From Cloeon dipterum (Eukaryota; Arthropoda; Insecta; Ephemeroptera; Baetidae): a stretch of DNA of 64,000 nucleotides. The notes below the pieces were generated by a model, which saw only the letters and a program-made list of their open reading frames with translations, made no database searches and was not told where the DNA came from. The translations under genes were made by a program, and so were the position numbers. Shown here one piece after another: positions 1 to 64,000 of this stretch (positions are counted from its first letter, which is position 1; each line of letters opens with the position of its first letter). The stretch lies in contig NC_088788.1 of NCBI RefSeq assembly GCF_949628265.1, positions 11,098,001 through 11,162,000 on the forward strand, written 5' to 3'.

Positions 1-763
1 TGCTATATATATGCACACTAAAAGTAATTCTCACCATTAGGTTGGAAAATCAGATCTCAGTCGAGACTGAAAATTTTCCTCTCGCCCCGAATCGGTTTAG
101 GGCTTCAATCTCATGGTGGGAAGATTTTTTAAACTCTTGTAATTCAACTTTTGATCACGCGTTGAGATGTATTGTTATTTTATTTTTAATTTGTCAATGT
201 AAGCCCACAATATGCATAGTGGAACCGATTATTATATAATAAGTCAGTTCCTAGCACGATCCTTGTAAAATGATCCTGCCTTTGATAAAAAAACAAAGTC
301 CAATATTTTACCCAACATTATGATGCATTGTGACGCAAAAATGGGTTAAATGTTTTTTGTTTGATCCTTGGTTTTGAGGGCTGCTGCACTATTGACGTTT
401 CCCCTCTAGGCCAACCAAAACTTCTATTGTGTTGTTCTATCATTCATCCTTGATCGGTATCAAAGGAAGAAAAATTTTAGGCCATTGAAACATCACATTT
501 TGGCGCTTTGTTTGGACACGTGCTGCGTTTCACAAAGAGCTCACAAGATTCTATGACCTACTGTATAAAAATTTATAATTTTTAGCAAGAAGTTAGTAAA
601 AGAGCATATTATAAAGAATAATCATAAAAAATTCGTGTCCTGTTTAAATAATTTTCGCAAAATATCTTATTTAAGAAGCGATCAATGTGTTAGTTGCATT
701 ATCTGTGCCACCGTGTTAAAATTTTGTTACATAATAATGTTGCTATTTATTTTTGGTTCGCAG
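1..763 (+). other. Intron of the SENP-like gene
   Basis: AT-rich sequence with no exon that fits a Ulp1 protease. Open frames here (for example 42-239) lack splice logic and family similarity. It ends in the acceptor of the SENP exon. Confidence 0.6.
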
Positions 764-925
764 GAAATCCCAGTGCAACACAACGGCTACGACTGCGGCG
801 TGTTCGCGTGCATGTTTGCCGAGGCTGGTTCTCGAAGAGGGAAATTCCTTTTCACGCAAGATGACATGCCAGATTTGCGGAAGAGGATGGTGTATGAAAT
901 TTTGACCAAGAAACTGCTAACCTAA
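764..925 (+). CDS. SENP1/2-like SUMO protease, final coding exon (partial)
   Basis: This is the C-terminal exon of a Ulp1/SENP-family cysteine protease, which matures SUMO and removes it from targets in the nucleus. A clean acceptor (TTCGCAG) at 761-763 opens a phase-0 exon of 53 codons ending in TAA at 923-925. It carries the family's catalytic-cysteine signature NGYDCGVFACMFAEA; Cys is the nucleophile. It then follows the SENP1 tail closely (FTQ-DMP-RKRMVYEIL-KLL). The catalytic His and Asp lie in exons to the left, outside the window. I see no further coding exon in 1-763, which reads as intron. Family assignment is strong; choosing SENP1 over SENP2 is not possible from one exon. Confidence 0.9.
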   Translation, partial: EIPVQHNGYDCGVFACMFAEAGSRRGKFLFTQDDMPDLRKRMVYEILTKKLLT

Positions 926-984
926 TTACTGTAAGTAATTCTGAAGGGTGATTGAAGGAAAGTTGTTTGGTCCTTTTATCTGAT

Positions 985-990
985 AATAAA
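985..990 (+). terminator. Candidate polyadenylation signal of the SENP-like gene
   Basis: AATAAA lies 60 nt after the stop codon. A second AATAAA lies near 1160. The gene is convergent with the methyltransferase, whose own signal (TTTATT on the plus strand) is at 1242-1247, leaving about 250 nt between the two 3' ends. Confidence 0.5.
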
Positions 991-1274
991 TTCTCTAACT
1001 AGAGTTCAATGTTTATTTTATATCCTGTACTAAAATGTTCGCGCCTGTAACTAGCCTCAGATTACTTCTAATAACTCGCTTGGTCAAAGTTAATTTGAGT
1101 GGCAAAGTCGAAGTGTCAAGCTCTGCTTTCGTTAGTTTATTTTGTATAAAACAGAGGCAAATAAAGTGTGTATATTGAAAATATTATGAAATAAAATCAA
1201 TTATTTTGAATGATCAAACAGTAAAACTTTAATTCAATTAATTTATTTTCACAATACTTCTAAATGGTCATTTT

Positions 1275-3605
1275 TTACAACTTCTTAGCAGTGTAAAGGC
1301 CCCAAACGTGCTCATTCCTGCTGACCCAGCCAAGCTTCTTGGTCCACCCGTTTTCCAGATCGTTGTAATCCTTCTGGGAAAATTCCTGTAACAATTACAT
1401 AATTTAAGATCAAATTACACCAGCACTTAAAAAATGTTTTTGGGGAAAATTCTAACTATTCACTTACAGTTATGAAAGAGTCCTTAATGCTGCTCAAGAG
1501 TTCGAGCTCCCTTTTCATGACGGCTACGAATTCCTTAGTGTTGTCCACTGCCTCCACTTCCTTCCATCCAGCCTCCTCCAGCAGTTTTCCGTACTGAGGA
1601 ACGGTGAGCAGGCGGTAGCCTCGGCCAGCCACGTAATCTTCAAACTCCTGGCCGCACTGTTCCTGTCCCCTTGCATAGTCGGTGATGAGAAGCTGTCCTC
1701 CAGGCTTGACCCAGCTCTGTATTCGAATTTGCAATAATTATTACTGCCAACAGTTAGACAAGTTTTCTCACAAGTAATTTCGCGAACAGCTCTTCCTTGT
1801 TGCCAATGTGGAGGATGGCGTCTCGGCTGTAGACAGCGTCAAATGACTCGGCAGGAAGATTGACTTTCAAAACGTCAGCGACTTGGAAATCGACCTGTAG
1901 TTGTGATTCATTCGGATTATTTGCATGACAGGTTCGTCATTGCTGCAAATTACCAGTCTCTTGACAGGCTCGTCCAGCTCTCCTTGGTACTGTTGGGCTT
2001 TGTTGATCATGTTTCGGGACAAATCAAGGCCAAGAACTTGAACACCGTAGGTTTTGGCCAGGTAGAAGGCGCTTCCACCAATTCCGCATCCAACATCCAG
2101 CACGCGCTGTCCAGGCTGCAGATTCATCTTCTTCGTGAGGTCCTGCAATTTTTTTTTAAATACTTATACTTTTTGGATCTTAAGCAGCAGATCTGGAACG
2201 ATTAGGCGTTTTTCTTATCTTTTAATGAATAACCATCCAACTGGATGGTATTAAAAAGTCGAATTGTTTTGCAGTTTGGCAAAATACCCGTTACGTAATG
2301 GTTCAAGGGAATTGACATAATTTGAAGAAAAAACCGGCTTGATTAAAAACCTCCTTTTTAATTTTTCTTTCCTACAGTTGCGGCTTCGCTCAGTAGTGCC
2401 TTTTTTGTATTTTTTTAATTAAACTCAAACTTGTTAGGGAATGCATTCTTGAGCGATAATAACCAATTTGGGAAATTACAAAATCTTCTGATCAAATCCA
2501 AGAAGAACTGGAGTGGACCGGAAAATATTGAATTTTTCTTTTGATGCCCTAAAGTTTAGATGATGAGGGTTCAATGCTCTAAACAATGTCTAAGAGAAAA
2601 ATAAATCATGTTTCAGTTCATTCAAGCGCAAAGGAATTGTTACATTTCACAATTTCTCACATTGGTTTAGTGTTGGGTTGGAGCTAATTCAAATTAATTG
2701 TATTGAAAAGAATTCCATAATTCTATAGCAGTGTCTAAATATTTTGATAAATTTTGATTTATTCAAAATAATTAGAAAATGACAAGAAATTCCTGAAATC
2801 AAAAACATATTTTTGAAGATTAAAATAAATTTGAGTTTACAAAATTATAAAATATATATAAAAAATAAAATTTCTGGTTCGTGTTGCATAATATATGAAT
2901 GCCTCCTCTAGTGATTGCAAGTCAATTTCAAATTAATATTTATTTTAAAAATTCTATTCCGATGAGGGTGATAGGGGTGTTAATTTTCATAATCATCTTG
3001 TAACGTCGATAAGTTAAATGTTGGCTCAAGGCTAGGTTTAACACGTAATTATTCAAAGAGAGAATAATTTGTTTTCATTTTTTTAATATTACTTTTGGCA
3101 ATAAACAGGCAATGGATAGTATTTATTTTACTTATTTGTTATTCAACTTTAAATAAGCAAAAAAGGTAACGCAACTGAAATCTAATCCAAAGTAAATCCA
3201 ATGAAGCTCTTTAGGGTTCACTGCGGTCATCCAATTCCCAAAACAATAATAATACAAAAAAAATGAAAATAAATTATTCTCTCTTGGAATAAAATTTCGT
3301 GTTAAACCTAGTCTCGAGCCAATTAAACTTTATAACTTTACAATCTCTCTTATTAAAGTTTAATGTTATTTACATTTTAATAGAAAACGGAGAAATTTTC
3401 ACTATATTCTAGCTAAACCAATTGAGGTTGAGGGAGAGCAGGAATTCAAAGCAAAATTTCCTAGCAAACAAATTTTTACCTTGGTGGTGCCTTCGCCTCC
3501 AGTGCTGACATAGGTTCGTCCGAAAATTTTCTCATAGCGGGAAATGCTATGGTCACTGTACTGGTGAGCGTCGAGGAACTCCTGGGAAGCGTTGCGGTCA
3601 CCCAT
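1275..3605 (-). CDS. Phosphoethanolamine N-methyltransferase, single domain
   Basis: SAM-dependent methyltransferase of the PMT family, which converts phosphoethanolamine to phosphocholine for phosphatidylcholine synthesis. Five phase-0 exons join cleanly: 3480-3605, 1954-2142, 1772-1894, 1468-1716 and 1275-1385, giving 265 residues. Motif I of the SAM fold is VLDVGCGIGGSAFYL in exon 2, preceded by the SRYEKIFGRTYVSTGG lead-in typical of PMTs. Exon 3 carries YSRDAILHIGNKEELF, matching the PMT motif YSRDAILH. The size equals the single-domain Plasmodium enzyme (about 266 residues) rather than the tandem plant enzyme. Intron 1 (2143-3479) holds an inverted-repeat element. Whether it performs all three methylations or only the last two (as nematode PMT-2) cannot be told from sequence. 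Confidence 0.92.
3000..3341. mobile_element. MITE-like inverted-repeat element in methyltransferase intron 1
   Basis: Left arm 3000-3086 and right arm 3257-3341 are reverse complements over about 85 nt. The shared core reads TTGGCTCRAGRCTAGGTTTA, followed by ACACG, an AAGAGAGAATAATTT block and TTTTCATTTTTTT. By eye roughly 80-85% of positions pair, with small indels. The 170-nt middle is AT-rich and non-coding. Long terminal inverted repeats around a short non-coding core fit a non-autonomous DNA transposon. No clear target-site duplication was identified. Confidence 0.65.
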
Positions 3606-3668
3606 TTTTCTCGTGTTGTCGTCTCCGCAGTGTTGTGAAGAGAAGACAGGAAAATGTGTTCCTCTAAC

Positions 3669-3675
3669 TTTTATA
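3669..3675 (-). promoter_or_regulatory. TATA box of the methyltransferase gene
   Basis: On the minus strand GTATAAAAGT lies about 65 nt upstream of the ATG at 3605, preceded by a GC-rich GGGCGGGCC block. A start site near 3640 would leave a short 5' leader of about 35 nt. A consensus TATA box suggests tissue-specific or inducible expression rather than housekeeping use. Confidence 0.6.
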
Positions 3676-4690
3676 CTAGTTTTTAGGCCCGCCCATTGCG
3701 GACAAGCCCTTTATCTTTCTCGCGTGATATCGTTACCCCAAGAGAATATATCCTGACTAGTAATCTTTGAACTCTGATGGTGTGATTTCTGATATACATA
3801 ATAGTGCAAAAAATTATCACTTTCTGGTGAACTCTTTTGTCTGAAACTCAAAGTTTAGCAACTCCATACACACTTCTCGAAATATATATGCATTTTTACC
3901 CCAGAGCTCCAGAGGAGTGGTTCATAATAAAATTCAGTCGCGAAATAAGCAGGTTTGAAAATAATTCACGCGTGAATGTTGCTGATCAAATTATCCTAAA
4001 ATGCGAAAGAAGTCATCACATTAATTTATTTTTTTTATTTAATTGGCAGCTTTAGTGCAAATATTGTCGAAAGTTCAATTATAATTTTTTGTGAAACCAC
4101 GCAGATAATAAGCTATCAATATATTATAATTAAGTTGTTTTTAAATTCAAATATGATTTTTGTCATTGATAATTTTTTTCACTGTCATGGGTCATACACA
4201 AAAATGCATAAACTGTTGAATATTGTTTGACTCAATTGATTATTAAATCGGTAAAACCATTTATATCAGACAGATTGTAAATTTTTATAAAAGATTTAAT
4301 TAACATAATATGTACATAGTTAATTTCGTTTAATTAAAAAGCGTGTTGGTTGCGAGGAATGTTATTAATTGTTAAAATTATACTTTTATCTTTGTGAGAA
4401 AGAAAATGAAGTTCATGTTCTTCGTGATGGTCTTTTCTGCGATTTCCTTGCTTTTAGATGATGTTGTGATATTTGATCTTGAGGTGTTTGACAGAATGAG
4501 CATCAGCATCTTTGCCACTGCACTACATAAGAGCTAAAACCGCGGTCCGCGATTCGCAGAACACTGACAGCAAAAAATAATAGTCGTTATACCCGTTATA
4601 CCACTCGATCTTGATCAGAGAGCAAAAAGTGATCAATTGTGAATGTGGGAAGTGGAAATTTAAAAAATTAACGAGATATCCGAGACACAG
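3676..4690. other. AT-rich intergenic region
   Basis: Space between the divergent methyltransferase and ATP synthase delta genes. I see no convincing exon or repeat. The frame at 3837-4055 has no family similarity. Confidence 0.5.
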
Positions 4691-4812
4691 TAATTAAATG
4701 CGTGAGCAGTGAGCATGGTTATTGTGCTTTGCCGCTAGAATTAATTTTTAAACATTCAAATTTTCTCCCGCCACAGAGCTACGTCAGAGTCTCCTGTCGT
4801 GGAAAACCTAAA

Positions 4813-5107
4813 GTGAGTCTTGCTTTTGCTCTGCTTAGGAGGACATTGATTTCTTGTAAGTTTTCTTGTGTTTTTCACTCAATTTCGCTATGAATTACCA
4901 TGTTCTTGATAGAATTTGAGACCGACATTGCAACTAGACACCTCAATAAAAATTTAAACGTGTTAATTTACTTGATTTGCGCGCTAGTAAATCTTGAAAC
5001 TGCTTTTTCTCCTGGCCCACTAGAATTAAATCATTTTTATCGGTGTCAAAAAACTAAATATTGTACCCGTTTTTCACTATATTAACTGGATTTTTGTGCC
5101 TCTTCAG
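4813..5107 (+). other. 5'UTR intron of ATP synthase delta
   Basis: A donor (CCTAAA|GTGAGT) at 4812/4813 and an acceptor (CTCTTCAG) at 5106-5107 frame an intron just before the ATG at 5114. The upstream non-coding exon includes TACGTCAGAG near 4780, a CRE-like half site. The transcription start is not pinned. Confidence 0.6.
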
Positions 5108-5113
5108 CACACA

Positions 5114-5689
5114 ATGGCAGTGATTGGCCGATCTGTTCGCTCCGCTCTGCGCCTCTTGGCCTCCAGACCACTCACCAAGAATGCCATAAGCCGGGGCTAC
5201 GCAGAGGGCAACGAGATGGCCTTCACCTTCGCCGCCCCCAACCAGGTGAGCCTCTGACCGTAGCTAACTTCAGTCAAATTATTCTTCCAATAAATCGATT
5301 CTGACGATGAACTCTGCTTTAAGGTGTTTTACAACGCTGCCAACGTAAGGCAGGTCGATGTCCCATCCTTCAGCGGCAGCTTTGGTATCCTTCCCAAGCA
5401 CGTACCAACCCTGGCTGTCCTGAAGCCTGGCGTGGTCACTGTCCTCGAGGCCGACGGCAGCCCCAAGCGCTTTTTTGTTTCCAGCGGCTCTGTCACCATC
5501 AATGAGGATTCCAGTGTGCAGGTCCTGGCCGAAGAGGCCGTCCCAGTCGAGCACCTGGATGCTTCCGCTGCCAGGGATGCCCTGAGCAAGGCCCAGAGCG
5601 CTCTCAGCTCTGCCTCTGGTGAAGCTGCCAAGGCCGAGGCACAGATTGCCATTGAGGTTGCTGAGGCTGTCGTGAAGGCGTGCGAGTAA
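5114..5689 (+). CDS. ATPsyndelta: ATP synthase subunit delta, mitochondrial
   Basis: Subunit delta of the F1 central stalk (homologue of bacterial epsilon), which links the gamma rotor to the c-ring in the mitochondrial inner membrane. Two exons, 5114-5245 and 5324-5689, join in phase 0 to give 165 residues (human about 168). The first roughly 30 residues are rich in Arg, Ser and Leu without acid (MAVIGRSVRSALRLLASRP), a mitochondrial presequence. Then come the conserved beta-sandwich (VRQVDVPSFSGSFGILPKHV, FFVSSGSVTINEDSSVQ) and the alpha-helical hairpin rich in Ala, Lys and Glu. It lies tail-to-tail with parkin; its AATAAA is at 5768-5773. Confidence 0.96.
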
Positions 5690-5767
5690 ATTTGTGTTAC
5701 GAGTAGAAGAAAACTGTTGTTGTTCACACATTCATTCTGTTTTAGATGAAAATGAAATTAATTTGTA

Positions 5768-5809
5768 AATAAAACACTTCTCCATATATTAAATTCACAA
5801 TATTTTATT
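5768..5809. terminator. Touching 3' ends of ATP synthase delta and parkin
   Basis: The plus-strand AATAAA at 5768-5773 serves ATP synthase delta. The minus-strand AATAAA (TTTATT at 5804-5809) serves parkin. With cleavage 10-30 nt past each signal, the two mature 3' ends abut or overlap by a few bases. Confidence 0.6.
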
Positions 5810-5917
5810 GAAGCTGATCTCATCAGAATGATATAACAATCATTATTAAAGTATTCAAAACCATCACAATAATTATAACAGCTGAGTTACATTTAAAAAT
5901 CTAAAATAAAAAAGTTA

Positions 5918-8280
5918 TCAGCCGAACCAGTGGCTTCCCATGCAGTCCCGTGACCAAGGGGTTTGGCACACCCAGCACCAGTGGAATCCGCACTGAGGTC
6001 TTGTGCAAATCATGTGCATACAGCCTCCTGTAAAATAGTTTTAATTATTTATTGAGGCTCTAAATTTTAAATGGTTGAATTTTTCTGGGATTAATTGAAA
6101 TCGTGTAGTACCCAAAGAGTTAAGAGGAATCACCAAGGTAAAATTTTCAACTTGAAGGATTTTGCGAGTTGAAGTCAAAAATCCAAACGGCATTATTTAA
6201 CATGGAATATGTTTTGATATCAAATTGTGCATCCTGTTTTTGCTCAAACGTAATTATTGTTTACAGGCAGGCGCTACTTGACAAAACAAACCAATCAATA
6301 AATCGTTTTTGACTTTTTGGAAAATTCCTTAGATTGAAGGCCTATCCGGGCCTATCAAAAAATTGGCTAAAATTGCGTATCAGGGGATCAGAATTATAAT
6401 TACCACATTTTAGAGACCGCTACCAGGTCATATAGTTCCATTATTTTCAGAAATAAATAAAATCAATTTACTTTTTTCAACTTGTAATTTTTCCAGAAGA
6501 AATTCACAAAAATTAATTTCACAATACTCATCTTGAGTTAAATTTGAGAATAAAATAACACTCACCATCTCTTTCTGTTGGAGTTCTGCATTTGGGACAT
6601 GGCTTAGTTGTAACCTTGATCGCCACCTTGCTTGCTTCATCCCATCGAGCCTGGATTTTTGAAAAATAATTACTGAACAATTTTATAATTTATATATACT
6701 TTACCTGAGCTGCTCTGCCAGGGTCAACACTGTAACTGGGCTGCTCAAGGGCTGTTGCGCCAATTTCCACGTCTTGGCATTCGCCAATGTGGTACCCTTG
6801 CAGACAATTTTTGCAGAACACAAACTAAAGCAATTTGAGAATGTATTTATTCTCTGGCTCTGTTAATGGAGACTGTACCCCACATCCATTGACACAAGCA
6901 ACTTTGGTGCAGCCTCCATCAACCAAGATTCCCATCCCACAGCCAGGTTGCGGGCACAGAACACCTCCGGCTTGAAGGACAAACTCCTCAGCACCAAAAC
7001 GCTGGTATTGCGCATACTGTAATTCAAAATGTACACTTTGGTTTTTCAAATAAATGTAGAAACGCACCTCATCCTCACTAAGAAGTCTGAAATGATGCGT
7101 TTCTTCAATAAACGAATTATCACATCCTGCTGGACAGGGAAGTGTGTAGCCCAGCCTTTGGTCACTGTGGAAGCGCCTCTCTCGCAAACGGGAACTGCAG
7201 TACTGCCGAAAACAGTCAAGACAAGTTACATGTCCTTCGCTGCACGGGAACACAAGAACGGTGTTGCTGAAATTTGAACAAAATTCCAAATTAATACAAA
7301 CGGAAAATAAATTTTTGCAATGCAGTACTGATCAATGTAAAAGATTTTGTATAAATTAATCTGCCATTGAAACGAATATTTATTTAAATAATTACTCTTA
7401 TCAAAAATCTACCTGACGTCAGTGCAGGCCAAGCAGGGAACTTCCTTGATATTACTTTTTATCAAATATAAAGCCACAGCCTCATCCTCTTCTCCTTGTG
7501 AAATATGATCAGCACATCGGAAGTAGAACTGACAAAACCTAAGTTGGCCATTGCACTGCGGTGACTCGCAGTGGCCCTCGACTCGATCGGGCGTGAGAAC
7601 ATCTTCCCAGCAGCAAGGATCTCTGGCCACTGTGACGGCACCACTTTTGCAGTGGCCACATCTCACTCTCAATTTCCCAGCTTTCATGCCATGACACGAC
7701 GATCCACAATATACGTAAAAATGAGCCTTGTTTTTCTCGTTCACTGCAGCACCATTGTTATTTTTTTTAGTTAAACCAGGTAGATTAATTTAGAAATTAC
7801 CAGTCTTGTTATCTTCTCTCTCTTGGAGGGTTAGCTGCAAATCAACTAGAGTTTCGCACATAGGCATAGACCCTTCTGATGGGCTGCCAGCTGACGACAT
7901 CGACAGAATTCCAATAGGTTTAGATCTGACAGCATGAAGGATGCTCTGGTCTCCCAAGTCGCAGTCCTGTAATAAAAATTTTGTAGCTTTGTTCTGAACG
8001 CAATTTGATGTCAAAGTTTTACTGCAATGATTGTCGTGTCAAGCAGCTCTTTGCCCGCAAAAATGATTTTGACTTCTTGTGGTTGCATGCCCAATTTCGG
8101 TGCGACTAGCTCTTTCACATTTTTTATGTCCATTTTTGGGTCTAAATCGACGTTGACGGACTTGCCTGTGTTGGTTTTTATGTAGATGTTGAGAGTATTT
8201 TTAATACTCTGCGTTCCTGAACTAAACATATTAAGAATTCTATCTAAAATACTCCTGAAAAACGTAAAAATAAAGCTCAT
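5918..8280 (-). CDS. park: Parkin, RBR E3 ubiquitin ligase
   Basis: PINK1-activated E3 ligase that tags damaged mitochondria for mitophagy. Eight exons: 8023-8280, 7801-7966, 7413-7743, 7068-7266, 6879-7016, 6705-6824, 6566-6650 and 5918-6027. All phases match and give 468 residues (human 465). Order: an insect-type lead ([15 protein letters not shown]), Ubl (about 30-105, with IIFAGKEL), RING0, RING1 (CLACTD, CPAGC), IBR ([19 protein letters not shown]), and RING2 with GGCMHMICT and the C-terminal HWFG. The Ser of DLGDQSILH is residue 94, aligned with human Ser65, the PINK1 site. The catalytic Cys (GGCMHM, human Cys431) sits just after the exon 7/8 junction. Parkin runs head-to-head with CF6. 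Confidence 0.97.
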
Positions 8281-8593
8281 TGCGCCTCTTTCAAGAAAAT
8301 TTAAAAACAGACGAGGAGGGCGTGGCTGCTACTACTTGAAGTTCATCATCTGGAGGGATTTGGAGAGACAGCCTTTTAAAAAATGTCACTCCTTTGTTGA
8401 TACATTGATTAAAAAATTAATTCAGCACATGATAATTAAAAAATTAAAACCAATTTTTATAGCTTTTAAGGTTGCAAATATTGATGAAAATTTAATAGAT
8501 GATATCCATTGACTAGGTTGGTCTTTTTTCGCCGACAGCCGACACTTCTGTTCGCCATCTTTAAATTTTCTTCCAAAACACTTGGTTGGAAAG
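8281..8593. promoter_or_regulatory. Shared promoter interval of parkin and ATP synthase CF6
   Basis: Parkin's ATG is at 8280 (minus). A plus-strand donor GGAAAG|GTAATG at 8593 marks a likely CF6 non-coding exon, so the start sites are probably only about 200-300 nt apart. A short GC-richer stretch lies at 8305-8340. No clear TATA element is visible. Confidence 0.5.
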
Positions 8594-8828
8594 GTAATGA
8601 TTTTGCACTGAATTTCTAATTTTCCCTTCAAAATGAATCAAACCATCGACTTTTTGAAACCTCTTTTAATCATTTCGTTTGTTCAGAAATTATTGTGCTA
8701 GCAGAATCAAAAAATCACAATTTAAAAACATTGTTCTTGATTTCACCTCTCCATATTTCGTTCGAATAGTTTGAAAACATTTTTCACTGAGGACACACTA
8801 ATGATTTAAATATTTTCAATTTGTCCAG
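8594..8828 (+). other. Probable 5'UTR intron of ATP synthase CF6
   Basis: Donor GGAAAG|GTAATG at 8594 and acceptor TTTGTCCAG at 8828, two bases before the ATG. This mirrors the leader intron seen in the ATP synthase delta gene. Confidence 0.5.
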
Positions 8829-8829
8829 A

Positions 8830-9215
8830 ATGCTCGTCCGACAAATCCTTAGCTCCCTGAGGAGGGTCAGCAACAACGATGTTGTGAGCCGCTGCCTGTC
8901 TGTCAATGTGCCAGCCCTCGCCAAGGCGGCTGACCCTGTCCAGCAGCTTTTCATCGACAAAATTAGGGATTACGCACAGAAGAGCAAGTGAGTTTTCTGT
9001 TGATCTATCTGCAAGTGAAATTTTCTGACAAACCACTTGATAGGGCTGCCAATGGCAAACTGGTCGACGCCTCTCCTGAAATCCAGAAGGAACTGGCCGC
9101 TGAACTGGAAAAGGCCGCTAAGCAATACGGTGGTGGCCAGGGGGTAGATATGACTCAGTTCCCTTCATTCAAATTCACCGAGCCCAAGGTTGACCCCATT
9201 AGCCAGCAGTCTTAA
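8830..9215 (+). CDS. ATPsynCF6: ATP synthase coupling factor 6, mitochondrial
   Basis: Peripheral-stalk subunit F6 of mitochondrial ATP synthase, holding F1 against rotation. Two exons, 8830-8987 and 9044-9215, join in phase 2 (AA|G) to give 109 residues (human 108). The presequence is MLVRQILSSLRRVSNNDVVS. The mature part shows the family features DPVQQLFIDKIRDYAQKS, then GKLVDASPEIQKELAAELEK and a C-terminal FPSFKFTEPKVD. AATAAA at 9311-9316. It meets the Piezo-like gene tail-to-tail (stop of the latter at 9371), so the two 3'UTRs probably overlap. Confidence 0.95.
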
Positions 9216-9370
9216 AAAAATCCATTAGCGCGATATGAAATGTTGAAGGCCTCCCTTTGATTTTGTCTCAGGGCCCACCAGCTGGCCGCGAATAATTGTT
9301 CTTATTGTAAAATAAACACCCGTTGTTAGTAGTATAAAACGATTGTATTGTTTTTTAAACAGAAACAAAC

Positions 9371-12300
9371 TCAAACGATTGAGAAATTAGAAGCTCGAGC
9401 ATCAACTCCGTAAACGCCCTTTGTCCATTTTTCAAACTCGGTTGAGGAGGTGAAAATGTTGAGCATCTTTTTGCCGAGAACCAACTCCAATTCTACCTGC
9501 TGGGTGATCCGGCACTGATAAATATCCAAACAAAGCTGGAAATAACATACCTGGAATTAATCTATCTCTAATTTATAAAAAAATCTTACCTGAAGAATTT
9601 TATCCGGTGAAACCATCTCGTCAAACATCATATCAAAAGCATTTCGCTGCCAAATTTTTGCCAAGTACGTCCACAGAGACAGAATCACGCCCACATACAT
9701 TCCAATGAGCCTTGAAAAATCGCCGTTTTAGTTAAAATGGTTTTAATTTCGCTGAACACCTCACCCTCCAAATTTCTTCACAAATCCAAACAAGGGCGGG
9801 CGCGACGAGAAAAGGAAAATGTTCAGCGTCTTCGTCTTGCAGCCAAGATCGTAAGGCAGTTTGGACAGGTGCTGCTCGTATTCCTCGGTGAGACAGGAAG
9901 AGACTATCCTCCAAGCGAAGTGATCCTTGATTTGGTGGAGCCAAACGTACACAGCGTCCACAGAAGGGTCTTTATCCTTTGTTACTAAAAATTTAAAAAC
10001 AAAATTAATACCGACGTCATAATGATCACAAAATACAAACTCATTAAGCTTTTGATATTGATTGACGGTGCAGTGCGGTGGAAGTAAAGGAATTTCGTCA
10101 GCAAACTGGTGAAACCGAGTGCCATCTTAAATCCTCCAGCCTCAATCATATCTGCCAGATAATTTATCTCTCGCCTGTACAAAACAGTTGTGTGGTCGTT
10201 GAAGTCTTCATCCCCTTCCACTTCTCTCTCAACAACCCATTTTATTGTCGGACGCAGGGTGGTCACTAAAATCGTATAGTATGTACTAAATAAAACAGTT
10301 AAATTACGCAATTTTTTACTGTTCCGTAAAGTCTTTGCAATGTCACGTCTGCTCTTCGCGGGAGACCACCTTGTAATGGAAGTTGTGGGCAACTTGGCCA
10401 CCACAACATCGTCGTGTTTGAATTTATTGAGGAATGTGAAGGCAGCTCTATTTGTGGCGTAGTGATTCTTCATTTTCTCGTACATCTGGAAGGTAATGCT
10501 GTCGCAACGAGATTAATAAACGTCAGCAGAGGCATTAAAACAATGTTGCAAAATGCAAAACCCAAAAATCTTAATTCAAATTAATTTGATAAATTTTTTA
10601 ACTGATTTTTTTATAACATCGAATATCATTTCATCGTTTACTTTCAATATCAGTCGCATCTCACGCAAGGAAACTCTGGATTCTACGTTTTAGTTTTTGG
10701 TGAAATTATATTTATATGGAATTTTCCGGTTAAATCCTGATTTTTTAATTTGACCCGAAAATTTGTTGATGGCTATTTGATAATCTCTTCATATTTTTTA
10801 AGCTGTTTCTTTAGCTTTATTATTTTGGTGTCTTTAGGAAAATAGATTTAATTGTAATAATTCATTTCCAAAGTCTCCAATTGATAAAAAAAAATTATCA
10901 GCATTCAGAATATTCTTGACTTATGGTTCTACTGTAAACCATTAAAACTTTCAAACATTTAAGAGAAATTTCCAGTTTTTCTCAGAATGTAAAGATCGAT
11001 TTGCTTATATGGGCCAAATTTAATCCAAAACCTGTATTTATAAATCGATTTTGATAATTTGGTTCACTTTCTTCAAGACCCATAAATCACTAAAACGTCG
11101 AATGAAATGTTTTCTACCAATGTACATGTTTTTCATCATAAAAGCCTTCACAAATTCAATGGTTAAACAAAATTTCGAATCTGAAAAAGAGTTTTCCTAT
11201 CAGGCTGGCGAAAAGTGCTAGTTAATTTATGGCAACTAAAGTATTCCGCCCCTAAAGACGTGTTAGCCTCCATAAATTAAGAAAAAAAAATACAAGTAAC
11301 TGAGTCAGACGTTGTTAAAAACCGTTCGGGGAGCTTTTTTAAATTTGCAATCTCTTACGGGTAGAAGGTGGACACGCGTTGCTGGTACATCAGTCCAAGT
11401 ACGGGACTGCTTAGCTCGAGCTGCAAATATTTGAACGGGTTTGGGGGGGTCATTTCGTTTTCCAGCGTGTAGTAGATGAGAGGCGCGGCGATGAAAATCA
11501 GCATGGCCAGAATGGCGAAGAGGCCGACAACCGTTTTTATCTTTGTCCGTGTGCGCCGGTTCGTCAGATATTTATACTCATTGACTCTCTCGCACTGAAA
11601 ATGATGAATCTTGCCATTCTGACTGCATAATTTGAAAATAATAATACCTTCACGCGAAAGACCAAGTCGAAAATGCTCTCGATCAGCACAAACTCTTCTC
11701 TGGACAGAAGGGTTTTCGTGAAAAAGAAGTCGATTGAGCGACGCACTGGCTCCAGGAACGGAACGTTGCTGTAGCTAAATTTCCTCGGTATTGGTTTGAG
11801 GTGGAAATTAATCAAGGGCTCACATCAGAAACGCCTGTTTGTTGAGGGGACTGAAGCTTTGGCACAACACGCTCACGGCCGAGCATCGCGAGTGGCGGGT
11901 TCGCACTTGATACGCGGACAGTAGGAGGTAGATGGACTGCAGGAAGTAGTAAAGCTTCTGCAAGAATTTGTGCCCGAATCGCCTGGAAAGTCGGAAATGT
12001 CCTAAATAAATTTTTAGGGATTTCTTCACCAGGTATCAGATCACATTTTTTTTATCTAATTTACTTATGTTTGCAATGCTTGAGAATCGATTGGCTGGAA
12101 ATAAATTACAAAATCCGCACCTGTTGGTCAAGTGTGGGACAAAATGGAAGAGCCAAAAATGCAGCGTCAGGTACACGATCGCGTGGAAAACCTGTCTCGA
12201 GCGAAATGCTGCGCTGACATACAAAATCCGGTCGAGGGCCATTCCAATCAGGTGTAGAAATACCACAACTAAAAACATGACGGGGATCGTGTCTGAATCT

Positions 12301-15300
12301 AGATCAACCGCTGATGTTCCGTCATTGTCGAGCGTCTCAGCCTGGGCCATTCGTAATTTAGATTCGATCACGAGATTTTGAGCATTATTTATCTTGCGCA
12401 CTCACCGCGAACGAACTGAAGCTGCCAAGCACGATGAGGGTGCTGGCCACTTGAATGACGAAAATACTCGAGAAGACGTCCACGAATGCCACACGCGGAC
12501 ATTTCCTCTGAAGGTTCATAGGGGCATCCCACAGACCGATATTTCGGAGGATTGACCTTTGTAAATAAAATTTAAGTCTAGAAAATATTTAAAGCCATCC
12601 AAAAAGAGAAAGTGCTGGTTATGGTTACAAACGAGAATCTCAAAGGGTTGCGGTTTATTACCACCCCGATTTTCACCACTTCTGTTTCTCATTTATCAGT
12701 TATTCATTAATCATAAGAACTGCATGCAGTAATATTTTTTGTTACGTCAAAAAATAGTTTTTTAAACTTTTAGACTTGATTGAATTTTTCCAATCCTTTC
12801 CAGGGATTTCAAAACCCCGCATTTTAACGGAAAACTCGCTGCATTGCAATACAATTTTTTCGCTAGGTTTTCTGTCAATTTCTCATTTCTCATAAACAAT
12901 TGCACCAGTACAGCACTTTCAAATTAAATTTATGACGAAAAATACTTGTGCCAAATGATGGAGACCAGAAGAAAGGCCTCCAGGTACGCAGAGGAGCCTC
13001 CGAGCCGAATGATCACTTCTTGTCCAAAATCATGCGGAGCCCCCACTTTTCCAACGATCTGAGAAACGCACAAGTTAAAAATAAAAATAATAATATGTTA
13101 AAACTGCTCACGATGGCAAACATCACCAAAGTGAGGCCGTTCCAGTAGAGGTTCGAGGGTCGAGGATACTTGGTGGACGCGTAGAGCACCAAGAGCGGCA
13201 GGGGCAGCGTGTAGAAGGAGCGGTAGTGGAAGGCCTGCAGGTAGTAGATGGTGATGAAGCTGACGTACTGCGAGTGGGCGCGCATGCACGTCCAGAAGGC
13301 CTGCAGGAGCTGCACGGGCCGCGGCTTCCACAGGATGTTGTACAGATTGTTGGCCTCGTACTGCGCCCACAGCGCGTCCAGTTCTTCTTCCGTCGGCTCG
13401 CGCTGCTCGTTCGACTTGAGGCTATTTCGGTCTCCTTTGACCTCCTTTAGCCGGCTGCTCAGGCCAAATTCGATGAACCGGAAGACCAGGGTTGTGCTCC
13501 ACAGCCACACTGTCAAGCCGTAAGGCATTTGCTCTTCGCCGACGCTCTTAGGAATTTCGACAACTAGACAGAAATGCGTCAAAATACAAAACAGTCGGAA
13601 AAACCATGAATCAATATCAATATATATATTCTTGCTACTTAGTTTTTTCACCGCACTGATTTTTACAGTCGTTTTTTTTATAAATAAATGATTTTTCGAT
13701 TTTTTCCGAGCCAATATTGTAAATAAGCGGTCATAGGGGACAAAATTTGCCGCTTTGTTGAGTAATTAATTTAAAAATGCATCAGCAGAATATTTTGTCT
13801 TTTCTCATGTCTCAATTCGAGGTCACGGGCAATTAATTGGCAAATTACTAAAACTCTTTAAGTGCAACAAATAACGTGTGCATATTGGTAAAAATTAAAA
13901 AAAAATGTGCATTGCATTAAAAAACTTATAACTGAAAAAACGCCAATTTAAAGGTTTTTACATTTTTTTTGCGTTTTTCCGGATTAATGATCCAAAAAAT
14001 AGTAAGCTCTTTGCGCCTTATAAGACAGAGTAAGAAAAATTGAGAAGATCCATAGATTTGTGGAATCAGTGGCAAAAATTATATTTCTTACATTTTAAGC
14101 ATCCAAGTATGGTAGCTAACAAGTAGTTAATATTCAAATTTCGGTAAAAAGCAAAAAATTGCAGAAAACCTTGCAATATATTCTGCAATGGGGGTTTTCT
14201 GGTAAAATGCAAACCCTACCCCCAGCCGCTATCAAAATTTACCTCTGTTCATTACAGCATTCTTCAGCAGAGGTGCAGCTTGAAGATGCTCTGATGCTGA
14301 AAGCAAGAATTAATTTTTGCATAATTATATATTTTAAGGACATTTTACAAAGTCTAGATTCCATGTGCTTCTTCAGTTCAGCAGTGTAATCGGTTTTCTT
14401 TTTTATCTGCATCTGTGCCCCTTTAGCTTGGAGGAAAGTGCCCCTGTTGGAGAAAATGTATTTCGGTTCTACACTGAAATAATTAAAATTTAATACCAAT
14501 TCCGTAGATAGTGTCTCGCCTGATATTCGCGTTTAATTTGCAAAAAATAGTTGCTCTCAATCAGCCTGCGAACTAACAAGAGCAGTCCAACGTAAATGGC
14601 GTCAAAGTAGAAGGTGTCCGTAACTGCTTGGAAAAGGCCTGAAAAAATTAATGTAATAACCACAGAAAAGTCACTTTTTTAACGGAGTTTTCACGAAGAA
14701 ATATGAAAATCTCCTCACTTCGTTGTAGCAGCTTTTCTTTCGACAAGTTTTCCATGGAGAAGACGAGAAATTTGATGTTGATCGTGAGAAAAGTAAAGCC
14801 AAGTAAGAACTGGAAGCTGCGTCTGATGAGGTAAATGCTCCTCAAATAGAGTTTGAAGGAACCCTTTGCCATGATGTAACACGCCACGGTTAGGTATCCT
14901 ACGCTAAATTGGTTGGGGTTGTGAAGGCTGGTGAAAATGATGAACACTAGGGTGAGATAGGGGAAGTTGGGCAGAACGAAGCACTTTATCACGTCGAGCC
15001 ATGTGCTGAAAAAAGAAGCGAAATTTTAAAGCAGTCCACGGCGTTTGGTATAGGCAACCGTCGCATTTGACATGACGAGCAAAATGCCTACTCCGGGATC
15101 TGGCAGGCGTTCAAGAGAATTATTGATAATATTGCGAAACTCAAGAAAATCTTTGTTGTAAAATGCAAATTCCAAATCCCTAAGAATTCAGTTACAGCCA
15201 AAATTAATCTAGGGTAGCGCCGCAATTATTAGTGAAAAGTGGTTGAAAAGTTATTTCCGAGACTGGATAAAACTACCTCGCAAATTAAATAACTCGAATA

Positions 15301-17253
15301 AGACTCTTAAACAAAAGTGAAACAAAAAGTGAATAAATTTTTGTTTGTATTTTTTGTTTTGTTATGAATTATGAAATACCTGTGATTAGCAGCTAATCGA
15401 GCACCTGCCGATAATTCATCTGAATTGCATGGTGGGCGACTGTTATGTTCATAAATATATATTTTCTTCGAAAAAGTTAGAATGCTTTTCAAATTGCTAG
15501 GACTACTGTCTTCCCTACTGCTTGAAAATGTCATGTTAGATAGATCTCAAACGAGAGGAATCGAAATACATGCCAAGAAAAGTGATTAAGCGCTGTAAAT
15601 TTTGGCGGGAATAGATAAATTTGAATTCGAAATGTGGCAAGGTCCTCTTCTGATTTTTGCACTGTCGGAAAATCGTTAAATCTAAAAATTTTTATTGTAA
15701 ATTCTAATTTTCAGCTGTTACTCTGTATCAATCCACTTTAATAATAACACTCACTCTTGCGTCTGCATAAAGTCGTCAACCTCAATTTTGAAGTCAGGGT
15801 CGTCAAAATTGCGCCACTGCTCGGTGTTTTTGCCGCCGTATTTTTCCCAATGCCCGTTTAATACCCAGATTTGTCTACTAATCATCAGTGTGACAAAATA
15901 GTTCCCTGGGAATAAATTATCTTTGTAAAATTAAATTTGGAAAAAAATATTAATACAAATCATATCAAAACTCGTAATGAATTTCTTGATAATCACGACT
16001 TGCAGAGATCCTGGCAGGAAAGCTTGCATCATGTCCCGCACCAGGGAGATTGATTGTTCTAATAAAAGCATTTTCCTTATTATTAAATTATTTAAAAAAT
16101 AATTTGTAGCACCTGTTGTTGAATGGAATGGTTTCTCACTAGTCTCCACGATGTATTTGAATACGAGATACATTCCCACCTGTGCCCTGACAAATGGCCA
16201 AAATTTGCGCATCGAGGACCTCGGCAGCACCATCAGCCAGAGCATGATGGACAGACCCACGTCTAACACGTTGATTCCGATGCACAGCTGCATTGCAATG
16301 GAGAACCAGCAAATCTGAATTATAATTGCCATTATGAAGTGTATCCCTGTTTTCCTCTGCAATAATTGATCGGAATACCGCAACGCCGAATTTGTAGAAG
16401 ACGAAATTGATCATGTATTTGCAGAACTCCCTGCAGCCCAAGTCTGCGTGTCTGCGTTGTATGGTTGGGAAAAGAACGCACATCCGGTTGGCACGGACAA
16501 CGTCTAATTCCTGCATTGCGCAACTCAGGAAGATCAGCATCAGTGTCACTATCAGGGGTGTCAATTGAAAGGGAGTAAAATAAAAAATTCTGGCACGAAC
16601 GGAATGAGTTGAGAATTTGCTGGGATTCTTCAAAGGTCCAAATTTCAGTTTTTGCTTTGTTGAGGTGCGTCAAGGCATCAATCACGTCCTCCTAAAATTT
16701 TCATTTAATTTTTTTTCCCGTCAAAAGATACACCAGAAACCGTCTCATTAGTTTTAAAGTCATCGTTGTTGAAAATTGGCTTGAATTTGAGAAACATCAT
16801 TGCAGAGCCCAGGTAAGCACCCATTATCTTGAGCAGAACATTCTGGACGGTGTTTCCGACAAAAATGGCAGCGATGGCAAGGGCAAACAGAGGAATATTC
16901 ATTTGATATACCTGTAAAAAGCTCTCGTTCGAGTCACTAGGCTATAATTTAAATAATCTCATTTGAATTACGTGCAAACAACAAAAGGCAGCCACGGCCA
17001 AAAGCGCTATGGCACGGTGGTGGTTTGCGTATGTGATGGCGACGATCGTTTCAAGGTACCAATTGATGCGGAACAGGGCCTTGCTTATGTCCTCTTTGGA
17101 GTGCTGGCTTGCAAAAGAGCGGAGGTTATTGAAAATGGATTGGGACCGCATGGGCTGTTTTGCAGGTCCAGCCGAAGGTGGTGCCTTTCGTTCATCCTTC
17201 AGGAAGTATGTCCATGCTTCCGAGTCTTTGCTTGAGGCTGGAGCTGGTTTCAT
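9371..17253 (-). CDS. Short, divergent Piezo-like mechanosensitive channel
   Basis: Piezo-family protein: trimeric mechanically gated cation channels. About 22 exons join by phase to roughly 1,390 residues; canonical Piezos are about 2,500. Family landmarks in order: FYKFGVAICW (near 16390-16300); TWLDVIKCFVLPNF and FSVGYL (15005 on); YFLQIKREYQARHYL followed by a charged helix (beam-like, 14620-14250); LPLPLLVLYASTKYPRP (13200); SILRNIGLWD (12540); HFWLFHFVPHLTNRRFGHKF and LLLSAYQVR (12120-11900); a cap region (11400-9760); LIGMYVGVILSLW (pore helix region, 9710); and the end LDIYQCRITQQVELEL...FEKWT. The N-terminal blade repeats are missing: POLE begins 478 nt upstream on the same strand. 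The start is uncertain; the first in-frame ATG is at 17253, but the frame is open to about 17385. Confidence 0.85.
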
Positions 17254-17730
17254 CGTGAATCCTGTTTTTCTCACTGATGCATCTGGGTTTGATGAAGGTT
17301 TTGTAGTATTTATGGATGTTGACACTCTTTTGGGGGTATTTGGAGCGATTGATTGATGTTCTTTTTGATGCGTTTGAAGAATTCTTTACTTAGTCTGAGA
17401 CTTTAGAAGTCGTCTTCGACATAATTGTACAAAAACGTTTCAGCCCTTTGAATTAATTCTGCACAACAATCAAGAAGACGTAACAACTTCTAACAATCTG
17501 CTTTTGCATTTTAACTCCACCTCATTCTAAAAGCGGGCAAAAATACGCATAAATCCAAATTTAAGCTCCTATAAATTGAAGAGATTTGTCAGACATTAAT
17601 GTACTACATAAGGATTTCAAAAAGGCGAAATATTTAAAAGAAAATAATAATTTTTAAATCTTAAAATAATTTGGAGTTTTTATTAAGTTACCAACAGCAT
17701 AAAAATACCTAAAAAAATAAGGATCTGTAA
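17254..17730. other. Intergenic space between POLE and the Piezo-like gene
   Basis: Only 478 nt separate the POLE stop (17731) from the first in-frame ATG of the Piezo-like gene. An open frame runs upstream of that ATG to a TAA near 17385. A separate short ATG frame lies at 17422-17390. No room is visible here for missing blade exons. Confidence 0.5.
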
Positions 17731-20700
17731 CTACCTAGTGGTAGCCCACTCCATGGTTTCAAACAGGATAGACATTTTAAAAGTTTGGGCTAATGATGAC
17801 AGGTTGTACACGTATTTCCCAAACTGTTTGGGGTCCTGCAAGGTGATGAATGGCGAAGCGCAGGCACACCTCAACGGCATATTCTCCATTTTCACCTGTC
17901 GGCACCTGGAGCACTGCAGGTCTTGCAAATTGTATGAAATCATCCGTTTGTTGAAATGTTCAATTAGCAGAAACTCGACTTCAGTGGGCGTGATTCCTCG
18001 TCTGCATCCGGGACACTCCCAAGGCAACCTTAAGCAGTGTTAAGAGATTTACAAAATATTTTTGAAAGCAAACACTCACGATTTGTCTTCTGGATCTTCA
18101 AGGTCCTGCCACAAACAATTCTTCACTAAGTCCAGGTCGAAGCACAAGCTGCAATTGTGACAGAGGACGTCTGACAAGACTACAGAATCACATGGGTCTT
18201 TCCACTCGGCTTGGTCGCTGAATTCACTGACGCCAATCAGCCTTAGCATGTTCCGCCTAAGAGCACCAACCTGCAATCAGATAATTGTGATGAATGAAAA
18301 TTATGGATTAAGTGATCTTTTTTTATCAAGCACAGGACTGAAATCTAGAGGTCACAGCAGCACAATTTCGAAAGTGAAGTTTGATAGAGCTTAAGAAAGG
18401 CAAATGGTCAATTGTTTCTCCCACTTTTATATTTTTCTGGCGGATTACTGAGACCTACATATATTAAAATCAAATGAAGTTACAAGTTACGCAATTACAA
18501 AGAAGCTAAATCACAAAATAATTATTAATAAATTCTGCATATTAGTTTACCTCTATCTGGACTGTGCTGTCCAATTCCAGCACTTTACAAATCGCCTTTG
18601 TGAACTCCAAAGCTGGAGACCCGAGCTCACTGTTCATCGTCGTCAGGTAATTGGCTTCCTTACCCTTGAAGCGGCCTAAGTTTCCAGGAAGCTTTCTGTT
18701 GAGCTGGTCGATAATGCTGGGGAACGTTTTCGTTTTAATTCAAACCCAAATTTCAACAAATTTAAACTTACTGGTAGAGTTTCTGCCCCAGGTCACCACT
18801 GATAAGACTCTTGGCGTAATCCGCTGCCGATTGCTGGACAGAACCAAGAGGGGTGGCTTGCGACATGGTCCTTTTGCGAACCGGAGTGTCCTCTTGGCCA
18901 ACCCTGCTCACCTGGGCCTCCAGGAGCTTCATGAACGTGGCGCTCACGTAGCCAGCGACAAGCGCGTTGAAGTTCTCTCTGCAGCCTGCCTCGTTGGGCA
19001 GCCCCATGGCCAGACTCCACTCCATCTCGATTTCAGGCTCTTCTGAGGCTTCACCATCACTGCCCTCTTCGTCGCCTTCCTCATCTTCTTCGATTTCGTC
19101 CATGCCTCGCTGGCTCTTGACAGGGGATTTCTGCATTATGCTTTGCTCCTCCATCATGTCGTCGGTCACTTTGCCTTTCACTCCAGCGTAGTTTGTCTGC
19201 AAATGGTTATAAGTTAAAAATTAAGAATAAACCCTTCTGAGAAATTGAAATTTGTAAACCAATTGTAGTTTTAATTTCCGATTTCCCCTTGAGATTAAAA
19301 GGTTGATGAGTTGATGGCCATGAAATAAAACTTACCGGTCCTTGCCACAAAAGGTACTGCCAGCAGTCCTTGAACTTGACGTCGACGCAGTGAAAGAGTT
19401 CCTTGTTTGAGATGCTATCGACCACAAAATTGGTGTAGGTTACAGCATCCACGATATTCGTTTTTTTGGTGCTGATGATGATTCTGTTGAGGTTTGCGAA
19501 TACAACTGAGCTGCCCATGCGTCGAAACTCAGCCACAAGCTAGGAAGGAAAATATTCGTGAAAGAAATCCGTAAAAAATCTACCAGGAAATTTACCTGCA
19601 AAAACAGCTTCTTCGAGAGGAGCTGGATTGCCTGCCGCAAAGCAGGGTCATAAAGCAACGTGTGGGGAGAGCAGAGCCAACTGCAAACAAATTATATGAG
19701 CTCTTGTGTAACAAAGAATCGCGTGTTCAAACATACTGGTAGAAGTGAACCAGCTGGACGTCAGAGAAAACATTTTTGTGTACAATACAGTCTCTCAGCC
19801 AGCCAGCGACCATGTTTTTCATAATTCGCATTGCACCACTCGAGGTTGACGTTTCGCTAGAGACCGAGGCAGCTCCCCCAACAGAACTGCTTGCACCTGC
19901 CAAGGAACTCACGGAAACTGGTTGAGCTCTGTCAAAAGCGACACTCGATCCAGTTCCTGAAATATGTCACACATAAATTATTGAATTTAAATAATCTACT
20001 ATAAATTGATCAAACCTTCAATATCGTTGATATGCTCTGATTGGACAACAGCTCCAATTGTAATAGACTGCAGGCTCAAGTCCATGCACACGGTGGTGTA
20101 GCAGCCAGGATTGTTGACCGTGATAGACATGACATCCTCATTTGAAGCCATCATTCTGTTCAAAGTTTAGACGATGATTAATTTTAACTTCAATCAAGAA
20201 AATTTAACATTTAATTACTTTTCAAGCACAGGTTCATTCATTGTGATTAAAAAAGTACCACCTAAATTCTTACATGTAATCATCAGCTTCCTTGCCGCCC
20301 AAATCAGGAGTTTCATAGTTTGAGCACCAGAGAATGAAGTTGTTCCTCAGCAAGTGCCTCGAAAACATGAGATCAGTGGCAAAAAGCGCCGCGTCACTGT
20401 CAATGGCTGGCAGGTTGCCGAGCGGCAGGTGCAAGTACCTGCACTGCCGCGTTCGCACCTCTAGCGCCATTGGCATGTCCAAGTAGCGCTTCAGCATTGC
20501 ACGGGTGCCAAGGCGCTGCCAGTCGAGTCGAGTCAGCATCTCGTCCGACTCTGCGTAATTAGCGCCTGGCGTCTGCGTCTGAAGCTGCACCACGGGGAAC
20601 TCAGACAAGCCAGGCATCATGGTCATGATGTCAGACAAATCTGAAGGTTTTAAGAATTGGAACATTTTAATTTATTTTATTGGGAATTGTATTACTCAGG

Positions 20701-23700
20701 GTGGATTGAAGAGCAATCATTGTTGGGCCTTTCTTGTCCTCTTTGAAGCTCTGAAGGGCTCTTTGCACTTGACGGAAGGCAATTCGTAGATCTGTTTCAA
20801 CTTTGACATCGTAAGCGAGTTCGGGAGGAGGGAGCATCTTCATGTCTGTGCCGTCATTCAATCTAAAAATAAGGAAAAGTTTTTAAAATGTAGATGAAAA
20901 ATGTTGAAAAAAATAAATAAAGTGTGCATGGAAATCAATCATGGTTGAAAAATATTTTCAAACAACTTCCCTTCATTGATATGGCACATTGTTAAAGAGT
21001 GATCAAAATAATCCATAATTATGTAAAAATAATTCTTAAAATAGGTCCACTCAAGATTGATTGCAAAAATCATTTGTCCAAATATTAATAAAGCCTTAAC
21101 CAACAAGGATGGAGTCTTGATTTAATTTTTCTGTCTAATAAAAAAAGGACTTCCATTGACGCACACACATAGAAGTGAAAAATTAAAAATCATCATTATT
21201 TTTTATGAAATGTTACCTAGCATTCCTCTCAGCAGTGTACAAGGCGCTGATGTTGGGCATCTGATTAGTGCGCACACTGTCGACAGCAACAAACACTGCC
21301 TTCTTTGTTGGCGGCATGATGATGCAAATCAGGGCGCGCGGACTCGGCGCAGGAGCCCTGAACACGCACATGCAGAGCGCGTGAACTGAGCCCGACGAGA
21401 GGTAGGGTCCTTGGCCCATCTCCTGGCCCTTTGAATGGAGCTGCTCTAGCGTGAATGTGTTTTCTCCGACTTGCGAGTCGAAGCCTTCGAATCCTTTGGC
21501 AACTCCACACACGCAGCCCAACTGCACCAGCGCACGGAAGTCCAATGGAACTTGTGTTTCGTAAACACCAATGATGTCAGGCATGGATAGATTTCCAATA
21601 AGGTTGCTGGAGCGAAAAATTATTAGTCTCCGATCCAAATTAAAAGGCTATCGTGAGGACTTACTCGCTGTATTTCTGGAATTGCTCTTCAGGGACAGTG
21701 TAACGGTAAAGCTGGTTCACAGGCTGGCCCCTCGGCAGGTTTCGGTTGACGGCCCTCCAAATTGAGCCCTCCTCGTGGGCTCTTTCTTCAGGCATGGGAG
21801 ATCTTCGATTGACATAGAAAATTCTTGGTACGACCAGTCGAATCTGGAATGCATTTGAATTAAGAGTTTTGTACTTTTTTACTAGGTAATTCACCAACCT
21901 GATGAAGTTCAGAGCCAACCAATGCCCACAATTTGAACACTCCAGGCTCGCTGGTGTGCGCAAGTTGAATTACTTGCCACGTGCTAGTCAGCAACGTGTG
22001 CTGAGCTCGGCGCAGAAATCCTCCAATGGTGCTAGTCGCACTTTTGGACGAGGCAATTTTGTTGCTCACGGTCTTACCACTGGTATTCTGGTTGGTGCGT
22101 GACGCCGAGAGTTTAGCTCGCAACTTCATTTGTTTCCGTTCATCAGCCATGATTTTCCACTTCTTTTTGTGATACTCTAACCATTCTTCTAGATCTTCCT
22201 ACAAGAAAGAAAAACCATTTTATGAGTGCACAAGTTAACTCATGAAAATGGTTCTAATCAATGCAAAAACCTACCAAACCTACGAGTTAACACGCAAATA
22301 TAAATGAAAATTAAAAAAAAATCAACAATTAGCTCAATTAACGATTATTTTGTTATCTGTAGGAGCTATTCTTTTCTAGAGCGAATAATCCCCATAATTT
22401 CAGAACTATTATAAAAATATTTTTGTGTTCTCCTTCACCTCATTCAATTTTGATGCTTAAATGAATCCTTAAAATGTAATCTTCTGTTTACGTTATAAGA
22501 GTTAGCAATAACACACACTTTGAGCCACCCATTCCTTATTTTTTGTTCGCTCACGGGAGAGGGAGATTGTAAAATCTAATTTTAATTTAATAGCCTCCAA
22601 CATTTTTTCACTTTGTATAGTTTAAAATGTTTTGCTGTAAAATTCAGAGCCTAATTTAATCCTGTGCTATTGTGCTTTTTAACAAATTATTTTACGAAGC
22701 GGCAAAAGAAAAGCTAATGACCTACCCCTGGTTTAGGAGGGTTGCCCAGAACAGAGCGCCAGTCTTTAGCTCCATCTGATGAATCGGTAGATCCAAATTT
22801 GCGCTTAGTACAAGTTGCGACTACAGGTCCTTGACTGTTCCTTTTAGGTTGACCCAAGTCTTCAACATCAACAATTTCTGCGCTTTCCCCATTCTGAGAA
22901 GGTTAAAATGAAGACAGTACATAAATGGTAAAAAATTTACAAACCTCATCCAAATCATCCTGCACCCTAGGGGGAAGTTTCTGGAACATGGCGTCGATTT
23001 TTCTTTGCTTTCTGGAGTCACCCTTTTCGGCCAACTTCCTGTGAAGCCAGTCAGGGTGGCGGACACGCGGCACAGGATTCGCAACGCCCTGCATTGCGGC
23101 GGGGATCGTAACGATCTTCTGAATGCAGCCGCCAAGTCTCTCAATGTAGTAACCCCAATCAAGCACTGACCGGATGTCAAAGTCTTCGAGCGTTGAGTCT
23201 TTCAGCCAGCGACACAAATAGTGCCTCTTGACGCTCTCCTCCGCCTGGAAAATGGCTACGGGGACAGCTCTATCCGTGACGGGCGACCCTTCTGGTTGCT
23301 TCGACACGATGAACCTGCAGGCTAAGCCAGCGTCCTTCACCATCTGGTCACCGAGGAACTCAGCGAGTCGCTTGGCAGTGCTGATTGAAGTTGACTTCTG
23401 CGCTCCGTATTCTTCCAGTTTCTTGGACATGCTCCTGTTTTCTGACACCAGATCCATCAGCTCAGTATCAGACAGGTTGCTAGCCTTGGTGTAGAGCACG
23501 TCGAGCCAGTAGTCGGCCACTTTAGCCACGTTCGCGTAACACTCATCAAGCGTGTCTCCTTTGAGGAAAGCTTCGAAGACCGCGCTCTGGAACACTTTAA
23601 TCAACCGCAGCTCTCCTCTCCTCTTCACCTCAAAACCTTTCAACTCGGCCAAAGATCCGTCGTCGTTGAAGACAGCATAGCGCTTCTTAAGCCTCTTTCC

Positions 23701-26700
23701 TTCCTCCTTGGACGCAGGCAACACCATGGCTCTGTAAGGTCCATCAACTTCGAAGAAAATCGAGTTCTCGCTCTTGGTTTCGTATTTCAGGTTGTCACCG
23801 TCCACCAACGTCTGGTATTGGTCGTTCGTGTAATTTTCCCTGACCATCAAGTTGAGAACCGCATTCGGATACGACACAACCACTTTGGACTTCTTCGGGT
23901 TGCTCGTTCTGATCTCAAAGTTTTCGGGGAACGACGCTGGAAGCACGCACCAGATACCATCCGTGTCGAGTTCAAGCGGGCGGCCCACCTGCTCAATGAT
24001 CTCGCGCGCTTGGCGGATGATGTTGGCGCCCGTGTGACACACAATTCCGGCCATCTCCATGCTGTACCAGCGGGCGCCCCTGCGCATCACGTAGCCGTAG
24101 AACGAGTTCAAAATGCACTTGTGCGCCAGCTGCAGCGAGTCATACAGCACCTCTCTGTTTTTGGCAGACTTGATCTCAGCGATGTCGCCACTAGCGATGG
24201 CCTGCGACACCTGCTTCTTGGCCAGCTTGTTCAGGCCCTTGTACTCGTAGCGTCTGTCACGGAACGCGCGAACGGTGTCCACGTAGAAACTGTTCTCACG
24301 CTGGCACACGGTGGTGCAGCGCTCCTCGATTCTGGTCACCTTGGTCTTTTTGTATGCAGTGCGGCAGTATTCCGAGAGACGCTTTTTCTCCAGTGCGGCC
24401 CTTTCGTCCGGATTGAGCTCGTGAAGTGCTCGAGGTCGACCGCCGGGAAATACTGGAGGGAAACGCTCAGTTTCCAGCTGTGCACGGATTCGCTGAAGTT
24501 CGTTCAAACTGGCAGGCACTGAAACAGAAATTGGCCACAGTTGAGGCTTTTTACTGAGCAATAGTCTAGTATTCCATATATATGTATTTCTGGCTTCATA
24601 AAAAAAGACATTTAGAATTATCGCACGCAAGTGAACGTAGAAATTACAAGGACTTTGAATGGTACTATGTGCTTTACTAAAAAAAATATCTATAATATAT
24701 ATAGGTATGAACTTACAGTGTTCTCCTCTCCAGGTCCAAACCATTCTCCTTTGACATTTGGCGTTGGGCCTGTTGAAATCGCAAGCTGCGCATACCATTT
24801 CGTCAACCATGGCTGAAGGCTGCAGTCGGTTGGTCAAAATGATGTTTGGGTACATAGCAGCTGAAAATATAAGAATGGCCCTTTATTTGTAGCAGATATA
24901 CGACAGAGAACAAAAGAAAAACTCCCAAAGAAAAAATGTTAACATAAGTTAAGCTGCAATTCCTGACATACCAACGTCAAGATGGTAGATCATTGGTGTC
25001 TCAATTCGGTTTGGCTTGTCACGCAAATCTTTGAGCATATTTACAATGTCATCGTGGACCTCTTGCAAATTAAGTACTTCACTCAACGGAATTTTCTCTT
25101 CTTCAATCAGTGTGTGTTCAAGGGCCCTTTGGACGCCATCCATGAGCATTTGCAATGCGTCTGGTTCCTGTCAAAGACATCCAAAAACAAGTATCGTACA
25201 ATTTGCATAGCTGCACCAGCTCTTGACATACCAGTCGAAATCTGCAGGGCAAATCTGATCTGAAAACTCCACTCTCCAGAGCCTCGACGTGCCCGCCAAC
25301 GTAGGTTTCTGAGTCGAGAAGCCTGCCGTCTGCAGTGAGTTTGTTCAGAGTCTCTTGCTGCTTGTTGGGGAAAACAACGTTGGCTCTGTAAGCTTCAACC
25401 ATCAAAAGCGATTCGCACAGAGTGCCTGATCCTTTCCGCAACACCTAAATTTCAATTGATTACTGTCTTTCTGTCTGTAAATGAGCTCTAAATATTTTTA
25501 TACCTCATCTGGATCACGAGGGATGATGGTGCACAGGGCGAAAATGAAAGGATGCACATACTTCATGTAAAGATAGTAAGTGGCAACAGCGTCGGACACA
25601 GAGTAGCTCGCGAGCACTGAGGGGTTGTTCACAGCCATTGGACACATTTCTTCCGGGTCCAGCTCCACAGGGTCATATCGCAATTTGGCCTTTGCTACAG
25701 CTTTTAAGCCCTGAGAACCCATTGGCAGGTACGAGTCTCTTTTTACCCAGCTAAAAAAGAATTATAATTAGAATATTTTTTTATTTCATTAATAAAATAA
25801 TGCTTCTTAAGTAAAAAAATGGTACCACTTAGTACAAAAAAATATTACTTACCATAAGCAATCCAAGTGGCTCGCGGCTCGGCAAGAATAAACTCCATCA
25901 TTGCCTCTAGAAAACCCAATCTCCTGCTGCATGTCAAGGCCGTGAAATTTTGCTCTAGCCTCCACGAAAGGCCAATCGAAAAAGTCTCCGTTGTAGGTGA
26001 CAAAAACGTGAGGTCTGACTTCCAAGACGTGGGAAAAGAAGCGTTCAATCAACCCCTTTTCGTCAGGAGCGTTCCAGATGGAAAAATTCCCCTCCAAATC
26101 AGGTCTGGGCGTGTACTCAAAATCTTCAATGTCCGCAGACACAATTTCCCGGTTGGTGATCAAAAAGCCCTGCATCAATATGGTAAATAAATTATATTCT
26201 GCCAGCAGAATAAACTTACCTGTCCATCAATCATGTAGGAAATCATCATGATTTGATCACTGTTTGAGTCAGGGAAGCGAAGAGGCAACTTGGTGGTTTC
26301 AATGTCAAACGCGAGCACAATTGGCTCAGGCCATTCAATCAGGTCTGGTCTGTGCACAATCTGAGGAGGCACGGTGCTGCCTTGGCTCTTGACTGTGTAC
26401 CAGCGGCCGGCAAAAATTTCCAAGTCGATTGACACTCGGACGGAATATGCAACATCATACTCCCTGAAATTTTAATGAGTAACCAAGAAATAAAGGGAAA
26501 GTAAAGCATTCACCTAATGTCTCTGATGTAATCAAGATATTCCCCGATTGTCTTCGATCCAGGCGCATCCAAGTTGCTGCCACCTGCTAGCATGTCCTTT
26601 TCAGTGTGATCTTCTCTTGACAGACTTGAGGTTAGCAGGTTGATGTAGTAAGTATCATGCTTCTCCCTTTCTTTATTCATTTGTACTATTTTATCCAGCT

Positions 26701-27384
26701 CCTTACGCACTTTCACCAAGTCATTTGTTGTCATGAAGTTCAGTTTGAGATATTTTTGTTTCAGTCCGACCAGATGGTTTGGCTGAATTGAATTTAATAA
26801 CCGTTTTAAAAATGATTTAAACTAGAATTTGAGTTCTTAGAAATTTACCAAATCCAGGTCTTCCTTGACGACTGTTTCCACCGACGCAATCATGCCTGTA
26901 AATCTCTTCGTCAAGTAGGTTCCAACTCCATCTATTTTTTCTCTGTCGGCCAGGACTAAAAAGTACGGCTGATACGGCAGTGATGCTTTAAACCGAGATC
27001 CATCCTCTTCAATGAAATAGAAGTCCATGGCACTGACAAGTGCTCCCTCCGCGTTGACAATGGTTGCCTTAATTTAAAAAATGTAAGCCTGTGTTTTTGA
27101 AAATTGCATCATTACATACCACTCGCATGTTGATGAGGAAGCCTGTTCTCTCGCCAACAGTTTCGTACCTCTCAAATCCATATTTTTTATCAACCAAATC
27201 ATCATTGATCAGCCTCTTAACTTGATTGTCATTGCTCCTATGAAATTGAAACATTAAATAAAGATCCGAAGTTTAGTAAACGGTTTAGTTACTGTTGCTG
27301 ATTGGACTCGTTCCGTTTGAACCTGAGAGGATCGGCACGGAATTTACCCGTGTTTGTAGACTTATTGGATTGCTGGAAAACCAT
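17731..27384 (-). CDS. PolE1: DNA polymerase epsilon catalytic subunit
   Basis: Leading-strand replicative polymerase with 3'-5' proofreading. It follows human POLE from near the N-terminus ([20 protein letters not shown]) to the C-terminus ([14 protein letters not shown], stop 17731-17733). The start is ATG 27384 and exon 1 is 27293-27384. Exonuclease motifs: Exo [12 protein letters not shown] (26300), Exo [13 protein letters not shown] (25990), Exo [23 protein letters not shown] (25600). Polymerase motifs: A (YHLDVG, then MYPNIILTN), [30 protein letters not shown] middle inactive B-family domain follows, then an acidic stretch (19080) and two C-terminal zinc motifs (CHNCSLC and CPGC; CSRC and CAC). 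The intron at 24519-24716 lacks in-frame stops. The fold and motifs look fully functional. Confidence 0.97.
24519..24716 (-). other. Stop-free, frame-neutral POLE intron
   Basis: Donor CACT|GTAAGTTC and acceptor CTGTTTCAG frame a 198-nt intron (66 codons) with no in-frame stop, so retention would insert 66 residues. Splicing restores WRGEHLPASLNEL, matching human WRGEFMPAS. Confidence 0.8.
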
Positions 27385-28371
27385 ACTGCTTGGCGACGTT
27401 TAACGGGTTTTACATTACGAATTCACACTGCACTTGATGAGAAAAAAGCAAGATCCGCAGACACTGAGCTAAATAAGTTTTCAACAGTTTACTTCAAAGA
27501 GAACATACGCGATTTAATTTATCTACAAAAATGAGCTTCAAGCAAATTAAGCAAGCAGAAGCAGACAAGCAGAGCAGAAGGCAGCTGTCAGCTGATTCTT
27601 CCCGCGTGAAAAACATGTTATGCGCAAGACTAATGAAATGGTAGGGGGAAAGGAGGAGGGCGGCAAACTGCTGTCTTTCGATAGACCCAATATTAAAGCG
27701 CTGTGGGAGATGTCTGCACTCGTGTGTTAATTTTGTAACTTTCCTTGTTCAAAGATCCCATAAAATTGAAAAATCAAAAAATGGTTCTTGCAATTATTTT
27801 TACCGCCAGTTTTATTAGTAATTTAAGCATTCAAATCGAAATAATATCTGTAGACTTATAATTAAGACGTGCGCCTAGTTCAATTCGTTTAATTAATTCT
27901 TGAATATTCACACAGAGTAGCGCTGCGCCTGTCAATGTCAAGTAGTGTATTTTAATTATAGGATAACAACATAATATTTAGTTATTGCATTTTGGTAGGA
28001 ACGACTACATAACACATTGACTAAAATATTGTAAAATCTGAAGTATGTAAATTTGCCAAATTTGGAATTCGCTAATTAACCTGACCCAATTCATTTCTTT
28101 TACAACTTGTTACTGATGTATTCCTCAATATGCAAAGTGAGAAAATTCAGTGATTGCAAATTTATTTATAAAGATACATTTAAAAATTTATGTTCTTGAG
28201 TTTACAAGGAAAGTCGTTGCTATATTTAATGAAAATGCAATTTATTATGGTTTGTGAGGTTGCAATGTACGAGAATGAATGTTTTTTTGCATTGAGTACA
28301 ATTAATACTTGAAGTGATGGTACTGATAAAAACAAGCAGACAGATTTTCTTTTATTCAATCATCATGTAAG
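27385..28371. other. Intergenic region between kinesin-6 and POLE
   Basis: Holds the POLE promoter (next to ATG 27384) and the kinesin-6 3'UTR. TTTATT at 28351-28356 is a minus-strand AATAAA only 16 nt past the kinesin stop; another candidate lies near 28160. Otherwise AT-rich with no exon or repeat that I can support. Confidence 0.5.
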
Positions 28372-31300
28372 TCACTTGTATTTGGAACGAAGGGTACGCT
28401 TCATCTTCTGCGCCTCATTTTCCACTGGCACTTTGAAATCAATATCAGGCACATCAGGAGCACTCTGAAATGTACAAATCAATAGTTAAGTCAAATGAGG
28501 AAAATGGGTTTGAAAACTTACATCCAGTGCTGGATGGAGATCCGAGCACAGCTTGCGCCTCGCCGCTCCTCTCTTCTTGGCCACCTTTTCCTTTGGCAGA
28601 GGGGAGTTTTCCTTCTCGGTGTATTTGGTGGTAGCCTTCCTCTTCCTGCCTGAACTCCTGGTCATTATAGTGCTTGACATATCAGACAGCTCCAATTGAG
28701 CAGAGCAGGGGATGGGCTCACTGACGAGTAAGTTCTTCTTCTGCAGTGAACTGATAGTAGCAGGACAAGGCGAAGGTGAATTCAGGTTCATTGTGCGGAC
28801 CGAGTTGCTGAGCGCTGTCATCATTGGAGTCTGATAGTTAACTTCAAATTAGTGCCTTATAAAGATAAGAAATGATTTTCTCACCCTTAGTGGAGTGTTG
28901 TTTTCAAGCTTCTTTGGCGTCATTCCCAAAAGCTGCTTCTGCAATGCTTGCACCTCCCTTTTTTCCATGTCCAGTTGATTGTTCTTCAAACGGAGTTCTT
29001 CTTCATTGATGGCCAACTGAGCATTTCTCCGCTCCTCCAGCTTCTTGTAGTCTTCCTTGGCGAGTTCCAGGTCTCTGATCAGCCTAGAGTTCTCTTTCTC
29101 CAGCTCTTTCATTTTGGAAGGCACCGCATCAAACTCTTTTTGAATTAACGCCCAAGTTTCTTCTTCGCTATGAGTCGCAAGGCTGTCCCTGTTTTTTTTT
29201 TTTGGTTGCCTGTTAGTTTAGTTCGTTGACATCCAAGTTTTGTTTTTTTATTTACCTTGCTGAAGGGTGGTACTGATTGATGATAAATTGAGTGAGACCT
29301 TTGTATCTGCTGCAGTCTTTTTGAAGTGTGTTGGCTCTCACACTAAGACTCATCAATTCTTGTTTCAAAACTGCAATCTTATTATCCTTCTCATCCCCAG
29401 CTTTGATGAGCGTTTTGATCCGTTCAAGCTGGGATTTGATACCTAAAAAGTTCGGAATATTAACATTCACTTTAAAATAAGTAAATCAAATGAAGCGGGT
29501 AAGAAGGGAACAAAAATTACTTTGCTCCAAGGCAGAAACTTCTTCTTGCAGACCACAGTCGGCAGCACAGTTTGCTGAAAATAATAATAAGCTTGTTAAA
29601 TTCTTCTTCGAGCACAACTGGAATAGTTTGATTAATAACAGACAGCACCAAATGATTTTACTTACCCTTTGTACTGTATTTTTCCCAATCTCTCACTGCA
29701 ATTTCCAACTCTTGACAGTACTCTATTGAACACTGAAATAGAAGTAGAAAATCAGTTGATTATTGTGACAATAGGAAAAGCAAACATAGTTTTCTTTACA
29801 ATTAAAAAATTTAAATGGTTTTAACAAAAATGAACCTTACACTCTTGTAGGTAAAAATAAGTGTCTCACCCTTAAGTTGGCTTCTTTAATGGCAAGCTGT
29901 CCCTCGTAATACCCTTGCTGAACATCCATTCTTTTCTCCATCAACGTTATCAGCTGGTTCTCCTTTTTCTCTAGAGCTTCCACAAACGTATCTCGCGTCT
30001 CTTGCTCAATTTGTCCAAAACCATCGACTAGCTCTTTACGAAGCGCTCTCTCTGATTCGTAATGCTCAGCTCTGAGGGTAACTATTGACTCCCGTAATTT
30101 TTTGTTTTCAGTCAGTGATGCAGCTAGTTTTGCCTCAACTTCTTCTCTCAACCTCTTTTCCTCGTCAAGCTGTTCCATTGCAATTCTCTGTAAATTTAAC
30201 ATTATGTGTGAAAAAGAAATAGGGAATTTGAAAAGCTGCATTTTCTTCCTGCAGAAGTTGTAATAATAATAAAAAAGCCATACACATGATACACATCCAA
30301 TTTTTGAGGGCATAGATATTAATCAATATGAGTCTTAATTCTGAAATTAAAAAAATTACAGTTGTATGAAAAATTTGTTTTCTTGCAGCCCTGCTTAATA
30401 TTTATAAGAGGTAGCTTCCATTATATTTACCAGAGTATCATTAGAGGAGTTTGTGTCAGATAAATTTTGCGGAGGAACAGTTTCAGTGGTGCAGATATTA
30501 GTTTGAAGCTTTTTGACCAATAGGAGAGGCTTCTGCGGCTCTTTTAACTCCACGACTCTGGCAACGCATGAAAATTTCAATACATTATGAGTTTCCTCGA
30601 ACAAGTTTGGGGATGTGTTGATGTTGACCAGCAAACATTTGGGTCCTGGTGTGCAAAGCAGAGGTTGAAGAATCTTAGTTAGCTTGCTATCCCGATATGG
30701 GACCATCTGTTGGAATATAATTAATATGAAATCAAATCCTTGTTGATAAATATATAAATATTACCATGCTCTTGGACGAATTTCCTGACTCTCCCTTAAG
30801 CTTCAGCATCTCCATGCATCGCCCAAGCACCAGCAGTGAAGAATTGATGTTGCCGGTTTCCCTGGCCCTGGAGGTGTTTGACAGTGTGCCAGCTTTGTCA
30901 ACTCTCTCGGAACCAGCGAGGTCAACGAACATGAAGGTCGACACCTTGATGTCCTTATTGTCTGCAGCTGGAGACAGAGCTTGTTTCCGTTTGGCGGGGG
31001 TAGATCGGTCGACACGTAGCAGACGTACTCTCAGGATGCAGTGCGAGCGGCTGCTGTTGATATTGAGCAAAGTGGCCATTGTAGTGCGTTGCTTTTGACC
31101 ATACTGTAAAACTTTATTGGCTTCCTCCAAACTGCTGACATGAATCTCAACATTGTCTGAAAATCAAAACTATTGAGATTTCCAATCACACTTGAGTCCT
31201 GATAATGTTACCTTTGGGGCAGAAGTTTCCCAGTCTATCACTTTTAATTTTCACACTAGACTTTGTGCTTTGGTTCAAAGGAGCCAAAAGGTCATACACA

Positions 31301-32587
31301 ACCTCATTGTACACTTCCAGCATTGAGATCCAGAGAGAACACCTTGAATTTCTCTGGAAAGCTGAATGCAATTCAGACGGGCTGGAACCTAACGTGACAA
31401 AAAATATTGAATTCAAATCAAGAGCATTATAAAACAACATCATACCCAAGGCGACTGGTTCACACATTGTTGAGCTCAATGTGGGCATGAATGATATGGA
31501 CAATTTATCAGCTGCAGGAGCAACGAGCTAGAAAACGGCAGGTTGCCTGTCATAAAAAATTTATTGATTACATGAAATTTAGTAAATCAAACCTGAGGAG
31601 GGGTGAAGATGATATTGTTCTTGGCCATATCTATCTGCTGCCGATCATGGGAACTTCTAATTACCGCTTGATTGAAGTACATTGGCGTAATCCTGGGATT
31701 GTCATCAATGGCGCAGGCCAGTTTTTGGAAGATATGACGCATTGCCCTTGGTATAACACCTGGCTCACTTGGAGTTCCTGGTTTAAAAATTAAAGAGCAT
31801 GACAATTTTTCGAATTTTTCATCTTATGCCGCAAAAACAATTTTTTTACCTTGAACGGAATAGGTTTTCCCAGCATTTGTGGTGCCATAAGCAAACACCA
31901 AGCAATCCTTTCCATTTAAAAATCTGTCGACTGATTGTTTCACAGTTTGATCAAAAATCTCAGCTTGCGATGAGTCCTGTCCAAAGATCTTGGAAAACCT
32001 GAAGGTTTCAGATCCTCTGGTGATTGAGTTAACCTTGAGCTTGGTTTCATCCAAAATAGAGAAGACCTGTGATCACATAATATTTAAATATTAATTTTGG
32101 GAGTCAAATATTTGGGATAAGAAAAAATGTATATTGCCAGGCTTGTCGAGTTCAAGCCAAAGGTGCAAGGTGCACTCCAATTATTGCCGAACATCTACAT
32201 TAATTTAAAATATTATTTTTATTAAACTACTGCTCAGCACAGACATCCTGTGGGCTATGATGAGCAGGGTCCCAATAACACCGTTGAGCAGATAACATCG
32301 GGCCTGAGTGGCCGCATGGCTTAGGCCCAATATGGCCATCTTTTAGCCTCCCCACACTGAGGTCTTTTATTGAGACGCCAGACATTAAAGTCTCTGCAAA
32401 GTATCTCCAAACAGCTCAAAAATCTCCAATTACTTTGAAACTATCCTAAGAATGCCTTAACAACGCGAGCCAACGATATGTAATCATATGTATATACCTT
32501 ATTTTGCAGGTTTCCTAATGGGGTTGGCTTGATTCGCAGGAACACATTTAGTCTGCTTTCGTTAGTGTCTTCTGTAGAGGATGACAT
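28372..32587 (-). CDS. Kinesin-6 motor protein, KIF20/subito type
   Basis: N-terminal-motor kinesin of the kinesin-6 class, which acts on the central spindle in late mitosis and cytokinesis. The start is ATG 32587 (MSSSTEDTNESRLNVFLRIK). Nucleotide-site motifs: P-loop YGTTNAGKTYS (about 31890), switch I NINSSRSHCIL (31060), switch II VDLAGSERVDKAG (30920), and MVPYRDSKLTKILQPLL (30690). KIF20-type features are the insertion between P-loop and VSMLEVYNEVVYDLLAP-like strand (31800-31300) and FEETHNVLKFSCVA. Coiled-coil segments follow (30180-29840, 29460-29250, 29120-28890). A basic tail with possible nuclear-localisation clusters (SGRKRKATTK, KKRGAARRK) ends at KMKRTLRSKYK. Class assignment is good; KIF20A versus KIF20B or subito orthology is inferred. 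Confidence 0.88.
32220..32420. other. GC-richer, hairpin-rich insert in kinesin-6 intron 1
   Basis: Inside an AT-rich intron lies a stretch near 32230-32330 with nested pairing: CTGCTCA...TGAGCAG enclosing ACAG...CTGT, a second TGAGCAG copy, and GGGCCTGAG...CTTAGGCCC. It differs in base composition from the flanks, which suggests an inserted repeat or structured RNA. No family is recognised. Confidence 0.3.
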
Positions 32588-33425
32588 CTTGCAAAAATCT
32601 ATGAGAAATGTGTTAGCAAGTTCTGTATGATGTACATAATACATATGTATTATAATCTAAGTATGTATGTGAACATAAAAATAACATAATATTAAATACA
32701 TACAATATTGTTCAGTACATAATATGAGTATGTATATGTACATACCTATGTCATAACAGTTAGACGTATGTATATCAATGTTGCAGCCGCCAGCGGGCCC
32801 AAACGCTTTTGGACACCTAAAATGAAAGCCGAAGTCGATGAAATTGTGTGAAGATCTTGTGACAAAAAATTTCAATGTTGGAGCCGGTTAACATCTAAGA
32901 AAATACATTATGTTAGGACTTACGAAGATCAAACTGCTTTAGAGGTCCGTTTCTGTCGCTTTCACCTTTATCCTGAATCTGGATTGTGGATAAAAATGAA
33001 ACGATGGAAGAAACTCATGCGTCAGTATGTATTCAGATTCAGAACTGTTACCAGCATGAGCATGGCAACTGCAACTGTCACCGGCAGTTTAGAGTTTAAA
33101 TTTACGCGCTCAGTTTTAAATGTACAGCGAGTGTCAGGTGAGAGCTAATAGGATCGCGCGAATGCAGTGTTTTTGTCGGTGCTAGTGGGTGTGTCGACTT
33201 GACGTCACAGGGAGCTGCTAATTTATGTTCTTTTGGAGACATCTGATTGTAAATCGCAACTCTGCAAGATCCGGCACAGTGTTTTCGCATGTTTTGTGGC
33301 CTGTGACATCTCGATGAGCCCTGTCAACCGTTTGCTACGTGGAGAACTGTTTCAGACAACCGAGATCTCAATCTTAATCCCCAAAATTTAACACTCGTCA
33401 GGGCAGAGTTCCAAAAACTTCCAAA
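32588..33425. promoter_or_regulatory. Divergent promoter region of kinesin-6 and MKK4
   Basis: Head-to-head spacing is 838 nt between start codons. A perfect palindromic CRE, TGACGTCA, lies at 33200-33207. The left part (32650-32750) is rich in TATGTA/TACATA repeats. The 5'UTRs of both genes must lie here. Confidence 0.5.
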
Positions 33426-36220
33426 ATGGCCGATCACCATGGAAATTCGTCCAGCAACCACATCAGTCAGGGTAAAATGGAAAATTTTCGACAGAAGACT
33501 CATCACAGAGTCTATTAAAAGAACTCATTTTTAACATGTAAATTTTAATCATGGCGAAATCACCAACGTAACTCATCTCCTAATGTATTTTGTCATTTTT
33601 ATCTACAACAAATTACGCAGATTCCAAATTTAATTTGGAATTTTTCCTCATTCAGTTTTATGGATATTATCATTTTAAGCATTATGTAGAGAAATATTGA
33701 GATTCAACTTAACAAAAATTCTATTATTTCAGTTGACCGAGGCAGGTTGAGGTTATCGTTCGACTTCCAAGCGAATAGTGCTCCAGTCCAAAACATCCAA
33801 AACGCAGCCCCAGTTGCAGTGATTCCCCAGCAACCAATCATGTAAGACAGCTCGTTTTCGCCTTTAAATCACCCATAAATCTAATATCAAAATTAAGCGG
33901 CGTCACTTAAATATTATTTCTGTGACATTGCGGATTTAAGCATTCAAATTATCTTGCACTGAAGCCAGCACCAATTTTATTACTCTCTTTATCATTATTA
34001 TTATGAACGGCTATTTATGTATTCTACGCATGTCGCTGATGACGGTGTGGGGGCGACCATTCATTCGTGACTCTTGAATGTCTCGGCAGCAGTAGTGCTT
34101 GAAGTGGTAGCTCGATGCAGGGCTTTTTCTGTATGCGTGGTTGTGTGTCTGTATGCACAGGGAAGGAAGGGCAACCTCAGCAGCTGCTGCTAGACCAAAC
34201 CTTTCCCTATTCAAGTCCCCTGAGGAGGGACGCGCTGTCAAAGCAAAGCAGAGAGCACGACCCTTTCATCCGCCCGATTATGTACCTGAAAAGACTCGGT
34301 GAGTGTTTATAGCACGCCGTTGCCTGCTCTTGCACTTTTCTGTGATTAATTTTCGATGGTCTGACTACTACTCTAGTTAGTTTTCTTGCACTCACTCGTA
34401 ACAACCACAGCTTTTCTTGTATGAATCGTTTTAAGATGAAAAAGGTCTGCATTACTGCGTTTGCGTGGATCCAGTGGAAGGTGCGAATAATTAACGATTT
34501 GAGAACACTCTTCTTGCAGGGAGCGGTTTAGGATTTGCCAGAGCATTCATTCGACGGGAACTCTGCAGCTCTCGCCTGATCTAGTAAATTTGTGATGAGT
34601 CTGTTTAATCAATTATTTAATGGCCCCGAATTTAAGGTGTACGATTTTACGTCGGACGATCTCCTAGACATGGGGGAAATCGGCCGGGGTGCTTTCGGCA
34701 CCGTTAATAAAATGGTGCACACAAAAAGCAACACGGTCATGGCTGTCAAAAGAATCCGCTCCACAGTCGACGAGAAAGACCAGAAGCAGCTGCTGATGGA
34801 TTTGGACGTTGTCATGAAAACCAGATGTCCGTACATAGTCCAGTTCTACGGTGCTTTATTCAAAGAAGTGAGAAGGGTGTGAATATCCTGAGATGACTTA
34901 CCCCAAATCGTGTTTTGTCTGCAGGGTGACTGCTGGATTTGCATGGAACTGATGGACGCATCCCTCGACAAGTTTTACAAATTTATCTTTGAGAGGCTCA
35001 ATCAGCAAATCCCAGAAGAAATACTGGGCAAAATTACTGTTGCTGTAAGCTTTTGATTTTATTCCCAAGAACCTTTTATATTTTTATTTTTGATCTATGT
35101 AGACTGTGAATGCGCTCAATTACTTGAAAGAAGAGCTGAAGATCATCCACCGTGATGTCAAACCCAGCAACATTCTGCTCGACAGAAGAGGGAACATCAA
35201 GCTTTGCGACTTTGGAATTTCAGGCCAGTTGGTTGATTCCATCGCCAGGACAAGGGATGCTGGATGCAGGCCGTATATGGCTGTAAGTTTTCAAACTTGT
35301 ATTTGACAAAGAACTCTAATTGATGTAAATCTGTTCAATCTGAAAAGCTAGTTTAAACTCTTGATACATGCCTATAAGGGCCCACAAATTATTTTTGACC
35401 AGTTTTTCAGTCAAAACAGTATTTTTAATAGCATCACACTTAAAAGTAAAGGAAATCGCGCTACAGTTTCTTTGTTAAAATTTTCAGTTAAGGAAAAAGA
35501 TTTAACTTAGATAATATGTATTATTTTAAAGAATAATTTACTATTTTTGCAGACAAAAATAATAATTTGTGCATTGGACACAGTTCTCCTCAAGAACATG
35601 ATGAATATCTTGGAGCCATGGCAAACACATTTGATTTTTCCGTAAAAATGTTCAATTTATGAAGCATAATTTGGCTTAAACGATTTAAAAAACGTCATGC
35701 ACAGATTTTGACCAATTCGCATGATAAAATTATAAAATTCGCCATATCTCATTGCCAAATTTTCAGCCGGAACGAATTGACCCGCAGAGAGCTCGTGGAT
35801 ATGATGTGCGATCTGACGTGTGGTCATTAGGAATAACACTGATGGAGGTGGCGACTGGCCGCTTCCCATACCCCAAGTGGAACACGGTGTTTGAGCAATT
35901 GCAACAAGTTGTCCAAGGCGACCCTCCAAAGTTGTCAGCCAATGAAAATGGAAATTCCTTCTCGGACGAATTTGTGTCCTTTGTTAATACTTGGTAATCC
36001 ATCATTGCATGACTTGAAATGATCCCAATTATTGAACTCTCATTTTTCCCGCAGTCTTATTAAGGATGAAACTCAAAGACCCAAATACAATAAACTCCTG
36101 GAGCATCCCTTCCTGCGGCAGAGTGATGCTTCTAACGTGGATGTGGCTGTGTATGTCAACGGAGTTATTGAGAAAATGGCCAACAACATCCGGCCTTCCT
36201 TTGACGACCCCTCCTACTGA
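33426..36220 (+). CDS. Mkk4: MAP kinase kinase 4 (JNK kinase)
   Basis: Dual-specificity kinase that phosphorylates JNK (and p38) in stress and morphogenesis. Eight exons: 33426-33471, 33733-33841, 34520-34583, 34637-34867, 34925-35044, 35103-35282, 35767-35993 and 36055-36220. All phases agree; 380 residues (human 399). The N-terminus carries a MAPK-docking motif, DRGRLRLSF (basic then LxL). Then come [19 protein letters not shown] and the kinase domain: GRGAFGTV (glycine loop), VKRIR (Lys), HRDVKPSN (catalytic loop), CDFGISG (DFG). The activation loop [19 protein letters not shown] keeps both the Ser and Thr phosphosites. The C-terminal region has the VAVYV element. Confidence 0.96.
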
Positions 36221-37340
36221 TTTCCTCCTCAAACCTCCACTTCTTGAGGAGATGCACCAATCTTATTATAGCGTTTACTGTTAAATTATGAATTATCTAT
36301 TTAAACAAATTTATTTCCCTTTTGCCTGTTAAAACATGTAGGCGGAGAAAATCTTGTACGCTAATTCGCAGCAGCTAACAAATTGTTTTGTCACTCTTTA
36401 CCTTGTTAGAAGTTCTCCTAGAAGTGACATTGACTATGATTGGATCTTTTGAAAAATCTATTTTTGTTATGTTTTGTTTTGTACGTTGATAACCAAGCCT
36501 TAAATCGCTTTCGCAGCTGCGATTGCCAGTAACTGCTCACAATGGAACACTAATTCGAGTGTTACAAAAACGCTCTACAATTAAATTCAACCCTTAGTGA
36601 GAAGTTACTGGCAGTCGCCGCTGCCACAGCGAAATGCTGATGTATGTTAATCGATCGCGCTCTTTCAAAACTGCAACTGGTAAGCATAGGTGATTTAAAA
36701 TCAATGCTTCTGTTAGTTCCACAAGGTCTTGCAATAATGCAACAAGTATAAATTAGCAAGCGTGACAGGATCATGCTTGCCAGCAGGGACCTGAGTTATT
36801 CTAAAGGCCGCCCAACTGGAATGTACTTTGTCAGGGCACTGCCTGCTATACAATAAGAATAAAAACATCTTGTTTTGCGGAGGAAACAATAAATTGAAAA
36901 ATTGTATAAATATAATGAGATGGCTTTTAAATTCATACGTCAACCGAATTGTAATTAATTTTGTAGTTTATTTACTATATATACATATTATGATACAATA
37001 GAATTTGTGCAACGCAAGGCAAGGCCAAAATCAACTCACAGATGAAAATAAAAACGCCTTGGATTTAGGGGACAATGAGTACAAAATTAAATGGGACAGT
37101 CAGTCTGATGAAACTGTTTGTTGGCGTTAAAAGTAATCAGAAAGTAGTTAACAACATTTAAAATAATGCATCTATGCATGACCAGATATATTCATGAATT
37201 GCGGCATCTGTCTAAGATGCCAACCAGCATAATCCTGAAGTTGGTTAAGACAGTCCACATCAGTCTTCTATCACAATTAAACAACACGCGTGTAAGCACC
37301 ACATCAGCTTTGTGGGGAAGCGAAGTTTTCAGCTAAGCAC
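36221..37340. other. Convergent 3' regions of MKK4 and cytohesin
   Basis: AATAAA for MKK4 at 36888-36893, and TTTATT (minus-strand AATAAA, cytohesin) at 36967-36972. This implies 3'UTRs of about 680 and 370 nt whose ends nearly meet. No additional exon or repeat is seen. Confidence 0.5.
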
Positions 37341-40300
37341 TTAACTATTTCCGTGATGCGAGTTGGTTTTCTGAGCCTTCTTTTTCCTCTGTGCCAGCAT
37401 GTCGTAGAAAGGATTGTGGCTGATGCTCTGCCTACAATACAGATAAATTAGCATTCTAAATTGGACTTTTATGAATATCACTCGCCTGACGCATTTAATC
37501 CAATCATCTTTTTCTTCTTCTGTGGCGGCCGACATTCGATACACGGTGTGCTTGCCTGTGAAAATTTTCACTCCGTTATCACACAATTTTTAATTTACTT
37601 TGCACAAAAATACCTTCAACGACTTTTCCTTCAGAGTCGGTTTTGCAAGCTTTGATAAACTCCGTCCCCGACGCATGCAGTTCAAAACAGTGAGACTTCT
37701 GCCGGTCCTGCGCCTCGCGAACCTGGATATTCTCCAAGGGGATGATCCCCCGGGGTTCCTTGTCTGTCGTGTACTCAAAGTAGTAGAGGCAGTTGTCGTT
37801 CAGGATGAACCAGCGCCTCTTCCAGCTCTTGATCCGGCCGCCTTGCTTCCACAGCCAGCCTTCTTTGTCGGGGTTGAAGAATGTGTGCATCAGATCGTTT
37901 CCATCGTCTTCAGGGATTTTGAATGGCTCAGTTTTAATACTCTCATAGAGACTCTAGAAAGGTAGGAACCGTCAGCAACAAAGTTTATGTTGAATTCAAG
38001 ATGAAATACCTCTAGTAGTTCGCGAGGTAGATCGCCCCCGTCATTGATTCCCCGATTCATGGAGATAAACTGCTCTACGGATGGTTTCTCTTTGACACTG
38101 GGATTGTGAAGACTTGTATTGAGCATGATGATGGCAAATGATAGAACGTAGCATGTGTCTGGAAAATAAAAACAAGTGAGTAAAAGAAGGGTTCAGGTCA
38201 AGCATAACTCACCCGTGGTGGTGAAAATGTCTGGGTTATGCTTGCAATAATGCTGCGCGAAACACTCCATCATACGATCAATCTTTTGGGCTTCACCAGG
38301 AAGACGAAAACTCCATAAAAATTGTCTGGAATAATGTTTCCCCGATTATACAACATGGTGGTTGAAATGATAAGGGCTGCTGCAGTACCTAAGCGCCTGA
38401 ACCAGGATAAGATCAGAAAAGTCGTGAAGGGCCACAAATGCGCGGAGGACAGCTTCATTGAATTCACTGCGCTCTCCCAAATAATCTCCAATGGCAGTCT
38501 TGTTGAGGCCTTCTCCTTTGTACAGAAACTGGGCGACACTCTCTGCAGTTCCGTGCACCAGGCCGTGCTGGATCAGGAACTCCAGCCCCTTCTTTGGGTC
38601 CATGTTGAACTTCTTTCTGCCCATGGACATTTGCTTGTTGTACGTATTATTTTTGCTGCAACAGATATACATGATTTTAATGACTTGAGTCCAAATTTTA
38701 ATGAGTTGAGTCTATCTTCGTATTTAATCAAGTTTGTTTTTGTTTGTTTGTTTGTTTAGCTTAGAACATTGGAGTTTGGCCATGGAACACAGCAACAAAT
38801 ATGTATAAATAAACAGCCGTTGTACAGAATAAGAACGAGATATTTAATTTTTCCTCGCAAATTTTTAATTTCATAAAATTTGTGCACGTGTTTTTTGTTA
38901 TTTTAATTGATGATATTCTTTGTCTGTAATATTTTGATGCATGAACAACAAACATTAATAATATCTTTCAAAATAATATCATCTCTAATTACCTCTCGTC
39001 CGCAGACTCCATCTGCTCCATTTCCGTGACAACCTCGCTGAGCTCATCTTTGAATTGCTGCAAAGAGGTAAAATAACGGTTGCAGTGCTCGGAAACGAAA
39101 AATTGACACCGTCATTTGTGTTAGTACATGCATCGAGTGATTGGCCCAAAAGAAAGAAAAGAGGAAAACAGGGTTAGTGCTTGGAAAAATAATAAATGAA
39201 AGTCATGAAATCACAAACTACAGGTGGGTGAATGTGTCTGAAAGGGTTGGCATTACAATGAAAAGGACGGGGCGTGAGTTGTGCTTGCATCACGTATTTT
39301 GTCATTCACATCAACCAACACGGAAAACAAGTTTACCGCAATTCGGATAATATGCTGTACACCAATCAAAAACCAAAACTATCCATAATTTAGTGCAACT
39401 TTGAACTAATGGAACTGGACCTGTTATAATTTAATACCCAGGAAATGAGATGAATGGGGAAGCAAGTAACAATTTCCTGGTTTTAATTAGAATCTCTCAA
39501 ATCCGTGGAAACACTGAGAAGGAACAAAATCAGAGTCCAGTTCGTTCCAAACCGAGAGTGCAGAGCGGTTGAGAAAGAAAAAAGAATTTGGAAAAACTGC
39601 GAGTCTGAGGGCGCAATAACAATGAACGTGTGAGTGTCGCAGGCTGGGAGGGCTGAGCACTTGTTGGGGGAGGCGGAGAGGGCGTGGGCGTTAGGTGCAA
39701 GTACCGAGACATCCAGGGTGGAGTGATGGGTGCGGGAGAATTGCAGGGTGCGCAACCAGCGCGGCACATGGTGCCCAGGGCGGGGATGGTCCGCGGCAGG
39801 GTCGCAGGCGGCGCTCTCCTCGCTAATTGCTCCCTGGACGGGCGGCCGGCGCTTCTTGCGTTCCCTCCGCAGGGAATTGAACCACGAAGTCATGTGGAGC
39901 AAGGGCAGCGGCTGCTAGTGCTGCCCCCAGCACCATTCGTGGCCGCCGCCGGACGCTCAGACACTACACCCTTTGAAAGCACACCGCCAATTTCTGGCCG
40001 ACTGCAGTCACAGAGTTTGATTGTTCGCTTTGTCTTTTGGGGTTTGCTTGCCGATCGACTAATTATTGTAACTGCCGGGCGGGCAGGCGGGCGGGTCAGT
40101 CCCCATGCTCAAGATGAGAGTGATGAAAGCCACCGACCGTTAATACCATGATTACCGACCAACCAACTAACCAAGGAGCAGTGTCAAATTAACAAAAGTG
40201 GATGGAAAATAATATAAAATCGAGTGTCGGTGTTGTGAGAGACGAACCAACTAATAAACAAGTGACCACATCACCCTGGGCACTCTCGTCAGCAGACACT

Positions 40301-42529
40301 CGCTATTACCTGGATCTCTAGCAAGAGTTCCATTTTGCGCTTGCGGATCTCCAGCAACATTCTTTGCTGCTCGTCGCTGAGGTCTGAAACAATCGAGTTG
40401 CAAAACGATTAGTCGCTCCGCTGGCAGTTTGCGGCCGCTCAAGCAGCATCATAATTGCAAGGTCTAAGGTTGCGGTTCGCACGTCCTCTTTCTCTCGCTC
40501 GCTCGCGTCGCGCCGACCCTTTCTCTGCAGCCGTTCTGTTCATTTCGAGCGACGCACTCGCGATTTGCATTTCTTGCCACACACGCGCTTGCCGCTTATC
40601 TCACTCGCCGCAGCTACGCGTTATTATTATTATTTATTTATTCATCCCGTCCGCGCAGACTTATGAAACTACATAGTCCCGTGTAGAGCAACATTTACTT
40701 GCCAAACAGATACATTTTTTTGCGCGCTGGCACGTTTTTGTTTGTGATTTACAAAGTGAGGCAAGGACAAATTCAGTTAAAACCTAAAGACAAACGTGTT
40801 GATAGATAAGGTAGTGACGTTGTTCAATTTTGCTGCTCTCCAAAGACATTTCTGCGGTCAGATAAACTCTCCGGAAAGTTGAATGAACGCATCCGTCAAA
40901 TATTTGAACAGGAGGCACGTTAAAGACCGTAATAATCTATTTATATAAGTGCCTGGAAACAGCGGCAAATTGATATCAAGAAAAGAGGCAAAATGAGGTA
41001 TTTTCAACGGCTTCTTTTCCTGATCTTGATCCACACGCTTCAATAAAAAAATAATTAATCACCTGTACAGTAAAAGTTGTTCCAAATTGGATTGTTTACG
41101 AGGGGAAAACAGTTTTACAAATACTACGTAAATTAAAAAAAACAACAAACTACGTCGCAGCTTACAGAGAAAACAAACACACTTTCAACTGACGCAATCT
41201 CCAAAAAGCTCTCAGGCCGTGCTTTTCTAATGTAGCCCACTAAAATGTCACACACTTGGGAACTCGGTGTAACGTCGGCTGAGGTTAGAATTTCACTAAT
41301 GGGAAATTTCTTTCCGATGCATTAGCGGGAGGAGGAGTGGCGGATTTCCGAGGGCAGCAGTGAATCAGCTCGATTAACTATCACAAAGCAGTGCTCCAGT
41401 TGTGTCGTCAAGGAGGAAAGTGTGTGTACGCATGATAACCGCCGTATCAATTCCGTTTCCTTTCCAATACTTGACATTCACATAGCTTCGCCAGCCGCAC
41501 ATTTGTGTATGTATTTAATTCATTAGCCTGACTATGAGCAGCGTTTGTGCAAACCGTGAATCACGCTGATTCTGAGAGCGGGTGCTTATCTGCAGGCGCG
41601 AGAGCGAAGCGGCCTAACTGAGAAGAGCGAAAATAAACAACAACAACTCAGCACCATTATCATTTCGATGCGAGACGGAGATACGCCATACGCCGGCGAA
41701 ATGAGTCGAGCGCCGAGAAAGTACACTCTTGAGAACAATTGCATTCCTTGTGAGTTATGCTGGGCCACTTGTTTTTAACTGAGAGCGGCAGCAATCAAGT
41801 TCCCGTGGTGTGGTGTTTCGTCCGATATAAGTAAAAGTTTCTGGTATCTTCATTTTTTGAGAAATTAGTGATTTTACTCATTTTGATGTAAAAATCTTGC
41901 GTTCATTCCATGGATCACGGTGAAATAATGTGAAAACGCACGGACAAATTACACATTTGGCACCTCAATTAAATTTAATGATTTCCCTATATGAGCATTT
42001 TATGTCAGAACAGTGTCCTTGCTTTTTAACACGTTAATCTGTTAGGCTTTCCTCGCTTGAGTACTGTAAAATTTCGTTCCTGGAATGATTTTCTCGTTGC
42101 TCAAATGCGACTTTAAAAATACAACGAACTATTTCCGTGTGAAAAAATAAGCTTATCATATAATACATTTAAGAGGTCACTAAACTGCAATGGATTGCTA
42201 TTTAAAAACTTTTGTTTAGCACAATCGGGTATTTTATCGCAAACTTAACCAAATTGATAAAAGATATAAAATTCGTTTAAATCACATTAACATCACGTCA
42301 TATCGATAACTCGGAGTAATTTCGTAGTTAAATACATAATCTAATCGATTTGAAGCACGCAAATTGCTTCCGACAGACGCCAAAATTAGTCTGTTCTCTT
42401 TTGAGCTATTTTTGACGTGGACAGCCGGCCGAGGATGGCCAGACTGCAATCAGTCTGCATCTGGCAATTAAGAGCCGCTTTTGAGTGGCTGCAGACACCC
42501 CTTAAATTCTGACAAAACAAGCCGACTGG

Positions 42530-42576
<47 letters not shown>

Positions 42577-45500
42577 AATGGAATGTGGCAAGATTTAACG
42601 AATCTTGTCAGAGTCACGATGGTCGGTTTAATTTTCCTCGAGCATGCCTTCGATTGCAAATAACAAACTGACTTAGTCACTTCAAAAATAAAAGAGCTTA
42701 TTCCAGAGAAGTAGAGAAAATCATGCAACCTTGCGATGAAACTAAGTTATGGAGGATTGCGTTAGACCCTCAAGAATATCAGATTGTTTTTCAATGCGGT
42801 GCAAAACAAAGAGCGGCAAGCTGTGGAAATCTATAAAATACGTAACTTATTTTGCATTTAGAATTAATTAAAGTCGAGCAAATAAGAGATAAACGATAAT
42901 AACGAATTAAATAAAGCTAATATATAAATTTAATGGATACAAAATTGGATAAAAATTACGGGAGGAGTGTGCTCAAGTCGCCAAGGAACGGAATTTATTG
43001 TTGTTTTTTTTTTTCAAATTAGTTGATTAAGGTCGCAAAAATTATGATTCATGAAAATTAAAGAAAAGTTTGTCAGTAATTTTAAATGTGTTTCATTTAT
43101 TTTAAAGAAAGCGTTTGCTGTGGAAATTGAATTAACAAATGCACGGTAGCGATCTTTAAGATTAAGAAAAATCATAAATTAAATGAGGAAAGGCTCCCGT
43201 TTTCACTATAGTTATCCTACTTATGAAAAATGACTCTCAGGGAGAAAATTAAACTGCTACAATAATAGGTCACTTCCATAGAAAATTTTCAATGACACTA
43301 TTAAAAGTAGCCTTTGTTTCCGAGAAGAAGGGAATTCTATTCGGAAACCCCCGTGTAAATTAACAGCCACAAAACATGATTCATCGTCTGGTAAAAATAA
43401 TTAACCCCGCATGGAAGGAAAAATGACAACCACTGACAATGAACTTCACACGCAACATTACCGGCGCGTGAGTCACATTTCGCAATGGCCCCCTGAAGCC
43501 AAAACACGAATGCAAAAGAGACGTGAAGCAGCAATGATAATAATTACGTTCGGGCCAGTGAGTCACTTCACTTCACGCGTTCCCTGGAGACTAAAACGCA
43601 AATCAAACAAAATAATCTAAGTTTTCTAATCTCGTTTTCACAGAGAAAAGAGGTGTTCGTTCGTAGCCTCTCCTTGGAGTCAAGTCAACAGACGGGCTGT
43701 CACTCGGGTTGTAAATTTTGGAAGTGATAATTTCCACCTAGACGCGGTTGAGTGGCACAGGACAAGGCGTTATTATTATTTTTGTAACAGTATCCATTCC
43801 GCAGACAGACGCAATTGGAGACGAACGTGTGTTTATTTTGCCCCATTGTGTACTGTGTACTGTGTATGAATTGTCGATTCTAAGAACGTGCGTGGCGTGA
43901 CGTCAGACTCGGCAAATAGGTCTTTATGAGCTGGATAAGAAATACAAACGCGGCTGTTGTTCGCTCTCTTCCTAAATGTCCAAATAAGAGCGGGCAAATG
44001 AGCCGAATAGAGTTTGGCGCGAAATGGTTCTTAAGACTAACTGGGAGAGAGCGTTCCGATTGAAATCCGCTGAATACTTGCTCTCTGAAAGGAACATTAA
44101 TTTCATGTAATAATGTTGAGTCATTGTGAACAATCCCATTTTTACTAAAATTTGTCCATTGACCCTCAGCACGAATCCAAAAAAACAATAATAAAAGATT
44201 ATTATACAAACAGTTTCATGTCTACAAAATCGCTAAAAACAATAATAAGAAGTGAAACTCAATACTTCTTGTGAAATGATAAATTATCCTTGGCAACCAG
44301 GGATAACATAAAAAACACAGCTTTGACAGCTAATCACTCTCTGTAGGATTTGCCAATGTGCATCCCTTAGGGAAGAATATTTAATTACAACCGTCAAAAT
44401 ATCTAAAATAGTGGTTTTACCCAGCAATGCTTGTTTTGTGTTATAATAGTAGGAAACAACCGAAATTTACGGGCTGTCTGTTTTTGACTGTATCTACTTT
44501 AAAAACACAAAACAAGCGTTGCTGGCTAAAACCACCATTGTATGGATGTTTTGACTGTCCTAACTAAACATTCTTCCTTAAAGGATGCACATTGGCAAAT
44601 CATACAGAGAGTTATTAGCTGTCAAAGCGGTGTTTTTCATATCCCTGGTTGCCAAGGATTTTACCATTATAAAAGTATTGACAATGAGTTTCGTTTATTA
44701 TTGGTGTTCCCTTCGAATTAATTACCTTTTTACTGCACTCTTGCGGATTTTTTATACTTGCTGAAATAGCACAATAGGTACACATTACAAGGTGCACTGG
44801 CAATATTTTTCTTCAATTAATTAAATAAAATTATTATCGACGTGAACTATGAATGAGAGAAAATTCTAACGAAATTGAAGGCAGGAAAAATATTTTAAAA
44901 TTATAACTCAACCAGGCAGCAGAATTTTCTACCTACGAGCCGCTAATTTTATATTTAATATAATTTTATATATAAATCGAAAAATGCATTTCTTACGCGA
45001 AAAAAAATTGTTAAAAATCAGCTGATGAAAATTTATAAGCACAGTAGTTATAATCCCTAAAATGAAAAGTAGCAATTAAAATAATCTTAAATGTTGGTTC
45101 AAACTGTTTGTGTTGAAAGTAAACATATATAAGCCTCTACCATCATCAATTATTTTGGCATCATACAGAAGCTCCGTTACTGAATTATAAGTTAGTATTT
45201 TTTTAGGTCACGCGTGGAATCAAAATTTATTTAACTACGACAACATCTGCCTGAGCCACTTTGCAGAATTGCGGATCTACAGTTATTTGACTTGTCCACG
45301 CTCAAATGCGTAAAAAAACGTTAATAATGCTCGTGTTTGGGCAGTAAACAGATGCTCTGCTTGCGTTGGGACCGAAGAGCGTTTGCACGCAAGTGTGTGC
45401 TTTGTGTAATTAAAAGTAGCAATAATTTATCGGGTGGCAGTACAACAGGTTTCGGTCTTCGACCAGCTTCCTCGAGCCATACAAGTGCGGCGACAAGCCA

Positions 45501-46007
45501 AAACAGCATGCAAACCGGACCTATAGGCTCGATTGGGCTTACGAATACGCAAGTCGCGGGCCCGATTTGCATGTGTGCAATAAAAATTGGGACGGCAATT
45601 GAATGCTAATCAGGAACAACGGCTGTAATGTCGCTGACCGCAACTTCCTCCCGAAATCAATGGCCTGCGGCGAGCGCGGAGCGCGGCCTGCGATCGCCAC
45701 TTTGTACTTGCGAAAAAAAAACAAAACACAATTTACAATTTAGGGAGCGGGTCAATAAAATGCGTGATCAAAATCGTTGCCATTGATTGCTGCGAACGAA
45801 GGGTTGGCGCAATTCGGAGCGAGGGCCGTGCTGGGCGGGATAAACATAGCTGTTTCCGCAGTGTTTTGGTCCGATTAGATTAAGCGAGATCGCGAGTGAT
45901 TCGCGTTCCAGTAAAAAACAAGGCCGCCTGTTCTCACCTGAAATGTTGAAAGTGTCCGAAGTGTTCATTTTCTTGGCGGTTAAAGCGTCATTGTAGTCTT
46001 TCCACAT
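37341..46007 (-). CDS. step: Cytohesin/steppke Arf guanine-nucleotide exchange factor
   Basis: Sec7-PH exchange factor that activates Arf GTPases at membranes and modulates insulin/EGF signalling. Nine exons: 45938-46007, 40310-40383, 38993-39057, 38389-38655, 38213-38325, 38010-38158, 37614-37953, 37486-37555 and 37341-37431, giving 412 residues (human about 400). Order: coiled coil ([18 protein letters not shown]), Sec7 domain ([18 protein letters not shown]; the glutamic finger in [19 protein letters not shown]), PH domain ([44 protein letters not shown]), and a basic C-terminus (QRKKKAQKT). Intron 1 is 5.5 kb. The penultimate intron uses a GC donor (CAG|GCGAGT) and is the only one that keeps frame. 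It is head-to-head with ATF2. Confidence 0.96.
38739..38757. repeat. (TTTG)n short tandem repeat
   Basis: Several TTTG units in a row inside a cytohesin intron. Confidence 0.7.
39058..40309 (-). other. Cytohesin intron 2 with a GC-rich core
   Basis: A GC-rich island at about 39650-39990 stands out in an AT-rich intron. On the minus strand it contains an ATG near 39891 opening a long codon-like frame that begins [20 protein letters not shown]. It could be an alternative first exon and promoter of cytohesin, but no donor of phase 0 with good consensus is evident, so this stays unproven. Confidence 0.3.
42537..42571. repeat. (AG)n microsatellite
   Basis: About 17 perfect AG/GA dinucleotide units in cytohesin intron 1. 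The flanking open frames on both strands are produced by the repeat and are not genes. Confidence 0.9.
43898..43905. promoter_or_regulatory. Palindromic CRE in cytohesin intron 1
   Basis: Perfect TGACGTCA, the 8-bp site bound by CREB/ATF homodimers and ATF2/Jun. It is a single short site with no flanking support. Confidence 0.35.
44275..44668. mobile_element. Large foldback (MITE-like) element in cytohesin intron 1
   Basis: Left arm 44286-44440 and right arm 44506-44659 are reverse complements over about 154 nt, roughly 85% identical by eye. Shared blocks include ATCCTTGGCAACCAGGGATA, TTTGACAGCTAAT, TTTGCCAATGTGCATCC and CTTGTTTTGTG. Weaker pairing extends outward to 44275 and 44668. The loop is only about 65 nt and nothing in it is coding. 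The structure fits a non-autonomous foldback DNA element; the superfamily is not recognised and no target duplication is certain. Confidence 0.8.
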
Positions 46008-46453
46008 CGGGTTGGACGCTGAAATCGGTGCTCAGGCCCGAGGTTTCCTGCGACCATCAACAAATCGCAACCACAACCTTTGTTCTTTCAGTTATTTTCT
46101 CTGTGCAGCCAGCAGGCAGGCAGCAGCCAGTAGCAAATAATCCCCACCCCTTTCGGCCTGCATTCCTGGATAATGACGTGCGAGACACCTAGCGGCCAAG
46201 CTCACGTTAGGATTAATTTGATAATCAATCAGCTGATTGGCTGACGTGCTCCCGAGTCTGATGATATGATTGGTTGAATGAGCACCAGATCAATGTGGCC
46301 ACCACAAGGGGGTGTGTGTTGGCTAGACTGCAACCGCAACCTGACTGATGCAAAACATGTCAGGGTGCAGTCACTAGCTTTTACTAGAATTCCTACCTTT
46401 TAGCGCAATATAATGTCGTGAATTGGAATAAACTTGGATAAAAATTAAACAAG
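46008..46453. promoter_or_regulatory. Bidirectional promoter of cytohesin and ATF2
   Basis: Only 446 nt separate the two divergent start codons. Two TGACGTG sites (CRE half-sites) lie at 46174-46180 and 46242-46248. The left side is GC-richer and TATA-less; an AGCAGGCAGGCAGCAGCC stretch lies near 46110. Confidence 0.55.
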
Positions 46454-48927
46454 ATGACAGACCCCGAAAAACCTTTTGTGTGCACCGAGCAGGGTTGTGG
46501 AATGGTGAGTAGAAAGTATGCTCCTCGAAGGCTTTCTCTATTGTGGTTGTCAATAATATTTTGCAGACCTTCACCAACGAAGACCACCTGACGGTTCATA
46601 AAAAGAAGCACGAGATGAGCTTATCAATTGCAGGAAAAAGTGCTTTTGTTGGTATGTTACGGTAGAAATGATAGATTTTGCGGTAGCAATTTAACATCTG
46701 TTTCTTAACAGATCAAACACCAACACCGACCAGATTTTACAGATATGGAGAAGAAGTTGGCCTTTTCCAAGATCTCCAGAATGTGAATCCTTTTGAAGAG
46801 CAGTTCAAAAAGGCGGCAGAGGCCGTCAAAATGGGTGACACGCCTCTCCAGGTGAGAAACACCTCAATTATATATTAATCAAGTTTTAACTTTGCTTCAA
46901 TCCTTTAAAGCCTGAGCCCATGTCTGGGCCTATTGATGACACATTGCATACTCCTCAAGTTATGCCTCTTCCATCTGTGCACCTGGAGTCGCCAGAAGTG
47001 AACAACCACAGCGTCATAGCGATGTCACCAATCCTTTCCTCGGGCATAGAGATGGATAAAATCGTCGAGAACATGGAGGAAGACGTGCTGATTCCCCAAG
47101 TCGTGGAGCAGACTACCATTGTACCTGCGGCCCCTCTAGCAGAAAACGCTGTGGAGGAGGAAGCGCCTGTTCAAGTCATTGTCAACCAGGATCCTTCTGC
47201 TGTGAACACCCAGAAGTATTTGCCTCTTATACAACTACCTGATGGCAGATATGTCACCATGGCCGGGGAGCCAGTGCAACCCTCCAACTTGCCTTCTGTT
47301 GTTATTCAGTGCGCCTACACCACCGCTAATGTGAGTAATTCAAAATCTTCCCCAATGTCTTGTTTTTAATTCATCAAAATCTGTCAAGGGATCGTTTTTC
47401 TGTCAGTCACAAATTTTTTGGAATACATCAGGAAATAATATTTATAGTGCCTCCTATTAATCTGTAGGAGTTGGTATTGGTTGAATGAAACACGACAAGT
47501 AACTTTAACTCTTTACTTTATCTCACAAAATCAAGAAGAGGTCGTAAAATCCAGTGTAAGAACTTCACGTCATGACGTGGAGTTTATTTGAATCACATTA
47601 ATTGTTCTGTACAATAATTACACCAATTAGTTTGAAAAGTAATTTGTCACTTATTAAGAATACTTAGTTAAAGTCAATTTGGTCAGAGTAAAATTAAATC
47701 AAATGATCTGAAACTTGATATTCTGAAACTTACTGTGGAAACGTCTATTAGATTCTAGTATGTAGCAATTGAGACTTTTGCAAGTTATTTTTTTTTTAAA
47801 TTTGACAAATGGAAATTATCATTTGACAAAACTGTGCTTATTTTGTCAAAATTAACAAGTTTTGCTAATTTTATTAGAATAAACTGACAAGGCTCCCTTT
47901 TTGTCATTCCAGCCTGGCAGTGTGATAGCTGACAATCCAGTACCTGCTGCTAGTAGCCATATCCCGGTAGAGTCTGTCTCTGGACCGTCCACTATACATA
48001 TTTTGCCAAAACCAAGTGCTCCCATTCCACCTCCAAAAATCTCGCTTGCCAAAGAGGTACGATCCAGACTTAATTTTAAGGGCCCCTAGGATAACTTTGA
48101 TTCTGATTTCAGAAATTAAAAGAGAAGGTGAGCAGAAAGAGAGTGACGCAAACTTTGCCCACTATAAATCAGCCAGTCAATCAAGTACGTTTGAAGGGAT
48201 CTTTTAATTTTATGACATTTCTTAATCTTGTCACGTCTTCCAGGAACCTGCAAAGCCATCAAAGGCGAACAAAACTCAGATCTCAAAAAAACACGAAGAT
48301 GATAAAACTTCTAAAAAATTAGAAAGAAATAGGTATGTATTTTTGTCACAACCCAAAACAAACAGTCTAAAGATTTGATTAATATTGCAGAGCCGCAGCA
48401 GCGAGGTTTAGAAAAAAGAAAAAGAACATGGAAAACGCTCTTGTGCTTCGAGTTCAAGCTTTGGAAGAGAAAATCAAGGACTTGCAGAATGAAAACCGAC
48501 AAATAACGAGCCAAATGATTTTCTACAGGACTGAGGCAGCAAACGCCAAAGATCTCCTTTTGGCTCACAGAGACTGTTCTGTCACCAGGCAAATGAACAG
48601 AAGTAAAACTGTCAGAAAACCAGTTAAGGACCTGCTTCTTCTATTCACATGATTTCAGCTGATGTTATCGCTGTTGTCGATTCTTCCACCCAAAACAACG
48701 AAGTGTTTGCGGCGAATCAAGAATTAGTCGACTCCACTGGTGAAATCAGTGATTTGCCGACCGTGAAAGAGTCCATCACCGTGAGAAGAGCGTCCACAAA
48801 CAAAGCACCCAGCCTGGCACCCCTGATGATCATCAGGCAAAACAGTGGAGACGGAGGAGGGGTTCTGCGGTACTGTTCTAGTGATACGGTCATTGTGGAA
48901 AACTTTCAGAGAGCTAATACAGATTAA
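46454..48927 (+). CDS. Atf-2: ATF2-type bZIP transcription factor
   Basis: Stress-activated CRE-binding factor downstream of JNK/p38. Nine exons: 46454-46504, 46567-46651, 46712-46851, 46911-47330, 47913-48056, 48113-48184, 48244-48332, 48391-48602 and 48659-48927, giving 493 residues. The N-terminus has the ATF2 C2H2 zinc finger (CTEQGCG, then TFTNEDHLTVHKKKHEM) and the activation motif DQTPTPTRF, whose two Thr match the JNK/p38 sites of human ATF2 (Thr69/71). The bZIP basic region is KLERNRAAAARFRKKKKNME, followed by a heptad zipper (LVLRVQALEEKIKDLQNENR) and the ATF2-type LLLAHRDCSVT after it. The basic region has Phe and Ala where human ATF2 has Cys and Ser. Confidence 0.95.
47566..47579. 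promoter_or_regulatory. Perfect 14-bp palindrome with two CRE half-sites
   Basis: CACGTCATGACGTG in the ATF2 intron between exons 4 and 5. It reads as two back-to-back TGACGTG half-sites. Possible autoregulatory site; this is inference from motif alone. Confidence 0.35.
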
Positions 48928-49108
48928 TGTGGGTTTTGTTGTGTAATCTTTTGTTAACTACTTGATTACTGTCCTATATTACGTGAATTCAATTTTTCTT
49001 GACTTTGACAACTTAAAATAATAACATGCATTTGACCTCTTAAGGTTACAGCAAAAACCTTTTCATATTTATTGTGTTGTTACCATTTCTTAGGTGCCTT
49101 AACAGTGA

Positions 49109-49114
49109 AATAAA
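49109..49114 (+). terminator. Candidate polyadenylation signal of ATF2
   Basis: AATAAA about 180 nt after the stop codon at 48925-48927. The 49115-49548 interval then separates ATF2 from the convergent protease gene; it contains a few GGAAC repeats near 49330 and nothing else notable. Confidence 0.5.
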
Positions 49115-49548
49115 AAAGGTACGCTATTGTATATTTACACATGTTTAATTTTTATACAAAGAGGTTGTAAATCTGCCTAGTCTAAATTTTAGCTAACATA
49201 ACTGGATTACATTTCGATTGTTTTCAGTATAAGGCCAATACTAAAATAAATTATTTAAATAAATATAATCGTTTGTAAACAACGGTACGGTATTACTGGT
49301 TACTTTGCTGGTAATTTCCACTCTTTAGTGGGACGGAACGGAACGGAACAAAGCGCCCGGAGTAAGTAGGTGTTACAAAAGAATTATGTTGGTATTTACA
49401 AACTGGTACATGAGGTAAAAGTCAAACGGTCTCGTACAGTTTTTTAGGCACAATTTAAACACCTCGATCACTCATTGTTATGAACTGTGTCAGGTATAAA
49501 TACATCACAGATGGTTTTGAAAACTCTGCTTGATTCGTCTTCGCTCGT

Positions 49549-52500
49549 TTAAGCAACAATCCGTTCGATCCAACCGACAAACTTCTGGATGTTGGTGTAG
49601 ACACCTGGCAAGTGTTCCCTGCCGCAGCCGATGCCCCACGACACGAGTCCAATCAGCACTCGCCGTCCGTCGACGCTCGTGGTCAGTGGTCCACCAGAAT
49701 CGCCCTAAACGTGAAAAATATATGCCGATATTAGAAGACGCACGTGTGCCATGTTTGAGCAAGAAAGTTGGAGTCCGCCGCGCAAGGAAAAGCAGCGGCG
49801 AGTTTGACTATTTAAGGCACTGACCTGACAACTGTCGCGTCCTCCTTCTTTGTATCCAGCGCAGAGGAAGACGTCGTGAATGGTTTCCCTTCTTCCAGCT
49901 GCCCTGAACCACCTCTGACACCTATCGTTGGTGAGCACCTCCACGTCCACTTCTTGCAGCACGCTCGGAACCGACGTCACACCTGTTAAAGTTCGCAATA
50001 ATCAATATTATGATTGAAAAAAAATAAAATTTAAGAATTTGCTAAATTTCTCGAAATATTAAAAGGAGCAGTCGCTTGATGTCTATTCATCTAGTCGCGA
50101 TATATCCGATGGCGTGCGAATTATGAGAAAAATTTTGCTTTTAAGTAAAAAAAAATCATGATTTATAATAGGGAGAAAAGTGCTTGCCACTTGATTAGCA
50201 TGCAATCCTTGTTAGCTAATTTTCTCACAAGGATCTAAAACTCTTTTAGATTTCATTGTTTAAATATTTTGCGAAATTGTTAAAACAATGTAGACTCCAA
50301 CAAATAAGAGATATTTCTATATAGAAGTAATGTTTTGATTTGACGGAGTTGCGACTTATGGCGAGCTCCAAAGGTGAATTCTTATGGGATTTATCATGGG
50401 AAATGTTACAAACTCGATCTATAAATCCATAGCATAGTTTTCATTAAATTATGGTGATATTTTATAGATAGACTGTGGTTTACATCAGGATACATGACGT
50501 CCTGTCACGGCAAAATTGCGCAACGTTCAATAAACAAATTTTCTTTGTCGAATTGATTGTTGACCTTTTCTTGCAACAAGGAATTTGCGTTTGGTTGTTT
50601 AAAGTTACGCAATTTTGCCGGGACCAGGACGAATGAACTCAATAGTATATATGGCAAAAATTAAAACATTGAAACCTAAGAGTTTCCTTGTAGTAAATCG
50701 AAACGGCAAATTTGGGAAAACTTAAGCTTTTTGCAATTTTTTACAGAATATTTAGTAAAAATTGTTACTCAGAATTTTGCAGCACAAATCCTGTTTAATT
50801 AGCTCGCTAAACTGCGCGCAGTGCAATCCTGTTTTTCTTAATTACCATGTCTAGTGCGGCCCCAGCCGGCAACGGTGGCCTGCTTGCCCACCAGCTTGGT
50901 CCTTAAATTCGGCAGGCAAACGGGGATAATGTGCTGCTTGAAGGCAACCTCGCGGTCCAGGCGCAAAAGGGCAAGGTCGTTTCTGAAGTCGGTGGGATTG
51001 TATTGAGGATGAACCTGCGGCCGAATTCGAGGTTGATTATTATTTGTGCGGATTTTCCCACGGATTTGGTTTTACCTCTTTGCGTTCGATCGCGTACTCT
51101 TCATGAGCGAGGCGCTCCGATTGTTCTCGCACGTCATACTCGCCGAGCCGCACTCTCAAATTGCTGTTTGAAGTCCTGCAGAAAGATGGTACTTAATATT
51201 GAAAGAATTTGCAAAAAAAATAAACCGATGAAATTATTACTAAAGGTTGCGTGAAAATTTTAAAAGAATAAATTTAGAAATTGAAATGTCTACTTTTTTC
51301 TACAGACGAAAAATGTGGGAAAGCATCAAATTGATTAATAACGTTTATTTAAAAGACAAAAAATACTCGTCAAACGAACCGTCGAATTATAATTTTTAAT
51401 ATTTTGATTCCCTTCTTTGGGAAGATGAAATTTAAATGGATTAAATTGACAAAAGCAAGAGAAACTAATTAAAATAAAAAAATTGATATAGCGGCTCGAT
51501 GCGTTTAACAGTGATTTATTTGGAGCCGTTTAATTATTCCAACCTATGCAGACTATAAAACATTCCCCTTAAAAGATTTTGAAAAATAATTTTTAAGATT
51601 CTAGTGAATCGATAGCCTTGGTGCTACATATTAAATTCTGATTTTTAAAGCATCTGGAAGAAATACATAAAATATTTGCTAAAATAATGATTGATGTTAA
51701 TTTAGCATAGTGGAAAAAGTTTCTTCTGATTACTTTTAAAAAATAATAAATTTATAATAACCTAAATTTACTTTACCGTCTGACAATTCTGATCAATATG
51801 TCAAGTTTTAAAAAAAATTATACACAAATTCCCAAGTTTATAGCAGAGAAGGTGGCTTGGAGAAAGTTTCGCCTTACGTTGCCACACAATGCGCTGCAGT
51901 CACCACCCAACGATTGCTGACCAACGCGCCTCCGCAAGAAAGCTTCTTAGACAGGAAGCTCGACTTAATGATGGCTGCCTGCAAAGCAATGCGTTTCAAG
52001 ATCAATATCAACTCGGCCAAATTAATTTGCAATTTTTAATACGTTACCTGCCAAGGGTGGCTGCCGAAACTAGTACTGTGTCCGCCGACGATTCGGTTGC
52101 TCCTGGTGTAGAGCTCTCCGCAACCTAGAATTAAACCGAGCGGAGCATGAGCAATGCTAATTAATTAATTGAGATTTCAGTCGAGTCGAAAAGGCGTGTG
52201 CGCTGATAGAAGGCAATTGTCAGTCAGAATAAGTCTAGCTTGACACAAACTATGTCACAACAACAAGCGAGCAGGAAAATAATGTCACAATAGGAAAGAG
52301 GTCGTCGAGCCGCGCGCACGTTGGAAGAATGGCAGTAGTTGAGTTTTTGTGCTTGGAGAATCCGAGGCAGGCGCGGTGCTCTCGTGTGTGTGTGTGTGTG
52401 CGCGAGTGCGATTTTAACAGAAGACGACGTCTCTGCAAACGAGCACTCATTAAACTCACTTTCTTTTGCTCCACATGTGCAAAAAGGCTGAGCCGAGAAA

Positions 52501-55500
52501 TGAAAAGTTTTGGCGCTCACAGGATATTGTTTGCTCATTGTAATGGCAAAAGATAGCAGCGGTGCTTATAACAATGGGATACACCGCTGCGTGTCCAACA
52601 CGAGCCAAGAAGAATGGGGTTTGCACTATTGAGCAGGATTCGCAAGAAAATTGCATTAGGCGAAAAATGATAAGGATGAAAAATGATGATGTGACACAAA
52701 TGTGGAAAAGAAAATTTTTGCAAAAAAGGAAGAAAATCAATTTTAAATTTTTCTCGCTAATTGTCGGCCGTTGACTCGCGGTCCAAGCGTCGGTTGTTGA
52801 TCAGTCAGTTGCTGCCCAAAAGCGTTCGTCTGTCAGTCAGTGTCATTATGTTGTCTGTATGTTAATAACTGAGGAAAGCAATTTTGAAATCAACAATCTA
52901 GAATATAATTAGAACTGAATATTAAATATTTAAATAAATTAAAACAACAGAAACACAATAAAACGGAAAGAAAATAAAAAAGTAGTGCTAAGTCTTTGAA
53001 ACAAAAGCGTCCCTCTGTGTCGGTAAGTGAGTGTGTGTATATATGTATGGACTGTAAATGGTACCCCTGTAATTCAGCTGGCCTGGCCCCGAGGGTCGGT
53101 TGTAGTCGTCATGGATATAATCCGGGACAGGATGAATAGGTGGTCTCTGCGGCAACGGTGGCGGCAGCACCGGCGGCTGCATTGGCGGCCTAAACGGCGG
53201 GGGCCGCGAATCACCCCCAGGGCCCCCGAAGAACGGAGGGCGATCGTTGAAGTTGTTGAACATGTTACTTGGTGGCGGTTGATTCAGTAGGAAACTGAGT
53301 GCTATTTCGCAAAATCGGAGCAACGATTGGGTTATTCATGCAGTACAATATATTGTATTAATTAATATCCCAACATGATTAAATTATAAAATTAACTTTG
53401 ACCCAACACAAAACAAATAACAAATCAACAACAGTTGTTTTTGATGATTTTGGATGAAAGTGGAACAGAACTCACTGGCATTTTCGAGGGCAGCAACCGC
53501 AGGGGTGGATTCCTCACTGCTAGACGTCAGTTTCGAGTATGGCACGCAGCAGCTCCAGATCATACCGCCGCTGCACAGGTCCAAGGGTTTGCTGTTGCTC
53601 AAAACGCAACTCAAACTCAGGCCGCACTCGAATTTTTCGCCGCGATACCAGCATGACTGCGGAATCACTGAAAACAGAGGTAATTCATTTCGTTAATATT
53701 TTTTTATAATAGTGCAATTTATCATTTTTGTAAGCTTTTAAATTATGACTCTTAATTTGTACCAAAAGACTATCCTTCTATGCAATGATGCAAAAATAAG
53801 CCGATGATATAAATAAAATTGCCATAAATGTTACGCCACAATCACTTTCTGCCCATGACTGAATGTGACAAGTGGTATTTCCTGATCCTGTTCGGCAACG
53901 AGCTCTTGAGTCGATTTCACATTATTTGTTTTGACCAATTAATGAATAAACGTGCGGTGATTCACTGTTGGCCGAGGACCTTTGCGGCCTGCGCGTCTCG
54001 GTTGCGGAGAAAGACAGACGCTTGGATCAGTGAAAGTGATTAGGGCTTTCCCGTGAGACTGGTTGTGTCTTTCGAACGGCGCCTTACTGCTTTACTAGGG
54101 TCTAGCTCCGGGAGCACACCCTGCTATTAGAGTTTGCACTTTCATTTTCTACCTGCCGGTTCCTCTCCGCTGTATTATCGCATGTAATTGTGACTACTAG
54201 AATTCAAAATTGCATTCACAGCTTTCACTGCTCTAATGATTCATCCCGTTTATTTCACTTTTGTATCGTCATTTAATGCACAAGTGGCCGTAAAACTTTC
54301 TTTGATGTCGCCGGAGCAATTAAATTATGTGATTACTAAAATTAACCGTTAGCAAATTTCGTGGCATCAGAACAATGAGAGGAATCTTTAGTGCGGGTTA
54401 TATGTTCTAATTACTCCGCTGTGACGAAAACTCAACATTCAGCGCGGAGCATCGGATTCAGAGGCTCTGCGACGTTTGTTTGTCACGCGTTTCACGCTGC
54501 TGCACGAAAAAAAATATGAAAAGTAGGTTCATATTTTTACCAAATTATTCTTTCCCGGTATTCCAATCGCATGGAATTGCACAATATTGATTTTCTAAAA
54601 GTTTAGGAATGATATCTTTCAAAGCCGGGAAAATTGCAAACTGGACTTAAATAGGGGTTGAATACCACCGGATGGGCATTCGTGTCGCACTGGCTGCATA
54701 TTTTTGTGATCTCAAAAAGACATTAAAATAGACGGAGTTGGAAAATTTTTCCATTTGCGTGAAATTTTGCAAAGAAAATCAACACCCAAACTGAGGAGTT
54801 TTTTTCATTTGTTTTAATATTAAAAAAGTCATTTAACAAATTTCCCGCACGGGCCAATAGAATTGGACCTATTTTTAAGTTAAATTCTTCACCCAATTTA
54901 AATTTTGCTCTTTCAAGACTTACTTTCATTTAACATTTGGGCGAGTCTGTCCTGAAAGCGTCCAGGGGATCCGTCGACGTTGAAGCCGTCCCAGCGGCTG
55001 GCATTTCGGACCAGAAGATCGACGAGCAGTTCGTAATCGCGATTCGGGCGCTGATACTGCTTGACACTCTGGTCCTGCGGGAAGGGCCTTCTGCCCCTAC
55101 CCCTGTGCCTGTACGGATCCGCGTCCTCTGGGGCGACGGCGTCGTCCAGGAGGCCGCCGTGGAAGCCTCCAGGGCCGAGGTGGCGTGCGTCGCGCGGGTT
55201 TTCTTCCTCTTTTTCTTGCGTCGACGAGGACGGCTCGACGGGTTTGTCCTGCAGCTCGTCGTCGATCGCGTCGCGGCGCTCGGGAAACCGGACACTTTGG
55301 ACACTGACGATTATGGCACAGAGCAGCAGCAGCAGTTGTACGGAGGACACCATTTTGGGGCTGAGAGCAAGGATCGGTCACAACAGCAGGTTCTCGCGCC
55401 ACGACATGGCAAGAAAGCGAGCGGAGCGGCGTAAGTCTCGATCGGCAGCCACCTCGAGGAGAAATGTCTGCAGTCTTCCTTTCCCCGCTGCCTGCCTGCG

Positions 55501-58500
55501 ATGATTCCGTCGCTCGCCCGCTCCAGTGCGTGCAGCCGCGCGTAGAAGGGGTTTCCCTTCAATTGTGAGCTGCATGCGGCGAGCTCCCTCGCCAGGGAAA
55601 GTTGTCTCTATGCTAATTGCGCGATGCACCGCCGGCAACAATAGTGCAGATGGGCGAGCGTGGCATTGGCCGTGAATCACGCACTCGGCCAAAGCAGCAT
55701 TTCGCCTCGATCTTATTGTTTCCAGGTTGCAGGTGGAGCACCAGGTGCCACCGTGAGTCAGGAGCAACCCTTCAGATTGCACTTTGTGATAAAAAAAGCC
55801 GTTTAACTTTTTTATGGTAATTTATTCGAATATGAGTCATTTTTAGATTTTTCTATTTGATTTAATAAATTTCAAATGAACAATTTCAAGAAGAAAAAAT
55901 TTAGTAAAACATGCCTAAAATAATTCCTTTCTCAAACATAACATTTAAATAAAAAAGTTATTTAGATCAATAATTTATACTGCTCGTGATTTTCATTGCA
56001 AACTTCAACGAAACTAATAAAAACTTATTAATACACAAATTTAAATTAAATAAACGTTTTTAATGTAAAAAATAGAAACTAAATTAAAAAATCTAATATA
56101 AAAAAAGAAGAAAACTTTATTATTAGTTGTGCAAAGCTTGGAAGATTTAGAAAAACAGTTCTTAACTTTCAAAAATCAAGGGATATTATAAAGTGCAGTA
56201 GAATTGACCTAATATTGATCTCCAATTTGGTCATTTTTGTTCGAACATATTTTTAGGGGAATGAAAAATATAGGAATTTTTTCCCTTGGTCGAGAAAGCA
56301 ATTTTAATCCAAAATTTTTATGAAAATCATTGCCAGAAATTACCCACGATTTTTTTAAAATAAATTTGTATTTGTGTGTTTAAATCCTAATTCCCTGCTT
56401 GATTAAAAAAATCGACATTGCGTAAGACAAACGCACAATCCTCTTCCTGTTTATGATTCCATCCAGTCAAGCAACAAAATAACTGCCATCGCATTGTAAA
56501 AGACCAACGCATTGTTCGGAAATTAAATTCGCGGCGCGTGCCACCAATTTCTTTGTTAAAAAGGCAGTTAAGACTCACTCAACAGTCATCTGGCCTAGTG
56601 AACTAAAAATATCATCGCTATATCGACAATTTTACGCCGGCATGACTGCGAGTCTAACTTGCACTCATCAATTAACACGCTTATTGATTTACGCTCGATT
56701 TCTCGAGTCTATAAATAGAGTTGAGAGTCGTATCGTCTGCATGAACTAGTGGTAATTGATTCTCTCTAATTATGGAACATCAAAAAACTTGTACAGGAAG
56801 TCCAGACCCTGAACTGTTCACAGAAGGCAAGTGGTCGTGTTGTTTTATTCGAGTCTGACCGCAAATTGCATATAATTTAATTCCCTGCTCGGCCAATAAA
56901 ATCAATCAGCAATTTAAAACCACAGAGCCTTGAAATTGGCCTTTTTCATGGTTAAATTGCATTACCTCTCTCCGGTATCGCACTTGGTTTTTCTCTCCGT
57001 ACGGAGCTCGCTTGCGCCAAGAAGTAAAATCGAAGAAGACGAGCCGTAATTGGGTTAACAAGTGAGTTAAAATAAGTTACATTAGAAATCAAACGTGTTT
57101 TTTTTTTAAATCGAGTGTGCTGCACTTGAATTAACTGCTCACTAGCTTTCCTTAAGTGAAATTAGATTGTCAATACTGTGCATCGAGCGCGTTCACTGGC
57201 ACAAAACTCGTAGGAAACTGCAGTGACGAATTCATTACTTTGTCTGCGACCATACTGCTCGATCTTCATCGCATTTTCTCTTTCAACGAGTTTTACACTG
57301 TAGAGAGTAACAAAAATTGTTACATTTTGATGACATTGTAAACAAAAGTTACAAACGCATAATTTTTTAACCAGTTACAAAAATTAATAAATTTGATATT
57401 CTTTTAGTGATAGTGTAAACGGTAAACCTAGAGCAACTCACTCTTCCGGACATGAATCATGCTGCTAATTTGAACCAATTAAGGAATTCGCACCTGCACT
57501 ACTGATTGTTAGAAGTAGCAAAGATTACTTACAAAAGTCGTCGATGAACCTGGAAACGTTGAAAGCGGACGAGGAAGTCTCCAAGTTGTTGTCGACATTT
57601 CCCATCATGCTCAGCGCAGCAGCTGCGAAATTAACACAGATTTAGCTTGCATTTCGAAACAATGTGCAGCAGCACAGTAAGTGGAGGATGACAGGATGAC
57701 TTATTTTTTTCAACTCTACGACATTGAGCAAGTTTTAATTACATGAAATTTAAGTTTACACGTGTGAACCGCTTTTTCTGTTGCACATAAGAAATTTTAG
57801 ATTTTTATGGCTATAATTTAGTTCTAGTTAATAACAATGAAGAAATAAAAATATTTAATGCGATCTGTTATGACGATTAAGCAAATAATTTTTCATCGGT
57901 TCAACATAATACAAGTCAAGCCATAATATTAATTTAGCCTGTAAAATACTGTTTTGTGGCGTAAAAATAATTCGCACCTTTAGAATAGTTTATTATAAAT
58001 TAATATTTAATTCAATTAATAACACAAAAACTAAATAAATTTGGTATTATTTGCAGAACATTTTCAATTCTTTTAAACTGGCCTTTATCAACAAAAAATG
58101 TTGTTGCAAATTAATTGAAAATTTACCGAAAATTTTTTAGCTAAATAATATTAATTTTCTTCTTTGTAAGTTCATCAAACCGTAAAAGAAGAAAATTTGA
58201 AAATTTTTCGTGAGCGAAATTTGGCATTTGGCATTAAGCAAATAGCATTTTCGCGCTCGCCCGATCACACAACAAAGAGTGGCATTGTTACGAGCTACCC
58301 AGTCGTTTAATCTGCTTCGAAGCCCCTTTCTCTCAACCGCTCAGCATAATGATAATAATGGCAAGAGCATAACACAAAGCAGTCGCGCGATTTCCATGCG
58401 TGAGAGTGAAAATAGCACTTTCGTTCGCGATTTTATCTGCAGAGAAAGAGAGACTAATTAATAATTGTTATTTTGGGGGTTATCTCACCATTGAGGAGCT

Positions 58501-58636
58501 CTTGGGCGTCGTACTCCCTCGCTGTTCCTACGGCCGCCGAGGGGCTTCCTGAGACCTGGCATAGCACCAAAATGCAGACGCATGCCCTCAGAAACAGGCG
58601 GTAACTCCGGTTGGTTTTGGTAACTTCATTTTCCAT
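49549..58636 (-). CDS. Secreted trypsin-like serine protease with clip-like domain (Stubble group)
   Basis: S1-family protease. Common exons: 53476-53667, 53065-53301, 52048-52124, 51878-51978, 51076-51175, 50846-51014, 49825-49982 and 49549-49704. They encode a Cys-rich clip-like module ([18 protein letters not shown] ... [10 protein letters not shown]), a Pro-rich linker, the RIVGG activation site, and the catalytic triad in TAAHC, NDLALL and GDSGG. Asp in DSCQGDSGG gives trypsin-like specificity; the end is [18 protein letters not shown]. Exons 58489-58636 and 57533-57622 supply a hydrophobic signal or anchor ([17 protein letters not shown]), giving about 475 residues. All phases agree. 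Exon 54924-55353 offers a second N-terminus. It resembles the Drosophila Stubble/filzig-type proteases of cuticle and tracheal matrix; exact orthology is inferred. Confidence 0.93.
49983..50845 (-). other. Protease intron containing a small inverted repeat
   Basis: Intron before the exon at 49982. It contains an imperfect hairpin (arms 50489-50538 and 50590-50634) described separately. The rest is AT-rich. Confidence 0.6.
50489..50634. repeat. Imperfect inverted repeat (small MITE-like hairpin)
   Basis: The left arm contains GTCCTGTCACGGCAAAATTG and the right arm, reverse-complemented, contains GTCCTGGTCCCGGCAAAATT. Pairing continues through GCGYAAC and AAACAA over about 45 nt. The spacer is about 50 nt and non-coding. 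Confidence 0.6.
52383..52402. repeat. (GT)n microsatellite
   Basis: Short run of GT units ending in GCGCGAG within a protease intron (52125-53064). That intron otherwise holds no supported exon. Confidence 0.8.
54924..55353 (-). CDS. Alternative first coding exon of the serine protease
   Basis: ATG at 55353 opens a signal peptide ([20 protein letters not shown]) and about 120 further residues rich in Asp, Glu, Arg and Pro. It ends at a donor (GAAA|GTAAGT) in phase 1, the same phase as exon 57533-57622. Spliced to the exon at 53667 it gives a protease of about 539 residues. It could instead be a skipped or independent gene's exon, but matching phase, a good donor and a strong signal peptide favour an alternative promoter. 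Confidence 0.65.
55354..57532 (-). other. Region upstream of the alternative protease exon
   Basis: Intron of the long isoform and presumed promoter of the alternative exon at 55353. GC-rich near 55360-55760, then AT-rich. Open frames on both strands here are shadows of GC bias with no similarity. Confidence 0.4.
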
Positions 58637-61600
58637 CTGAAAAATGACATTTTCTACAATTACTCTAATGTATTTGTAGCTATTTGAAAATAAAGAAATC
58701 GGAGATCAATTTGTGGAGAACATAGCTTCTAAAAATTTGTCAAATTTGCTAAGTTTGTGTGGCTGTGTCGCTTTTGATTTCTAAACGTACAAAGAATCGG
58801 GGATTTATTTTGCTATACTAATATATTTGCAGCCACTTTCAACCAATATAATTGATTCAGCATCTCTTAAATGGGCGGATTGCGTGAGACTATTTATAAA
58901 TTACATGTCGATATTAATAAAAATTAAAATATAAAAGAAATTATTAATCTGCATCAAATTATTAATTCAAAAAATTATTAATAAATTTTAAAATTTAATC
59001 AATTTAAAAAAACAGCACGTCGTGTTGTTTTTCAACAATAATAATTTATTTAATACTTAAATAATGATTTCTTCTTACAGGCTTTAAATATGTCAGAAAT
59101 TTTAACCACATTTACAGTGTTATTTCTAGGTCAGAACTGAAAGGCTGCAGAATATGAGGAGGCAAATAATTCAGATAAAAACTGAACGCAGAGTAATGTT
59201 GAACTAAAATGCAGGTGGAAGCGCAGAGGTGAGATATCTTTGTCAGGTGATTATTCTCGGGGCGTTCGCACGCCAGCATTGTTTGGAGAGAGCTGCTGCA
59301 TTCATTGTCTGTTCGGTTTTTCTCTCTTCCTTTTGCTGCGGCGGCGGCGGCGCGCGCGCGGACGGACCTCGCGGTGATTGACAACCCTTTCACTCGGCCG
59401 TCATCACGAGTTCAAAGTCAATGGCAGAAAGCAGTACCGGTCTCGCGCATTGCACGATGCGCCGTTTCGGACAACATGTGAGATGAAAGTGTAAACAATC
59501 GATCAGGATGTTAACTGCCGAACATCCTTAAACGCCGTGATAAGTGTACGCCTAACTAACAATTTGTTGATCAAAGCGCGGAAAAACGGATTGTATTTTG
59601 CTCAGCACCAGGAAGTTTTCTTACTTTCTAGTTAAAGTTCTCGTAATCTTGTCTTTCTTTGATTGATTTTAACTCGTTTGACAGCCATTTTTTGCCGCGT
59701 TTTTTAGAGGTTAATAAAATAAATTGTCATTATATAAAACAAAAGTTAAAATATTATAGTGGGTCTAAAATATCAGTGTTATCCACCACCATTTCAAAAT
59801 AATATTTTTAAATTATGAAATTTAAAAAAATAGTCAAGGCCAAAATCGATCCAGGCTGCCTTGCATACTTCCTAAAATAATCGACTTCAAAATTTAGAAT
59901 TTTCAAGCGGAAATAATTGTGTGCCGTTATTTTCAAAATTACCGGATTTGCTATGAGAGCAATGTTAACCCCAGCCTCACTCCATTAGATATATACTGTA
60001 CAACAAAAAATAATTTGAAATTCGCCACCTCTAAAACATTTTCAAATAGTGATGAGTAAATAAATTGATAATGAGTTATTCCAATTTTATTTATTAATTA
60101 TTAAAATCAACTGAAGTTATTCTAGATTCCGCTGAAATTTATTAAACCGTTCAAGCTTTTGCAGCAACCTAAAAATATAAATTTATCCAATTTAACTTCA
60201 CAACCATTCAAAAGAGGATGCAAAACAAGTTTTTATTGCGATTCTAGAAAATTAGGTCAAGGCCTTCTTCCACAGTTGAGAATAAAAATTGACAAATAGG
60301 ACCAATATTGAAGTGTTCGAATGTCATGAAATGATTTTAATTAAAAATGGATTTCACTTGATTTACCCTGGAATTTATTTTTAATAACAAAAAAATACGT
60401 ATGGGGCATCGTCTTTTTCTGAAAAAGTAATTAAAAGCAATTCATAAATTCGATTGTTCTGTAAAAATCCTCCTTCAATTTAAACCTCTCAATGAACAGC
60501 AGAAAATGTTGTCCAAAACTTTTTTGCAAAAAAATCAAGTAGTTTCAAACTGTTTCACTCTATTTACCCTCTTGTGTTTTTATTTTCTTTCGCACAAATC
60601 TTAAAAAAAATGTTAAGCCGCGAGTATCTGTTGCAGATTCTGCACGAAGATGCAATTAGCAAGAAACTGCCGTTGGCAAGATGCGCGTTGCATAAGAAAG
60701 AAGGACGTTTGCCGTGTATCAAAGTATACGCGGATCGCATCATTTAAGTGTCATCTTGATTAAATTTGATCAGCTGGCCCGCGAAGGAGAAAGTGGCAGA
60801 GAGGACGTGGAATAATGTTTGCGCCGGTGAGCGAGCGAGCGAGCGAACGAACGAGTGGAGGAGGAGTCGCTCAAGAGCGTAGTTAGCGTCGAACGCGAGC
60901 GCGGAGAATGAGGCATGTTAGCGCAGTGTGTATTGAATGCATTTGAGGCTCAGGTGACCTCCATCTTGGCCGGCCTACTTTCTTTCCCACGGGCCCTCGA
61001 GTGGAGAAAGAAGAAGAAGAGATTGCGAGAAGAGAAGAGAATCCATCCTGGCGCGCGCACTCAAGTTCACGGTCACTGCCGGTAATTGATTCTCGATGCA
61101 GCAGAGATTAAAGTGCATTTTTCCACAAGAGCAGATTCACCGGACCAGCGGTCTTGGTGTTATTCTCAATTCTCGTCTACATGCTTTCTTTTTTCTACTA
61201 GAGAGAAATATGAGTAAAGAAAAAGCAATAAAAAAGCGAAAGCTGCTGCATCTATCGTTTTTTTATCATTCAAATTCAACAGGCGACCTTTTCGGGCGTT
61301 TGACTCTCTCCAGAGGAATTTCTTAATATTATCGCCACCGAAATTGAAGAAAAGGAAAGTTTTCTCTGGAAATCATCGTACGATTGACATGCAAATAATG
61401 TCTCGGGTGCAACGAGTGCACTGGAAATGTCTTGCCGGCGCGGAGTAAAAGTTTCGTGCGCGTTGGGGTCCTATTTAGAGCATGAAAGTTTTTGAACCGC
61501 ACTCTCCAGCAGGAGCCTTTATTAATTATGTCATTCTTTTTGCCCGCTTTTTCTCGTGCGTGAATTCGCGCGTTCATCTCTCGCGGCACCGGCGGCTGAT

Positions 61601-62521
61601 GATACGGCAGATAGCATGGTCGCATAATAGTAGCTCGTAACAGCAGGGCGAGCGCGGGGAATCATGTTATTATGATGGAAAACGCCGGCGTGTAATTGGC
61701 ATGAATTATATCACTTGCGCATTTTGGCAGCGATTTTGCAACTGATTGAATCCGGAAGTTTGACAGACACTCAATATTTGCTGAATTCTCCAGCAGCTTG
61801 ATCTTCATACGCACTTTCTTTTTTTGCGTTGAAGGAGAAATTAAGGGTGGGTAGAATAACGGTCCTCAACGGTTTGAATAATCTAGTTTCTCTTCGCTTG
61901 TTGTATTGGTTAACATGTTAAAAAGGAAAGAAAATAAATCTATAGATGGAATGATTTATTTTCTAAGATGGTACAGCCAGTGTTAAAAATAATTAAAAAT
62001 TAGAAACAATAATAATTTTCTATTTTCTTCTATAAAGCATCTGAAAAAATAATCATTCAATACAATTAAAAATTTAGCTTGAATTTAACAAGCTTGATTT
62101 ATATCAAATAATTTTTAAAGTGGTTCAAATAGTTCGAGAAACGAGTTGATTAGAAATTTAAACAGATATCCGAATGCTGCGAAGCAATAAAGAGCCGTTA
62201 AGAGGTAATAACCACTCAGCACCATCAGATTTTGGCCAGCAAATTTGGTTCAGCAGCGTCAGGACGAGAAACCGGGCCAGAAAAGCAACCCACCCATACC
62301 TCCTGGCGTCTGCAGCTGGAAGAGTTACAGACCCGCATCACAATTGTTACAAATCGAAGTAGAAGAAAAGCGAACAATCCGATTAGAAACTCGCGTGTCG
62401 TGCTGCGAGCGACATGAATTTTCACTTTCCTTCCTCTCATCTCCGCCGGTTGAGAGTAAAACTACGAAGTGAATGAATCTGCGCTCTCGTATAATTCGTA
62501 ATTGAAGCAACACACACTCAC
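58637..62521 (-). other. Protease 5'UTR intron (3.9 kb)
   Basis: Acceptor TTTTTCAG lies directly before ATG 58636, and donor GTTCAG|GTGAGTG at 62521, so the first exon is non-coding. Within it are a GAGC/GAAC tandem tract at about 60826-60855, a GCG-rich tract near 59340, and long AT-rich parts. No exon is supported. Confidence 0.55.
60826..60855. repeat. (GAGC/GAAC)n tandem tract
   Basis: About seven 4-nt units, GAGC changing to GAAC, in the protease 5'UTR intron. Confidence 0.75.
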
Positions 62522-64000
62522 CTGAACGAGAGAGGGTGGGGGATGCGATATGTGTCGTCGGATGTCGCGGGCGGGCGTGCGGGCGGACGCGTGTATGTGT
62601 CTTGACTAGAGGAGCGATCGACGAGCACTATCCGCGGATCAACGGGCAAACCGAGCTGCACGACTGGACTTTGTGAGCGCACTCGTCACTGCTCTCCGCA
62701 CCCTACTACTGCTTCTTTGCCTTCTTTCTTTCTTTCCGAGCTGCAAAGTAGGTGCCTCCGATGGACGACGAAAGAGAAAACCCAACCATCCGTGCCGGCT
62801 AATAAAAGTAATCAGCAGGCAGCGAGCCATCGACGCCCGATCCGCGCCACTCGACTCGCGCGCGCTGCATGCCAATTTCGCGCTCTTGTTTGTCCACTCG
62901 CTCGGCTTTTGTCTCGCTAAAGACACCAACAATTGTTGCTAATGTTGACTACGTTGACAAGTCGTGTTATTGGCAGTGCAGCTGAAATTGTACCGAAGCT
63001 AGCTTTTTTCGTGGAGAGGCTGCTTGCCATTTAAACTTTTATCCAGCAAAAGGAATTTTTGCAAGGTCCTAGTTTCTTAAGTAAAAACATTATCAATATT
63101 GGTGAGTTTTATGCCTCGTGTATTATGAAAAATATACGTTTGAGAACAGTAAATACAATTTGTAGGCCCACCATATTTTACTGCAACACTAATTTCACGA
63201 TAAAAAACCATACAATATAAATTATTAAAATTTACTGTGCTAAAATCATCTGTTCAAAGTCGTAATTTTTTATGTAGTATATATTTCAACATGAATTTCA
63301 ATTGGACCTATTTTCCTTTAACAGCATAGTGTGAAATCGCTTATCAAACATTTCTCTTCTAGTTATATATAGAGGTCTCACCGAGCCGCGCTGCGCCGCG
63401 CCAGCCGGCCGATTATTAGTCACGTGGTCAAAAGAGACGGCGTCGTACTCTTACAATTAATTACGAAAACACCATAAACTTCATCAATATAAACGTGAAA
63501 CCCATTTTGTTATTTCCTTGCTTCCCATCGACAAAAATTGAAGATCAAGTTTGAGAACAAGTATCTTTAAACACACGTTTTATTTTATTTTGTGGGGCTC
63601 CTATAGGCCTAATCGTGCCGAAAATGGGTGGAAAAGACGCGCTTCGTCGAGAGCTATCGATTGCGTGTTTTTTTTCGAGAATCGGTTTGCATCGTTTCTT
63701 AGGGTGAAAATCATGATCTTTCCACCCCGCTAGTTTGCCGGCAAAATCAGGCGAGGGCTGGCGAGCACTTTCGGTTCGGAAGGGGAATTTTTTAAATGCC
63801 TACCGCCGACGAGTATCATCAGTAGCATGATACAAATTAATCCACTGCTGTGTTGCTTCAAATTGCCCACCTTAATAGCTATGCAACCCGCGAGACGTAG
63901 ATGCACAGCGGGTCAGTATAATATAATTTTCTCTCGTGCTTGTGGCTTGTGGGATCGAATGGATAAAAATAGTCAAACATCTTTAGCTTAATATCATTTA
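62522..64000 (-). promoter_or_regulatory. Non-coding first exon and promoter region of the protease
   Basis: The exon ends at 62522. The adjoining 62530-62900 stretch is GC-rich (CGGGCGGG blocks) and probably contains the transcription start. Beyond 62950 the sequence is AT-rich with a GC island at 63385-63415. No further gene is seen up to the window end. Confidence 0.4.

Follow-up and report, generated by a model that had tools for sequence, protein, structure and literature searches.

Canonical Piezo channels, such as Piezo1, Piezo2 and fly Piezo, are single chains of about 2,500-2,800 amino acids with one order of parts: blade units, anchor, cap, inner helix and C-terminal domain. According to a review, both the copy number and the sequence of Piezo have changed strikingly little across animals (PMC11526382), and a locust paper states that most invertebrate genomes have a single Piezo (PMC13383693). 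Short Piezos and a second insect Piezo are already known. The latter, Drosophila Piezo-like (pzl, CG45783), is likewise a second, divergent Piezo-family gene; the passage describing it (PMC8996152) mentions no split. Short forms of PEZO-1 in Caenorhabditis elegans come from one full-length gene through alternative starts (PMC7340503), whereas the genes described here are separate. A further likeness is artificial: human PIEZO1 was divided so that each subunit consisted of two reassembling chains (Bae et al. 2016, PMC4786117). In that work, residues 1-1591 and 1592-2521 gave a near-normal channel when co-expressed, neither part alone gave current, and the N-terminal part seemingly drew the C-terminal part to membranes. 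The engineered cut, at residue 1591, falls in a disordered linker further along the chain, whereas the break reported here falls between the blade units THU4 and THU5. Among the titles and abstract openings listed by searches of open-licence papers, none described a natural Piezo split into two genes, which does not prove that such a split is unpublished. In Cloeon dipterum the canonical order of parts was found in one complete Piezo and again, distributed over two genes on two chromosomes, in a second, divergent set of sequences.

The window analysed was a 64-kb stretch of contig C3 (11098001-11162000), and the genome searched comprised 190 Mb in 10 contigs, with five large ones of 33-43 Mb. 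Codon and splice-site scoring with hand-picked hints yielded a minus-strand gene of 23 exons (17253-16972 to 9535-9371) encoding 1,409 amino acids, MKPAPASS...SNFSIV, hereafter the C-half. A preliminary description of this DNA had given about 1,390 residues for 17253-9371, and the start and stop codons of our model are identical. In-frame stops were forbidden in building this model and that of its counterpart described below, and the openness of both frames is partly by construction. At the exon level, open reading frames between 16410 and 9985 on the minus strand gave Pfam matches to Piezo domains, some under the curated cut-offs. In the spliced protein, Piezo_THU9_anchor (E 3.3e-53) and Piezo_cap (3-297 of 298, E 8.6e-30) scored far above their cut-offs, and matches to Piezo_TM25-28 and THU_Piezo1 stayed under theirs both in single exons and in the spliced model. 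Searching the PDB with phmmer retrieved 15 distinct Piezo sequences at E <= 0.001 (best 3.6e-52). The window gene is thereby confirmed by homology as the C-terminal half of a Piezo, with a probable THU5 followed by THU6-9, anchor, cap and C-terminal domain, and the earlier assignment of the segment from the FYKFG element to the C-terminal domain stands. The same description held that the N-terminal blade is missing and that there is no local room for it. Indeed, Pfam did not find the N-terminal blade domain PF24871 in the protein (it is present alone on contig C4), and the open reading frame of the POLE zinc finger (PF22912), ending at 17731, lies 478 nt upstream of the C-half start codon, as had been reported, with an AATAAA between them.

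Features of the C-half gene and its upstream neighbour (window positions)
Feature	Position	Strand	Basis
Piezo C-terminal-half gene (C-half)	9371..17253	-	Own splice and codon model; Pfam THU9_anchor, cap; 15 PDB Piezos
First coding exon	16972..17253	-	ATG preceded by in-frame stop; intron at residue 95, phase 0, common to canonical Piezo
FYKFG blade unit (THU6) exons	16140..16548	-	phmmer: 9w7x 941-1040 (E 4.4e-5)
TM25-28 blade unit (THU7) exons, into beam	14497..15005	-	Pfam PF15917, under cut-off
THU8-region exon	13112..13563	-	Pfam PF23188, under cut-off
THU9, anchor and outer helix exons	11359..12556	-	Pfam PF24874, 1-237 of 238
Main cap exon	10041..10498	-	Pfam PF12166
Distal cap and inner helix exons, including pore motif MMFDE	9590..9984	-	Alignment to Piezo1 IMFEE
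Last exon: C-terminal domain LCLDIYQCRITQQVELELVLGKKML, stop	9371..9535	-	Gene model, alignment to Piezo1
POLE 3' end, tandem upstream neighbour, gene boundary	17731..18039	-	Pfam zf-DPOE (PF22912), E 4.3e-13

Whole-genome family searches located the full-length Piezo that the preliminary description had proposed to look for. It is a single complete gene on contig C5 (12.796-12.815 Mb) with TM1-24, TM25-28, anchor and cap, modelled at about 2,776 amino acids with an uncertain first exon and uncertain linker exons. PDB entry 9w7x, which we take to be fly Piezo, was the closest to its N-terminal part at 461 bits; the highest-scoring Piezo1 entry reached 342. The Piezo_TM1-24 profile matched C4 and C5 only, and the anchor and cap profiles matched C3 and C5 only. 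The C4 match belongs to a minus-strand gene (30969929-30967129), hereafter the N-half, with an ATG, 11 exons, 621 amino acids, its own stop and an AATAAA about 200 nt beyond. Piezo_TM1-24 was its only Pfam match (E 1.7e-28), and its protein matched 9w7x over 197-308 and over 423-537; a third match, reaching 724, was weak. By these similarities the N-half is the N-terminal blade, THU1-4, alone. None of the PDB matches to either half carried the name Pzl. Protein searches of the genome at E <= 0.1, which score only the best candidates and could let a very diverged extra copy escape, placed 11 of the 12 N-half matches on C4 and 1 on C5, and of the 24 C-half matches 19 on C3, 4 on C5 and 1 on C1. 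The C1 match (E 0.0016) was considered as a fourth Piezo and rejected as non-coding; its frames were broken by stops and no Piezo-like model could be made. In an intron of the N-half, at C4 30968080-30968310, an open repeat-rich stretch of TGAGTCTCACCGTGAG-like units had been called an exon by the gene finder. Third-position GC was 0.618 in the C-half and 0.759 in the N-half, as if the two had different sequence environments or codon bias.

The pore module of the C-half resembles that of canonical Piezos, with some departures. The Piezo1 motif MFEE, presumably pore-lining, is MFDE in the C-half. The C-terminal domain LCLDIYQCRITQQVELELVLGKKML could be aligned to Piezo1; it had been called divergent, and alignment of TQQVELELVLGKKML with TRELELEEELYAKL confirms the motif. 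At the position of mouse E2133 the C-half has a proline, with a glutamate one position earlier, and the C5 Piezo keeps the glutamate in the alignment. One study reports that E2133 sets conductance and selectivity and is conserved in mouse and fly Piezos (PMC4445471). The substitution by proline, a further difference from the canonical channel, may reflect a change in permeation or a slip in the alignment. The THU6 exons also gave a weaker phmmer match to Piezo1 971-1054 (E 0.0073). Within the gene model, splice scores were near or below zero at the donors 16741, 16601, 15972, 14349 and 10041, and the codon score was near zero in three exons (-0.01 in the cap exon). In both halves the in-frame codon score exceeded that of the other five frames. 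AlphaFold prediction of the cap exon alone gave a mean pLDDT of 41.8 and a pTM of 0.27, too low to be informative.

The two halves were compared with the C5 Piezo, with which both share intron positions. Identity was 27.1% over 591 residues for the N-half and 28.6% over 1,323 residues for the C-half, and the two are thus about equally diverged. Counting an intron as matched when it fell within two alignment columns and had the same phase, 5 of 10 N-half introns and 12 of 22 C-half introns lay at the place and phase of a C5 intron. In 5,000 random placements the means were 0.26 and 0.49, respectively, and the maxima 3 and 6. Matched introns flank the break closely, at N-half residues 493 and 542 and at the first C-half intron; the last N-half intron (residue 589) is eight columns off a C5 intron of equal phase. 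Of the 36 hydrophobic segments of the C5 Piezo, an aligned hydrophobic segment was found for 13 of 14 in the N-terminal part and 17 of 22 in the C-terminal part; a plain hydropathy scan found 12 segments in the N-half and 15 in the C-half. The pieces meet at the THU4/THU5 linker. Each gives an open spliced frame homologous to Piezo and was found in a single copy, and the two are complementary with no unit missing, the THU1 and THU5 ends being weak by sequence.

These weak ends were examined further. The C-half starts about 230 residues N-terminal of FYKFG, a correction to the preliminary description, which had recognised a Piezo C-terminal part from that element on. A diverged THU5 is probably present at the start of the C-half because the introns at residues 95 and 182 coincide with canonical Piezo introns. 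The first 195 residues were assigned to THU5 mainly from these two introns and hydrophobicity, and similarity to PDB sequences starts near residue 196 (phmmer). Against the C5 Piezo, the score of the THU5 region was reached by 6 of 500 shuffles. The first exon alone was not significant against the expected C5 region (200 of 500 shuffles), and its best match across the whole C5 Piezo was elsewhere, at 1169-1216. A genome search with Piezo_TM25-28 gave matches on C5 only and none on C3. The first 160 residues of the N-half matched C5 weakly (37 of 500 shuffles). At its other end, N-half residues 590-604 align ungapped to C5 818-832, a score that 5 of 1,000 shuffles reached against C5 741-850 and 172 of 1,000 reached against the entire C5 Piezo. 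This alignment raised the idea of a cut within THU5, which was set aside because the evidence for it is only positional.

The explanation we favour, by a modest leaning, is that the window gene and the C4 gene are one Piezo-like paralogue broken in two, whose products may reassemble. An ancestral Piezo-like gene would have undergone one fission, leaving the N-half on C4 and the C-half in the window. With its pore module complete, the C-half would supply the trimer and ion path, and we infer, with less certainty, that it trimerises through cap and pore. Each blade might then be completed by an N-half binding to a C-half where THU4 meets THU5, and membrane tension could flatten this six-chain assembly and open the pore as in Piezo. 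By analogy with split human PIEZO1, which reassembles, a rejoining of natural halves at this joint appears physically plausible. The evidence speaks more clearly on how the genes are arranged than on how the channel works. Similar pieces could also remain from two paralogues truncated independently; by a rough estimate, made without a test, random end loss in two paralogues of about 2,700 residues would bring the ends within about 60 residues in a few per cent of cases.

The strong rival to a split channel, unlikely in our judgement, is that the C-half forms a working short-bladed Piezo trimer by itself, the N-half being a modulator or a membrane protein in its own right. An in-frame stop precedes the C-half's own ATG, and the protein contains the entire pore module. 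The solved 'isoform k' (9uox, 1,686 amino acids), which we take to be from C. elegans, matches the C-half anchor region and, like the C-half, has its N-terminal boundary just before THU5: C5 802-957 aligns with isoform k 51-203 and, weakly, C5 832 with C-half residue 81, and ungapped extrapolation places both starts near C5 752. N-terminally shorter pezo-1 isoforms with a common C-terminus are likewise described (PMC7340503). Against a stand-alone channel, the complementary and equally diverged N-half would be left unaccounted for, and human PIEZO1 1592-2521, which is shorter than the C-half, gave no current alone (PMC4786117). The stubby trimer imagined in the preliminary description is upheld in so far as the protein lacks the blade, and qualified in that it may be one chain of two, with the blade encoded on C4.

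Three further readings appear much less probable. Inter-chromosomal trans-splicing would join the C4 and window loci into one full-length mRNA. An in-frame junction is conceivable between GACAAG/GTCAAG, a donor-like sequence of the final C4 exon (score 2.6, phase 0), and window 17103, where an acceptor-like sequence scores 4.6 and, lying 150 nt from the ATG, is also in phase 0. We regard this as very improbable; the C4 gene ends in a stop and an AATAAA, the C-half begins with an ATG of its own, 23 acceptor-like sites occur in the stretch, and a third of random pairs would be in frame. Decay of one or both halves into functionless remnants, to which we give equally little weight, would fit the weak splice scores, the near-zero codon score in three C-half exons and the loss of E2133, and because the models avoid stops their open frames are partly built in. 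Even at about 28% identity to the C5 Piezo, however, the 23 exons of one gene and the 11 of the other can be spliced without meeting a stop, the reading frame scores best of six in both genes, and the pore motif and C-terminal domain are kept. Finally, an intact paralogue could have been torn by misjoins on C3 and C4; only a single assembly was used, and the homologous position of the two breaks is what a tear would produce. Such an error, which we consider the least probable of the readings, is countered by the absence of N bases from the 64-kb window, from 40 kb surrounding the C4 gene and from 50 kb surrounding the C5 Piezo, and each piece has its own start or stop. The sequence that carries the C-half also carries POLE, 478 nt upstream, and beyond the N-half there is a possible convergent gene, part of a merged model, with no Pfam match for the piece tested.

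As a tentative idea, to which we give somewhat less than an even chance, the divided paralogue would be a naturally split Piezo channel with two genes and two chains per subunit: a pore stub with five blade units would pair with a separately encoded, separately regulated four-unit blade extension, and the animal could tune force sensitivity by the share of stubs that are extended. If the split is true, the natural cut at THU4/THU5 would mark a boundary between mechanical modules, the mayfly would provide a native system for the role of the outer blade in force sensing without engineered truncations, and evolution would have used what split PIEZO1 showed artificially.

Other observations concern the surrounding sequence. 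A repeat common to the two break sites was sought by blastn of the first 30 kb of the window against 40 kb of C4, and none of the four matches lies at the break. The best of them, 56 bases at 80% between window 15551-15605, in the C-half intron separating exons 7 and 8, and C4 near 30961800, suggests a dispersed repeat. TTAGG, which usually forms arthropod telomeres, was nowhere found five times in a row in the whole genome; the assembly may lack the telomeres, or they may be built differently. Five exon matches to the odorant-receptor family 7tm_6, which marks insects, were present in the genome, and a test for odorant-binding proteins gave one weak match. On the minus strand of the window, a CMAS-kind methyltransferase gene lies at 1456-2205 (PF02353, E 4.3e-14, at 1867-2163), which we take to encode phosphoethanolamine N-methyltransferase, and a Parkin-like gene at 6825-8328 has the RING-type domain PF17976 in 7409-7789; with its ubiquitin-like and further RING exons it is presumably Parkin. 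On the plus strand, the gene for ATP synthase coupling factor 6 (about 8970-9210; PF05511, E 3.4e-26) is convergent with the C-half, with about 160 nt between its end and the C-half stop codon. With the gene for the ATP synthase delta subunit at 5294-5689 (plus strand; PF02823 and PF21335), two ATP synthase subunit genes thus lie within about 4 kb.
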